DNA from: Gemmataceae bacterium
GTDB lineage: Bacteria > Planctomycetota > Planctomycetia > Gemmatales > Gemmataceae
Length of the DNA: 49,868 bases
Assembly: GCA_028288765.1 (NCBI GenBank)
Contig: JAQGHQ010000237.1
Coordinates: 1 to 49,868 of the forward strand
Direction of reading: 5' to 3'
The number at the start of each line of letters is the position of its first letter. Within the stretch, counting starts at the first letter, position 1. The notes under the pieces were generated by a model. That model was given only the letters and a program-made list of their open reading frames with translations. It was not told the origin of the DNA and made no database searches. Shown here one piece after another: positions 1-49,868 of the stretch. The translations under genes were made by a program, and so were the position numbers.

Positions 1-376
1 ATTACGCTGTGTCATCGCGGTGGTTCTCGGCGAGGCGAGGTAAGAGTGTGGTAACTCCTTCCCCTACCAAACCTTGAACCACCGCGCTACTGTTTTGCCT
101 GGGAAGACGATGAAATATCCGGGCTAATCTGTAGGAGGTCGCGGCGTCCTCCGGGAGCCTGCACCGCGTGGAAACCTCTGAGATTTGAGGCTTTTTTAGC
201 GCGCGGCCGGGCAGCGACTATCCGGCTGTCGATCCGGTGCTCGTCACGAGCCAAGGTCAGCTCGGACGAGCGCCCACCTTGGTTGTGACGGCGACAGTTG
301 TGACGCACCTTCTACCGCGACGGTAGACGCAATCAGCCCGACCCAGATGCCACAACTATTGGCGGAGTGATTCCAG
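1..376. other. Gene-free stretch at window edge
   Basis: I see no convincing gene here. The only open frame of any length (87-308, minus strand) has no family resemblance and no clear ribosome binding site. Two small structures are visible: two copies of GTTGTGACG about 15 bp apart near 281-304, and a perfect 7-bp dyad TCTACCG-CGA-CGGTAGA at 311-327. Their role is unknown. Confidence 0.4.
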
Positions 377-526
377 CTACCCGCCCGCCTTCTTCGATCC
401 CGGACCGCTCTTCTGCTTCAGCCCCTTCTTGAGCATCTCGGCTTGGGGCTTCCGCTTTCCCGTCCCGTCCGCCCCCGCTTTCTTCTTCCCGCCCGCCTTC
501 GGGTGCGGGCCGCTTCCGTTTGTCAT
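377..526 (-). CDS. Small lysine-rich basic protein (hypothetical)
   Basis: A possible 49-residue protein, rich in Lys, Gly and Pro, with several KK and KR pairs and no membrane segment. The open frame extends further upstream, but the ATG at 526 follows a purine-rich GGGGAGTGGGGGACAG stretch and gives a compositionally uniform product. The upstream extension would instead run through the repeat array in front of the divergent XRE gene. The composition resembles small nucleic-acid-binding tails, but I recognise no family. It is divergent from the regulator at 643, so both could share the control region between them. It could be a chance frame; confidence is low. Confidence 0.3.
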   Translation of the reverse strand: MTNGSGPHPKAGGKKKAGADGTGKRKPQAEMLKKGLKQKSGPGSKKAGG

Positions 527-572
527 CACTGTCCCCCACTCCCCGAGGTCGGCACCGGGAGATGCCCCGGCA

Positions 573-609
573 TCTGTAGACGATCCTCTGTAGAGGGATC
601 GTCTGTAGA
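573..609. promoter_or_regulatory. Triple direct repeat with embedded dyad, putative XRE operator
   Basis: Three exact copies of TCTGTAGA start at 573, 587 and 602, that is 14 and 15 bp apart, so they lie on nearly the same face of the helix relative to each other. A perfect 9-bp inverted repeat, AGACGATCC (578-586) and GGATCGTCT (596-604), overlaps them. The array ends 33 bp before the ATG of the XRE regulator. Its position and symmetry are those of an autoregulatory operator. The assignment to this regulator is inference. Confidence 0.5.
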
Positions 610-642
610 GTAACCGTCTGCGGTCGGACATGCTACCTCGCC

Positions 643-897
643 ATGTCCACAATTCCGGAATTGTTCGGGGCGGCCGTCCGGCGGCGGGAGCGACTGGGCC
701 TCTCGCAGGAGGACTTCGCCGACAAGGCCGGCATCCACCGCACCTACGTCAGTTCCGTCGAACTCGGCAAGGTCCAGATTAGCATCGTCATCGCACAGAA
801 ACTTGCCGTCGCCCTCGGCGCGCCGCAGAGCAAAATTTGGCAGGAGGTCGAGCGGAAGCTCGCGGCCGATGGCACGGACACCGGCTCACCTGAATGA
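643..897 (+). CDS. XRE-family helix-turn-helix regulator, controller-protein-like
   Basis: An 84-residue single-domain DNA-binding protein that is essentially one Cro/C1-type helix-turn-helix. The HTH core spans about residues 8-60, with GLSQEDFADKAG forming the first helices and HRTYVSSVELGK the recognition helix and turn. The size and the HRTYVSSVE...ISI pattern resemble restriction-modification controller (C) proteins and other small XRE regulators, which bind as dimers to direct or inverted repeats just upstream of their own gene. A triple repeat with an internal dyad lies directly in front of this ATG. No methyltransferase or endonuclease gene is seen in the window, but the window begins only 642 bp upstream. 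The HTH call is certain; the R-M connection is only a resemblance. Confidence 0.85.
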   Translation: MSTIPELFGAAVRRRERLGLSQEDFADKAGIHRTYVSSVELGKVQISIVIAQKLAVALGAPQSKIWQEVERKLAADGTDTGSPE

Positions 898-965
898 CGC
901 ACGCAAGGAGCGGAGCAGGGGCAAGGGGACGTGCAGGAATGCACCCGGACCACCCGTTCCAGCCC

Positions 966-1526
966 TCAGTTACGAACCCTCCCGCGTGATCCCTTTCTCG
1001 ATCGGCCGCTCTTTCCTGTCTCCCCGTCGAGGAGTTGCCCGCCCCGGGTGTAGTACCTGCGGAGCGAGTCCCGTGACCCGGCAAAGAGCACAGCCAGCAG
1101 GGCCAGGAACCCGAGGTCGCCCCAGCCGACGGAGCCGAGAGACCACCGCCGCACGGCCCCGACGACGAGCAGGGCGACCAGCATGTTGGCGTGGAACTGG
1201 TAGTACCGGTAGTAGTGCTCGACCACGAGATCGAAGGCGGCCGCGCGGTCCCCGAGGCGTGAGAAGTCCCACTGTGGCTGGGGAAGGCCAGTAGCGTGGT
1301 GGATGGCGTCGATGACCAGCCACCGGACGGTGCTGAGGGCCATCCCGATGCCGAGGGCGGCGACGACGCCGCTGAGGAACCCGCCGACCGAGGGCGCACT
1401 GCCTGCGGACATCCCGAGTGCCTGCCCCGCCACGGGGATTACTGCCTGCAGGCCCCAAAGCAGAACGAACCCCGGGAGGACGTATGCGATCAGGAGGCCG
1501 AAGTTCTCGGAGGAGACGGATTTCAC
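966..1526 (-). CDS. Multi-pass membrane protein of unknown function
   Basis: A 186-residue protein with about four hydrophobic segments: roughly residues 9-30 (LLIAYVLPGFVLLWGLQAV), 45-67, 112-126 and 135-150. A soluble stretch with many aromatic residues (EHYYRYYQFH) lies between the second and third, and the C-terminal tail is strongly basic and probably cytoplasmic. The opening pattern, a short polar N-terminus followed by LLIAYVLPGF, recurs in uncharacterised bacterial membrane proteins, but I cannot name a family. It is convergent with the XRE gene and lies 133 bp downstream of the deaminase-fusion gene on the same strand, so the two may be cotranscribed. A role as a membrane partner of that protein is speculation. 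Confidence 0.65.
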   Translation of the reverse strand: MKSVSSENFGLLIAYVLPGFVLLWGLQAVIPVAGQALGMSAGSAPSVGGFLSGVVAALGIGMALSTVRWLVIDAIHHATGLPQPQWDFSRLGDRAAAFDLVVEHYYRYYQFHANMLVALLVVGAVRRWSLGSVGWGDLGFLALLAVLFAGSRDSLRRYYTRGGQLLDGETGKSGRSRKGSRGRVRN

Positions 1527-1659
1527 GTGCGAAAGCGAGGGGGGCAGCAGCCGAGTTGTCGGCTGACCACCGCAAAGGATACTCCCGTGTGCCCTGCCTG
1601 AGCAACGCCTACGCCGCGTGCGGAGGGCAGCCGAAGCCTGCTGAAGCGGCGTGCCGCAC

Positions 1660-2595
1660 CTACTTCGCCCCGGCCACCTGCTTCACGAGGTTGACGGTGA
1701 CGTGCCCCTGCGAGTCGAGCCCCTTGGGAAGTGAGGGCATGTCGATCCCCGGCCAATCGCCCGGGAGTTGCGGCTGGATCGCCGCGTCGATTTTCCCCTT
1801 CAGCAGCCCACTCCGCTTCCGGTTGACATCGACCACCTTGTGGTAGTAGGCGATCAACGCGGCCCCGAGATCACTCGCCCGGACGACGTGGATCGTGTGC
1901 GACCCCTCGGAGCCAAGCCCGACCTCGGCTTCCCACTGGTCTGTGCCGGCGATCTCGCGGAGCGGGGTGGCCTGCGGCCACCGTCGGCCACCCTGGCTGT
2001 TCAATACCCGGATGTCGCCACCCGGGTCCTTGACGCACTCGCAGACGATCTTGATCTGGGAGTACCAACCGCCGCCGGCCTGCGGCAACAGGGGGAACGT
2101 GTCGCCCGGTTTAGGGGAAACGAATGTTAGCCCGAGGTCTTGCTGAGCCCGAACGAACTCCGCGTTCATCCCCCGGATCTTGTCGGCCAAGTCGTGCGGG
2201 AACAGCTCCACCTCGATGTCGTGCTCCTGAAGCTCCAGCACCCCCTTGCCGCAGACCCCCTGATTCGGGTCGAGGATGCCGATCACGACCTTCTTCACCT
2301 TCTCCGCGATGAGCCGCTCGGTACACGACTCCCGAGGCTTCCGGCGCACGTGCTTCGTGCAGGGTTCGAGCGTCGTGTACACGGTCGCCCCGGCGAGGAG
2401 CCCCTTCAGCCCCGCCTTCTCGACCGCGGTGATCGCGTTCTTCTCGGCGTGATCGTTCTCCCCGCGCTGGCCGACGAAGTGCATCCCGCCCAGGTCGATC
2501 ACGGCCCCGACTTTCGGAATCTGGCGGGGGTCTTTGGGCGTACACGCCGCCGCCAGTTCGATGGCCATTTCCATGAACTTCTGGGGTGTCGGCAC
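1660..2595 (-). CDS. RibD/CMP-deaminase-fold zinc deaminase with unknown C-terminal domain
   Basis: A 311-residue two-domain protein. Residues 1-155 form a cytidine-deaminase-fold domain of the RibD/deoxycytidylate type: the HAE zinc/proton-shuttle motif is at 49-51, and the PC motif with the two further zinc ligands is C79 and C91, separated by a longer loop than in RibD. Residues about 176-311 form a separate, probably beta-rich domain that I do not recognise (WYSQIKIVCEC, WEAEVGLGSEGSHTIHVV). No riboflavin-type reductase domain follows, and no other rib gene is near, so a role in riboflavin synthesis is unlikely. The substrate is unknown; a nucleotide or modified base is the family expectation. 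I prefer the GTG at 2595, preceded by GAGGG, because the ATG at 2628 lies inside the tRNA terminator hairpin. Confidence 0.75.
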   Translation of the reverse strand: MPTPQKFMEMAIELAAACTPKDPRQIPKVGAVIDLGGMHFVGQRGENDHAEKNAITAVEKAGLKGLLAGATVYTTLEPCTKHVRRKPRESCTERLIAEKVKKVVIGILDPNQGVCGKGVLELQEHDIEVELFPHDLADKIRGMNAEFVRAQQDLGLTFVSPKPGDTFPLLPQAGGGWYSQIKIVCECVKDPGGDIRVLNSQGGRRWPQATPLREIAGTDQWEAEVGLGSEGSHTIHVVRASDLGAALIAYYHKVVDVNRKRSGLLKGKIDAAIQPQLPGDWPGIDMPSLPKGLDSQGHVTVNLVKQVAGAK

Positions 2596-2607
2596 GGGGC
2601 CCTCACG

Positions 2608-2641
2608 AAACGAAATAAGCCCCCGCATTTCGGCGGGGGCT
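2608..2641 (-). terminator. Intrinsic terminator after tRNA-Arg
   Basis: On the minus strand a perfect 9-bp stem AGCCCCCGC / GCGGGGGCT (2633-2641 and 2618-2626) with a 6-nt loop is followed by TATTTCGTTTC. It ends transcription of the tRNA gene and shows that the deaminase must start downstream of it. Confidence 0.75.
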
Positions 2642-2697
2642 GCGGGGGTTTAGTACGGGCCGCGTTTCCGTCTCTCGCAAACCCCTAGTTTTTCAAG

Positions 2698-2771
2698 TAT
2701 GCCCGACAGGAGTTGAACCTGTAACCTTCGGCTCCGGAGGCCGACGCTCTATCCAGTTGAGCTACGGGCAC
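2698..2771 (-). tRNA. tRNA-Arg (anticodon CCG)
   Basis: A complete cloverleaf of 74 nt. The acceptor stem pairs GTGCCCG with CGGGCAT (one G-U at the end), followed by the D stem GCTC/GAGC, the anticodon stem TCGGC/GCCGA with loop CTCCGGA (anticodon CCG, reading CGG), and the T stem ACAGG/CCTGT with loop TTCAACT. The discriminator base is A and CCA is not encoded. The 3' end faces the small accessory block at 1-2.6 kb, which is the side where integrating elements usually insert; no repeat of the tRNA 3' end was found inside the window. Confidence 0.95.
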
Positions 2772-2785
2772 ATCGCCTGCGAGAA

Positions 2786-2813
2786 ATCATACCCGGGCGC
2801 AGGGAATTGACAA
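2786..2813 (-). promoter_or_regulatory. Sigma-70 promoter of tRNA-Arg
   Basis: On the minus strand, TTGTCA (2808-2813) and TATGAT (2786-2791) are separated by 16 bp, each matching five of six consensus positions. The expected start is about 8 nt before the mature tRNA 5' end at 2771, so the leader would be very short. Confidence 0.75.
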
Positions 2814-2907
2814 GAGGACAAGCACTCCGCAATTCCCCTCAACGGAGGCTGCGATCGGACCTTGAAGCGAGTACAGTACCAAACACCCCACCCGCGAGGG
2901 CCTGCCT

Positions 2908-3702
2908 GTGGCCAGAAAGAAGAAACCCGCGGCCGAAAGCCCGTCCCTGTTCGACACCTCCGGAGCCGAGTCAGGGGGACCTCCACCACCCGCTTCCCGT
3001 CCGAACGACGTCCCCGGGTTACCCGCCGATCTTCCCGCGGCGTGGCTGACAGCTCTGGAACCGGAAACCCAGAAGCCCTACTGGGCCGACCTGATGCGGT
3101 TCGTCGCCGCGGAGCGGGCCGCGCACGACGTTTACCCGCCGGAATCAGACGTGTTCAACGCCTTCCGGTTCACGCCGCTGGAGAAAGTCGAGGTGTTGTT
3201 ACTCGGCCAGGACCCGTACCCCACGCCGGGGGTCGCACACGGCCTCTGCTTCTCCGTCCGGCCGGGCGTGCGGCTGCCGGCATCCCTGAGGAATATCTAC
3301 CGCGAGTTGGAAGACGACGTCGGTGCGAAGCCGGTCACGCACGGATACCTCGCCGCCTGGGCCCGGCGCGGCGTGTTGATGCTGAACGCCTGCCTGACCG
3401 TCCGGTCCGGCGCGCCGAACTCCCACTCCGGGAAAGGGTGGGAGAAGTTCACCGACGCGGCCATCCGGGCGGTGAACGACAAGAAGCGGCCGGTCGTGTT
3501 CCTCCTCTGGGGCAGCTACGCCCAGAAGAAGGAGAAACTGATCGACACCACGCGTCACGTCGTCATTAAAGGCGTCCACCCGTCGCCCCTGTCGGCCGAC
3601 AAGGGGTTCTTCGGTAGCAAGCCTTTCTCAAAGATCAACGCCGCGCTCGAAGCCGCGGGTGAGAAGCCGATCGACTGGCAACTCCCGGAAAACCCGGATT
3701 AA
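2908..3702 (+). CDS. ung: Uracil-DNA glycosylase (family 1)
   Basis: Removes uracil from DNA to start base-excision repair; acts in the cytoplasm on single- and double-stranded DNA. The protein has 264 residues, slightly longer than the roughly 225-residue norm because of a basic, proline-rich N-terminal extension (about residues 1-40). The family-1 signatures are present: the water-activating motif GQDPYP at 100-105, the substrate pocket around MLNACLTVR (158-166) with NSHSGKGW following, and the minor-groove/intercalation loop HPSPLSA at 224-230. The start is a GTG at 2908 preceded by GAGGG. The gene stands alone and converges on the histidine kinase gene across a perfect 26-bp inverted repeat. 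The call is firm. Confidence 0.96.
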   Translation: MARKKKPAAESPSLFDTSGAESGGPPPPASRPNDVPGLPADLPAAWLTALEPETQKPYWADLMRFVAAERAAHDVYPPESDVFNAFRFTPLEKVEVLLLGQDPYPTPGVAHGLCFSVRPGVRLPASLRNIYRELEDDVGAKPVTHGYLAAWARRGVLMLNACLTVRSGAPNSHSGKGWEKFTDAAIRAVNDKKRPVVFLLWGSYAQKKEKLIDTTRHVVIKGVHPSPLSADKGFFGSKPFSKINAALEAAGEKPIDWQLPENPD

Positions 3703-3705
3703 TAC

Positions 3706-3821
3706 AGCCGCACGATGAACGCAGAAAAGAAACGATAAATGACAAGTATTGAAATCTGGTTATCAGTATATCTTTGGCGTTTTTGTTCGAATGGCTTCTT
3801 TTCTGCGTTCATCGTGCGGCT
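3706..3821. repeat. Perfect 26-bp inverted repeat with AT-rich core between convergent genes
   Basis: Left arm 3706-3731 and right arm 3796-3821 are exact reverse complements over 26 bp (AGCCGCACGATGAACGCAGA...). The 64-bp core (3732-3795) is clearly AT-richer than its surroundings. The right arm overlaps the stop codon of the histidine kinase gene, and the left arm begins 3 bp after the ung stop. It could act as a bidirectional terminator, or be a small transposable (MITE-like) element or an inverted duplication of the kinase gene end. No target-site duplication is obvious. Confidence 0.85.
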
Positions 3822-5509
3822 TCGTTTTCTGCCAGAGGTATCCGGATCCGGAACACCGCTCCCCGGAACGGGGCCGATTCGATCTCCAGCGTCGCCCCGT
3901 GGTGCTCCAGGACCACCGCCACGAACGACAGCCCGAGACCCATCCCGGCGCTGTACCCTTCGTACAGGGCGTTGTCCCGCTTCGTGGTGAAGTGCGTCTT
4001 CAGACAGTTGTCCCGGACTTCGGCCGTCATCCCGACCCCGTTGTCCTGCACTTCCAGCACCGCGACGTCGCCCTCCCGCCGGGCCCGCAGGCGGACCTCG
4101 CCCTTCCACGAGGCCGCCTCGATCAGCCGCTGCTTCCGCCCGGTGGCGTCGAGGCCGGGGTTCCGCCGGGCCTCCTCGCGGAGGTGGTTCCGCATCTCGA
4201 ACGTCGCGTCCCGCGCGTTGAACACCAGGTTCTCGACCGCCTGCTGGAGGTGCGACAGGTCGCCGCTGACCGCGAGCGGGCCGGCGGGCAGATCGGCCGT
4301 GAACCGGACTTTCCACTTCTCCCAGGCCATGTCCGCCCAGGTCCGGTGCGTCTCGCGGACCAGCTCGGTCAGGTCCACCCGCGTCATCTCGGCCCGGTTC
4401 GGGTCCCGGCGGATGGTCCGCAGGATCTGCTGAAGGCGTTCGGTGACGGTGCCCAGGGTGGACCTCACCTCGTGGAGCATCCCCGCCTGCTCCCGGGTCA
4501 TCCCGTCCGTCTCGATGCACCGGGCGAGCAGGTCGTTCGGCCGGACCAGAAGGTTCTTGATGTTGTGTGCGTAGCTCCCGGCCATGATCCCGATGCTCGC
4601 GTACAGCTGCGACTTCATCTCCAGCGCCGACCGTTCGGCCTCCGCCGCCCGCCCCTCGATCTTCGCCTTCTCCAGCTCGCCCTCGAGGACCCGCCGCTGG
4701 AGCTCTTCGGCCGCCCGCGCGGCCCGTTCGGCCTCCTGTTCCGCCTCCTGCGTCTGGACCCGCGCCTGAAGGAGTTCCCGCTCGCGGTGCTCGACGGCCA
4801 GCGCGGCCTGGGCGTGCTCCCGCTCCCGCCGCAGGGACCGGACCGCGAAGAACCCCGAGACCACCGTCACCGGGACGAGGACCAGGACCAGCGGGAGCTG
4901 CCACGACCGTTGACTCTGCTGTTCGTCCTCGAACCGGTGGTTGGTGTGGACGCGGTACTCGCACCGGATGAACGCCCGGCCGGTGGCCGTCCCGCCCGCG
5001 GGGCACTCGACGACTCGCACCCGTGCCTTGCCGTCCGAGATCGGCCGGGGGAGCGGCGACCGCCAGGCGGGGTGGACGGTCCGGCCGGACGGGGGCGGGA
5101 CCCCGGGATACTCGACCGAGAGGGAGTACACGTCCGGGAAGAGCGGGAGCTTGCCGGCGTACTTCCGGGTGGGCTCGGTCAGGGCGGACAGGTGGGCCTC
5201 GATCTCGTCGTGCTTGGCCCGCAGGCGGTCGGGGTCAGGCCCCCCCGGGGTGTCCATGAGCTCGACGTAGTCTTCGACCAACTCGGGCAGCGCCTTGCGG
5301 AAGACCCGCGTTTCGCTCAGCCACTCCCGGACGTCGGCCTCGTCGGCCTCCCGGGCCCAGGTCGCCCGGGAATACAACAGCCACCCGAGCCAGCCGACGA
5401 TGCCCGCCCACAGGGCCGCGAGGACGGCCAGCCGGCGGACGTGGGGCCAGATCGAGAGCGCGGCCGCGTGGCCGGCGGGCAGAGCGGCGGGAGTCTGGAC
5501 GGGGGTCAT
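3809..5509 (-). CDS. Membrane sensor histidine kinase
   Basis: A 566-residue transmembrane kinase. TM1 is about residues 26-46 and TM2 about 204-225, enclosing a periplasmic sensor region of about 155 residues with no recognised fold. A long charged coiled coil (about 228-300) follows, then the dimerisation/phosphoacceptor helix with H315 in AHNIKNLL. The ATP-binding domain shows the N box (FNARDA, from 430), G1 box DNGVGM (489-494), F box THFTTK (505-510) and G2 box GMGLGL (522-527). All catalytic features are intact. Its first codons overlap the end of the upstream binding-fold gene, so translation is coupled, and the pair probably senses a ligand together. No response regulator is adjacent, so the partner is unknown. 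The last codons lie in the 26-bp inverted repeat. Confidence 0.92.
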   Translation of the reverse strand: MTPVQTPAALPAGHAAALSIWPHVRRLAVLAALWAGIVGWLGWLLYSRATWAREADEADVREWLSETRVFRKALPELVEDYVELMDTPGGPDPDRLRAKHDEIEAHLSALTEPTRKYAGKLPLFPDVYSLSVEYPGVPPPSGRTVHPAWRSPLPRPISDGKARVRVVECPAGGTATGRAFIRCEYRVHTNHRFEDEQQSQRSWQLPLVLVLVPVTVVSGFFAVRSLRREREHAQAALAVEHRERELLQARVQTQEAEQEAERAARAAEELQRRVLEGELEKAKIEGRAAEAERSALEMKSQLYASIGIMAGSYAHNIKNLLVRPNDLLARCIETDGMTREQAGMLHEVRSTLGTVTERLQQILRTIRRDPNRAEMTRVDLTELVRETHRTWADMAWEKWKVRFTADLPAGPLAVSGDLSHLQQAVENLVFNARDATFEMRNHLREEARRNPGLDATGRKQRLIEAASWKGEVRLRARREGDVAVLEVQDNGVGMTAEVRDNCLKTHFTTKRDNALYEGYSAGMGLGLSFVAVVLEHHGATLEIESAPFRGAVFRIRIPLAENEAAR

Positions 5510-7161
5510 TCCACGGGACTCCGCTCGGCGGCCTGATCCGGGTGAACCTGGACGGCCCCGACCCGGGTCCAGCTCCGGCCGTCTACCTCCCGCCGGTAGA
5601 CCTCGATCGTGGCGTCCGGCCGGGGAGTCCCCGGGGAGGAGTCGCCGTAGCGGACGGTCGGCCGGACCACGACCACGTGTTCCCCGTTCAGCCCCCGGCG
5701 GTTCCCGCGGTCGTCAAAGAACTTGTCCGGGCGGGTCCGGAGCCGTTCCGCGACCTCGTCCGCGCGGGCCGTGAGCCGGGGCTCGGCGGCGGCCGGGGCC
5801 GGAAACGCGGCGTCCGAGAGCATCCGGCAGAGGGTGGTGTACAGCAGAACCTCCTCGGTGGTGTTCTTCGGCTCGAGCCGGTACCCTGGGGGCGGGAATT
5901 GGTCGCCCGGGGCGTCCCACCCGAACGGGTTGTCGTGGGCGAAGAGGACGAGCGGGATCGGGATCGACCGGGCCGGCCACGCCCACTCGGCGTCGCGGTA
6001 GAAGGTGTTTACCGAAAGCCCGTCGCCGGTGACTGCGACCAGCCGCCGGCCCGCCTGCGGCACCCGCTCCGCAAGGGCGAGAAGGACCCTGCGGGTCGGG
6101 TTACTCACGGTCGGGACGACGAGCAGCGACCGCTCCCCGGGCGGGGGCAGGTTCCGGAGGATCGCGCGGACGGCGGCCGCCTCCCCGTGGTTCGGGCGGG
6201 AAAACCCGCCGACACTGAACGGGATCGAGAACGCCGGGTCGCGGACGATCAGCGGCCCGTACCGCGGGCCGCCCTCGCCGCCGAGGGTCTGGTACAGGTG
6301 CTCGCGGAACTGGTTGTACAGGTCGCCGGAATAGGGGTCGTCCTGCCACTCCAGCGGGAACACGGTCGGCCGGCGGGCGAGGTCGGCGAGATCGGCGGCG
6401 ACCCCCCACGGGCCGGTCGCCCCGGCCCCGACCGCCCGGAGCCGGGGCCAGCCGGCCGGGCCCGGGTGGAGCGTCGGCTCCTGGAGGACGAAGTCCGTCA
6501 CCGCCCGCACCATCTGGGCGTTACTGAAGCAGAACCGGAATGACCGGCCGGCGTACACCTCGATCAGGTTCGGCTGGTCGGACACTCTCGGGAACCCGGC
6601 CGGGTCGTCCGGGTCGCCGAGGACCGTGTCCACGGTCGCGGTGGTGACCAGCAGGAGCGGACGGTCGCCCCGCCAGGCCGGCTGCCGGGCGAGGGCCTGG
6701 GCCAGCTCGTGCGCCCGGTCACTCGTCCACCCGCCGATCACCGCGAGCGGGGCCGGCGTGCGGTCGGCGAGGGCTTGCACCCAGCCGTCGATCGTCGCCT
6801 CGGCGGCCACCTTGTACCACCGGATGCGGATCTTCCCGGCGTGCCCGGCGCGGGTCACGACCACCTCCGGCACCGCGGTCGATTGCTCCGGGAAGGCTTT
6901 CGAATCGTCTACCGATAGCCCGCTCGCGACGCCGTTCACCGGCATCTCGGCCCGCTTGACGCCGATGACGAACAGCGCCCAGGTGTCCCCGCCGGTGGTG
7001 TTGTTGATCCAGGCGACCTCCTGGTCGCCGGACGGAACCGACAGCGGTTTCGGCAACCCGGCCGGCTGGCGGATGGCGACCAACCACACCACGACCCCGA
7101 GCCCGCCGCCCAGGAGGCAAGCCGCGAGGACCAGTACTGGACGGCGGAACCGCCGCATCAA
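5506..7161 (-). CDS. Membrane-anchored periplasmic-binding-fold protein coupled to the kinase
   Basis: A 551-residue protein with an N-terminal signal anchor (about residues 8-28, RPVLVLAACLLGGGLG...) and a large extracytoplasmic part. The alternating alpha/beta pattern, with motifs such as PAPLAVIGGWTS and RPLLLVTTATV, resembles type-1 periplasmic binding (ABC amino-acid-receptor) folds, but similarity by eye is weak and the family is unnamed. There is no lipobox and no nearby transporter permease or ATPase. The stop codon overlaps the start of the histidine kinase gene by four bases (ATGA-type), which argues for a receptor that presents its ligand state to the kinase, as LuxP does for LuxQ. 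That function is inferred from context only. Confidence 0.65.
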   Translation of the reverse strand: MMRRFRRPVLVLAACLLGGGLGVVVWLVAIRQPAGLPKPLSVPSGDQEVAWINNTTGGDTWALFVIGVKRAEMPVNGVASGLSVDDSKAFPEQSTAVPEVVVTRAGHAGKIRIRWYKVAAEATIDGWVQALADRTPAPLAVIGGWTSDRAHELAQALARQPAWRGDRPLLLVTTATVDTVLGDPDDPAGFPRVSDQPNLIEVYAGRSFRFCFSNAQMVRAVTDFVLQEPTLHPGPAGWPRLRAVGAGATGPWGVAADLADLARRPTVFPLEWQDDPYSGDLYNQFREHLYQTLGGEGGPRYGPLIVRDPAFSIPFSVGGFSRPNHGEAAAVRAILRNLPPPGERSLLVVPTVSNPTRRVLLALAERVPQAGRRLVAVTGDGLSVNTFYRDAEWAWPARSIPIPLVLFAHDNPFGWDAPGDQFPPPGYRLEPKNTTEEVLLYTTLCRMLSDAAFPAPAAAEPRLTARADEVAERLRTRPDKFFDDRGNRRGLNGEHVVVVRPTVRYGDSSPGTPRPDATIEVYRREVDGRSWTRVGAVQVHPDQAAERSPVE

Positions 7162-7206
7162 GAAGGCCTCCTGCTCGGATGGTATTTACCCCACTCTACC
7201 AGCCCG

Positions 7207-7267
7207 GGGAAGGGGCCGGAACGCGAACCCCCGGCCCAGCCGGGGGTTCGCGTTCCGGCCCCTTCCC
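7207..7267. terminator. Perfect 29-bp stem hairpin after the MBOAT gene
   Basis: Arms 7207-7235 and 7239-7267 are exact reverse complements over 29 bp with a 3-nt loop. The structure begins 2 bp after the MBOAT stop codon and lies before the start of the binding-fold gene. There is no T tract on either side, so it may terminate by other means, protect the mRNA 3' end, or be a dispersed palindrome. The pairing is certain; the function is not. Confidence 0.7.
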
Positions 7268-7269
7268 GG

Positions 7270-8700
7270 TCAGAAGGCGAGGTAGATGAACGTCTTTCCG
7301 ACGCCCGGGCCGAGCGTGACGAGCAAACCGATGGCCCCGACGTAGACCGCGGCCCGGACCGGCGACGGCAGTTCGAGCAGCCCGCACACCCTGTTCCGAA
7401 GCCCGCTGAACAGGTGGCCGGCGGCGACCACCGCGAGCAGCGCGGGCACCCAGACGGGAATCGCCGCACTCCACCCCCCCATCAGGTCGAGCCCGAGGAG
7501 CGACTCGAACATCACCCCGCCGGCGGTCCAAGAGGGTATCCGGATCAGGATCAGCCCCGCCACGATTGCGAAGGAGGTGCCCGCCCACGCGGCCAGCTTC
7601 CAGGCCACCGTGGAGCGGACCCGGTCGGCCCACCGGACGCCCGCGAGCGACCGGTCCCAGGCCCGGTGCAGGCTCATGAGCAGCCCGTTGTACAGCCCGT
7701 ACACGAGCCACGCCCAGGTCGCGCCGTGCCAGAGCCCGCACATCACGAACACGACCGTGAGGTTGAAGTACGTTCGCGGGGCCGACCCGCGGCTCCCGCC
7801 GAGTGGGAAGTAGAGGTAGTCGCGGAGCCACGTCGAGAGCGACAGGTGCCACCGCCGCCAGAAGTCGGTGATGCTGGTCGCCAGGTACGGGAAGTTGAAG
7901 TTCCGCGGCAGTTCGAACCCGAACCACTTCGCGCACCCGACCGCCATGTCCGAATAGCCGGAGAAGTCGCAATAGATCTGGGCCGCCCACGCCACGCACG
8001 CCCAGCGCCGGGCGGCCGGGTCGAAGGCGGCCGGGTCGGCGAACACGGGAGCGACGAAGAGCTGGTCGAGCTGGTCGGCCAGAAAGAGCTTTTTGAAGAG
8101 CCCGAGGACGAAGAAGTGCAGCCCGTCGGCGACCTGCCTGGCGCTGACCGACGGGGGCGTCACCATCTGCGGGAGGAACTCGGCCGCCCGGACGATCGGC
8201 CCGGCGGCGAGTTGGGGGAAAAACGCGACGAACATAGCGTAGTCGAGAAAGCTCCGGACCGCCTTGATCTGCCGGCGGTACACGTCCGCCGTGTAGCTGA
8301 TCCCCTGGAACGTGTGGAAACTGATTCCCAGCGGCAGGAGGATGTCCCAGGTCCGGTCCCGTACCGGCGTGCCGCAGAACTGGGCGAGCGACACCGCGTT
8401 GTCGTAGACGAAGGTGGTGTACTTGAAGGCGAACAGGAGCCCGAGGTTGGCCGCGACGCTGACACCCAGCCACCACTTGCGGGCCCGATCGGTTTCGGCC
8501 CCCTCGATCTTCAAAGCGGCGAGGTAATCGATCACGGTGCAGAGAACAATGACCCACAGGTACTGGGGGCTGAGCCAGGCGTAAAACAGCCAGCTCGCGG
8601 CGAGCATCACGCCGTACTTCCGGCCCCGCGCGCGGGGCAGGTGGTAGAGGACCAGCACCACCGGGAGAAAGATGAAGAACGCCTTGCTCGCGAAGATCAC
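7270..8700 (-). CDS. MBOAT-family O-acyltransferase (AlgI-like)
   Basis: A polytopic membrane enzyme of 476 residues, the usual AlgI/PatA length, with 9-11 hydrophobic segments. It should transfer acyl (probably acetyl) groups across the membrane to a secreted polysaccharide. The family hallmarks are clear: QIYCDFSGYSDMAVG (241-255), WRRWHLSLSTWLRDY with H285 and the following FPLGG, and the catalytic histidine H325 in CGLWHGATW. The SGNH-like gene lies 97 bp upstream on the same strand, the arrangement typical of acetylation pairs such as AlgI with AlgJ/AlgX. The acceptor polymer is unknown, though sugar-nucleotide and exopolysaccharide-associated genes lie further along the window. A long hairpin closes the transcription unit. 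Confidence 0.93.
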   Translation of the reverse strand: MIFASKAFFIFLPVVLVLYHLPRARGRKYGVMLAASWLFYAWLSPQYLWVIVLCTVIDYLAALKIEGAETDRARKWWLGVSVAANLGLLFAFKYTTFVYDNAVSLAQFCGTPVRDRTWDILLPLGISFHTFQGISYTADVYRRQIKAVRSFLDYAMFVAFFPQLAAGPIVRAAEFLPQMVTPPSVSARQVADGLHFFVLGLFKKLFLADQLDQLFVAPVFADPAAFDPAARRWACVAWAAQIYCDFSGYSDMAVGCAKWFGFELPRNFNFPYLATSITDFWRRWHLSLSTWLRDYLYFPLGGSRGSAPRTYFNLTVVFVMCGLWHGATWAWLVYGLYNGLLMSLHRAWDRSLAGVRWADRVRSTVAWKLAAWAGTSFAIVAGLILIRIPSWTAGGVMFESLLGLDLMGGWSAAIPVWVPALLAVVAAGHLFSGLRNRVCGLLELPSPVRAAVYVGAIGLLVTLGPGVGKTFIYLAF

Positions 8701-8797
8701 CGCGGCCTCCGTGCCAGGAACGACGGGCCGTCACGAGAAGGGCGGCCCCGACCAGTCGAGCAGTGTCGTCGCGGCCGCCATCCGTGGCGGTCTGTTC

Positions 8798-9988
8798 TTA
8801 CTGTCCGCACCGACCCAGTTCCGACCGCACCCACCCGCTGAAGACCTTCGCCCCCTCACGGTTCATATGGATGAGATCGGCGAAGTGGGTATCCGTCAGC
8901 CCGACTGCCGCCCGCGAAGCGCGGATCACCCGGAGCCCCGCCCCCTGCTCGACCTCGGCGAGCCGGGCCCGGTACTCGGCAAATTCGGCGGGGTACATGG
9001 CCTCCAGGTCGGCGGTCACGGGCATGTCGACGAGTACGAGGTCGACGCCCCGCACGCCACACCAGATGGCCAGTTCGTGCAGGTATTTGAGGTGCGAGCC
9101 GGTCCGGTACTTACGGAGGTACGGGAACTCCTTCGGCCGGAGCCCGGCCGCCTTCACCGCGTCGTACCGCCCGACCGAGTACCCCCGCGCGGGGGCGTAC
9201 CCGTTCCCGGTCCGCAATGCGTCCGCCCGTTCCCGCAACTCGTCCGCCTCCCCCACGGCTTCCGGACAGCTGCCTGGCAGCTGCCGGTCGGCCTCCGTCG
9301 CCGCCCACATGCGGATCCCGTGGCGATACCGGTAGAGGTCTGATGCCCGACCGAGGCGGGCCTGCGCGAAGTGCCTGACGACCCACTCGGCGGAGTCGGG
9401 GCGAAGCCGGACCCAACGGCCGACGTCGCCGGTCGTCATGAGCGAATACGGCCCGTGCGGCTCGTGCCGGCTGTCGTTCAGGTCGCTCGCGGTGATCCCG
9501 TAGACGAGCACCCGGGGCGGTGTCGGGCACCCGCGAAGAACGGCGTGGTAGAAGTCCGAAGTCGTTCCGCCCGACAAGCCCATTGCGTAGGCGGACGCGA
9601 GGGGCTTCCCGGCCCAGGCCACGCCCGCGACGCGGTCCGGGTTGATGCCCTCCGCGACGGGCGACCCCCCGATGAAGACGAGGTCGCGCTGCTCTCGCGC
9701 GCACCCCTTCACCCGGGCGGCATAGTCGTCCGGGGAATGTCGATCCCAAACGGCGGCGAACCGACCGATCACCCGGTCCGTACCAAGGAGCATGAGGGCG
9801 AACAGGACGATCGTGCGGTTCCTGCTCACAAATGTCCACGTTCTGCGGAGGACTTTGGCGGTCGGCTCCACCGGCCCCAGCGCCGTGACCACCGTGACCC
9901 GGGCGACGGTCGGCCCGTCGGCCGGAAGCTGTCGGGGTTGGGTTTCGGGCGGGAGCGGCGTGCTCGGTGTCGTCTCGGTTGGTTTCAC
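8798..9988 (-). CDS. SGNH/AlgJ-like membrane-anchored acetylation partner
   Basis: A 396-residue protein with a proline-rich cytoplasmic N-terminus, one membrane anchor (about residues 58-72, TIVLFALMLLG) and a large outside domain. That domain has SGNH-hydrolase-like features: a block-I-type GGSPVAEG after a hydrophobic strand (LVFIGGS) and a C-terminal DLIHMNREG that would supply the Asp-x-x-His pair. It lies directly upstream of the MBOAT acyltransferase on the same strand, where such proteins complete polysaccharide O-acetylation or deacetylation on the outer face. The block-I Ser is in GGS rather than GDS, a common variant. Substrate and direction of the reaction cannot be told from the sequence. 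The anchored SGNH-like class is fairly secure, the exact subfamily is not. Confidence 0.7.
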   Translation of the reverse strand: MKPTETTPSTPLPPETQPRQLPADGPTVARVTVVTALGPVEPTAKVLRRTWTFVSRNRTIVLFALMLLGTDRVIGRFAAVWDRHSPDDYAARVKGCAREQRDLVFIGGSPVAEGINPDRVAGVAWAGKPLASAYAMGLSGGTTSDFYHAVLRGCPTPPRVLVYGITASDLNDSRHEPHGPYSLMTTGDVGRWVRLRPDSAEWVVRHFAQARLGRASDLYRYRHGIRMWAATEADRQLPGSCPEAVGEADELRERADALRTGNGYAPARGYSVGRYDAVKAAGLRPKEFPYLRKYRTGSHLKYLHELAIWCGVRGVDLVLVDMPVTADLEAMYPAEFAEYRARLAEVEQGAGLRVIRASRAAVGLTDTHFADLIHMNREGAKVFSGWVRSELGRCGQ

Positions 9989-10262
9989 GGTTCTCGTCTC
10001 GTTCGGTCGGTGCCGGGAGTGTGCCAGATTCCGACCGCACGAGTAAAGTCGAGTTCGCTACCGCGAATCGCGCGGGCACGCCACCAGTTTTCAGACGGGT
10101 TGTCCCGGGCTGGCGTGGCGTGGGGCCGCCCGGGTAACCTCCCGGGAACCGACCCGTCCGGTTTTCCCCTGTTCCCTTGTTTCCAGAGGCAGGTCGGGTA
10201 GAACATTCGGAACATTCCCCCGTCCCGGCCCCGGCCGGATGCACACCGTGGAGGTCGTAACC

Positions 10263-11273
10263 GTGTCGCGCGTACGCTTGTGCGTGGCCGCCCTGTTGGC
10301 CGTCACTCTCGGGGCCGCCGTCTCCGCTCAGGACAAATCGAAGTTTGAGCTGAAGCTGGAGAAGGACAAAGCCTTCTACCAGAAAATGAGCACGACCGTC
10401 AGCCAGGTGATCAAGGTCACTAACCAGGACCTCACCCAGAAACAGGAAAGCACCTTCTACTTCAAGTGGACCCCGGAGAAGCAGGAAGGCGACAAGTGGG
10501 TGATCAAGCAGAAGGTCGAGGGCCTGGAGATGTCGATCGACATCTCCGGCAACCCGATCACCTATAGCTCGCTCAAGAAGGACGCCCCCGGGGCGGCCGG
10601 GAACCCCGGCCTGATGGACTTCTTCAAGAGCCTTGAAGGGGCAGAGTTCACCGTCACCCTGAACACCAAGGACTGGAAGGTCGAGAAGGTAGACGGGAAG
10701 GACGACTTTGTGAAGAAGTTGGGGGCCGGGAACCCCCAGATGGACAGCCTGCTCAAGAAGATCATGACCGACGACGCCCTGAAGCAGATGGCCGATCCGA
10801 CTTACGGGCTGATCCCCGATCAGCCGAAGGCGGTCAACGAGACGTGGGAGAAGAAGCAGACCCTCGCCCTCGGCCCGATCGGCTCCTACGACGTCACCTA
10901 CAAGTTCACCTACAAGGGCAAGGACCCGACCCTCAAGCACCTCGACCGGATCGAGGTCGATCCCACCCTGACCTACAAGCCCCCGACCGACAGCACCGAC
11001 GGCCTGCTGTTCAAGATCAAGTCCGGGGATCTGAAGAGTGTACCCCGGTCGCCGACCGACCCGGTTCCCCTCCCCCCGAGCGTTGTCCTCTACAACCCGG
11101 CCACCGGGCGGGTGGAGAAGGCCACCATCAGCCTGAAGCTGAAGGGCGAACTGACGGTCACCATCGGTGGGACGGACACCAAGGTGGAACTGGAACAGAC
11201 CCAGACGACCACCATCGACAGCAGCAACGAATCCCTGATCCCGGGCGCGACGCCGCCCGCCAAGAAGCCGTGA
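10263..11273 (+). CDS. Secreted DUF6263-like protein
   Basis: A 336-residue exported protein of unknown function. I place the start at the GTG at 10263 because a strong GGAGGT lies 6 nt before it and it yields a clean signal peptide (MSRVRLCVAALLAVTLGAA, cleavage after VSA or SAQ). An ATG 24 bp upstream in the same frame is possible but would put the SD inside the gene. The mature part is rich in Lys, Thr and beta strands, with the patterns FYQKMSTTVSQ, STFYFKWTP and ETWEKKQTLALG. I associate these with the planctomycete family DUF6263, from memory. There are no catalytic motifs. It is monocistronic, ending in a clear hairpin terminator. Confidence 0.75.
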   Translation: MSRVRLCVAALLAVTLGAAVSAQDKSKFELKLEKDKAFYQKMSTTVSQVIKVTNQDLTQKQESTFYFKWTPEKQEGDKWVIKQKVEGLEMSIDISGNPITYSSLKKDAPGAAGNPGLMDFFKSLEGAEFTVTLNTKDWKVEKVDGKDDFVKKLGAGNPQMDSLLKKIMTDDALKQMADPTYGLIPDQPKAVNETWEKKQTLALGPIGSYDVTYKFTYKGKDPTLKHLDRIEVDPTLTYKPPTDSTDGLLFKIKSGDLKSVPRSPTDPVPLPPSVVLYNPATGRVEKATISLKLKGELTVTIGGTDTKVELEQTQTTTIDSSNESLIPGATPPAKKP

Positions 11274-11306
11274 CCCCACGTCACCAGATCGTCCGCTGAT
11301 CCCGAC

Positions 11307-11340
11307 CGCCCGGCGGACCCGTTCCGCCGGGCGTCGTCGT
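11307..11340 (+). terminator. Intrinsic terminator-like hairpin
   Basis: A perfect 11-bp stem CGCCCGGCGGA (11307-11317) / TCCGCCGGGCG (11323-11333) with a 5-nt loop is followed by TCGTCGTT. It sits 33 bp after the DUF6263-like gene and before rfbD. The T tract is weak. Confidence 0.65.
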
Positions 11341-11370
11341 TCCCACCTTATTCGCACCGGAAGGCGCATC

Positions 11371-12240
11371 ATGAAGATCGCCGTACTCGGGTCTCAGGGA
11401 CAGCTCGGTCGCGACCTGTGCCCCCGGCTGCCGGGCGAGGTTGTCCCGCTCACCCGGGCTGACATGGACCTGTCCCGCCCGGAGACGATCTCCCCGACCC
11501 TGGAGACGGTTCGACCGCAAGTGTTGGTCAACTGTGCGGCGTACAACTTCGTCGACAAGGCCGAGGGTGAGCCCGAAGCCGCGTTTGCCGCCAACACGTG
11601 GGGGGTTCGAGCTCTGGCCCGGGCATGCCGGGTGGTCGGGTGCAAGCTCGTCCATTTCAGCACGGACTACGTCTTCGGACTGGAAAGCGGCAGGACCAAG
11701 CCGTTCGCCGAAACTGACCCGCCCGGACCGGTGAGCGTCTACGGGCTGAGCAAGCTCGCCGGGGAGTACCTCGCCCGCGAGGCGGATGCCAACAATCTCG
11801 TCATCCGCACCTGCGGGCTGTACGGCGTGTGGGGCTCGGGCGGAAAGGGACGAAACTTTGTTGAGACGATGTTGCGACTCGCCAGGGAGGGAAAGCCACT
11901 CCGGGTGGTGAACGACCAGCTGTGTACCCCGAGCTATACGGCCGACGTCGCGGCCGCGACCGCAAGTCTCATCCGGGCCGAAGCGGCCGGGCTCTTCCAT
12001 CTCACGAACGGCGGTGCCTGCTCCTGGTACGATTTCACCGCCGAAATCTTGCGGCAGGCCGGTTTGAGTGCGGAACTTACGCCCATCACCAGCGCGGAGT
12101 TCGGGGCCGCCGCCCGCCGTCCTCGGTTCAGCGTCCTGTCAAACGCTAAACTCGCCGGCGTCGGCATTCCCGCCCCACGACCCTGGGCCGAAGCCCTGGC
12201 CGCATATCTCGCGGACCGCCGAACCAAGTTGAATACATGA
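11371..12240 (+). CDS. rfbD: dTDP-4-dehydrorhamnose reductase
   Basis: Reduces dTDP-4-dehydro-L-rhamnose to dTDP-L-rhamnose with NAD(P)H, the last step of rhamnose-nucleotide synthesis for surface polysaccharides; cytoplasmic. The protein has 289 residues, the usual length. It is an extended short-chain reductase: Rossmann motif GSQGQLG at 7-13, NCAAYNFVDKAE (54-65), HFSTDYVFG at 95-103 with the catalytic Thr, and YGLSK with Y124 and K128. The C-terminal substrate region contains LCTPSYTADVAAA. The other rml genes are not adjacent, so this is an isolated member, as is common in planctomycetes. The start ATG follows CGGAAGGCGC. The call is firm; a related sugar-nucleotide reductase is the only alternative. 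Confidence 0.9.
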   Translation: MKIAVLGSQGQLGRDLCPRLPGEVVPLTRADMDLSRPETISPTLETVRPQVLVNCAAYNFVDKAEGEPEAAFAANTWGVRALARACRVVGCKLVHFSTDYVFGLESGRTKPFAETDPPGPVSVYGLSKLAGEYLAREADANNLVIRTCGLYGVWGSGGKGRNFVETMLRLAREGKPLRVVNDQLCTPSYTADVAAATASLIRAEAAGLFHLTNGGACSWYDFTAEILRQAGLSAELTPITSAEFGAAARRPRFSVLSNAKLAGVGIPAPRPWAEALAAYLADRRTKLNT

Positions 12241-12450
12241 CCGGCCGCCTTGTCCCCGCGAGAACAGTGGGTCGTTCGCTGACCCCGATACGGAGACTGC
12301 CACCACCAAGACTCCGAGGTAGAGCCTCGAACTGAGGGCGGGATACCTCGAAGAAGGAACGACTTCGCGGCCAGGCAGTTCGATCCTCCGGCACCGACAA
12401 TTAATTCGGAGCACTACTCCCTTTTTTCCTTATTCACGCGGCGAGACTCC

Positions 12451-12504
12451 TTGACAGCGTGTGCCCGATCCTCGATACTAAGCTCAACCTGAGACGCCGT
12501 CTCA
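12451..12504 (+). promoter_or_regulatory. feo promoter with dyad at the start site
   Basis: TTGACA (12451-12456), a 17-bp spacer and GATACT (12474-12479) form a near-consensus sigma-70 promoter 52 bp before feoA. Eleven bp downstream, over or just after the start point, is a perfect dyad TGAGAC-GCC-GTCTCA (12490-12504), well placed for a repressor. It does not match the classical Fur box, so the regulator is unknown. The preceding part of the intergenic region (12241-12450) shows nothing else. Confidence 0.65.
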
Positions 12505-12530
12505 ATAAGCTGTGAGGCGAGAGGTCGCCG

Positions 12531-12773
12531 ATGCTGTTGCCGCTGGACATGCTTCGGGCCGGTGAATGGGCCGAGGTCGAGGAGGTCACCGGCCAGCCCG
12601 GATGGGTCGGTCGACTGGCCGAACTCGGCATCCGTCAGGGGTGTCGGCTTCAGGTCGTTCAACCCGGTTCGCCGTGTCTACTGAACATATCCGGGTGTCG
12701 CCTGTGCCTCCGGCCCGGTGATTGCTCGCAGATCCTCGTCCGCCCGGTGGACGGAGTTCCGACGGCGTGTTGA
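12531..12773 (+). CDS. feoA: FeoA-domain protein, cysteine-rich
   Basis: An 80-residue FeoA (SH3-like) protein, the small cytoplasmic partner of the FeoB ferrous-iron transporter. The FeoA pattern is visible: LRAGEWAEVEEV at the start, LAELGIRQGCRLQVV in the middle, and GCRLCLRPGDCSQILV at the end, where other FeoA proteins have the L-x-L-R strand. Unusually it carries six cysteines (38, 49, 56, 59, 65, 80), while the second FeoA downstream has none. These could bind iron or an Fe-S cluster, or form a redox switch; that is inference. It is the first gene of the feoA-feoA-feoB operon, right after a strong promoter, with AGAGG as its SD. The stop overlaps the next start. Confidence 0.85.
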   Translation: MLLPLDMLRAGEWAEVEEVTGQPGWVGRLAELGIRQGCRLQVVQPGSPCLLNISGCRLCLRPGDCSQILVRPVDGVPTAC

Positions 12774-13000
12774 CGACCACTCTCGACCAGCTCCGGCCGC
12801 CGCAGCGGGCGGAAGTGATCTCGCTCTCCGGTGAACCGGGGCTGGTGCAACGGCTCTACGAACTCGGCCTTTTCGAGGGCGAGCGGGTCGAACTGGTCGC
12901 CATCGCCCCCCTCGGCGACCCGATCGAGATCCGTCTCGGGAACTCCCGCCTCAGCCTCCGCAAGGCCGAAGCCGCCGGCATCGCCGTCCGGTTGCTCTGA
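12767..13000 (+). CDS. feoA: FeoA-domain protein (second copy)
   Basis: A typical 77-residue FeoA domain with the core LSGEPGLVQRLYELGLFEGE followed by RVELVAIAPLGDPIEIRL and LSLRKAEAAGI. FeoA proteins bind the cytoplasmic part of FeoB and modulate ferrous-iron uptake. I place the start at the GTG at 12767, which overlaps the end of the first feoA by 7 bp; a TTG at 12770 is equally possible. A more upstream ATG (12722) would lie inside the first gene. The tandem, overlapping arrangement means the two FeoA proteins are probably made in step, and may form a heteromer. Confidence 0.87.
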   Translation: MLTTTLDQLRPPQRAEVISLSGEPGLVQRLYELGLFEGERVELVAIAPLGDPIEIRLGNSRLSLRKAEAAGIAVRLL

Positions 13001-13043
13001 GCGTGCCGGCGGCTTACGCCTTTCCGCTCGTCAAGACCCATTC

Positions 13044-15290
13044 ATGCTCACCAAGACGATCACCGTCGCACTGGTCGGTAACCCGAACGCGGGGAAATCG
13101 ACCCTGTTTAATGCCCTTTCCGGGTTGCGGCAACGGGTCGGCAATTACCCGGGCGTCACGGTCGAGATGAAGAAGGGCCAGTTCACTGTCGGCGGGGTGG
13201 CGGTCGATCTGATCGACCTGCCAGGTACTTACAGCCTCGCCGCCCGCAGCCCGGACGAGATGGTCGCCGTGGACTTGCTCCTCGGCCGGCGGCCCGAGGA
13301 GCGACGGCCGGACGTGGTGCTGTCGATCGTCGACGCCTCGAACCTCGACCGGCATCTCTACCTGACGAGCCAGCTGCTCGGCCTCGGGGAACCGGTCGTC
13401 CTCGCCGTGAACATGATGGACGTGGCCGAGGCCCAGGGGATCAAGGTCGACTGTGCCCGGTTGAGCCGGGAGCTGGGCATCCCGGTCGTGCCGATCCAGG
13501 CGAACCGGGGGGTGGGGCTCGATGTTCTTACCAAGGCTCTGCTTGCGGCAGCGAAGGGCGGGGTTGCGCCGCTCGGGCCGTCGTTCCCGATCGAGTTCGA
13601 AAAGGAAGTCGCCGCCCTCCAGACCGAGCTCGGCGGCGACGTGCCGGGCTTCCTGACCCGCCGGCTGCTACTCGACGTCGGCGGGTACGTGGAGCAGTGG
13701 CTCGTCGGAACCCACGGCGGCGGACTGCGGGCGCATCTCGAGGACGCCCGACGGCGGCTCGCGGCGGCGGGGTGCCCGGTCCCGGCGGTCGAGGCCCGGG
13801 TCCGGTACGGGTGGGTCCGCCCGGTCGTGGCCGCGGCGGTCGCCAAGCCCGCCGAGCGGCCGGTCACCTGGACCGACCGGCTCGACAAGGTGCTCACCCA
13901 CCGGGTCTGGGGCACGCTCGTGTTCCTGGCCCTGATGTTCGTCATTTTCCAGGCGATCTTCGTCGGGGCGAAGCCGATGATGGACACCCTCGACGGGGTC
14001 CGGGAAATCGCCGCGAAGGCGGTGGAAAGGGTGATGCCCCCCGGCCCGCTGCGGGGGCTACTCGCGGACGGGGTCATCAAGGGCGTCGGGAGCGTGATCG
14101 TCTTCCTCCCGCAGATCATGATCCTGTTCGGGTTCATCGCGGTGCTCGAAGACTGCGGGTACATGGCCCGGGCGGCATTCCTGATGGACCGGCTGATGAG
14201 CCGGTGCGGGCTCAGCGGCAAGTCGTTCATCCCGATGCTGTCGTCGGTCGCGTGTGCGGTTCCGGGGATCATGGCGACCCGGGTGATCGAGAACCGCCGC
14301 GACCGGCTGGCCACGATCCTGGTCGCCCCGCTGATGAGCTGTTCGGCCCGGCTTCCGGTTTACACCTTGCTGATCGCGGCGTTCCTCCGCGACGGCTACC
14401 CGGGGTGGGTTCCGGGGCTAACCCTCTTCGCGATGTACATGATCGGGTTCACGATCGCCCCGCTCGTCGCCCTCGTCCTGAAGCGGACCCTGCTCAAGGG
14501 CGGGACGCCGGTGTTCGTGATGGAGCTTCCGGAGTACAAGCGGCCGACCGTGCGGGGCGTGGCGCGGCGGATGGGCGAGGCCGGGTACGCATTCCTCCGC
14601 CGGGCGGGGACCGTGATCCTCGCGTCGATGATCCTGATCTGGGCGCTACTCTACTTCCCGCACACCGACCCGACCGGCACGCCGTACGAGGAGCGGATCG
14701 AGGCGGCCGAGAAGAAGCTGGAAGGGTCCGAGACGAAGGCGAAAGAAGCGCGGGACGCGGGGGAGGCGGTGCCGGAGGAGGTAGAGAAGGCCGCCGCCGA
14801 GGCGGAGGCCGAGAAGAACACCCTGGGCGGTGAGTGGAAGCGGGGGAGCGTGCTCGGGCAAGCCGGGCGGGCCCTGGAACCGGCGTTCGAACCGGTGGGG
14901 TGGGACTGGCGGATCGGCATGGCGGTGATCGCCAGCTTCCCGGCCCGGGAAGTGTTCGTCGGCACCCTCGGCCTACTCTACGACGTCGGCGAGGTGGACC
15001 CGAAGGCGTTAGGGGATGACGCGGACGAGAAGGGCCAGGGGTTGAAGGCGGCGGTCCGGAAGGAGTGGGCCGGCGACCCGGTGCGCGGGCCGTACCATAC
15101 GGCGGTGGCGCTTTCGGTGATGGTGTTCATCGCCCTGTGCATGCAGTGCGCGTCAACGCTGGCCGTGATCCGGCGTGAGACGAAGAGCTTGGCGTGGCCG
15201 GCGTTCACCTTCGCCTACATGACGGTCCTCGCGTACCTGGGAGCCCTGGTCACCTTCCAGGTCGGCCGGCTGATCGCAGACCTCGTGTGA
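13044..15290 (+). CDS. feoB: Ferrous iron transporter FeoB
   Basis: Inner-membrane GTP-driven Fe(II) permease, 748 residues. The N-terminal G domain has G1 GNPNAGKS (12-19), switch I RVGNYPGVTVE, G3 DLPG (58-61) and G4 NMMD (123-126). The membrane part has the two Gate motifs, the first around MSCSARLPVYTLLI and the second near CMQCASTLAVI, which carry conserved Cys residues. Between them, about residues 545-600, is an Ala/Glu/Lys-rich charged coiled-coil insert (from EERIEAAEKKLEG) absent from the E. coli protein. The frame is open upstream through the second feoA, but the true start is the ATG at 13044, which gives the canonical N-terminus directly before the P loop. It is 43 bp after feoA and is followed by a Cys-rich accessory gene. 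Confidence 0.97.
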   Translation: MLTKTITVALVGNPNAGKSTLFNALSGLRQRVGNYPGVTVEMKKGQFTVGGVAVDLIDLPGTYSLAARSPDEMVAVDLLLGRRPEERRPDVVLSIVDASNLDRHLYLTSQLLGLGEPVVLAVNMMDVAEAQGIKVDCARLSRELGIPVVPIQANRGVGLDVLTKALLAAAKGGVAPLGPSFPIEFEKEVAALQTELGGDVPGFLTRRLLLDVGGYVEQWLVGTHGGGLRAHLEDARRRLAAAGCPVPAVEARVRYGWVRPVVAAAVAKPAERPVTWTDRLDKVLTHRVWGTLVFLALMFVIFQAIFVGAKPMMDTLDGVREIAAKAVERVMPPGPLRGLLADGVIKGVGSVIVFLPQIMILFGFIAVLEDCGYMARAAFLMDRLMSRCGLSGKSFIPMLSSVACAVPGIMATRVIENRRDRLATILVAPLMSCSARLPVYTLLIAAFLRDGYPGWVPGLTLFAMYMIGFTIAPLVALVLKRTLLKGGTPVFVMELPEYKRPTVRGVARRMGEAGYAFLRRAGTVILASMILIWALLYFPHTDPTGTPYEERIEAAEKKLEGSETKAKEARDAGEAVPEEVEKAAAEAEAEKNTLGGEWKRGSVLGQAGRALEPAFEPVGWDWRIGMAVIASFPAREVFVGTLGLLYDVGEVDPKALGDDADEKGQGLKAAVRKEWAGDPVRGPYHTAVALSVMVFIALCMQCASTLAVIRRETKSLAWPAFTFAYMTVLAYLGALVTFQVGRLIADLV

Positions 15291-15324
15291 CGCCTCGTTC
15301 CGGGCCCGAGCCGGGGAGAGTCAG

Positions 15325-15510
15325 ATGGATATCCAATTCGTAGCCGCGGCGGTGATCGTCGGACTGGCGGCGGCCTACTCGGCCCGCGCGACGTGGCGGG
15401 TATGGGCGGGGAAGAAGTCCGGGTGCAGCTCGGGGTGCGGGAAGTGTGCCGCGCCACCCGCCCCCGCGGGGCCGGAGCAGAAAGGCCGCGTTTCGCTCCC
15501 GCAGGTGTGA
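15325..15510 (+). CDS. FeoB-associated Cys-rich membrane peptide
   Basis: A 61-residue protein with one N-terminal membrane helix (about residues 4-24, IQFVAAAVIVGLAAAYSA), then a short basic stretch and the cysteine cluster GCSSGCGKC (33-41), ending in a proline-rich polar tail. This is the form of the P12/FeoB-associated Cys-rich membrane protein family, found after feoB in many genomes and thought to assist iron transport. It starts 34 bp after feoB, so it closes the operon. The assignment rests on size, topology, cysteine pattern and position. Confidence 0.82.
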   Translation: MDIQFVAAAVIVGLAAAYSARATWRVWAGKKSGCSSGCGKCAAPPAPAGPEQKGRVSLPQV

Positions 15511-15548
15511 GAACCGAACCGCCTCGAAACCAAGGTCGCGCATAGCAC

Positions 15549-15684
15549 GACGGCACGCACTGCGTACCGTCTGCTCTTGTAGGGCACGCACTGCGTGCCG
15601 TCTTCGTCTTGTGGGGTACTCGCTACGTGCCGTAGCTCGGACGAGATGTATGGCAAGACGGCACGCAGTGCGTGCCCTACAAGA
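15549..15684. repeat. Cluster of palindromic GGCACGCA-TGCGTGCC repeats
   Basis: Four units built on GGCACGCAcTGCGTGCC or variants lie between 15549 and 15684. The outer pair, 15575-15604 and 15655-15684, is a perfect 30-bp inverted repeat of the form CTTGTAGGGCACGC...GTCTT; the first unit (about 15550-15571) and a degenerate third (about 15612-15632) lie before and inside it. Each unit is itself a dyad. This looks like a REP-type dispersed palindrome cluster placed between convergent genes. Confidence 0.85.
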
Positions 15685-15695
15685 TGGTCGGCCCT

Positions 15696-17432
15696 TCACT
15701 TCTTCAGGGGCTTGACGAGCTTCGCCCGGAGGGCGAGCCGGATCCCGCCCTCGTCCCCGCGGCCGACCAGCTCGACGCGGTCGATGAGTTCGAGCACCGC
15801 CGCGAACTGGTCGATCTGCTTCAACAGGTTCTTCTGATCACCCTGTTTCGCCGTCGCCAAGAACTCCGCGAGCTTCTCGCGGTGGGTCGCGAGATAGGTC
15901 CGGGTGGCAGGGCCGGAGACCCGCGCCAGGAGCGATTCGCCGGTCGCTTGTGGCGCGTTCGCGGCCGGGCGGCGGAACCGCTTGACGGCGTCCGGCGAAC
16001 CCGCGAGTACCAGATAGCCGTCCTTGAGAGCAAACGACGGACGGATCCCCGGCGGGAACGCCTTCTCGCCGACGAGTGACGTGATCACCACGTCCCCGTC
16101 CTGCGTTTCCTCGAGATCGATCTGGTCAGTATGGCCCGAGTTGTAGGCCACGCGGGCGGCCTCGAACCCGAACCCGACCGACCGCGCGATCGCCCGGACG
16201 GTCTCTTTCCCGTTCGGGCCGCCGGCGTCGATCTGCACGGCGGCGACGACCACAGGGACGGACCCGCCGGCGCGCGGGGGCGGCTCCGCCCAGACCGCCC
16301 AGTTCGGGCCAAGGGCATCGAATACGCGGGGGAGTTTGTCGCGACCAAACACCGGCCCGAGAAACCTCTCGGCGACCGTCGTGACCGGATTCTTTTCCTT
16401 GACCGGGACGAGCGCGCCGATCAAGTCGATTACCTCGGCTGCCTTGAACCGGCCCGCCGCCGCGAACAGCGCGTCGTCGGGGACCGATTGCCAGATCTCG
16501 GGAGTCGTGCGCGGGCCGGTCAACCACCCTTTCGCGGGCGCCGGGAGAGCCCCGGGACGAAACTGTAGGGACACGCCGGCTTCGAGATCGGCCCCGAGAG
16601 AGAAGTAGACCGCGGCGGAGTCGAGCGCCCGCCAGACTTCCTGGAATCGGGTCAGGAACTCTTTTTCCGCGGCCCGGGCGCCCGCGACCTTGGCCGCCAG
16701 TTCGGCGTCGAGCGGACGCGGGTTGATCAGGGCGACCGCGAACGCGTCGGCGACGCCGAGCTTGGCGAGCTTTGCCACCAGGCCCGGAGGTTTGACGCCG
16801 GCCGGGGGGGCGGCCTTGTCGCGGTCGATCACGGCCAGGATGTCGGGCTCGGTCCCGGAGAAGGCGAACACGTCGCCGCGGAAGCAGTAGAAGTCCGACC
16901 CGCCGCCCGGCTTCTGTCGCTCGAAATACTCCTCCCCGTTGTGCTGCCGGCGGGTCACCGACTTGACCTCGCCCGTCCCGGTCTGGATTGCGTTCAGTCG
17001 CTCGACCAGCTTCGCGAGCATGTCCGGTTTTCGCGGGCGGACGAGGACCACCGCCCGCTCGGCCTTCGGGTCGTCGGGCGGGGCGGGGGTGTAGGCGAAC
17101 ACGACGGCGTCGCCGAATACCTCGTTCAGCAGGTCGTCCGAGGTGACACCGAGCGCGAGGAATAAGGGCGCGGCCGCCTCCCGCACGTGTTTCAGGTCGC
17201 CGGCCGCAAACAGCTGCCGGCCCAGGACTGATTTCGGGACCCATTCAACGAACGGGGAGTTCGCGACGTCCCGGACGTGGTCCCGGGCGTTCTGGAGGAG
17301 CAGTACGAAGGCGGCGTCGGGTGGGGCGACCCGCAGCACCTCGTCGCGCGGGGCGGCGGGGGCGGGTGGGGCGACGCACGCGACGAGTCCGGCGACGAAA
17401 AATAACCGGTAAAAGTGTTGAGCTCGGGACAT
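15696..17432 (-). CDS. Secreted protein of unknown function (DUF3352-like)
   Basis: A 578-residue exported protein with a signal peptide (about residues 1-26, ending APPAPAAP). The mature part alternates hydrophobic strands and helices, with segments such as LRVAPPDAAFVLLLQNARDH, DAVVFAYTP and KDGYLVLAGSPDAVKRF. This layout recalls the large secreted planctomycete and cyanobacterial proteins grouped near DUF3352, but I cannot confirm the family. There are no cysteine pairs beyond one Cys, no lipobox and no catalytic motif. It is followed by the palindromic repeat cluster and precedes nothing on its strand, while the anti-sigma/sigma pair lies upstream. The function is unknown. Confidence 0.7.
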   Translation of the reverse strand: MSRAQHFYRLFFVAGLVACVAPPAPAAPRDEVLRVAPPDAAFVLLLQNARDHVRDVANSPFVEWVPKSVLGRQLFAAGDLKHVREAAAPLFLALGVTSDDLLNEVFGDAVVFAYTPAPPDDPKAERAVVLVRPRKPDMLAKLVERLNAIQTGTGEVKSVTRRQHNGEEYFERQKPGGGSDFYCFRGDVFAFSGTEPDILAVIDRDKAAPPAGVKPPGLVAKLAKLGVADAFAVALINPRPLDAELAAKVAGARAAEKEFLTRFQEVWRALDSAAVYFSLGADLEAGVSLQFRPGALPAPAKGWLTGPRTTPEIWQSVPDDALFAAAGRFKAAEVIDLIGALVPVKEKNPVTTVAERFLGPVFGRDKLPRVFDALGPNWAVWAEPPPRAGGSVPVVVAAVQIDAGGPNGKETVRAIARSVGFGFEAARVAYNSGHTDQIDLEETQDGDVVITSLVGEKAFPPGIRPSFALKDGYLVLAGSPDAVKRFRRPAANAPQATGESLLARVSGPATRTYLATHREKLAEFLATAKQGDQKNLLKQIDQFAAVLELIDRVELVGRGDEGGIRLALRAKLVKPLKK

Positions 17433-17476
17433 CCGCTTTCGGCCTCGGCCGGCCCGGAGGGCCGCATTGTGGAGGG

Positions 17477-18202
17477 TCAGGACTTCATCTTCGGCTGAAT
17501 TGCGCCGACATCCCGCAATAGCCGGGTGAACGCCTTCTGGGCCGAGCTGGTGACCGGCTCCAGTCCGATTTTCGCGGCCTCCGGAATCTCGGCGAGCGAT
17601 TGCCCGGCTGACTCCGGGTCGCCAGCGGGGGGGGCGGGTGTATTCAGAAGGGAATCGGTCAGGGCGGCAAAAACCTTTGGGGCGGACGCGGCCGGTTCGG
17701 CGAGTGCGCGGGAGGAATCCCGGAGGGCATCGCCGGTCTTCGCCAGCTCGTCAGTCACCCGGATTGGTTGCACTGTAGGCGCGGGGACTGGTGCGCCCGG
17801 CGGCCGTTCTACCAGTTCCGGCGCCTCCGGGTCAACGGGCTGCGGAAGATCCGGGTTGCGGGATATCGCCCACGCGGCCACAACTATGGCGGCGGCCAGC
17901 CCGGCGGTCAGTGCGACCCGCCGCCGCCCCCCCGCCCGGCGGTCGGCCCGCACCCCGGCCAGGATCGCGGTCGTGAGTCCGAGGGGAACGGCAACCGGCT
18001 CCGCGGGCTCGGCCAGCGCGGCGAACAGGAATCGGGCAGCCCGGACCCGCTCGCGACAGGTCGCACAGGCGGCCGGGTGCGGGTCAACGGCTAACGCATC
18101 AGCAGTGAGACGGCCGTCGAGGACCGCCTGGATACGGTCAACGGTCGGTCCGCACGCGGGCGGGAGAGGGAGGGGGATGTCGGGATCGGTGGGCAGGTTC
18201 AT
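17477..18202 (-). CDS. Zinc-binding anti-sigma factor (ZAS type), single-pass
   Basis: A 241-residue membrane protein that should bind and inhibit the ECF sigma factor encoded just upstream. The cytoplasmic N-terminal part carries H42-x3-C46-x2-C49 (HPAACATC), the classical zinc anti-sigma signature. One membrane helix spans about 96-113 (VALTAGLAAAIVVAAWAI). The outside part is Pro/Ala-rich and low in complexity, with no recognised sensor. The frame is open further upstream through the sigma gene, but the ATG at 18202, 7 bp after the sigma stop, gives the correct N-terminus. The tight spacing indicates co-translation with the sigma factor, the usual arrangement. Confidence 0.85.
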   Translation of the reverse strand: MNLPTDPDIPLPLPPACGPTVDRIQAVLDGRLTADALAVDPHPAACATCRERVRAARFLFAALAEPAEPVAVPLGLTTAILAGVRADRRAGGRRRVALTAGLAAAIVVAAWAISRNPDLPQPVDPEAPELVERPPGAPVPAPTVQPIRVTDELAKTGDALRDSSRALAEPAASAPKVFAALTDSLLNTPAPPAGDPESAGQSLAEIPEAAKIGLEPVTSSAQKAFTRLLRDVGAIQPKMKS

Positions 18203-18209
18203 CACGGGT

Positions 18210-18779
18210 TCAGCCGGGTTGGGCGGGGGTGTTCGCGTTAGTAGGGTCGTCGGGCACGAGTCCGCGTGAGCGGAGGCGGTCGAGGATCTCCACCCGGGCG
18301 CGGTGAAGCCACGTCTTAACGGTTCCCACCGGCCGGGCGACGACGTCGGCGATTTCCTCGTACGACCGACCCTGTTCGTGAAACAGGACGAACACGGTCT
18401 GGTAATCGGGCCGAAGGCCGTCAACCGCCCCGCGGATCTCGCGGGTCAGCTCGGCCGAGTCGTCGCCGGACCGGTGGTCGGCCGTCTCGTGCAGGTAGTC
18501 GGCCAGTTCCGGTCCCTTCGCCCGCCGGCCGAGGGCGGTCCGGCACCGGTTCACGGTGATCCCGAGTACCCACGGGCGGAGCGGCCGGCCGGCATCCCAC
18601 CGGCGGAGGCTCCGGAACACCCGGAGGAACACCTCCTGGGCCACGTCTTCCGCGTCTTGGCGGTGGCCGAGGAGACGAGCGCAGAGCCCGTAGACGTCCT
18701 GCTGAAACTGCTCCACAAGCTCGCGGGCAGCGGCCGGATCGCCGGCCAGGCAGCGGCGGACGAGCGCGGCGTCGGACAC
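18210..18779 (-). CDS. ECF-type RNA polymerase sigma factor
   Basis: A 189-residue sigma-70 family protein of the extracytoplasmic-function type. Region 2 lies at about residues 16-82, with the core-binding helix DAEDVAQEVFLRVFRSL and the -10-reading segment ending in PWVLGITVNRCR. Region 4 lies at about 128-175, with RPDYQTVFVLFHEQGRSYEEIA and the recognition helix PVGTVKTWLHRAR. Regions 1 and 3 are absent, as expected. It is followed 7 bp later by its zinc anti-sigma factor. The signal is not evident from the sequence; the target genes are unknown, and no second copy of its own promoter could be identified by eye. Confidence 0.93.
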   Translation of the reverse strand: MSDAALVRRCLAGDPAAARELVEQFQQDVYGLCARLLGHRQDAEDVAQEVFLRVFRSLRRWDAGRPLRPWVLGITVNRCRTALGRRAKGPELADYLHETADHRSGDDSAELTREIRGAVDGLRPDYQTVFVLFHEQGRSYEEIADVVARPVGTVKTWLHRARVEILDRLRSRGLVPDDPTNANTPAQPG

Positions 18780-18863
18780 AAGCGGCCCTCTACGGGGATG
18801 TACCCGCGAGTGCGAGGCGGGGTTTCAAAACGGGTCATTCGGCGACGGCCGCCAGAGATTCGG

Positions 18864-18883
18864 AAAAAAACCCGAACCCCGGG
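18864..18883 (-). terminator. Weak terminator-like hairpin with T7 tract
   Basis: On the minus strand a short CCCG/CGGG stem (18880-18883 and 18871-18874) with a 5-nt loop is followed by seven T (complement of 18864-18870). It lies downstream of the small basic protein gene at 18948. The stem is short, so the call is tentative. Confidence 0.4.
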
Positions 18884-18947
18884 CCGTTCGTACGACGGGG
18901 AGAGGGAAACCCCGACCCCTCATCCCCGCGGGCGGGGCCGTAAACCG

Positions 18948-19217
18948 TCACCGTCCCGTCTTCTCGATCGCCTCCCGCAGCAACTCGATTGCCTCCCGGA
19001 CACTCGTCTCCGGGAGCGACTTGCCCCGTTTCTCCAGTTCCTCGCCGAACCGGATCGCAGTCTCCTGCATCCGCTCGTGCGTCTCGTGGGACCCGCCGAC
19101 CAGGGCCATCTCTTCCGTCCGGGTCACCCGCTTGTGTCCGTCCTCGCCGTCCAGTCCGATCCCGACGATCGCACCCACCTTCGGCCCTGCCTTTTTCCCG
19201 GATTTCTTCTTCGGCAT
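18948..19217 (-). CDS. Small conserved-looking protein of unknown function
   Basis: An 89-residue protein with a very basic N-terminus (MPKKKSGKKAGPK) and a predicted helical, charged C-terminal half (HERMQETAIRFGEELEKRG, then EAIELLREAIEKTGR). The start at 19217 is supported by a strong GGGAGG six nt upstream; a longer frame to 19280 has no such site. There is no membrane segment or cysteine. The central piece VGAIVGIGLDGEDGHKRVTRTEEMALVGG looks like a small beta hairpin, perhaps a binding loop. I recognise no family. It is divergent from the FHA-GAF-phosphatase gene, with about 200 bp between them that could hold promoters for both. Confidence 0.7.
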   Translation of the reverse strand: MPKKKSGKKAGPKVGAIVGIGLDGEDGHKRVTRTEEMALVGGSHETHERMQETAIRFGEELEKRGKSLPETSVREAIELLREAIEKTGR

Positions 19218-19415
19218 GACAAACCTCCCGTGATTCCCGGGGCGCGCTGTTCGGGTTTTTGGGGCTCTGTAAGTACGCACTATTCTAGCCGCGCGGCAAA
19301 CGCCCGGCGGGCCGCTTCCTTGCGTTCCGGTAGCGTGGGGGATAATATCGGAGTGGGTTCATTGCGATCCGTGCCCCGGGACTCGACCGCTCGCCCTAAC
19401 CACCGGACCGCACCA

Positions 19416-21182
19416 ATGCCTTCGTTAATTCTCCTGAAATCGCCCGGCGGCGCGTCCCCGGGCGAGACGATCCCACTCGACGGCGAGCTGCTCGTCATCG
19501 GGCGGGACGCGGACACTTGTCAAATCGTGATCCCGCACCACGCGGTCAGCCGCCGGCACGCCCAGATCAGTCGGTCGCAGGGCCACTTCTTCATCGAAGA
19601 CCTACGGAGCCGCAACCACACCTTCGTGAACAGCAAGGAAATCTCCACCCGGACCCCCCTCAAGGCCGAGGATAAGATCAAGATCTGCGACTTCCTGTTC
19701 CGGTTCCACGACGAGCGGGTGAAGGACCCGCCACCCCTCCCCACGTGGATGAAGAAGGAGAAGGGGAAGGACGAGGAGGACGAGGCCGAGACGGGTGGGA
19801 TGACCACGATCGAGGCTACCGGGACCCGGGTGAACGTCCAGAACTTCCTCGAGCTCCAGCCGTCGGATCGGCTCCGTGCTCTTTTGGAGATCAGCACGAA
19901 CCTGGGCCGGACGCTCGAACTCGACCCGCTCCTGGACCAGGTCGCGCACACCCTGCTCGGGGTGTTCCGGCAGGCCGACCGGTGTTTCGTCATCCTGCTC
20001 GACGAGCGGGGCAAGCCGGTCCCCAAGGCCGTCCGGACCCGCCGGCCCGCGCTCGAGGACACCCGGTTCAGCCGGACGATCGTGAAGAGGGCGGTGGACG
20101 AGATGCAGTCGTACCTGAGCGAGGACGCGTCCAGCGACATTTCCCTCGGCCCGGCCGCCTCGATCGCCGAGTTCCGCATCCGCTCGGTCATGTGCGTCCC
20201 CCTGACCTCGGCCGACGGGCGGGCGCTCGGGGCGATCCAGATCGACACCCAGGACCGGGCGAAAAAGTTCCGGGAGGACGACCTGAACCTGCTGACGATC
20301 GTGGCCAACCTGGCCGCGGTCTCCGTCGAGAAGGCGAAGCTGCACGAATCGATGCTGGTCCGGGAGAAGGAGCGGAAGGAGATCGAGCTGGCCCGGGCGG
20401 TACAACTCGGGTTCCTCCCCCAGACCTTCCCGGAGATCCAGGATTACGAGTTCTACTCGCACTATTCCCCGGCCCAGTCGATCGGCGGCGACTACTACGA
20501 CTACATCCACCTGCCGAACGGGCGGCTGGCGATCGTGTTGGGGGACGTGGCCGGGAAGGGCGTCCCGGCCGCGCTCCTGGTGGCCAAGCTCAGTTCCGAG
20601 GTCCGGTTCTGCCTGTTGACGGAACCGGACCCGGCCCGGGCGGTCGGCCTGCTGAACGACCAGATGATCCGGGGGGGGCTCGGGGACCGGTTCGTGACCC
20701 TGGTCACCGCGGTCATCGACCCGGCCGCCAACCAGCTCACGGTGGTGAACGCCGGGCACATGAGCCCGCGCCTGTACCGGGCGGGGATGGACGAGCTGAC
20801 CGACGTGATCTCGACGGACGCCACCGGGTTGCCGCTCGGCATCATGCCGGGGTTCGAGTACGAGGCCGCGACCCTACAGCTGGACCCCGGGGACACCATC
20901 GTCATCTTCACCGACGGGGTGACCGACGCGATGGCCCCGAGCGGGGAGATGTTCGGCCCGGAGGGCGTGGACCGGTGCTTTACCACGGACGACGTTCCGG
21001 GGGGCGGGTCCCGCCCGAAGCAGGTCGGGGAGCGGCTGGCCCAGGCGGTCCGGCGGCACGCGAACGGCCAGCCGCAGAACGACGACATCGCCGTCGTCTG
21101 TTTCGGCCGGCTGGAATCGGGACACGCGCCGGCGGCCAGCGTCACCACCCGGGCGGTCCCGCTCCAGAACCGGCCCCGCTGA
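19416..21182 (+). CDS. FHA-GAF-SpoIIE/PP2C serine phosphatase
   Basis: A 588-residue soluble signalling protein with three domains. The FHA domain (about 1-100) has GRDADTC (29-35), SRRHA (45-49) and LRSRNHTFVN (63-72), and should bind phosphothreonine. A GAF-type sensor follows (about 155-310), then a short coiled coil, then a PPM/SpoIIE-type phosphatase (about 325-565) with GGDYYDY (357-363), GDVAGKG (376-382), FTDGVTD (498-504) and QNDDIAVV (554-561). All metal-binding Asp residues are present, so it should be active, probably in a partner-switching or kinase-linked pathway. The frame is open far upstream, but the ATG at 19416 gives the natural FHA N-terminus. ClpS follows 34 bp later and may be cotranscribed. 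Confidence 0.93.
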   Translation: MPSLILLKSPGGASPGETIPLDGELLVIGRDADTCQIVIPHHAVSRRHAQISRSQGHFFIEDLRSRNHTFVNSKEISTRTPLKAEDKIKICDFLFRFHDERVKDPPPLPTWMKKEKGKDEEDEAETGGMTTIEATGTRVNVQNFLELQPSDRLRALLEISTNLGRTLELDPLLDQVAHTLLGVFRQADRCFVILLDERGKPVPKAVRTRRPALEDTRFSRTIVKRAVDEMQSYLSEDASSDISLGPAASIAEFRIRSVMCVPLTSADGRALGAIQIDTQDRAKKFREDDLNLLTIVANLAAVSVEKAKLHESMLVREKERKEIELARAVQLGFLPQTFPEIQDYEFYSHYSPAQSIGGDYYDYIHLPNGRLAIVLGDVAGKGVPAALLVAKLSSEVRFCLLTEPDPARAVGLLNDQMIRGGLGDRFVTLVTAVIDPAANQLTVVNAGHMSPRLYRAGMDELTDVISTDATGLPLGIMPGFEYEAATLQLDPGDTIVIFTDGVTDAMAPSGEMFGPEGVDRCFTTDDVPGGGSRPKQVGERLAQAVRRHANGQPQNDDIAVVCFGRLESGHAPAASVTTRAVPLQNRPR

Positions 21183-21216
21183 CCCGCCCCCGGCCCAACC
21201 GGAAGGAGGACTCACG

Positions 21217-21546
21217 ATGAGCACCGGTCCCGCCATCCTGCCCGACACGGAGACGCAGGAGGAACAGAAGACGAAGCGTCAGCCGCCGTACAACGTCATC
21301 CTCCTGAACGACGACGACCACAGCTACGAGTACGTGATCCTGATGCTGAAGGAGTTGTTCGCCCACCCGTTCGAGAAGGGGTTCTTGCTCGCCGAGGAGG
21401 TGGACAAGACGGGGCGGGCGGTGGTGTGTACGACGAGCCTGGAGCGGGCCGAGCTGAAGCGGGACCAGATCCACGCCTTCGGGCCCGATTCCCGCATCCC
21501 CCGCTGCAAGGGGTCGATGTCCGCCGAGATCGAGCCGGCGGAGTAG
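21217..21546 (+). CDS. clpS: ATP-dependent Clp protease adaptor ClpS
   Basis: A 109-residue N-end-rule adaptor that delivers substrates with bulky N-terminal residues to ClpAP. After a flexible, charged N-terminal extension (1-22), the ClpS core begins with PPYNVILLNDDDHSYEYVI; N31, D32 and D33 match the substrate-pocket acidic cluster. The position of E. coli H66 appears to be D63 in EEVDKTGRAVV, which is a notable change in the pocket. An SD (GGAAGGAGG) precedes the ATG. It follows the FHA-GAF phosphatase gene by 34 bp, and no clpA is in the window. The fold assignment is firm; substrate specificity may differ from the enterobacterial protein. Confidence 0.9.
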   Translation: MSTGPAILPDTETQEEQKTKRQPPYNVILLNDDDHSYEYVILMLKELFAHPFEKGFLLAEEVDKTGRAVVCTTSLERAELKRDQIHAFGPDSRIPRCKGSMSAEIEPAE

Positions 21547-21553
21547 TGGGTCA

Positions 21554-21635
21554 GGTGTTTGGTGTTGAGAATCGCCAGTTGTCCACTGGCGTCTCTCGGG
21601 TTTTCGGGCGGGCGGAGGTTCGAACACCAAACACC
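21554..21635. repeat. 13-bp inverted repeat enclosing a 7-bp hairpin after clpS
   Basis: GGTGTTTGGTGTT (21554-21566) and AACACCAAACACC (21623-21635) are exact reverse complements. Inside lies a second perfect stem CGCCAGT (21573-21579) / ACTGGCG (21585-21591). The structure sits between convergent genes and may serve as a bidirectional terminator; no T tract is strong. It could also be a small repeat element. Confidence 0.7.
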
Positions 21636-21651
21636 GTGTGCGCCGATTCGT

Positions 21652-22236
21652 TCACTTCTTTTCGTCGGCCTTGCGGACCGACTTGATCACCACGTCTTCC
21701 TTCGGTTCGGACGCCTTGCCCCGGGGGGCCGGCTTCTTCTCCACCTTGGCGATCTTGTCGACCACGTCCATGCCCTCGATCACCCGGCCGAACACGCAGT
21801 ACCCGACCCCGTTCGGGTCCTCCTTCTTGTCCAGGAAGGTGTTGTCCACGGTGTTGATGTAGAACTGGCTGGTGGCGCTGTCCGGGTCGGAGGTCCGGGC
21901 CATGGCGACCGTCCCGCGGGCGTTTGAGAGCCCGTTGGCCGCCTCGTTCTTGATCGCCGGCTTCGTCTTCTTCTCCTTCATCCCGGGCTCGAACCCGCCG
22001 CCCTGGATCATGAACCCGTCGATCACCCGGTGGAAAATCGTCCCGTCATAGTGTTTGTCGTCGAGGTAGGAGAGGAAATTCTTGACCGTGACCGGGGCCT
22101 TTTCCTCGTACAGCTCGATCTTGATGGTCCCGTGGTTCGTCTCGACCACGACCACCGGGTTGGCCGCCCGGGCGGACCCGGCGGCGACGGCACCGAGGGC
22201 GAAGAAGCAGAGCGCGAATACCTTGATCGTCAGCAT
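21652..22236 (-). CDS. ppiA: Secreted cyclophilin-type peptidyl-prolyl isomerase
   Basis: A 194-residue periplasmic PPIase that speeds proline isomerisation during folding of exported proteins. The signal peptide is [20 protein letters not shown], cleaved near ARA-A. The mature cyclophilin domain shows [13 protein letters not shown] (catalytic Arg and Phe-Met core), [16 protein letters not shown] and [14 protein letters not shown], so the active site is complete. The C-terminus is basic and Lys-rich. An SD (AAAGGACAACC) lies before the ATG. The zinc-ribbon membrane protein gene is 205 bp upstream on the same strand. The gene symbol is by analogy with E. coli. Confidence 0.93.
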
Positions 22237-22440
22237 GGTTGTCCTTTCGACGGGTGACGGGTCGCCGCCCGCGGCACGAGCCGGGCAGCTCTGGGTGGCA
22301 AAGGGGTTGTCAGGCGTTCCACACGATCACCCCGGCGGATCGGTAACCGGCCGCCGGCCGACGGTCATTCTACCCGGCGACCGGCACTCCGGCTGTCCGG
22401 GCGGTTGAAACCCCGTCGTCCGGTGCGAACGACCGGGCGG

Positions 22441-23715
22441 CTACTTCCAGGCAGCGGCGGGGATGCGGAACTCGAACCGGTCGCTCTCGTCCACCCGCCT
22501 TGCGTCCAGGGTCAACGTAAGGGATTCGGTACCGGGCGCGGGTTCGGGAAAGACGAGGAGTTCGTTGACCGGTGCGCCGCCCGCGGGTAACGGCTGCCTG
22601 TACTCCCCAAAGTACTCCAGCTTCCTCCCGTCCGGAATCCGGGGCGCACCCAGGGGGGTGCCGCCCGGGTAGGACAGGACGCATTCCCCGCTCGTCACGG
22701 GCTGCCACCGCCGGTACTCGCGCGGCCTGGACGGGGAAAGATTCTGGAGATCGAGCCAGACGAGGAACAAAGTGGAAGGCGAGTCAGACCTGCGGCCGGC
22801 CGCGTCGACAAGGGGGGCCCGGGCGATTCTGGCCGCGCGGACGCGGACCTGAACATCGCCGAGTTGCTGCCACTCGGACGACCATACCCCGGGCGGGGGT
22901 GGGAAGGTGCTGACTGGGCGGGGCGGAGGGGCGACCGAGATCGCAACACCCGGCGGTGGCTGCGCTGGTGGCGCGCTCGGTCCGGTCTTCGGCTCAGGCT
23001 CTGGCATCTTCGACGGCTGTGGGGTCTTGCTTTCGTGTGGGGCCGGGGGGGGCTCTGGAGCCCCGCCTCCCGCGATCGGGTCGGCCCACTCACACGGGAT
23101 GAAGAGTTCGCGCCCCCGGTCGGCCGACGTGTCGACTCGGATCGCAACCCAAAACGGTCCGGTATCGGTGACAACCGCCTCCGTCCCTGGGGGTAGGTCG
23201 ATCAGCCGGCCTTCGTGGTAAAGCGGCTTCAGCTCCGGGTGATCCTTGCTCATCCCCAACCGCATCGCGTCTGCCAGGCTGCGTGGGTCGGCGGCTGCTG
23301 GTATGGCCCTGGCAGAAGACTCCATGATTTTCAGTCTGACCCGCTCGCCTCGACGAAACTTGTTTTTCTTGAGCTTCTCGCTGCCCGGACCCGGGCCCGG
23401 GTCCGGCTGGACCACTTCGGCGCGAGAATCCGGCTCTCGGTCCCTCGAAACGCTTACAGCGACAACAAACACGACGGCCGCGAAGAGCACCAGACACCCG
23501 ATTCCGAACATGATCGTGACCGGACTGATGGGTGCTCTGCCAACGGAAGCAGCGGGTGGCCGGGCAGGAGATGAAGGGGGTGACGAGGCAGGCGGTGAGG
23601 GGGCAGCGAACGCGAAAATCGCCCCACAATTGGGGCACCTTCGAGAAACGTCCCGCCCGCGGGGATACCAGGTGTAATTACACCGTAGGCAGTGGTTTAG
23701 GGGGCGATTGATCAT
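22441..23715 (-). CDS. Zinc-ribbon, single-pass membrane protein
   Basis: A 424-residue protein. Near the N-terminus is a zinc-ribbon with two CxxC knuckles (CLRC and CPNC) about 17 residues apart, then a Pro/Ser/Ala linker and one membrane helix (about 68-92, ISPVTIMFGIGCLVLFAAVVF). After a charged linker there is a probable SH3-like or beta-barrel region (FRRGERVRLKIMESS to FIPCEWADP), another proline-rich linker, and a C-terminal beta-sandwich-like domain (from QLGDVQVRVRAARIA) that recalls extracellular DUF4352-type domains. The overall function is unknown; similar zinc-ribbon/TM/sandwich proteins are frequent in planctomycetes. The ATG at 23715 is used; a GTG two codons upstream is equally plausible. 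Confidence 0.7.
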   Translation of the reverse strand: MINRPLNHCLRCNYTWYPRGRDVSRRCPNCGAIFAFAAPSPPASSPPSSPARPPAASVGRAPISPVTIMFGIGCLVLFAAVVFVVAVSVSRDREPDSRAEVVQPDPGPGPGSEKLKKNKFRRGERVRLKIMESSARAIPAAADPRSLADAMRLGMSKDHPELKPLYHEGRLIDLPPGTEAVVTDTGPFWVAIRVDTSADRGRELFIPCEWADPIAGGGAPEPPPAPHESKTPQPSKMPEPEPKTGPSAPPAQPPPGVAISVAPPPRPVSTFPPPPGVWSSEWQQLGDVQVRVRAARIARAPLVDAAGRRSDSPSTLFLVWLDLQNLSPSRPREYRRWQPVTSGECVLSYPGGTPLGAPRIPDGRKLEYFGEYRQPLPAGGAPVNELLVFPEPAPGTESLTLTLDARRVDESDRFEFRIPAAAWK

Positions 23716-23989
23716 GGTCACAGGTCCATCAGAGTCAAGAAAGCGGCCAAGTGCAGGTCAACCCAGCGAAGTAAGCGTGAGGAAAGCCGGAACAGAAAAC
23801 CCACGACCATTCTTAGCGAGTCTAAACGATCTAACAGGGTCACGGAACAGGCAATGTCGGTAGTGCCCCAGGGCCCGACCGCAGTGGGACAGAGCAACCC
23901 CGGGGTCGGTCGTTCCGACCCTTGCCTCCAGCCCGAGGAATGGATACCGTTGGAGCCACCCACCGCCCGCCCGTTCCCCTGGTGCGATC

Positions 23990-26050
23990 GTGATTCGATC
24001 CCTTCTTGCCGCACTCGCGTTCGTCGCCGCCGCGTTCGTCGTCGTGTCGGGGGCCGCCCCCGGCCAGCCGCCGGCCGACAAGAAGCAACCGGCGGGGAAG
24101 TACGACCCGCCGAAGCCCATGAAACCCGACGACGCGACTTTGAAGCAAATCACGGAGAAGACGGCGGAGCTCCGCAAGGCGGTCGAAGGGCTGAAGGTCA
24201 AGAAGATCCAAGACCAGATTCTGATCGAGGTTGAGATCTACCTGAAGGCGGCCGAGAACATCGTGCGGTTCGAGGAGTGGTACTCGAAGGATAGTGGGAA
24301 GTGGGCCCTCACTACTCTGGACCAAGGGCTGGAGCGGGCGAAGCAGGCCGCCGCCTGGGACGGCCGCGGTCTTGGCCCCCGTCTCTGGCAGAAAACAACC
24401 GGAATGTGGGTCGTCCGTGCCTACCGCTCGCGGATCGATGACTCGATCCAGCCCTACGCGGTGAGAATGCCGAAGGATTACTGGAAGGACCTCCACAAGC
24501 AGTGGCCTCTCCACATCATCTTGCACGGTCGCGACTCGTCACTGACCGAGGCCAAGTTCATCGCCACGCACGGCAGCGGCAACGCTGGTCCCAACGAGCT
24601 CGACCACATCGAACTGGAAGTCTACGGCCGGGGGAATAACGCCTACCGCTGGGCGGGCGAGACGGATATTTTTGAGGCACTCGGGAACCTCGCCATTGTG
24701 CCAAACGGGGCCCAGTTCGGCGCCAATATCGTCGACAACAAGCGGATCGTTCTCCGTGGTTTCTCGATGGGCGGGGCCGGGACGTGGCATATTGGGCTTC
24801 ATCATCCGGACCGCTTCTGTGTGATCGGCCCCGGGGCCGGCTTTACGACGACCCACGGCTATATTGCGAACCTGCCGAAACAGCTGCCCGATTACCAGGA
24901 GAAGTGCCTGCACATCTACGACGCCGTCGACTACGCCGAGAACGCGTTCAACGTCCCGGTCGTTGCGTACAGCGGCGAGAAAGACCCGCAGAAGGCCGCG
25001 GCCGACAACATCGAGAGACTTCTGAAGGGGTTCAAAGAACCTGTCCGGTTCACCCACCTCGTTGCGCCGGGGTTGGAGCACCAGATGCCGAAGGAATGGC
25101 AGGATAAGGCGGATGTGGAGTACCGCAAGCATTCCGCCAAGGGCCGAGACGAGAACCCCGACCGGGTTCGGTTCGTAACGTACACCCCGCGCTACTGGCG
25201 CTGTGATTGGGTCTGGGTCGAAGGTCTTGAGAAGACCTACGAGAAGGCGGTTGTCGATGCGACGCGCAAGGGGAACACGTACACCATAACGACAACAAAC
25301 GTCCGCGACATGTTTCTCAAGGACATCGATCACCCGGACAAGGGCCCGCTTGCCATTACCGCCGATGGGCAGAGGGTCGCGATTCCCAAAGAAGATCAAG
25401 GGGCCGTCGTTCGGCTTGAAAAGCGGGAAGGAAAATGGGTCATCGTGGACTCTGTGCAACGGGAACTTCGGCTTTCCGAAAAGCCGGAAAAGCGACCGTT
25501 CCAAACGGGGCCGATCGACGACGCATTCAGCGAGTATTTCTGGGTGGTGCCTCCGGTCAAACCAGGCTGGCACCTCGACACAGGCAGACACACTTCCGCG
25601 GCAGTGACCGAGTTCGCCCGGGTGTGGGATCGGTACTTCCGTGGAAAGCTTCCGATGGGTCCCCAGGTGCCACACCGGGAGACCTTTATTGGGTGGGAGC
25701 ATCCCCATCACGTGCTCTTCGGAGACCCCGCCAGTAACCCGGAGATCGCCGAGGTGCTTCCGATGCTGCCGATCGCCTGGACGAAGGAAAAACTCGTGGT
25801 CAACGGAGTGGAGTACGACGCGAAAACACACCTCCCGGTCCTCATCTACCCTTGCGGAACTCAGTACGTCGTCCTCAACTCCGGCCACACTTTCAAGGAA
25901 GCCGACCTGAAGGGGACGAACGCGCTGCTCTACCCCCGCCTTGGCGACTGGGCCGTCATCAAACCGACGCCGACCGAAAAGGACCCGGCCGCCTACGAGG
26001 TCGTCGCCGCCGGGCTGTTCGACGAGAACTGGCAGTTCCCGAAGAAGTAA
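23990..26050 (+). CDS. Secreted alpha/beta hydrolase (prolyl-oligopeptidase-like fold)
   Basis: A 686-residue exported protein. A signal peptide (about 1-24, MIRSLLAALAFVAAAFVVV, ending SGA) precedes a helical segment and then the hydrolase domain. The nucleophile elbow GFSMGGAGTW (near residue 258) and a later GLEHQM giving the His candidate indicate an esterase or peptidase of the S9/esterase type. The remaining C-terminal third (after about 400) is a separate region with no recognised catalytic motif, rich in Trp and charged residues. The start is the GTG at 23990. The substrate is unknown. Downstream, a 14-codon stub frame and a perfect 22-bp palindrome follow. Confidence 0.82.
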   Translation: MIRSLLAALAFVAAAFVVVSGAAPGQPPADKKQPAGKYDPPKPMKPDDATLKQITEKTAELRKAVEGLKVKKIQDQILIEVEIYLKAAENIVRFEEWYSKDSGKWALTTLDQGLERAKQAAAWDGRGLGPRLWQKTTGMWVVRAYRSRIDDSIQPYAVRMPKDYWKDLHKQWPLHIILHGRDSSLTEAKFIATHGSGNAGPNELDHIELEVYGRGNNAYRWAGETDIFEALGNLAIVPNGAQFGANIVDNKRIVLRGFSMGGAGTWHIGLHHPDRFCVIGPGAGFTTTHGYIANLPKQLPDYQEKCLHIYDAVDYAENAFNVPVVAYSGEKDPQKAAADNIERLLKGFKEPVRFTHLVAPGLEHQMPKEWQDKADVEYRKHSAKGRDENPDRVRFVTYTPRYWRCDWVWVEGLEKTYEKAVVDATRKGNTYTITTTNVRDMFLKDIDHPDKGPLAITADGQRVAIPKEDQGAVVRLEKREGKWVIVDSVQRELRLSEKPEKRPFQTGPIDDAFSEYFWVVPPVKPGWHLDTGRHTSAAVTEFARVWDRYFRGKLPMGPQVPHRETFIGWEHPHHVLFGDPASNPEIAEVLPMLPIAWTKEKLVVNGVEYDAKTHLPVLIYPCGTQYVVLNSGHTFKEADLKGTNALLYPRLGDWAVIKPTPTEKDPAAYEVVAAGLFDENWQFPKK

Positions 26051-26104
26051 CACGAGGCGATCGATGATTCCCCTGCTGCTCAGTGCCGCCCTGACCGCCC
26101 CCGA

Positions 26105-26160
26105 GTAGGGCCGGCTGGGCCGGCCGTGTTATTCAGCCCGGCCGGCCCAGCCGGCCCTAC
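26105..26160. repeat. Perfect 22-bp inverted repeat, GTAGGGC...GCCCTAC type
   Basis: Arms 26105-26126 and 26139-26160 (beginning GTAGGGCCGGCTGGGC) are exact reverse complements with a 12-nt loop. The ends match those of the palindrome cluster at 15.6 kb. The left arm contributes the stop codon of a tiny frame at 26064-26108 that encodes a signal-peptide-like MIPLLLSAALTAPE, which may be the remnant of a truncated gene or chance. The structure lies between convergent genes. Confidence 0.85.
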
Positions 26161-26178
26161 GAGTGACAGCGTTCGGCG

Positions 26179-27342
<1,164 letters not shown>

Positions 27343-27347
27343 TTATC

Positions 27348-27369
27348 TGAATAGGCGATATCCTATTCA
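27348..27369. promoter_or_regulatory. Dyad TGAATAGG-N6-CCTATTCA upstream of the ene reductase
   Basis: A perfect 8-bp inverted repeat with a 6-bp spacer, in an AT-rich island (about 27335-27435) that contrasts with the GC-rich surroundings and probably holds the promoter of the minus-strand oxidoreductase. Its symmetry and position suit a dimeric repressor. The regulator is unknown. No further gene is seen in 27292-27545. Confidence 0.55.
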
Positions 27370-27545
27370 CACCAAAATAATCATGAAAATTACCAGCCGA
27401 TTTAGGACAACTATCTGATCATTTTGACATACTGAATGTGGGGACCGGCCCCAGAGGTTTTCTCCCCGGTTCCGGTCCTCAACCCGCCGGGCAAGGTGGA
27501 AGCCTGCCCCCATCTCCCGTCCCTGAAAGCGTCGGGGCCGATCCG

Positions 27546-28205
27546 TTATAGCAACTGGCCACTCTCCCGCCTGGTGTCGGCCGCGGCGAGCAGGCCACGG
27601 ACCTCTTCGTCGGTCGTCTGCGAGAAATCTTCGTACCACTGCCCGACGGCATAGAACGGGTCCGGCTCCAGGGCGCAGATGGTCTCATCCGCCTCCAGTT
27701 CGATCTCACTGCACGTCTGCGGGGCCCCGACCGGGACGGCGACCACCACCCGGGCCGGGCCGAGCCGCCGGAGGGCCGCAACGGCGGCCCGCATGGTCGA
27801 TCCGGTGGCCAGCCCGTCGTCCACCAGGATCACGACCTTTCCCCGGACGTCCGGCGGGGGCCGGTTGCCCCGGTACACACGCTCGCGTCGCTCCAGCTCC
27901 CGCAGCGCGTCCTCGGCCGCCTCCGCGATTACCTCCGGAGGGATGCCCAGACCCCGAACGACCTCCTCGTTCAGCACCCGGACGCCGCCGGTGGCGATCG
28001 CCCCCATGGCCAGCTCCTCGCGGCCGGGGACCCCGAGCTTGCGGACCAGGAACACGTCCAGCGGGGCCCCGAGCGCCAGTGCCACTTCGTACCCCACGGG
28101 GACCCCGCCCCGCGGGAGGGCCAGCACGACAACGCCCGGCCGACCGGCGTAGTGCATCAGTTTCTCAGCCAGCTGGCGGCCGGCATCGGTTCGATCCCGG
28201 AACAT
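27546..28205 (-). CDS. Phosphoribosyltransferase-family protein
   Basis: A 219-residue type-I PRTase-fold protein. The PRPP-binding motif is [13 protein letters not shown] at 125-137, and the N-terminal [17 protein letters not shown] pattern with the flexible-loop region [17 protein letters not shown] is characteristic of the stand-alone PRTases found beside hydrolases (as in mycobacterial Rv0571c, where the two are fused). The substrate is unknown. It is the last gene of a three-gene operon, 60 bp after the erythromycin-esterase-like gene. A longer frame upstream runs through that gene, but the ATG at 28205 has AGGTC-type purines in front and the right N-terminus. Confidence 0.88.
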
Positions 28206-28264
28206 GGCAGACCTCCCGACCGTCGCTATTCGGGACTCGTTTCGACCCGCGGCCGGGCACCGGG

Positions 28265-29605
28265 CTACGCCCCGAAGGGGAACGTCTCGGGAAGTTCCTC
28301 CGGCTCCTCCGCGGCGGCCGGGAAGAGCGGGCGGACGGCCGTGGTCTCGTCTACATACACGAAGGCGTCGTACCGCTCCGGTAGGATGGTCGGCACGTAG
28401 TTCCCGTACTGTTCGTACCGCGGGCGGTAGACGACACCGATCGCCCGGTGTCCCCGCCATTCGGACAGTTCGTCCGTCGCGGGCGGCTGACCCACCAACA
28501 GTTTGTCCTCCGGCTCGACCCGGTGGAGCACGTCCTCCCAGCTCCCCTCGCGGGCCGGCGGGACTGCCATCTCCTCCCACGGGGCGCCCCACTCCCGGCC
28601 GGCGATCACCGCCCCCCGGTACGATCCGAACCCGACCAGCGCGACCTCCCAGCGGCCGTACCGGTCGCGGGCGAGCTGGCCGAGGTTGACCATTCCGTCG
28701 TCGGCCATGTCGGTGAACCGGGCGTCGCCGACGTGGGTATTGTGCGCCCAGACCACCGCCCTCGCCCCCGGCCCATGGTGGGCAAGCAGCCGGTCGAGGG
28801 TCTCGGCCATGTGCCGGTCGCGGACGTTCCACGACCCGGAATTGGTACGGACCATCGCCCGGTAATATGCCTCGGCGTTCTTCACCACGATGGCGTTCTG
28901 CTCGGCGACGAAGTGCCCGTCGCGGCCGTCCCCGGCGGGGGTCTCGGCCCCGGCCCGGATCTGACGGAGCATCGCCGTCACCTCGTCCTGGCAGGAGTGC
29001 GGGACGAGGACCGTCGCCCGGGCGTACTCCTGGGCGTCCTCGCCGTAGGGCTCGAAGCACCGCAGCGCGCGCCGCGCGGCGGGAAGGGCCGCCGGGTCGG
29101 CCTTACGGAGGTACCCCATCACCTCGTGGAGCGACTCCCACAGGCTGTAAACGTCCAGCCCGTAGAACCCGACCTTTTCGCGGTCGGGCCGGCCGTCGTT
29201 GCGGGCCCGGAGCCAGTCGATGAGGTCGACCACCTCCTCGTTCGCCCACATCCACGTGGGCCACCGGCGGAACGTCTCGAGTGCTTCCCGGGCGGACCCG
29301 GCGGCCCCCGCGTACCCCTTGAGGAACCGGGTCACGCGGTAACAGTCGGGCCAGTCGCCCTCGACGGCGACGAACGAGAAGCCCATTTCCTCCACGAGCC
29401 GGCGGGTAATCGCCGCGCGCCAGGTGTAGTATTCGTGCGTCCCGTGGGACGCTTCCCCCAGCAGCACGACCCGCGCGTCGCGGCCGCGGGCCACGAGGGG
29501 GTCGAGGTCGGCCGCGGACTGGAGCGGCCGGGCGAGGCCGCGGGTGTCGGCCAGAAGCTTCTCGGTGATCGGCATCTCGGTCACCGAGTGACGGCGGCGG
29601 ACCAT
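28265..29605 (-). CDS. Erythromycin esterase family protein
   Basis: A 446-residue protein of the EreA/EreB fold. The signature residues are visible: [13 protein letters not shown] with the active-site Glu and His, [13 protein letters not shown], and [13 protein letters not shown] with a second His. Chromosomal members of this family in PRTase-linked clusters are not known to inactivate macrolides, so resistance should not be assumed. The ATG at 29605 is well supported by GAAGGAGAAGTC directly before it. The gene is 18 bp after the alpha/beta hydrolase and 60 bp before the PRTase, so the three are surely one operon; together they may process an unknown ester or nucleotide derivative. Confidence 0.9.
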
Positions 29606-29623
29606 GACTTCTCCTTCGCCGGG

Positions 29624-30325
29624 TCACCCGGCGTACGGTCCCCCTCCGGTACCCAGGTGGTGGGTGAACCAGGCGACGGCCAGCCGGGCAACTTCTTCCA
29701 GTTTCCCAGGCTCTTCGAACAGATGCCCGGCCCGGGGGACGACAACCAACTCCTTGACCGGGGCCGCGAGTCGGGCGAGGGCCTGCTGGTTCAGCTGGAT
29801 CACCACATCGTCATAACCGCCCACGATGAGCAGGGTCGGGCACATCACGGCCGCGAGGGCGTCCCCGGCGAGGTCCGGCCGGCCGCCCCGCGAGACGACC
29901 GCGGCCACTTTCCCCGGTTCCCGGGCCGCGGTCACCAGGGCCGCCCCGCCGCCGGTACTGGCCCCGAACAGCCCGACCCGAAGCCCCGCGGTCGACGGGT
30001 TAGCGGCCAGCCAGTGGACCGTGCTACCCAGACGATCCGCGAGCAGGCCGATGTCGAACCGGAGATGGCGGGTCCGCTCGTCGACCCGCTCCTCGGCCTC
30101 GGTCAGCAGGTCGACGAGCAGGGTGGCGAGCCCGGCTTCGCGGAGTCGCCAGGCGACAAACCGGTTCCGCGGACTGTGCCGGCCGCTCCCCGACCCGTGG
30201 GCGAAGAGTACAACGCCCGTCGCGCCATCAGGCACTCCGAGGGTTCCTTGCAGCGTCACCGGTCCGGCCGTCACAAAGGCCGTGGATTCTTCGAACTGGT
30301 TGAGGGAACTGATCGGGCTGGACAT
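29624..30325 (-). CDS. Alpha/beta hydrolase (dienelactone-hydrolase-like)
   Basis: A 233-residue cytoplasmic hydrolase. The oxyanion-loop motif FAHGSGSGRHSPRN (41-54) precedes the nucleophile elbow GASTGG with S123; D172 or D173 and H201 (PRAGHLFEEP) complete the triad. This is the subfamily commonly encoded next to, or fused with, the PRTase of the same operon. The start is the ATG at 30325, supported by GCGGAGGTGCG upstream; the frame is open for another 48 codons but without a better start. It is the first gene of the operon. The substrate is unknown. Confidence 0.88.
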   Translation of the reverse strand: MSSPISSLNQFEESTAFVTAGPVTLQGTLGVPDGATGVVLFAHGSGSGRHSPRNRFVAWRLREAGLATLLVDLLTEAEERVDERTRHLRFDIGLLADRLGSTVHWLAANPSTAGLRVGLFGASTGGGAALVTAAREPGKVAAVVSRGGRPDLAGDALAAVMCPTLLIVGGYDDVVIQLNQQALARLAAPVKELVVVPRAGHLFEEPGKLEEVARLAVAWFTHHLGTGGGPYAG

Positions 30326-30461
30326 GGGACGCACCTCCGCGTCATGGCGGGCGGCTATCCGGACAAGTTGAGCAAATCCAGTGCCCTTGGACCGCCCGCA
30401 ATAGGTACGAGACTTGATCATCCTTTCTTGAAACGCTCGCTCGGGAACCCGCCGGCGGGGG

Positions 30462-31937
30462 TCAATCATCCGCCCGGAGCTGGGCCATCAGATCTTCCTT
30501 CAAGCGGGCGATGCGGGCGGGGACGGTCCGGAGAGTGAACCGGTCAGGGGCGAGGTCGGCTTTCAGCTCAGCCCACCGGAGCGGGGTCGATACGACCGCG
30601 TGCGGGACCGGGCGGAGGACGTAGGGCGGAACGACGTGATGCCCCCGCGCGTTCTGGAGCACGTCAACATACACTCGCGCGCCCCGCGTCGCTTTCCGGA
30701 TTTCAACCGTTGCGAGTGCAGGCATCGCTTCCGCCACCCGTCGGGCGACCGCAAGGGCCCACCCCCGACCTTCATCATACCCGCTTTTCCCCGCCCAAGG
30801 CACGAGTACATGCAGTCCCGTCTTTCCGGACGTCTTCACGACCGCCTCGCGATTCTCGGCGGTCAGTATGTCGTGAAACTTCCGGGCGACGGTTACCACG
30901 TCGGCGAACGTGGCCTCTCCGGGGTCCAGGTCGAAGAGGATGTAATCGGGCCGGTCCAGGCTTCCGACCCGCGACAGCCACGGATGGAACGTCAATGCCC
31001 CCTGGTTGACCAGGAACAGGAGTGTTGGCAGGTCGTTGACGAGGGTGTACTTGACCGGCTTGCCCCGCTCCGTCTCCAGTTCGACCCAAGGAATCCAAGC
31101 GGGATAAGAAGGCGGCGTGTGCTTCTGCCAGAAGTGCGGCTTCCCCTCGCCGAGCCCGTCGGGCAGTCGTTCCAGCGTTACGGGTCTGTTTTTGAGGAAC
31201 GGGAGAAGGCGAGGCGCCACCTTTCGGTAATAGGCCGCAACGTCGGCCTTGGTAATCCCGTCGACCGGGAAGAGGACCTTGTCCGGGTGGGTGATCGCCA
31301 CCTCTTCCGGCGGACGGGCGGCCGAACCGCGGCGGGGTTTCGACTCCGGGCGCGTGGCCTCGCGTGTCGCACTTTCGGCCGTATGGGTCGGTTCAGCCGT
31401 CGTGCTCTCGGGCTTCGCGAACTCGTCCCGCCCCTTGATGAGAAGCCAGTTCTCTTTCTTCTCTCCTTTCCCGTCTCCCCGCATTCGGACAAGCGAGAAC
31501 CTCCCGTTCAGTTTCTCGCCGCGTAGAGCGAAGCTCAAACGACCCGCGTCGAGCCCGTCTGCGATGGGGTGTGTGGGGTCGAGGTTCTCGTAGGTGCCCC
31601 TGTCCCAGATGAGAACCTTCCCGGCTCCGTAGTGTCCCTCCGGGATCATCCCGGCAAAGTCGGCATAGCCGAGGGGATGGTCCTCGACTTTCACCGCCAG
31701 CCGTTTCACCGCCGGATCGAGAGACGGCTCCCTGGTCACGGCCCAGCTCTTGAGCACCCCGTCGGCTTCGAGTCGGAAGTCGTAGTGCAACCGCCTGGCA
31801 TGGTGTTCCTGGACGACGAAGATCAGTTTTTCGTGAGGGTTCTCCCGGGCCGAGGTCGGTTCGGGCGTCACCCGGAAGTTCCGCTTCGAGTCGTATTCGT
31901 CCAGTGCTTTTGGGCGATCGCTCTTTCTGGCGGGCAT
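30462..31937 (-). CDS. ligD: LigD-type phosphoesterase-polymerase protein lacking the ligase domain
   Basis: A 491-residue protein of bacterial end-joining. Residues about 36-170 are the 3'-phosphoesterase domain (HHARRLHYDFRLE, EDHPLGY and IPEGHYGAG, with the conserved His and Asp residues). A Ser/Thr/Glu/Pro-rich linker follows (171-213), then a primase-type polymerase domain (214-485) with DLDPG (catalytic Asp pair 336 and 338), KTSGKTGLHV (368-377) and the third Asp in VYVDVLQN. The central ATP-dependent ligase domain of full LigD is absent, with no sign of a frameshift, so an external ligase would be needed. No Ku gene is in the window. I chose the ATG at 31937 because GGAGG lies just before it. 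Confidence 0.9.
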   Translation of the reverse strand: MPARKSDRPKALDEYDSKRNFRVTPEPTSARENPHEKLIFVVQEHHARRLHYDFRLEADGVLKSWAVTREPSLDPAVKRLAVKVEDHPLGYADFAGMIPEGHYGAGKVLIWDRGTYENLDPTHPIADGLDAGRLSFALRGEKLNGRFSLVRMRGDGKGEKKENWLLIKGRDEFAKPESTTAEPTHTAESATREATRPESKPRRGSAARPPEEVAITHPDKVLFPVDGITKADVAAYYRKVAPRLLPFLKNRPVTLERLPDGLGEGKPHFWQKHTPPSYPAWIPWVELETERGKPVKYTLVNDLPTLLFLVNQGALTFHPWLSRVGSLDRPDYILFDLDPGEATFADVVTVARKFHDILTAENREAVVKTSGKTGLHVLVPWAGKSGYDEGRGWALAVARRVAEAMPALATVEIRKATRGARVYVDVLQNARGHHVVPPYVLRPVPHAVVSTPLRWAELKADLAPDRFTLRTVPARIARLKEDLMAQLRADD

Positions 31938-32257
31938 GGATTCCTCCACAGATGTAAACAGGAGCGAAGCGGCCGGACGCGGCGTTCTCAGGATAGGAGT
32001 CTGCGAAACCGTACTGCCCCTGAGTTCCTGGCGCTGTAATGCCGGGCAACTGGCGTACCAGTGTCGGGCTTCACCGGGCTCGGAGCGATCACGATTATGA
32101 GGTCACCAAATCGAAGCGCGGGTCGGTCATCTTTACCCGCACCCGGGGGTATGAAAGGGCACCAACGCACGATGGGATCACGGCTCGGTTGGCATTCGGG
32201 TTGCTTGCCCAATAGTCATCGCCCGCCCGATCAGTACCTCGAAGAAAGGGGGCCGGC
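31938..32257. other. Divergent intergenic region ligD / KGG protein
   Basis: The 320 bp between the divergent ligD-type gene and the KGG-type gene contain no open frame I can support. No clear promoter pair or long dyad stands out by eye; an AAAGGGGG ribosome binding site precedes the plus-strand gene. Confidence 0.4.
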
Positions 32258-32572
32258 ATGCCACGCGGAGACAAGTCTGCCTACACGGACAAGCAGAAAC
32301 GGAAGGCCGAGCATGTTGCGGAGAGTTACGAAGAGCGAGGAACCCCGAAGAAGGTTGCCAAGAGCAGGGCATGGGCAACGGTGAATAAGGAGTCGGGCGG
32401 GGGGAACAAATCCGGCAGCGGCCGCGGGAAGACGGAGACGCACAGCTCCAGCCGGAAGGGCGGCAAGATCGGAGGGGCGGCTTCGGCGGCCCGACCGGCG
32501 GCCGCGCGGTCGGCATCCGCGAAGAAGGCAGCGGCCACCCGGAAGCGGAATGCCGCGGCCAAGTCGAGGTAA
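32258..32572 (+). CDS. Small basic KGG-type protein (often labelled plasmid stabilization protein)
   Basis: A 104-residue, highly basic protein. The first 50 residues (PRGDKSAYTDKQKRKAEHVA, then SYEERGTP) match a small family commonly labelled plasmid-stabilization protein, with no proof of that role. Next comes SRKGGKIGG, a KGG-type motif also found in stress-induced hydrophilic proteins, and then an Ala/Lys/Arg tail resembling histone-H1-like nucleic-acid-binding tails (AKKAAATRKRNAAAKSR). It is divergent from the LigD-type gene; in my memory the two are neighbours in other genomes too, which would hint at a DNA-protection role. No toxin or antitoxin partner is visible. A hairpin terminator follows. 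Confidence 0.8.
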   Translation: MPRGDKSAYTDKQKRKAEHVAESYEERGTPKKVAKSRAWATVNKESGGGNKSGSGRGKTETHSSSRKGGKIGGAASAARPAAARSASAKKAAATRKRNAAAKSR

Positions 32573-32605
32573 CCCCACCCGGAAACGGTGTGGGACACCC
32601 ACGGC

Positions 32606-32639
32606 TTCCGGCGGGATACGATTCCGTCCACCGCCGGAA
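32606..32639. terminator. Hairpin between convergent genes
   Basis: TTCCGGCGG (32606-32614) and CCGCCGGAA (32631-32639) form a perfect 9-bp stem with a 16-nt loop, between the KGG-type gene and the end of the DUF1501 gene. It is symmetrical and could work in both directions, without a T tract. Confidence 0.5.
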
Positions 32640-32681
32640 ACCGACCGACGTACCGAACCGGTGGGTGCAGGGACGTCCGGG

Positions 32682-34142
32682 TCAGGCCATCACGCCCTTC
32701 ACCAGATCCCCGTGAACGTCGGTCAGGCGGTAGTCGCGACCCTGGAACTTGAACGTCAGCCGTTTGTGGTCGATGCCGAGCAGGTGAAGAACCGTCGCCT
32801 GGAAGTCGTGGACGTGGACGGGGTCCTTCACCGGCCCGAACCCGAACTCGTCCGATGCCCCGTAAGTCGTTCCCTTCCTGATCCCGCCACCCGCCATCCA
32901 GATTGTGAACACGTACGGGTGGTGGTCGCGGCCCCAGCTCTTCACGTCCTGGATGTTACCCTGGAGGAAGGGGGTCCGGCCGAACTCCCCGCCCCAGATC
33001 ACCAGCGTGTCGTCGAGGAGTCCGAGCCGTTTCAGGTCCTTCACGAGCGCGGCCGACGGGGCGTCGGTGTCGGCGCATTGCACCTTCAGCTGGGTGTTCA
33101 GGTTCCGGTGCTGGTCCCAGCCGGCGTGGAACAGCTGGACGAACCGGGTGCCCCGCTCGACCAGCCGGCGGGCCATCAGGCAGTTGTACGCGAAGCTCCC
33201 CGGCCGCCGCACGTCCGGCCCGTAGCTCTCCAGCACGTCCTTCGGCTCTTTTCTGAAGTCGGTGAGTTCCGGGACACTCATCTGCATCCGGTACGCCATC
33301 TCGTACTGTGCGATCCGCGTGGCGATCTCCGGGTCGCCGAACTCGTTCAGCCCGATCTCGTTCATCTTCGCGAGGTCATCGAGCACGGCCCTCCGGCTCT
33401 CCCGGCTCATCCCGTCCGGGTTCGACAGGTACAGCACCGGGTCACCGGTCCCGCGGAACTTCACCCCCTGGAACCTGGTCGGCAGGAACCCACTCGCCCA
33501 GTAGAAGTCGTAGAAGATCTGTCCGCACGACGCCTCCTTGTCGCGGGAGGTCATCACCACGAATCCGGGCAGGTCTTCGGTCTCGCTGCCGAGCCCGTAG
33601 GTCAGCCACGCCCCCATGCTCGGCCGACCGGGCATCTCCGACCCGGTCAGGAAGAACGTGATCGCCGGGGCGTGGTTGACCTGGGTCGTGTGCATCGACT
33701 TCACGAAGCACAGCTCGTCGGCAATTGAGGCTGTGTGCGGCAGGAAATCCGACACCCACGCCCCGCTCTGCCCGTGCTGTTTGAACTTCGTGATTTCGGG
33801 CAGGCACGGGCGGACCGTCTGCCCGCTCGTCATCGTGCTGAAACGAGCTCCCTTCACCACGCCGTCGGGGATCTGTTCGCCCTTCCGTTTAGTGAGTTCC
33901 GGCTTGTAGTCGAACAGGTCGACGTGGGTCGGGGCCCCGTTCTGGAACAGGTAGATCACCCGCTTCGCCTTCGGGGCGAAATGTGGGAGCGAAGGGAGGC
34001 CACCCGACCGCTTCATCGGTGAGGCGGCGAACCCGTCCCGGGCAAACAACGAGGCGAGCGCGGCGGTGCCGATGCCGGTCGCCGTGCGGCCGAAGAAGTG
34101 CCGGCGGGACATCAGGGCGGCGCGTTCTTGAAGCGGGTTCAT
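32682..34142 (-). CDS. DUF1501 family protein (Tat-exported)
   Basis: A 486-residue sulfatase-like exported protein of the planctomycete DUF1501 family. The N-terminus carries a twin-arginine signal, SRRHFFGRTATGIGTAALAS, so it is exported folded. Conserved segments include YLFQNGAPTHVDLFDYKPEL, FLTGSEMPGRPSMGAWL, VIWGGEFGRTPF and RDHHPYVFTIWMAGGG, which in the alkaline-phosphatase-like fold supply metal ligands. Its function is unproven; it is almost always paired with a DUF1549/DUF1553 protein, as here. The ATG at 34142 is preferred; the alternative at 34166 lies in the loop of a hairpin. The partner gene ends 136 bp upstream. Confidence 0.92.
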   Translation of the reverse strand: MNPLQERAALMSRRHFFGRTATGIGTAALASLFARDGFAASPMKRSGGLPSLPHFAPKAKRVIYLFQNGAPTHVDLFDYKPELTKRKGEQIPDGVVKGARFSTMTSGQTVRPCLPEITKFKQHGQSGAWVSDFLPHTASIADELCFVKSMHTTQVNHAPAITFFLTGSEMPGRPSMGAWLTYGLGSETEDLPGFVVMTSRDKEASCGQIFYDFYWASGFLPTRFQGVKFRGTGDPVLYLSNPDGMSRESRRAVLDDLAKMNEIGLNEFGDPEIATRIAQYEMAYRMQMSVPELTDFRKEPKDVLESYGPDVRRPGSFAYNCLMARRLVERGTRFVQLFHAGWDQHRNLNTQLKVQCADTDAPSAALVKDLKRLGLLDDTLVIWGGEFGRTPFLQGNIQDVKSWGRDHHPYVFTIWMAGGGIRKGTTYGASDEFGFGPVKDPVHVHDFQATVLHLLGIDHKRLTFKFQGRDYRLTDVHGDLVKGVMA

Positions 34143-34153
34143 ACCGTAGCCCC

Positions 34154-34282
34154 CCGTCCGGGGCAACGCCCCGGACGGACGTGTGCCCGACCGGTTACGC
34201 CCGTATCACCGCCGGTTCGGCCCGGGCCAGCAGTCCTGGCCGTCCCGGGGCGGGCTCGCCCGACCGGTTAGGCCCATATCAC
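34154..34282. repeat. 11-bp hairpin and 25-bp imperfect direct repeats between the PSD1 and DUF1501 genes
   Basis: CCGTCCGGGGC (34154-34164) and GCCCCGGACGG (34168-34178) form a perfect stem with a 3-nt loop. Next to it, GCCCGACCGGTTA-type 25-mers at 34185-34209 and 34258-34282 match at 23 positions, 73 bp apart; the second overlaps the stop codon of the PSD1-type gene. The direct repeat suggests a past tandem duplication of the gene end. Confidence 0.75.
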
Positions 34283-36777
34283 TGCTTCGTCAGTGTCTCG
34301 TCCAAGTTCAGGATCAGCGTGCAGACCGCGGTGAAGGCCGCATGCTCGACCACGTCGAGCTTCTCGTTCCGGGGTGACTCGCCCCCCTTGAGGAGCTTCT
34401 CCGCCGCCCCTTTGTCCGCGCCGAAGAGCTTCCGCTGCTTCGCCAGCGCCGCGACCAGGATCTTCAACTCGCCATCGGCCGGGGTGCGGGCGGTCACCCG
34501 GCGGAAGGCGAACCCGAGACGGCCCGCGTCTTCCTTTCCCCCCTGTTCCAGTGCCCGCTGCGCGAGCGCCCGGGCGGCCTCGACGTAGGTCACGTCGTTG
34601 AGTGTCCCGAGCGCGTGCAGGGGGGTGTTGGTCACCACCGTCTTCACCGTACACGTCTGCCGGTTCGCGGCGTCGAAGAACATCGTCGGCCCGACAATCC
34701 GCCGCCAGAACACATAAAGACTGCGGCGGTACAGCGCCTCGCCTTTGTCCTGCTGGTATCGCTTGAACCCGAACGTCGCCTCCTCCCACACCCCGGCCGG
34801 TTGGTACGGCTTCACCGCCGGCCCGCCGATCGTCGGGGTCATCAACCCACTCGCGAAGAGCGCCTGGTCGCGGATCATCCACGACGGGAGCCGGTGCCGT
34901 GGGCCGCGGGCGAGCAACCGGTTGTCAGGATCGCGGTCGCGCAGCTCCGGTGTGACCCGCGACGCCTGCCGGTAAGTCGCCGACGTCACGATCAGGCGGA
35001 GTAGGCGCTTGACGTCCCACCTCGATTCGACAAACTCCGCCGCGAGCCAGTCCAACAACTCGGGGTGGCTCGGGCGGTCGCCCTGGATGCCGAAATCCTC
35101 GGTCGTCTTGACCAGGCCCGTGCCGAAGAGGCCCTGCCAGAACCGGTTCACGGTCACCCGGGCGGTCAGCGGGTTCTCGGGCGAGACGATCCACCGGGCG
35201 AGCGCCAGCCGGTTCTTCGGGGCGTCTTTCGGCAGCGGCGGGAGGCTCGCCGGGACCCCCGACTGGACGGTGGCCTCGTGCTTGTCGTACGCCCCGCGGG
35301 TGAGGATGAAGGTGTCCCGCGGCTGGGGGAGGTCCTGCATCACCATCACCCGCGGGATCGTCCCGGCTGCCGCGTCGCGGGCCTGTTTCAGCTTTCGCAA
35401 TTCGGTCAGCCGTTTGACGTACTCCGGCTCCTTCTGCTGGTAGAACTTCGCCAGTTCGTCGGTGTTCGCGTCCACCCGCCCGCCGGGCCCCTTCCGGAGG
35501 GCGGTTTCGATGACCACCGGGAGTGTGGTCTCGTACTTCCCGTCCTTCAGCACCCCCCCGGCTTCGCGGAGCTTCGTCTCGATCGGGGTGATCTTCTTGA
35601 CGGCCTCGTCGTACGCCTTTTGCGCGACCCTGACCTGCTCCTCCTGTTGCGGGCTGCCGAAATCAATCACCGGCGCAGTCTGCCCACTCCCCCCGCCGCC
35701 GTTCACCGGCGTCTGGTTGAAGTACGCGAACAGCTGGTAGTAGTCCTTCCGGGTGAGTGGGTCGAACTTGTGGTCGTGGCACCGGGAGCAGGTGAGGGTG
35801 AGCCCGAGCCAGATCGTGCCCACCGTTTCCGTCTGGTCGAAGACGTACTCGATCCGGTTTTCCTCGGCAATCCGTCCGCCTTCGCCGTTGATCATGTGAT
35901 TCCGGCTGAACCCGGTCGCCAGCATCTGTTCGCGGGTCGCGGTCGGGAGCAGGTCGCCGGCCAGCTGCCAGAGGGTGAATTGGTCGTAGGACAGGTTCTC
36001 GTTGAACGCCCTCACCACCCAGTCCCGCCAGGGCCACATCGTCCGTTCGCCGTCCCCCTGGTAGCCGTTACTGTCGGCGTACCGCGCGGCGTCGAGCCAG
36101 TCCCACGCCATCCGCTCGCCGAACCGGGGCGAGGCGAGCAGCCGGTCCACCACCTTCTCGTAAGCGGTGGGCGAGGTATCCTTCAGGAAGGCGTCGACGT
36201 CGGCGGGGGTCGGGGGTAGCCCGGTCAGGTCGAGCGTCACCCGACGGATGAGCCGTTCCTTGTCGGCCGGCGGGGAGGGCGAGAGCCCGTCGCGAATCAG
36301 CCGGTCGCCGACGAACGCATCGATCGCGTTCCGGATCTCGACCTTCGGAGTTCGGAGGTCGGGCACGGCCGGCCGCCGGACCGGTGTGAACGCCCAGTGC
36401 GTACCCCACTCAGCTCCCTGGTCGACCCACCGCGTCAGAGTGTCGATCTGTCGCGGGGTGAGTTTCTTGTTCGACGCCCGGGGCGGCATCAGATCGGCGG
36501 GATCGGCCGCGGTCAGCCGCCGGATCAACTCACTCCCCGCGCTCTTCCCCGGCACGATCGCGCCGCTCCCGAGTGCGGCATCCTTGGTGTCGAGGCGGAG
36601 ATCGGCCTTCCGAGCCTTCTCGTCCGGTCCGTGACACTTGAAGCAGCTGTCGGACAGGATCGGCAGCACGTCGCGGGCGAAGTCCACCCGCGCGGCTGGG
36701 AGGGGCTCGGCGGCCGTGGCGGCCGTGGGAACGAGGGCAAGGGCGGCGAGTGCGCCGAGGAGCGGGAGACGGGGCAT
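34279..36777 (-). CDS. DUF1549/DUF1553 protein with cytochrome-like domain (PSD1 family)
   Basis: An 832-residue exported planctomycete-type protein. A signal peptide ([20 protein letters not shown]) is followed by a PSCyt1-type c-heme-like domain (about 30-120) with one CFKCHG site, then DUF1549 (about 155-360, including [19 protein letters not shown] and [13 protein letters not shown]), and, after a helical linker, DUF1553 (about 545-800, [21 protein letters not shown] and [15 protein letters not shown]). The family may act on or bind sulfated polysaccharides or transfer electrons, but this is unproven. The DUF1501 gene follows on the same strand, the standard partner, so the two form a unit. 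Similar pairs occur dozens of times in planctomycete genomes. Confidence 0.93.
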
Positions 36778-37184
36778 GTGGGTCGGCGGGTAAGGACCGG
36801 CGGGTGGGTCGATCTACCCAGGATACTCGCCCTGCGGGTCAGGACCAACCCTCATTCCGTTGCTTGAACCCGCCGGAGATGATTCGGTACGCGAGGCCGC
36901 CCAGGGGTTTCGCCCTGGAACCGAGGACGGCCGCCCCTCCCCGGGCGAAGGGTGCGGAAGCCGGGGAGCGACGGCCGGTCGTAGCCCGGAGCGGGCCAGC
37001 TCATACGGCCGAAACCACCGCGTTCCCGGAGAAGGCCCAGGAAACCGATGGTACGCCGCCGTCCGGTCGCCTATTCATCCCGTCTTGATTCGTCGGGGAC
37101 CCGCAATATAGTCCGCCGCTCGTTCACAACAACTCATCCGTGAGTGGACCGTCGGCCGGGGGGCCGCGCGAGGTCGGAGGCGCC
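36778..37184. other. Intergenic region with a short palindrome
   Basis: No convincing gene in these 407 bp between the divergent PSD1-type and LptD-like genes. A perfect stem CCAGGG-GTTTCG-CCCTGG lies at 36901-36918. Promoters for both genes should be here, but none is near consensus. Confidence 0.4.
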
Positions 37185-39959
37185 GTGGTCAGGCGTTGGC
37201 TCGCAATCTGTCTGGGGGCGTGTGCCGCGACCGCCATCGCTGCCCCGGAGGTGCGCGCACAGCCCTCCCCCGTGATCGGGTTGCCGGTCGTATCCGACCC
37301 CGCGACCGATTACCCGCTGTCGACCGACCGGCTGATGGCCCCGCCCCCTGTGGTCCCGCCGCGGCGGTCGTACCAGCGGCCGACGCCCCCAACGGGGGCC
37401 GCCGGCGACCCGGCCGCCCCCCCGGAACCCCCGGGCATCACCCTCCCCGACGGGGCCCAGATCCCTCTCCCGGCCGGCGGCGGGCGGTACTTCCGCTTCG
37501 TCCCCCGGTACGGCCAGCTGAACAACTTCAGCAGTGAGAAACTAACGAACGGGACCCAGGGGCCCCCGACCCAGCGGTTCGTGATCACCGGCGGCGTGAT
37601 CGTGTACGTCAGCCCCGGGGATGGTCAGGGCGAGATCGAGTTCGCCACGGACGACGCGGTCGTGTGGATCCGCGGCCAGCAGGTGGACAACATCGCGGGC
37701 GGGTTCGAGGCCGGGCCCGAGAACAAGCGGGAGGTCGAGGTCTACCTGTCCGGGAACGTGATCATCCGGACGGTCTCGACGAACGGCGGCCAGTCGTTCA
37801 GCCAGACGCTCCGGTCCGACCAGGTGTATTACGACGTGTCCCGGAACCGGGCGATCGCCGTGGCCGCGGAGCTGGAACTCAACACCCCGCGGGTGCCCGA
37901 CGGGGTCTACCTCCGCGGCCGCGAAATCCGCCGCCTGGACGAGGCGAACTGGGAGATTTTGAAGGGCTCGGTGTTCTCTAGCAAGCTCCCGGCGGACCCC
38001 GGCCTCCGGTTCGACTCGCCGCGGATCACGCTCCGCGAGACCAAGCAGCCCCGGCGGAACTTCCTCGGCATTCCGTACCGGGATTTCAGCGGCAACCCGG
38101 ACGACGGGGTCGAGCGGTTGATGACGCTGAGGAACTCGACCACCTGGCTGGCCGGAATCCCGGTGTTCTACTTCCCGTATTACCGGGCGGACGTGAACGA
38201 GCCCCTCGGCCCGCTCAACGGCGTCGGGGGCGGGCAGGACCGGATCTTCGGCACCCAGTTCTACACCACCTGGGACATCTACAAGATCATCGGGATTAAA
38301 TCCCCGCCCGGGCACAAGTGGCTGCTCCACCTCGATTACCTGAGTTCCCGCGGGCCCGCCGCCGGGACCGATTACTACTACTCCCTCCCCCCGCGGGAGG
38401 ACCGCGTCACACCGGCCGGCCTGGGCTTCGCCCGGCTGTACGGGATCAACGACACCGGTCAGGACGTGATCGGCGGGGGCCGCGGGCCGCTCCTGGACCA
38501 TCCTGTGTCTCGGGGCCGGGCACTCTGGCGGCACCAGCAGGAGATCACCGACGAGCTGTACTTCCAGGGGCAGATCGCGTACCTCAGCGACCAGAACTTC
38601 CTGGAGCAGTACTACAAACAGGAGTTCGACCTCGGCCCGAACCAGGAGACGTTCGCGTACCTGACGTACCAGCGGGAGAACCTGTGGGCGGGCGGGTTGA
38701 TCCAACCCAAGCTGGGCCAGAACTGGATCACCCATACCGAGTCGCTGCCCAAGCTCGACGGGGCCGTGGTCGGCCAGTCGTTCTGGGACCTGTTCGTGTA
38801 CAACGCCCGGGCGGACGCCACGTACGCCCAGCTCAGGCCGTCTCAGGTGAACCCCTTCCCGGTGGAGGTGACCGACCAGCAGGCCAACAGCGGGCGGTTC
38901 GACCTGAACCAGGACCTCAGCCTCCCGTTCGCCCTCGGCCCGGTCAAGCTCGCCCCCTACGCGGTGCTCGACCTGGCCGACTACACCCAACACCTGACCG
39001 GGAATCCCCAGGACCCGACCGGGGGCAACATCGGGAGGGTGTACGGGGCGGGCGGCCTGCGGGGGAGCCTGCCGCTCTCCCGGCTGTACGAGGAAGTATA
39101 CAGCGAGCTGTTCAACGTCCGCGGCCTCTACCACAAGGTGACGGTGTCCGGGAACTACTACTACGCCCGGACGAACGTCCAGTTCAACCAGCTCCCCCAG
39201 TTCGACCGCCTGAACGACGACGTCACGGACTACACGTTCCGGTACGCCCGGCCGGCCCAGTCCCAGCTGGTCAGCGGGCCGGCCGGGGTCGCGCTGGCCA
39301 CGTCCCCGATCTTCGACCCGCAGCAGTACGCGATCCGCCGGCTGGTGGACAACCGGGTGGACACCCTGGGGAACATCAACGTCCTCCAGATGGACCTCCG
39401 CCAGCGGCTCCAGACGAAGCGGGGATACCCGGGGCTCGAGCACACGGTCGACTGGTTCACCCTGGACGTGTCCGGGTCGTTCTTCCCGGACCCGAACCGG
39501 GACAATTTCGGCAAGCCGTTCGCATTTCTGGAGTACAGTGGCCTGTGGAATGTGGGGGACCGGGTGTCGGTCCTGTCCGCCGGGTGGTTCGACCCGTTCG
39601 AGTTCGGGACGCGGTACTGGAACCTCGGGGTCGCTTTCGACCGCACGGACCGGACGAGCTTCTACTTCGGGTACCGGCAAACCGACCCGCTCAACAGCAA
39701 GGCGGTGACCGCGTCGATCGGCTACCAGCTGAGCCGGCGGTACTACACCAGCATTGGGGCAAGTTACGACTTCGGGATCCAGAAGGCACTGAGCAACTCG
39801 CTCACCCTGACCCGGACCGGGGCTGACATGACCGTCACGATCGGGCTCACGTACAACGCCCTGGTAAACAACACGGGGTTCACGTTCATGGTAATCCCGA
39901 ACGTGCTCTCGGCCCTCGCCCCCGGCCGGTTCAGCTCGATCGGGATGGCCGGTCGCTGA
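37185..39959 (+). CDS. LptD-like outer-membrane barrel protein (OstA family)
   Basis: A 924-residue exported protein resembling LptD, which inserts lipopolysaccharide into the outer leaflet. After the signal peptide (MVRRWLAICLGACAATAIAA, cleaved near VRAQ) and a proline-rich linker, an LptA/OstA-type beta-jellyroll segment follows (VITGGVIVYVSPGDGQGEIE, VYLSGNVIIRT, DQVYYDVSRNRAIAVAAELE), then the barrel, marked by LRNSTTWLAGIPVFYFPYY and many alternating aromatic strands to the C-terminus. The four cysteines that form disulfides in E. coli LptD are not present, so oxidative maturation must differ. I prefer the GTG at 37185, with GGAGG just before it; a GTG at 37140 is also in frame. Lipid A genes are not adjacent. 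Confidence 0.8.
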   Translation: MVRRWLAICLGACAATAIAAPEVRAQPSPVIGLPVVSDPATDYPLSTDRLMAPPPVVPPRRSYQRPTPPTGAAGDPAAPPEPPGITLPDGAQIPLPAGGGRYFRFVPRYGQLNNFSSEKLTNGTQGPPTQRFVITGGVIVYVSPGDGQGEIEFATDDAVVWIRGQQVDNIAGGFEAGPENKREVEVYLSGNVIIRTVSTNGGQSFSQTLRSDQVYYDVSRNRAIAVAAELELNTPRVPDGVYLRGREIRRLDEANWEILKGSVFSSKLPADPGLRFDSPRITLRETKQPRRNFLGIPYRDFSGNPDDGVERLMTLRNSTTWLAGIPVFYFPYYRADVNEPLGPLNGVGGGQDRIFGTQFYTTWDIYKIIGIKSPPGHKWLLHLDYLSSRGPAAGTDYYYSLPPREDRVTPAGLGFARLYGINDTGQDVIGGGRGPLLDHPVSRGRALWRHQQEITDELYFQGQIAYLSDQNFLEQYYKQEFDLGPNQETFAYLTYQRENLWAGGLIQPKLGQNWITHTESLPKLDGAVVGQSFWDLFVYNARADATYAQLRPSQVNPFPVEVTDQQANSGRFDLNQDLSLPFALGPVKLAPYAVLDLADYTQHLTGNPQDPTGGNIGRVYGAGGLRGSLPLSRLYEEVYSELFNVRGLYHKVTVSGNYYYARTNVQFNQLPQFDRLNDDVTDYTFRYARPAQSQLVSGPAGVALATSPIFDPQQYAIRRLVDNRVDTLGNINVLQMDLRQRLQTKRGYPGLEHTVDWFTLDVSGSFFPDPNRDNFGKPFAFLEYSGLWNVGDRVSVLSAGWFDPFEFGTRYWNLGVAFDRTDRTSFYFGYRQTDPLNSKAVTASIGYQLSRRYYTSIGASYDFGIQKALSNSLTLTRTGADMTVTIGLTYNALVNNTGFTFMVIPNVLSALAPGRFSSIGMAGR

Positions 39960-40061
39960 GGCCGGGGGAACGGGTCTGGTACAATCCGCGGGGTCGCCCG
40001 GGGCCCCGCGGTGGGTGGGCCGGCCCACTTTTCATGTCGACCTTTATACCCGGAGTATCCC

Positions 40062-40490
40062 ATGCCCGCGGAATGGTGGGATCCGACCCCCGTCACAGTT
40101 CCGCCGGTCCGGCCGAAGAAGGCGCGGCGGTGGCGGGACAAGTTCCGGGAGGCGTTCCGCGGCGTCAAACTCGGGGTCCGTGGGCACTCCAGTTTCAGCG
40201 TCCACTTCTTCTTCGCCGCCCTGGTGGTTGCCGCCGCACTCGTCCTCGAGTTCGACTGGGTCGAATGGTGTCTGGTCCTGGGGTGCGTCGGGGCCGTGAT
40301 CACGACGGAACTGGTCAACAGCGCGATCGAGACGCTCTTCCACGGGCTCGACCAGGAGACGAAGGACCGGACCTGTGGGTGCCTGGACATTGCCGCCGGG
40401 GCGGTCCTGGTCGCGAGCCTCACCGCCGCGGTCGTGGGCCTCACCGTCTTCGGGCAGAAATTATTGGGCTTACTCCGTCATACCGGGTGA
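40062..40490 (+). CDS. dgkA: Diacylglycerol/undecaprenol kinase
   Basis: A 142-residue integral membrane lipid kinase of the DgkA family, phosphorylating diacylglycerol or undecaprenol for phospholipid or cell-wall-lipid recycling. A charged N-terminal tail (1-30) precedes three membrane helices. The catalytic signature is ELVNSAIE (83-90), preceded by the helix WCLVLGCVGAVITT and followed by KDRTCGCLDIAAGAVL, which supplies the conserved Asp and AAGAVL. The ATG at 40062 has a GGAG seven nt upstream and is preferred over an upstream start at 40011. In Gram-positive-like family members undecaprenol is the substrate; the sequence does not decide. It converges on the BBP7 gene. Confidence 0.92.
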   Translation: MPAEWWDPTPVTVPPVRPKKARRWRDKFREAFRGVKLGVRGHSSFSVHFFFAALVVAAALVLEFDWVEWCLVLGCVGAVITTELVNSAIETLFHGLDQETKDRTCGCLDIAAGAVLVASLTAAVVGLTVFGQKLLGLLRHTG

Positions 40491-40536
40491 AGCCCGATCC
40501 CGGGCTCCCCCAGGTGGGGCGGCCCGGGGTCGGGCC
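40491..40536. terminator. Two adjacent short hairpins between convergent genes
   Basis: AGCCCG-ATCC-CGGGCT (40491-40506) and GGCCCG-GGGT-CGGGCC (40521-40536) are perfect 6-bp stems between the ends of dgkA and the BBP7 gene. They may terminate transcription from both sides; no T tract. Confidence 0.4.
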
Positions 40537-40544
40537 CCCCGGCG

Positions 40545-42245
40545 TTACCACGTCCACTGGACCCCGAAGTTGATCCCCTGGGCCCAGAAGTCCGTGGTCC
40601 GGAGCTGGGGGCTCGGCCGCGGGACGCCGGCGAGCGGCGCCGGGTTGCCCGCGAGCGGGAAGTTCGGGATCCGGGCCGCGTCCACGGTCGTGTCGATCGT
40701 CCCGGCGGCACGTACAACGCTGCTCAGGTACAGGAAATTGTACCCGGTGAACACCCGCAGCCGCGGGGTGATGTGGTACCCGAGGTTGAGCCCGATCTCG
40801 GGCATGACGGCGAACTTGTCCTGGCTGAAGTGCCCGATGTTCGCCCCGGGCAGGGCGAGCAAGCCGCCCTGGAACTGGGCGATCTGGCCGTTCGGGAAGA
40901 CGAGCGCCTGCCCACCCCCGATCTCGGCCGACTGGTGGACGGTGCCGAAGGCGATCGTCGACCGTCCGTTCACGAACCACCGGCCCCGCCGGAGCTCTCC
41001 GGTCAGCCCGATCTGGCCGCCGTAGAAGTTGTTCGCCGCCCGGAACCGGTCGCTGACCGTTCCGCCGATGGCCGGGACCCCGACCGCCATCGGCGACCCC
41101 GGGGTCCGCACGAAGGTCTCGGTGATCGCCAGGTCTTCGGTGAAGTTCAAGTACCGGAACCCGACCAGCCCGTCGAGCCGGAAGCACGCGTTACCGAGCA
41201 GGAACCGGCGGTAGTTCACGTCGGCCCCCCAGAGCGAGTTCTCCAACGTTGTCACCACCCGGCCGGCCGCCAACCCCGTCGCCCCGATCACCTCCGCGAA
41301 CGGCCCGACCGGGGTGTTCACGTTAAAGAACGGCCGGGCGAGTAGGGGGTAAGTGTTGGTGTCCGCCGCGAACTGGTTCCCGTTCCGGAACAGGAACAGG
41401 AAGCTGGCGTCGATCCCACGCCGCTGCTCGTCGGTGAACCAGTACCCGCCGCTGAACCGGGCCCCGCCGTGGAGCGTCTGGCCGAACGACCCGCCCAGAA
41501 TCGTCTGGGTGTTACCGAGCCCCGGGATCCCGTTAAACGCAGGCGAACTGGTGGTGACCAGGGGCGGGAGCTGGGTGCTCCGGGTCCACCACATCAGGTT
41601 TTCCGCGCTCACCCACGACCGGCCATCGGTACACCCGACCAGCCGCCGCAGTGCCGGGAAGTGGGGGGTGCCCCCCACCACGGGGTCGCCGTACAGGGGG
41701 GCGTCGACGGCCGGTTGCGGGCACGGGAGACCGGGACCGCAGTCGAGGGGCCCGACCTGGGGAATGACTGTGGTCCCGGGGATGGCGCCCGGCTCCCCAG
41801 GCGAGCCCCCCGTAATCAGAGGGAAGCCTACCGTCGGTACGCCCATCGTGACGGGCGGTCCCACCGGGACCCCGCCGGGCACCGGGCCCCGGACCTCGGT
41901 CACGCTCGGTCCACTCCCGACTTGGCGGGGGGGCGGGAGCGGGCTCGGCCCGACCGGCTGCCCTCCCACCGGCAACAGTGTCGCGGCCGGAGTTCCGGGG
42001 CCGACCGGCGGGGCGTACGGAGTCAATTGCCCGCGGGCGATCAGCCCGGCCGGCGTCACCTCGGTGGTCGAAGGCGCGTCCGGAATGGCGACCGGCATCC
42101 CGAGCCGGGCGGCCCGGACGGTCGGGTTTTTCGGGACGGGTGAGTTGTACGGAGCGGCGGGACGACCGGGGACCTCCTGCGCGCCGGCGGGGCGGACGAA
42201 CACCCCGAGCGCGATCCCCAACCCGCCGAGTAGAACGCGGCGCAT
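40545..42245 (-). CDS. BBP7-type outer-membrane beta-barrel protein
   Basis: A 566-residue exported protein. The signal peptide (MRRVLLGGLGIALGVFVRPA, ending GAQ) is followed by a long proline-, glycine- and valine-rich region (about 22-200). The C-terminal part is the BBP7 barrel of planctomycetes, recognised by WVSAENLMWWTRSTQLPPLV, SGGYWFTDEQRRGIDASFLF, NFYGGQIGL and the terminal aromatic strand INFGVQWTW. The ligand or function is unknown; these proteins are abundant in planctomycete outer membranes. The start ATG at 42245 has a perfect AGGAGG eight nt before it. It ends 55 bp from dgkA on the opposite strand. Confidence 0.88.
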   Translation of the reverse strand: MRRVLLGGLGIALGVFVRPAGAQEVPGRPAAPYNSPVPKNPTVRAARLGMPVAIPDAPSTTEVTPAGLIARGQLTPYAPPVGPGTPAATLLPVGGQPVGPSPLPPPRQVGSGPSVTEVRGPVPGGVPVGPPVTMGVPTVGFPLITGGSPGEPGAIPGTTVIPQVGPLDCGPGLPCPQPAVDAPLYGDPVVGGTPHFPALRRLVGCTDGRSWVSAENLMWWTRSTQLPPLVTTSSPAFNGIPGLGNTQTILGGSFGQTLHGGARFSGGYWFTDEQRRGIDASFLFLFRNGNQFAADTNTYPLLARPFFNVNTPVGPFAEVIGATGLAAGRVVTTLENSLWGADVNYRRFLLGNACFRLDGLVGFRYLNFTEDLAITETFVRTPGSPMAVGVPAIGGTVSDRFRAANNFYGGQIGLTGELRRGRWFVNGRSTIAFGTVHQSAEIGGGQALVFPNGQIAQFQGGLLALPGANIGHFSQDKFAVMPEIGLNLGYHITPRLRVFTGYNFLYLSSVVRAAGTIDTTVDAARIPNFPLAGNPAPLAGVPRPSPQLRTTDFWAQGINFGVQWTW

Positions 42246-42628
42246 GGTGCGGTCCTCCTGACACGCAATCGGGCCCGGAGAGAGGCGGGCCGCAACGGGC
42301 CCATCCCGGGCCGGGCGGGCCTGGTGCGAACAGTGCGACCGGCCCAACGACACGTCATGTCACCAGTATTTTTCGGCCTCTCCCGCGCCTACTCTGCCCG
42401 GTCCTTTCCGCCCGGGCTTCTTCTTTCTCCCCGGCGCGCCCTTCCCCGCGGCTTCCGCAGATTCCCACCCCCGACACGGAAACCCGGCAGTTCACGCACG
42501 ACCCGCCCTGCCCTGGTGGAGTTCATAGTCCGCACAACCGGCGCGAAATGATGAAGCGGCGCCGTCCTCCCGGTCGAAGTAATGTGCAGAACCCGGATCA
42601 GCCGGGGAAGCAGGGTAAGGAGGAGGCC
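42246..42628. other. Divergent intergenic region BBP7 / proline-rich PEP-CTERM gene
   Basis: No gene is supported in these 383 bp. The frame of the plus-strand PEP-CTERM protein is open through it, but the well-placed AGGAGGAGG before 42629 decides the start. A weak sigma-54-like element is noted separately. Confidence 0.45.
42321..42337 (+). promoter_or_regulatory. Weak sigma-54-like promoter element
   Basis: CTGGTGCGAACAGTGCG has the required GG-N10-GC spacing (GG 42323-42324, GC 42335-42336) and matches ten of fourteen informative positions of the sigma-54 consensus. It would start transcription about 280 nt before the PEP-CTERM gene at 42629, similar to the leader length at the other PEP-CTERM gene. 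Chance is possible in GC-rich DNA. Confidence 0.3.
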
Positions 42629-43000
42629 ATGGCAGCGCGCCGCAGCCAGTGGAAGCTGATTTTGCCGACCGCGACTCTGACCGTGTTCCCGTTCACGGTA
42701 TTCGCTCCGTCGGCCCAAGCGTTCTTCCCGCCGGTCAGCCCACCGCCCCCGCCCGTCACGGTGGTCATCCCGCCCCCGGTGACGCCGCCGGTCGTGGTCG
42801 TCCCCCCGGTGTCGCCACCGCCGTTCGTGTCCCCGCCCCCGGTGACGCCGCCGGTCGTGGTCGTGCCCCCGCCCTGTGATACCTGCGGGTGCCCCCAAAC
42901 CATCCCGGAACCGTCGAGCCTCGTCGCCGGGATCGCGGGGCTTGCCACTGCCGCGGGGTGGGCGGTCCGCCGGCGGCGGAAAGGTCAAAATATCGAGTGA
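42629..43000 (+). CDS. Short proline-rich PEP-CTERM protein
   Basis: A 123-residue exported protein. The signal peptide is about residues 1-31 (LILPTATLTVFPFTVFAPSA, ending QA). The mature part is almost wholly Pro/Val-rich (32-82), built from a PPPVTPPVVVVPP unit repeated twice and related motifs, then a cysteine-containing PCDTCGCP (82-89). The C-terminal PEP-CTERM sorting signal follows: IPEPSS (92-97), a hydrophobic helix (about 98-113) and a basic RRRRK. Exosortase-type enzymes cleave such signals and the protein is then anchored or released at the surface. AGGAGGAGG before the ATG fixes the start. Beside it lies an XrtA-type polysaccharide deacetylase, consistent with a PEP-CTERM locus. 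Confidence 0.85.
   Translation: MAARRSQWKLILPTATLTVFPFTVFAPSAQAFFPPVSPPPPPVTVVIPPPVTPPVVVVPPVSPPPFVSPPPVTPPVVVVPPPCDTCGCPQTIPEPSSLVAGIAGLATAAGWAVRRRRKGQNIE
42769..42864 (+). repeat. 33-bp perfect direct repeat inside the proline-rich gene
   Basis: Copies at 42769-42801 and 42832-42864, 63 bp apart (beginning CCCGCCCCCGGTGACG), encode the repeated PPVTPPVVVV unit. The in-frame spacing lets the repeat expand or contract without frameshift. Confidence 0.9.
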
Positions 43001-43069
43001 ATGAACGGTCTGGTGTGATGCAGTCCGATACTGCCTCGCGGGACGACCGGCCGACAGGCCCGGTCGGTG

Positions 43070-43972
43070 TCACCCGGACAGGGAGAAGCGCGGAAGTTCT
43101 ACCCCGGACCGGCGGATGTCGCGGACCACATCGATTGCCCGCCGGAACCGGTAGGCCGAGAGGAGGGCGGCGAGCCGGGTCGTCGTCCGCCCGACCCCCA
43201 CGTACGTTCGCCACCGGGCCAACCGGGGGAGTGGAAGATGGGGTTGCCCGGGATCGAACTCCCACGGGTGGAAGTACAACATGCCCACCGCCGGCCGAGC
43301 CCGGGCCGCCTGTCCGAGCCCGGCACGCATCATACATAGTGGGAACAGCCGAAAATACCCGCCGCCGGCGACCGGGAGATTGAGCCCGGCGACCCGATAC
43401 GTTAAGGGCGGCAATTCCAGGATCTCGCCCACCTTACCGACCGCGACGAACGGGCCCCGTGGGGCCTCGGGTATACCGTAGCGGTCGTGTCGGACGGGGA
43501 AGACCGAGGAGTCGTACTCGAACCCGCACGCCGCCAACACGTCGACCGCCCATCCCGTTTCCCGGACCACGCTAAAGGTCGGAGCCCGAAAGCCGTAAAC
43601 CGGGCTTCCGGTTACGTGTTCGAGTGCGTCCTTGCTCCGCAACAGGTCGTCGCGGAATGTTTCCGGGGTGAACCGGTGGACCCGTTGGTGGTCCCAACTA
43701 TGCGACCCGACCTCGTGTCCCGCCGTGTGGATTGCCCGGACCAGCGTGGGGTGCGACCGGGCGATCTCTCCGACCACATAGAACGTCGCCGTCGTGCCGA
43801 CGGCGGCAAGTTGGTCGAGCAGCTGGTGGGTCGTCTTCTCCATCCGGCCGGCGTATGCGGATTTTGCCTCGGGCGTAACCTCCAGCCCGACAGCAGCTTC
43901 GATACGGTAGTGTTCTTCCACGTCGAAGCTGGCGATGTACGACGCTGGGTCGTTCGCTTGCTGGGTCGTCAC
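43070..43972 (-). CDS. Polysaccharide deacetylase of the XrtA/PEP-CTERM type (DUF3473 C-terminus)
   Basis: A 300-residue NodB-fold enzyme that removes acetyl groups from a surface polysaccharide. SFDVEEHYR (15-23) supplies the catalytic Asp, HEVGSHSWDH (86-95) the metal-binding His pair, and GFRAPTFS (127-134) the Arg-containing motif. The C-terminal part ends with VGMLYFHPWEFDP and is the DUF3473 extension that marks the version found in PEP-CTERM/exosortase (XrtA, EpsH-type) loci. It is flanked by two PEP-CTERM genes, which supports this. It starts with a GTG (43972) after GGGGAGTGAT. A near-consensus sigma-54 promoter lies about 100 bp upstream. No signal peptide is seen; the enzyme is likely cytoplasmic, as usual. 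Confidence 0.93.
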   Translation of the reverse strand: MTTQQANDPASYIASFDVEEHYRIEAAVGLEVTPEAKSAYAGRMEKTTHQLLDQLAAVGTTATFYVVGEIARSHPTLVRAIHTAGHEVGSHSWDHQRVHRFTPETFRDDLLRSKDALEHVTGSPVYGFRAPTFSVVRETGWAVDVLAACGFEYDSSVFPVRHDRYGIPEAPRGPFVAVGKVGEILELPPLTYRVAGLNLPVAGGGYFRLFPLCMMRAGLGQAARARPAVGMLYFHPWEFDPGQPHLPLPRLARWRTYVGVGRTTTRLAALLSAYRFRRAIDVVRDIRRSGVELPRFSLSG

Positions 43973-44073
43973 ATCACTCCCCGGGGTTGACGGCAGGCGA
44001 GTTCCCAGTGGTCCAATCTAGATCACTCCACGGGTGAGTGGCCCGGTTGGAAGCAACCAGGGCGTAAACTTTA

Positions 44074-44090
44074 CGCAACGCCCGCGCCAG
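44074..44090 (-). promoter_or_regulatory. Sigma-54 promoter of the polysaccharide deacetylase
   Basis: Read on the minus strand, CTGGCGCGGGCGTTGCG matches twelve of fourteen informative positions of the -24/-12 consensus. GG (44088-44087) and GC (44076-44075) are exactly 10 bp apart. The start would be near 44063, about 90 nt before the deacetylase GTG. The -12 element overlaps a perfect palindrome GCGTAAACTTTACGC (44062-44076), which could let a repressor block it. Confidence 0.7.
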
Positions 44091-44108
44091 TCATTCCGAT
44101 ACCAAGAA

Positions 44109-44150
44109 GTTGCGCGCCGCGACGAGGTGCCGATTCAGGGGTGGCGCAAC
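44109..44150. promoter_or_regulatory. Dyad between divergent sigma-54 promoters, putative enhancer site
   Basis: GTTGCGC (44109-44115) and GCGCAAC (44144-44150) are exact reverse complements, between the two divergent sigma-54 promoters. Enhancer-binding proteins usually bind such dyads 80-200 bp upstream of the -24 element, so this site could serve the plus-strand promoter, and the minus-strand one at closer range. The activator (perhaps PrsR-like, by analogy with known PEP-CTERM loci) is not in the window. Confidence 0.4.
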
Positions 44151-44227
44151 TCGAATCCCGGCAACATAACGTATTCGGACCAGATATTTTGCAGCGCGGC
44201 AGAATCCCCTTAATCGGCACGTTCAAC

Positions 44228-44244
44228 TTGGCACTCTGATTGCT
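44228..44244 (+). promoter_or_regulatory. Sigma-54 promoter of the second PEP-CTERM gene
   Basis: TTGGCACTCTGATTGCT matches twelve of fourteen informative consensus positions, including all of TGGCAC and TTGC, with GG (44230-44231) and GC (44242-44243) spaced by 10 bp. The start would be near 44255, giving a leader of about 270 nt before the PEP-CTERM gene. It faces away from the deacetylase promoter. The rest of 43973-44522 holds no supportable gene. Confidence 0.75.
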
Positions 44245-44522
44245 AACTGATTTTTGCCGATATCAGCGGAATTGGGTTGACAGCAAGGCCATTTAATCGC
44301 TTTGCTAGTTAACAGGCCGCTGCCGCACCCTGACAGCGAGCCGCACCGGCCGGGTCCCCTTTTACCCGGTCGGGGGAGTGATGCCCCAGGACGCGACCCC
44401 TAACCCCGGTCGTCCACTTCCGGATCGCGGCAGAGTCGACCCTGACAAGGATGTCTTCCCGGGCGCTCGTGCGGATTGTATACTCAGAAGTTCGACTGCC
44501 CGATTCGAGGAGCCCACCCGTC

Positions 44523-45314
44523 ATGGTCTTGCGAAACTTACGCTGGTTGTCCGCGAGTGTGCTGGCGGCCGTCGCCATGCTCTCCGCCCCAGCCCGGTCA
44601 GAAGCCGGGACCCAGATCCTCATTGAAGAAGTCGACAACCTGGGGAACCCGGTTCCCGGCTCGGCTCAGTACTTCAGCGGAACCTCGGCGACATTCGCGA
44701 CCACGAACTTCCTGAACATCACGGTGACCGCCACGGCCAACTCGGGGGCGGTTAGTTCTCTCACGACGACCGTATCGGCGGTGCCCGCGACGACCTTCGA
44801 CGCCACCCACTCGCTCGAGGTGATCGTCACCAACGACAGCTTCACCACCCCGAACGTGGGCGGAACGGCACTGGTCCAGAACAACGCCGCCGCGTCCTCC
44901 GGGATCGGGGGTGGGCAGAACATCCTCACGAACGCCACCCAGCTGTTCAACCTTCCGCTCAGCCCGGACACGACCTCGACCTCCGCGCTCGCCACCGGGA
45001 CCGCGCTCGGTTCCGCGACCGGGGTGGCCACCGATACCCGGCCGGGTGGTGGGGCCTCCCAGACGACCATGTCGAACATCTCGAACCTGCCGTCCGCGTT
45101 CGCGATCCAACAGACGATCTTCGTCCGGGCCAACCCGACCGACCCGGCTGGGATCTCGACCGGCTCCACCCTCGGCGGGTCGGCCAGCTCGATCGTCATC
45201 ACCTCACCGGCCCCGGTCCCGGCCCCGGCCGGGTTGGCTTTGGCCCTCGCCGCGGTGCCGGTCCTCGGCCTCCGCCGGGCCCTCCGTCGCAAGACCGAGG
45301 CGGTCAACGGCTGA
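44523..45314 (+). CDS. PEP-CTERM-type exported surface protein
   Basis: A 263-residue exported protein. After the signal peptide (about 1-28, LRWLSASVLAAVAMLSAPAR, ending SEA) comes a Ser/Thr/Ala/Asn-rich, beta-strand-rich domain with no cysteine, typical of low-complexity PEP-CTERM cargo. The C-terminus has a variant sorting signal: VPAPAGLALALAAVPVLGLR, then RALRRK, where the Pro-Ala-Pro replaces the usual Pro-Glu-Pro. Such variants occur in planctomycetes. A long frame runs upstream, but the ATG at 44523 (GAGGAG before it) gives the right signal peptide. A strong sigma-54 promoter lies upstream and a clear terminator downstream, so it is monocistronic and separately regulated. Function: probable surface or biofilm-matrix protein. 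Confidence 0.85.
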   Translation: MVLRNLRWLSASVLAAVAMLSAPARSEAGTQILIEEVDNLGNPVPGSAQYFSGTSATFATTNFLNITVTATANSGAVSSLTTTVSAVPATTFDATHSLEVIVTNDSFTTPNVGGTALVQNNAAASSGIGGGQNILTNATQLFNLPLSPDTTSTSALATGTALGSATGVATDTRPGGGASQTTMSNISNLPSAFAIQQTIFVRANPTDPAGISTGSTLGGSASSIVITSPAPVPAPAGLALALAAVPVLGLRRALRRKTEAVNG

Positions 45315-45362
45315 GAACTTTACGCGGGCCGGTTCCTGTTCCGGCCTGGTTGTGCTACGGTT

Positions 45363-45396
45363 GACGGGGGCATTCTGCCCCCGTCTTTTCTTTTTT
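45363..45396 (+). terminator. Strong intrinsic terminator
   Basis: A perfect 10-bp stem GACGGGGGCA (45363-45372) / TGCCCCCGTC (45376-45385) with a TTC loop is followed by TTTTCTTTTTT. It lies 49 bp after the PEP-CTERM stop and 25 bp before the start of the TPR gene, which must therefore rely on read-through or a promoter within a very small space. Confidence 0.92.
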
Positions 45397-45421
45397 ACGG
45401 CCCACACCGCGAGGGCACATC

Positions 45422-48400
45422 GTGCGTCGCGTTCTCAGCTGGAAGCGGCTCCTGATCGTCCTCGGGGTCCTCGTCACCCTCTCCGCCGCGACCTACGGCG
45501 TCCACGCCGTCCAGAACCGGCGCCACGCCACAGCGCTCAAGGAACGCGCGGCCAAGGCCGCGGAGGCGTCCGCCACCGACCCGGCGAAGGCGGAAGAGGC
45601 CATCTCCCTACTCGAGCAGTACCTGAAGTTCCGGCCGAGGGACGAGGAAGCGTTCCACCGGTATTCAACCCTGATGTTCGCCCAGGCCAAGGCCGACCCG
45701 AAGCAGGCGAGTGCGGCGGCGGAGGCCGGGGAGAAGTTCCTCCGCCAGTTCCCGGACCACCCCGACGACCGGCGGAAGCTAATCGACCTGTACGTGGACC
45801 TCGGCCGGCTGATGAACGCCCGCCAGCACATCCAGATCATGTTCGACACGAGGCCCGAGCTCAAGGAGGACGTGGACCTGCTCGACAAGGCCGCGACGTG
45901 CGAACTGGGCCTCGGCGGCGACGTGGGGCAGGCGGTCCGGTACCTCGACACCGCGGTCCAGACGAAGAAGGCCCCGCCGCGGGTGTTCGAGCGGCTGCTC
46001 GGGATGCTTTACGGGAAGAACGCCTACTCCGACCCGCGGTACACGCCGGCCAAGTACCTCGAGGTCCTGCTCAACGAGGAGCCGTACAGGTCGGACATCG
46101 CGGCCCGGGTCGTGGCCGGCCGGTTCATGCTCCTCAGCGGGGAGACCCAGAACGCCCGCAAGCACATCACCGACGCCATCACGAACATGCGCGACGGGGC
46201 CACGGACGCCGACGCCCTGATGGCGCTGGCGGAGCTGGAGTTGGCGGAGATCAAGACCTCCGAGACGATCCGGGCCCAGCTGAAAAAGGCCGAGGCCCAC
46301 CTGCAGACGGCGTTCACCGCCCACAAGAAGAACGTCCGGGTCGGGCTGATGCTCGCCCAGGTGCTCACCGAGGAGGGGGAGGTCAAACAGGCGATCGAAG
46401 TCCTCCGGACGTCGGCCGACGCGCTGGGGGGCACGAACGACGAATTCCTCCTCGTGGTGGACCGGCTCCTCGACCTCGGGGAGCAGGACCTGTCGCGCAC
46501 CCTGATCGACCGGATCGCCACGAACGAGGCGGACCGCGAGCGGATCGTGAAGTACCTGCGCGGGCGGATGGCGCTGCTCAAGGGGAACTGGGCCACCGCC
46601 CGGACGAACCTCGAGGAAATCGCCCCGGCCCTGGTCCGGGTCCGCGACTTCCACAAGAAGGCGATGTACGGGATCGGGCGATGCTACGGGGTCCTCCAGA
46701 ACCCGGACAAGCAGATGGAATGCTACAGCGCCGCCCTCCAGGACGACCCCCGGTACCTGCCGGCGCTGATCGGGCGGGCCGAGGCGAACTTCCGGCTCGG
46801 CCGGTACCGGGAAGCGTCGGGCGACTACCAGACGATCGTCAACGGGTACGGTCTGGCCGCGTACCGGCCGAAGCTCGCCCGGCTCGAACTTCGGGCCGTC
46901 GTAAAACAGCCCGCCCCGGCGCGGCGGTGGGACGCGTTCGAGAAGAGCCTCGGGCCGGACGCGGACCGGACCCCCGAGCTCCAGATCCTTTACGCCGAGT
47001 CGCTGGCGGCCCGTGGGGACGGTGAGGGCGCCGCCAAGGTGCTCCAGGCGATCGTCGACAAGGACCCGAAGAACGCGGCCGCCTGGCTCGCCCTCGCCCG
47101 GGTCCGCGGGGGCGGGAGTCCCGACGGCGCGGTCAAGCTCCTCGATGAAGCCGCCGCGAAGATCGGGGACACGGTCGATCTGCGGCTGGCCCGCTCCCTC
47201 GTCCTCGTGAACCGGACCCGGAAGCCGACGCCCAACGAGATCCGGGCGCTGGCGGAGAAGGCGGAGAACTTCGAGAAGTGGGACCGCCGCCGGCTCTGGT
47301 TCGGGCTCGGCGAGGCCGCCTCCCGCGCCGCCCTGATCGCCGACGAGCCGGACGCCGCCGCGCTGCGGGCCCTGGCGATCGAGTACCTCCAGAAGGCGGC
47401 CGACCTCGACCCCGAGGACCTGATGACCCGGGCGGCCCTGGTCGACGCCGGCCTGGCCGCCGGCCGACCGGACGTGGTCGACGCCGCGCTCGCGGGGATC
47501 GCGGCGGTGGAAGGCGAGAAGGGCCCGATCGGGACCCTGTCCCGGGTCGTCAAACAGCTGCCGGAGGTCCGCCGGACCGCGGACAAGGCGGTCCGGGCGG
47601 TCGGGATCGCCGACCTGCGGGCCCTCGCCAACCGGGCGAAGGCGGACCGCCCGGGATGGGCCCGGGTGTACGTCGCCCTCGCCCAGCTCGACGAGCTGGA
47701 GGGGCTCAACGACGCCGCCCTGGCGAACTACAAGGAGGCGATCGAGAAGGGCGAGCGGCAGGAGTTCGTCATCCGCCGGGCGGTCGAGCTCTACCGCGAC
47801 CGCCGGCAGGAAGACCAGGCCGCCCTCCTGCTCAACTCGCTGCACACCGAAGTCCCACTGCCCGAAGACCTGGAGCGGTTCCGCGCGATCAAGGACCTCC
47901 TGGCCCGCGACATCCCCAGGAGCGAGCGGCCGACCATCGACCGGGTCGCCCCGGCGGACTCGAAGGACTGGCGGGTCCTCCTCCTGCGCGGCTCACTGCT
48001 GGCCACCCTCGGGGAGGACGCCGACGCCCATGCCGCGTTCCGCGCGGCCGTCGCGCTCGGGGACAACGTCCCCGAGACCTGGGGCGCGATGGTCTCGCAC
48101 CTGATCCGGATCGGCCGGGTCGAGGACGCGAAGCGGGCGACCGCCGAGGCCGAACAGAAGCTGAAGGACAACCCCCCGAAAACCGACGCCGCCCGGGCCG
48201 AACTGATCATGACCCTGGCCGGGTGTTACGAACTGACGGGCGACCAGCACACCGCCCTGAACCGCTACCAGGAGGCCGTCAATGCGGCCCCGCGGGAGCT
48301 GAACCCGACCCGCCAGCTCGTCCTATTCCTCCAGCGGTCCGGGAAGATGGCCGACGCGAACAAGAAGCTCCAGGGCCTGGCCGATGACGCCACCCCGGAC

Positions 48401-49792
48401 CTCGCCCGGTGGGCCCGCCGCCACCTGGCACTCACCATGATGGCCGGGGCGGATGCGTACAACCAGCGGGAGGCCGCCCTGAAGCTGATCGCCCCGAACC
48501 TCGCCGCCAGCAAGACCGACCCGGAGGACGTAAAGGCCCGGGCGGTGGTCCTGACGATCGACCCGGCTACCCGGGAGGAGGGGACGAAAACACTCGAGGA
48601 GTTCGCCAAGTGGGGCGACCTCACCCCGGACGAGTTCTTGCTGCTCGGCCGGCTGTACTTCGACCAGGGGAAGGTGGCCGAGTCGGTCACGTACTTCGAG
48701 AAGGCCGCCCGCCCGCGGGCCGGGCTGAGCGCCGGCCACCTCGCCGAGCTGATCCGGGTTTACCTCGGGATGAACATGCTGGAGAACGCCCGGGCCGCGG
48801 TAAGCCGCCTTAAAGCCTTCGCCCCCCGCAGCTGGGACGCCGCCCGCGAGGAGGCCCGGTTCCTCCACCGGGAGGCCGCCGAGGCCGAACGGGTGGGCAA
48901 CAAGGAGGGGGCGAAGAAGCTCGACGCCCAGGCCCTCGCCCTGATCACGACGTTTCCGGGCGGAACGACCGAACCGTTCGTGCGGACCCGGTCGGGGCCG
49001 TTGCTGGAGGAGCTCGGGTTCACGGACACCGCCGAGGGTCTGTACACCCGACTACTGACCGAGGCTAAAGACCCGAGCCCGCATCTCCCACTCGCCGCGC
49101 TCCGGATCGGTCAGAAGCGGTCCGCCGATGCCATCGAGTTGGCGTGGAAGTACAAGGACACGACGCCGGCGGTGGTGACCGCCCGCATCCTGACGGGGGC
49201 GATCCGGGCGCGGAACCCGGGCCCGGAGGCCGAGCGGAAGGTCGAAGCGTGGCTGGACGAAAAGCTCCGGCAGTCCGTCGAAAAGTGGGAGCAACTCGCC
49301 CTGCTGGGGTCGAAGGCGGAGCTGTTCGACGCGCTGAAGAATTACGACGAGGCGATCGCGACCTACGAAAAGGCCGTCCACCTGGCCGAGGCCGCCCGGC
49401 CGGACGAACTGAAGGGCTTCCAGACCGAGCTGTTCGTCAACAACATGTGCGTCGTCCTCGTCCTGCACCGGCACCGCGAGGCGGACCGGGCGATCAAGAT
49501 GATGTCCGCGGTGATCGGCGTCCGCGGCCCGATCCCGGCCTATCTCGACACCCGGGCGCTCGGGTATCTCGTGAAAGGCGGCAAGACGAAAGAGGCGGTG
49601 GCCGACCTCAAACTCGCCCTGATCCAGCAGAAGCGGCCGGTCTACCTGTTCCACCTCGCCTGGGCTTACGCCCAGGACCCGGACACCCGGTCGCTCAGCA
49701 TCACCCCGCGGGAGGAGGCCAAGAAACTCGGCCTCGCCGTCGAGGACCTGCACCCACTGGAGGTGTGGAAGTTCGAGGAAATGTACCGGTAG
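45422..49792 (+). CDS. Very large membrane-anchored TPR-repeat protein
   Basis: A 1456-residue protein with an N-terminal signal anchor (about residues 9-28, RLLIVLGVLVTLSAATYGVH) and, from about 45 to the end, tetratricopeptide repeats. The TPR pattern, with paired helices and Ala/Gly/Tyr positions, is visible at many places (AEEAISLLEQYLKFRPRDEE, ALNRYQEAVNAAPRELNPTR, YDEAIATYEKAVHLAEAARP). There is no lipobox. PEP-CTERM loci often include a TPR lipoprotein (PrsT); this one is similar in repeat content but membrane-anchored and much longer, so I do not assign that name. It probably scaffolds protein contacts on the outside of the inner membrane. It starts with GTG at 45422 (GAGGG upstream) and is complete; the final 76 bp of the window hold nothing. 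Confidence 0.85.
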   Translation: MRRVLSWKRLLIVLGVLVTLSAATYGVHAVQNRRHATALKERAAKAAEASATDPAKAEEAISLLEQYLKFRPRDEEAFHRYSTLMFAQAKADPKQASAAAEAGEKFLRQFPDHPDDRRKLIDLYVDLGRLMNARQHIQIMFDTRPELKEDVDLLDKAATCELGLGGDVGQAVRYLDTAVQTKKAPPRVFERLLGMLYGKNAYSDPRYTPAKYLEVLLNEEPYRSDIAARVVAGRFMLLSGETQNARKHITDAITNMRDGATDADALMALAELELAEIKTSETIRAQLKKAEAHLQTAFTAHKKNVRVGLMLAQVLTEEGEVKQAIEVLRTSADALGGTNDEFLLVVDRLLDLGEQDLSRTLIDRIATNEADRERIVKYLRGRMALLKGNWATARTNLEEIAPALVRVRDFHKKAMYGIGRCYGVLQNPDKQMECYSAALQDDPRYLPALIGRAEANFRLGRYREASGDYQTIVNGYGLAAYRPKLARLELRAVVKQPAPARRWDAFEKSLGPDADRTPELQILYAESLAARGDGEGAAKVLQAIVDKDPKNAAAWLALARVRGGGSPDGAVKLLDEAAAKIGDTVDLRLARSLVLVNRTRKPTPNEIRALAEKAENFEKWDRRRLWFGLGEAASRAALIADEPDAAALRALAIEYLQKAADLDPEDLMTRAALVDAGLAAGRPDVVDAALAGIAAVEGEKGPIGTLSRVVKQLPEVRRTADKAVRAVGIADLRALANRAKADRPGWARVYVALAQLDELEGLNDAALANYKEAIEKGERQEFVIRRAVELYRDRRQEDQAALLLNSLHTEVPLPEDLERFRAIKDLLARDIPRSERPTIDRVAPADSKDWRVLLLRGSLLATLGEDADAHAAFRAAVALGDNVPETWGAMVSHLIRIGRVEDAKRATAEAEQKLKDNPPKTDAARAELIMTLAGCYELTGDQHTALNRYQEAVNAAPRELNPTRQLVLFLQRSGKMADANKKLQGLADDATPDLARWARRHLALTMMAGADAYNQREAALKLIAPNLAASKTDPEDVKARAVVLTIDPATREEGTKTLEEFAKWGDLTPDEFLLLGRLYFDQGKVAESVTYFEKAARPRAGLSAGHLAELIRVYLGMNMLENARAAVSRLKAFAPRSWDAAREEARFLHREAAEAERVGNKEGAKKLDAQALALITTFPGGTTEPFVRTRSGPLLEELGFTDTAEGLYTRLLTEAKDPSPHLPLAALRIGQKRSADAIELAWKYKDTTPAVVTARILTGAIRARNPGPEAERKVEAWLDEKLRQSVEKWEQLALLGSKAELFDALKNYDEAIATYEKAVHLAEAARPDELKGFQTELFVNNMCVVLVLHRHREADRAIKMMSAVIGVRGPIPAYLDTRALGYLVKGGKTKEAVADLKLALIQQKRPVYLFHLAWAYAQDPDTRSLSITPREEAKKLGLAVEDLHPLEVWKFEEMYR

Positions 49793-49868
49793 CGTTGACC
49801 CGTCTGATCCAGGAACTGGTGAAGCTGTCCGGTTTTGTCTAAATCTTGGCGAGCGGGGGGCGTGAGCC

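Follow-up and report, generated by a model that had tools for sequence, protein, structure and literature searches.

A predicted sigma-54 control region upstream of a VPAP-CTERM cargo gene in a Gemmataceae bacterium

Genes of the locus and their relatives

The window, i.e. the whole analysed stretch of 49,868 nucleotides, is contig C457 of a Gemmataceae genome of 10.06 Mb in 615 contigs (completeness 93.9%). An XrtA-system polysaccharide deacetylase gene is located on the minus strand at 43070..43972. Its product was matched by PF11959, PF01522 and, above the cut-off of 276.2, by TIGR03006 (279.9 bits), and the XrtA-type label assigned in a previous sequence-only reading holds. A 263-residue protein is encoded divergently on the plus strand at 44523..45314 (below: cargo gene). 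It has a signal-peptide-like start and ends in a C-terminal VPAP, a hydrophobic stretch and an RR cluster, which corresponds to the tripartite PxP, hydrophobic stretch and basic end of exosortase-type cargo (VPAP-CTERM). VPAP and RR are invariant in 13/13 aligned orthologues; the alignment covered all of the 16 found except L089, L092 and L096. For the cargo product, no match to TIGR02595 or PF07589 was obtained at E 0.1.

Downstream of the cargo gene, a TPR protein resembling PrsT is encoded on the plus strand at 45422..49792 (TIGR02917, 88.8 bits, below the cut-off of 312.2). A canonical PEP-CTERM gene, above the TIGR02595 and PF07589 cut-offs, lies at 42629..43000 as a second cargo gene. 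It converges on the deacetylase gene, which is therefore flanked by two cargo-type genes, and its product contains proline/valine repeats. Genes for an LptD-like protein, a diacylglycerol kinase and a BBP7 porin (37140-42353) adjoin the cargo and deacetylase genes and make this an envelope-rich neighbourhood.

Of 95 family genomes, 61 contain the deacetylase, and 30 loci, window included, were fetched. In 10/30 of these, a cargo homologue is encoded divergently to the deacetylase; in at least five cargo-less ones (L023, L026, L027, L029 and L030, by eye) a TPR-like gene starts at the divergent position. With the deacetylase as query, the best 80 of 157 relatives were kept, including Gemmata sp. 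IIL30 (L234), a laboratory strain in whose locus the two-element module described below is present. The cargo protein as query returned none among named relatives, and plasmid records gave no match. Cargo orthologues were searched by scoring at most 27 candidates per genome and taking matches with E <= 5.3e-16. At least 16 places in 15 genomes were obtained, weaker matches being set aside, and 6/16 are away from the deacetylase (L087, L088, L092, L097, L098, L108).

Elements between the deacetylase and cargo genes

Elements were scored against the sigma-54 consensus TGGCACG-N4-TTGCW, which has 12 specified bases. The letters confirmed both -24/-12 elements that had been read in this region, each with exact GG-N10-GC spacing. 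The plus-strand element TTGGCACTCTGATTGCT (44228..44244) has flanking consensus and 11/12 specified bases at 44229-44244, i.e. one mismatch; the minus-strand element CTGGCGCGGGCGTTGCG (44090-44074) has two. In the usual sigma-54 geometry, transcription starts approximately 12 nt after the -12 GC, and a start at 44255 on the plus strand is accordingly predicted for the cargo gene.

The plus-strand element is conserved in part of the clade. An exact GG-N10-GC was found in 8/16 cargo orthologues (L086, which is the window, L087, L089, L090, L093, L094, L095 and L108; L090 and L095 are near twins), 47 nt (window: 48) ahead of a second conserved block. In L087 and L108 it occupies this fixed place though the deacetylase is not adjacent. 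GA replaces GG in L091 and L096, with TTGC retained, and a recognisable element is absent from L088, L092, L097, L098, L099 and L100. These six losses and two GA variants count against sigma-54 control of the cargo gene, since rpoN is present in all 15 genomes.

The second block, GGAATTGGGTTGACA-N15-CGCTTTGCTA (44268..44307, plus strand), lies in the predicted leader. As GGAATcGGGTTGACA-N15-CGCTTTnnTA it was found upstream of 15/16 cargo genes, also where the -24/-12 is lost, and its distance from the -24/-12 is fixed wherever the latter exists. Mean pairwise identity was 0.55 at the -24/-12, 0.87 at the TTGACA block, and approximately 0.26-0.34 farther out on both sides (14 of the 16 sequences; L088 and the near twin L095 left out). 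Identity thus peaks at the block (0.87 over 16 nt vs approximately 0.3), and that the strongest conservation falls here and not on the -24/-12 also speaks against sigma-54 control.

The main rival to that reading concerns this block. The cargo gene could be read mainly from TTGACA-N15-CGCTTTnnTA as a second promoter that a sigma-70-family or ECF polymerase recognises. The TTGGCA-N6-TTGC box would in that case be an activator site and not a sigma-54 promoter. The retention of the block in 15/16 orthologues, even without a -24/-12, favours it. However, both the letters and the spacing of the box match the sigma-54 consensus, the genome holds no second copy of the strict block pattern, and at two other cargo genes of this genome (on contigs C522 and C478) the upstream element and a -24/-12 occur without the block. 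TTGACA was also rejected as a general -35 of the genome, as no -10 preference was seen in 654 upstream regions; this is weak evidence because just 17 usable TTGACA occurred in them. Taken together, we consider a main promoter at the TTGACA block unlikely.

A wide regulon defined by the block was likewise rejected: a one-mismatch match was obtained in 15/95 genomes (control: 5), and 14 of these 15 matches lie before the cargo gene. A spaced-dyad search of the genome sample gave no clear vegetative promoter. In the intergenic part of that sample, CTG-N10-CCA was over-represented upstream of genes (64 vs 24 expected, 31 antisense).

The block downstream of the -24/-12 would sit within a sigma-54 transcript and could in principle be a structured leader RNA; CCGATTC/GGAATCGG hairpins are possible in some loci. 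No Rfam match was obtained at E 1, the consensus fold reached -0.62 kcal/mol with 3 pairs, and, with 61 to 104 of 500 shuffles reaching the same level, hairpin covariation was not clearly elevated. With none of the three analyses in its favour, this candidate was rejected as very improbable.

A probable activator site farther upstream is GCGTAAACTTTACGCAACGCCCGCGC (44062..44087, plus strand), a TGTAAAC-type block that is often a repeat with a period of approximately 21. It contains the palindrome GCGTAAACTTTACGC (44062-44076), the window version of the block near TGTAAACTTTYGGAWGCGCCGTGTAA. This palindrome is indeed present next to the -12 of the minus-strand element, as described before, but it is part of an element that is tied to the cargo gene and also occurs at L087 and L108. 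By anchored matching, 12/16 cargo orthologues have the element, 154-176 nt ahead of the -24 position, namely the ten deacetylase-adjacent loci, L087 and L108; L099 and L100 have a half-site only. A profile scan of the window (score >=13) gave no second upstream element of this type.

For leave-one-out profiles, each locus was removed in turn and 100 shuffles were scored per locus. In 9/10 loci with a -24/-12 (GG or GA), the window among them, the score was at least 16.7 and 0/100 shuffles were as high. The tenth, L089, keeps its -24/-12 with an element score of 5.3 (14/100 shuffles as high). The element of L108 was first spotted by eye after the search pattern had missed it, and later passed leave-one-out. 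In the six cargo loci without a -24/-12, scores were at most 7.1 and 0/6 were recovered; the 7.1 belongs to L092, on the opposite strand, and beat 100/100 shuffles. The co-occurrence of both elements was therefore 9/10 vs 0/6 (Fisher p 0.0009) and, for exact GG sites only, 7/8 vs 2/8 (p 0.04), with relatedness ignored in both tests. The best profile score in 20 deacetylase loci without adjoining cargo was 9.5. L099 and L100, when taken as deacetylase loci (L022 and L025), scored 1.0 and 5.0. Since scores track the cargo loci with a -24/-12, and cargo-less deacetylase loci stay at or below 9.5, the element goes with the cargo gene.

In a relative, a VPAP-CTERM gene (L109; contig C710 of G092) has an element scoring 20.6 and no -24/-12 at the expected distance. 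Profile matches in L283 (15.5) and L292 (16.6) fall within predicted genes and were regarded as noise.

On the deacetylase side the picture is different. The sequence-only reading had two divergent sigma-54 promoters in one control region co-regulate deacetylase and cargo. The exact GG-N10-GC spacing of both elements, the divergent cargo homologue in a third of the fetched loci and an upstream element that could act on both genes are in line with this design. However, a deacetylase-directed -24/-12 at <=2 mismatches within 500 nt was found in 0/29 other loci (L006 with only 120 nt), and one at 3 mismatches in 1/29 (L014). In addition, the minus-strand element overlaps the cargo-linked upstream element, which is also present at cargo genes away from the deacetylase (L087, L108), and in 6/29 loci (L004, L006, L007, L010, L012, L013) a sigma-70-like TTGAG-N18-TACYYT faces the deacetylase. 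The minus-strand -24/-12 is thus probably a look-alike and not a promoter, and a different promoter probably serves the deacetylase. The deacetylase half of the proposed shared control was rejected, and we regard the divergent design as a whole as very unlikely.

In the six loci, the sigma-70-like pattern reads TTGAG[TC]-N18-TAC[CT][CT]T with GTGC preceding TAC, and is likely the sigma-70 promoter of the deacetylase in these relatives; it was not found in the window. The halves of the dyad GTTGCGC/GCGCAAC, which had also been pointed out between the two elements, are present at 44109 and 44144. As a regulatory feature the dyad was rejected, as it is not conserved in a ten-locus alignment; by a rough estimate, chance alone should supply a 7-bp inverted repeat with this separation in a region of this kind.

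Sigma-54 machinery and the same pair at other cargo genes

An rpoN gene, the absence of which had been named as evidence against the proposed promoters, is present in 1 copy in each of the 15 genomes examined, source genome included. The source genome further contains 34 sigma-54 activator-domain matches, some of them fragments, and 3 exosortases. Control of the PrsK/PrsR type, which had been mentioned as known for some PEP-CTERM loci, was not supported: the best genome match to PrsR (TIGR02915) scored 409.6 bits (cut-off 502.6) and the best kinase match to PrsK (TIGR02916) 118.7 bits (cut-off 300).

The outcome of a sigma-54 motif scan was mixed. In 216 kb of intergenic DNA from a 1.53-Mb sample, 15 GG-N10-GC sites with <=1 mismatch were counted vs 0-6 for seven other spacers; 6 of the 15 were the reason why their contigs had been fetched, 3 lie elsewhere on such contigs and 2 in the window. 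This intergenic, spacer-specific enrichment suggests that sigma-54 is in use in the genome. With <=2 mismatches, the class of the minus-strand element, there were 46 sites vs 10-31 for the other spacers in the same 216 kb, and a single site of this class is therefore weak evidence. Genome-wide, the strict pattern had 17 matches vs 15 for its reversed control; hence there is no excess of strict sites regardless of position.

For a scan with the upstream-element profile, 2.18 Mb (approximately 22% of the genome) were used. These contigs are a non-random set, chosen for length or for activator, kinase, sigma-54, PEP-CTERM or exosortase matches. Two outliers were obtained, the window (22.5), on which the profile had partly been trained, and contig C522 (21.4), on which it had not; the next score was 15.4. 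Both are followed by a -24/-12 166-167 nt on and then by a VPAP-CTERM gene. The -24/-12 of C522, CGGCACGCCGGATGCT, has 2 mismatches and lies 166 nt after the element; the gene behind it encodes a different protein ending in VPAPPG..RRR. A -24/-12 with 2 mismatches is also present on C478.

Only once C522 and C478 had been inspected was a profile-free pattern drawn up; it asks for two GTWAA copies with a period of 20-22 nt and a -24/-12 at a distance of 150-176 nt. In the 2.18 Mb it matched two places only, C522 and C478, each before a gene ending in VPAPPG..RRR, and at nine control distances it had 0 matches. With a single half-site, 2 matches were found at 150-176 nt (C522 and the window) vs 4 over nine control distances. 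Sixty letter orders of the half-site were compared: two matches were obtained with the true order, one with each of five others and none with the remainder.

Upstream DNA of the window, C522 and C478 genes gave no alignment above shuffles. The C522 and C478 proteins are alike only in the last 37 residues (78%), and the window cargo shares nothing with them beyond a weak tail match (E 2.5). As the upstream DNA is unalignable and the proteins share tails only, the common module is not a recent duplication.

In the genome sample, 8 reading frames passed a C-terminal filter, 5 of which were judged by eye to be PAP-type cargo genes. The module was found at 3/5 and is absent at C573 and C277. The C478 gene (L328, 10420-11529) is a VPAP-CTERM gene with the module; its start is uncertain because there is no clean in-frame ATG. 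Inspection by eye of C573 (L220, 247-14848) showed an exosortase gene at 1898-2656 with exopolysaccharide-like neighbours, a 1422-residue protein resembling the window TPR protein by length and start, and the PAP-type cargo gene without a sigma-54 module.

Support for sigma-54 control of the cargo gene comes from the conserved -24/-12 and its fixed spacing, from the upstream element, which is conserved too, and from the recurrence of this pair at two further cargo genes. The low element score of L089, the L109 gene, the two PAP-type genes that lack the module and the strict-site count near its reversed control weigh on the other side. That the plus-strand element drives the neighbouring gene is thus retained from the sequence-only reading; its description as a PEP-CTERM gene is not, as the product ends in VPAP and matches neither PEP-CTERM family.

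Proposed control and comparison with known systems

Judged from these comparisons of DNA sequence, the cargo gene is likely controlled from the intergenic region by sigma-54 in an enhancer-dependent manner. The TGTAAAC element at 44062-44087 would be bound by an NtrC-type activator, and looping of approximately 150 bp of DNA would bring this activator to the promoter. There it would open the sigma-54 RNA polymerase held at 44228-44244 and thereby switch on the VPAP-CTERM protein, which is expected to be sorted to the envelope by an exosortase.

A comparable arrangement was described for proteobacterial PEP-CTERM genes (PMC1569441), which have a 17-nt motif 1, ending in TTTACA and sometimes repeated, followed by a sigma-54 motif 2 at a mean distance of 63 nt (32-92); among the species discussed there, the motifs were common to Proteobacteria only. 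Common to both are long upstream regions, a sigma-54 -24/-12 in front of the gene for exosortase cargo, an activator motif farther upstream and a PrsT-like TPR protein. Compared by its TTTACA end only, motif 1 resembles the present element, which is TTTACA-like on the other strand in several loci and likewise often repeated. In contrast to the 32-92 nt given there, the predicted activator site here lies 154-176 nt before the -24, and an ungapped alignment up to approximately 60 nt before the -24 showed no conserved block. Moreover, PrsK and PrsR are below cut-off here and the cargo ends in VPAP, not PEP. As distance, sorting signal and the missing PrsK/PrsR differ, the module would work like the proteobacterial system described there and is not classed as a member of it.

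In Aquincola tertiaricarbonis, pepA lies upstream of prsT and has a mapped RpoN1-dependent start with the -24/-12 TGGCAC / CTGCTT; according to the same account, pepA transcription depends on rpoN1 and prsT is seemingly unaffected (PMC9850573). The order of cargo gene and TPR gene is the same as in the window. Unlike that proteobacterium with prsK/prsR, the present case is a planctomycete with VPAP cargo and a promoter predicted from sequence. Sigma-54 regulons were predicted in Planctomycetia (PMC12316311), which shares with the present case the predicted planctomycete sigma-54 promoters; its main text makes no mention of PEP-CTERM, exosortase or exopolysaccharide. Among the openly available papers searched, nothing joining PEP-CTERM, planctomycetes and RpoN/sigma54 was found beyond PMC1569441.

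What is predicted here is an enhancer-dependent sigma-54 module outside Proteobacteria, serving exosortase-type cargo. Beyond the single locus, Gemmataceae may have a sigma-54 regulon of their own for VPAP-CTERM surface proteins, with tandem GTWAA approximately 165 bp before the -24 and a non-PrsR activator, a proposal to which we give an even chance. If it is correct, sigma-54 control of exosortase cargo arose or was rewired outside Proteobacteria. A conserved module in a planctomycete family would widen the link between sigma-54 and envelope cargo. It would also name cargo genes that are switched on together, and the element could serve as DNA bait for the activator.

On another contig of the genome (C509, L221; 10 kb), a sigma-54 activator match (1266-1766) is found together with the genome's best PEP-CTERM match (9363-9434).
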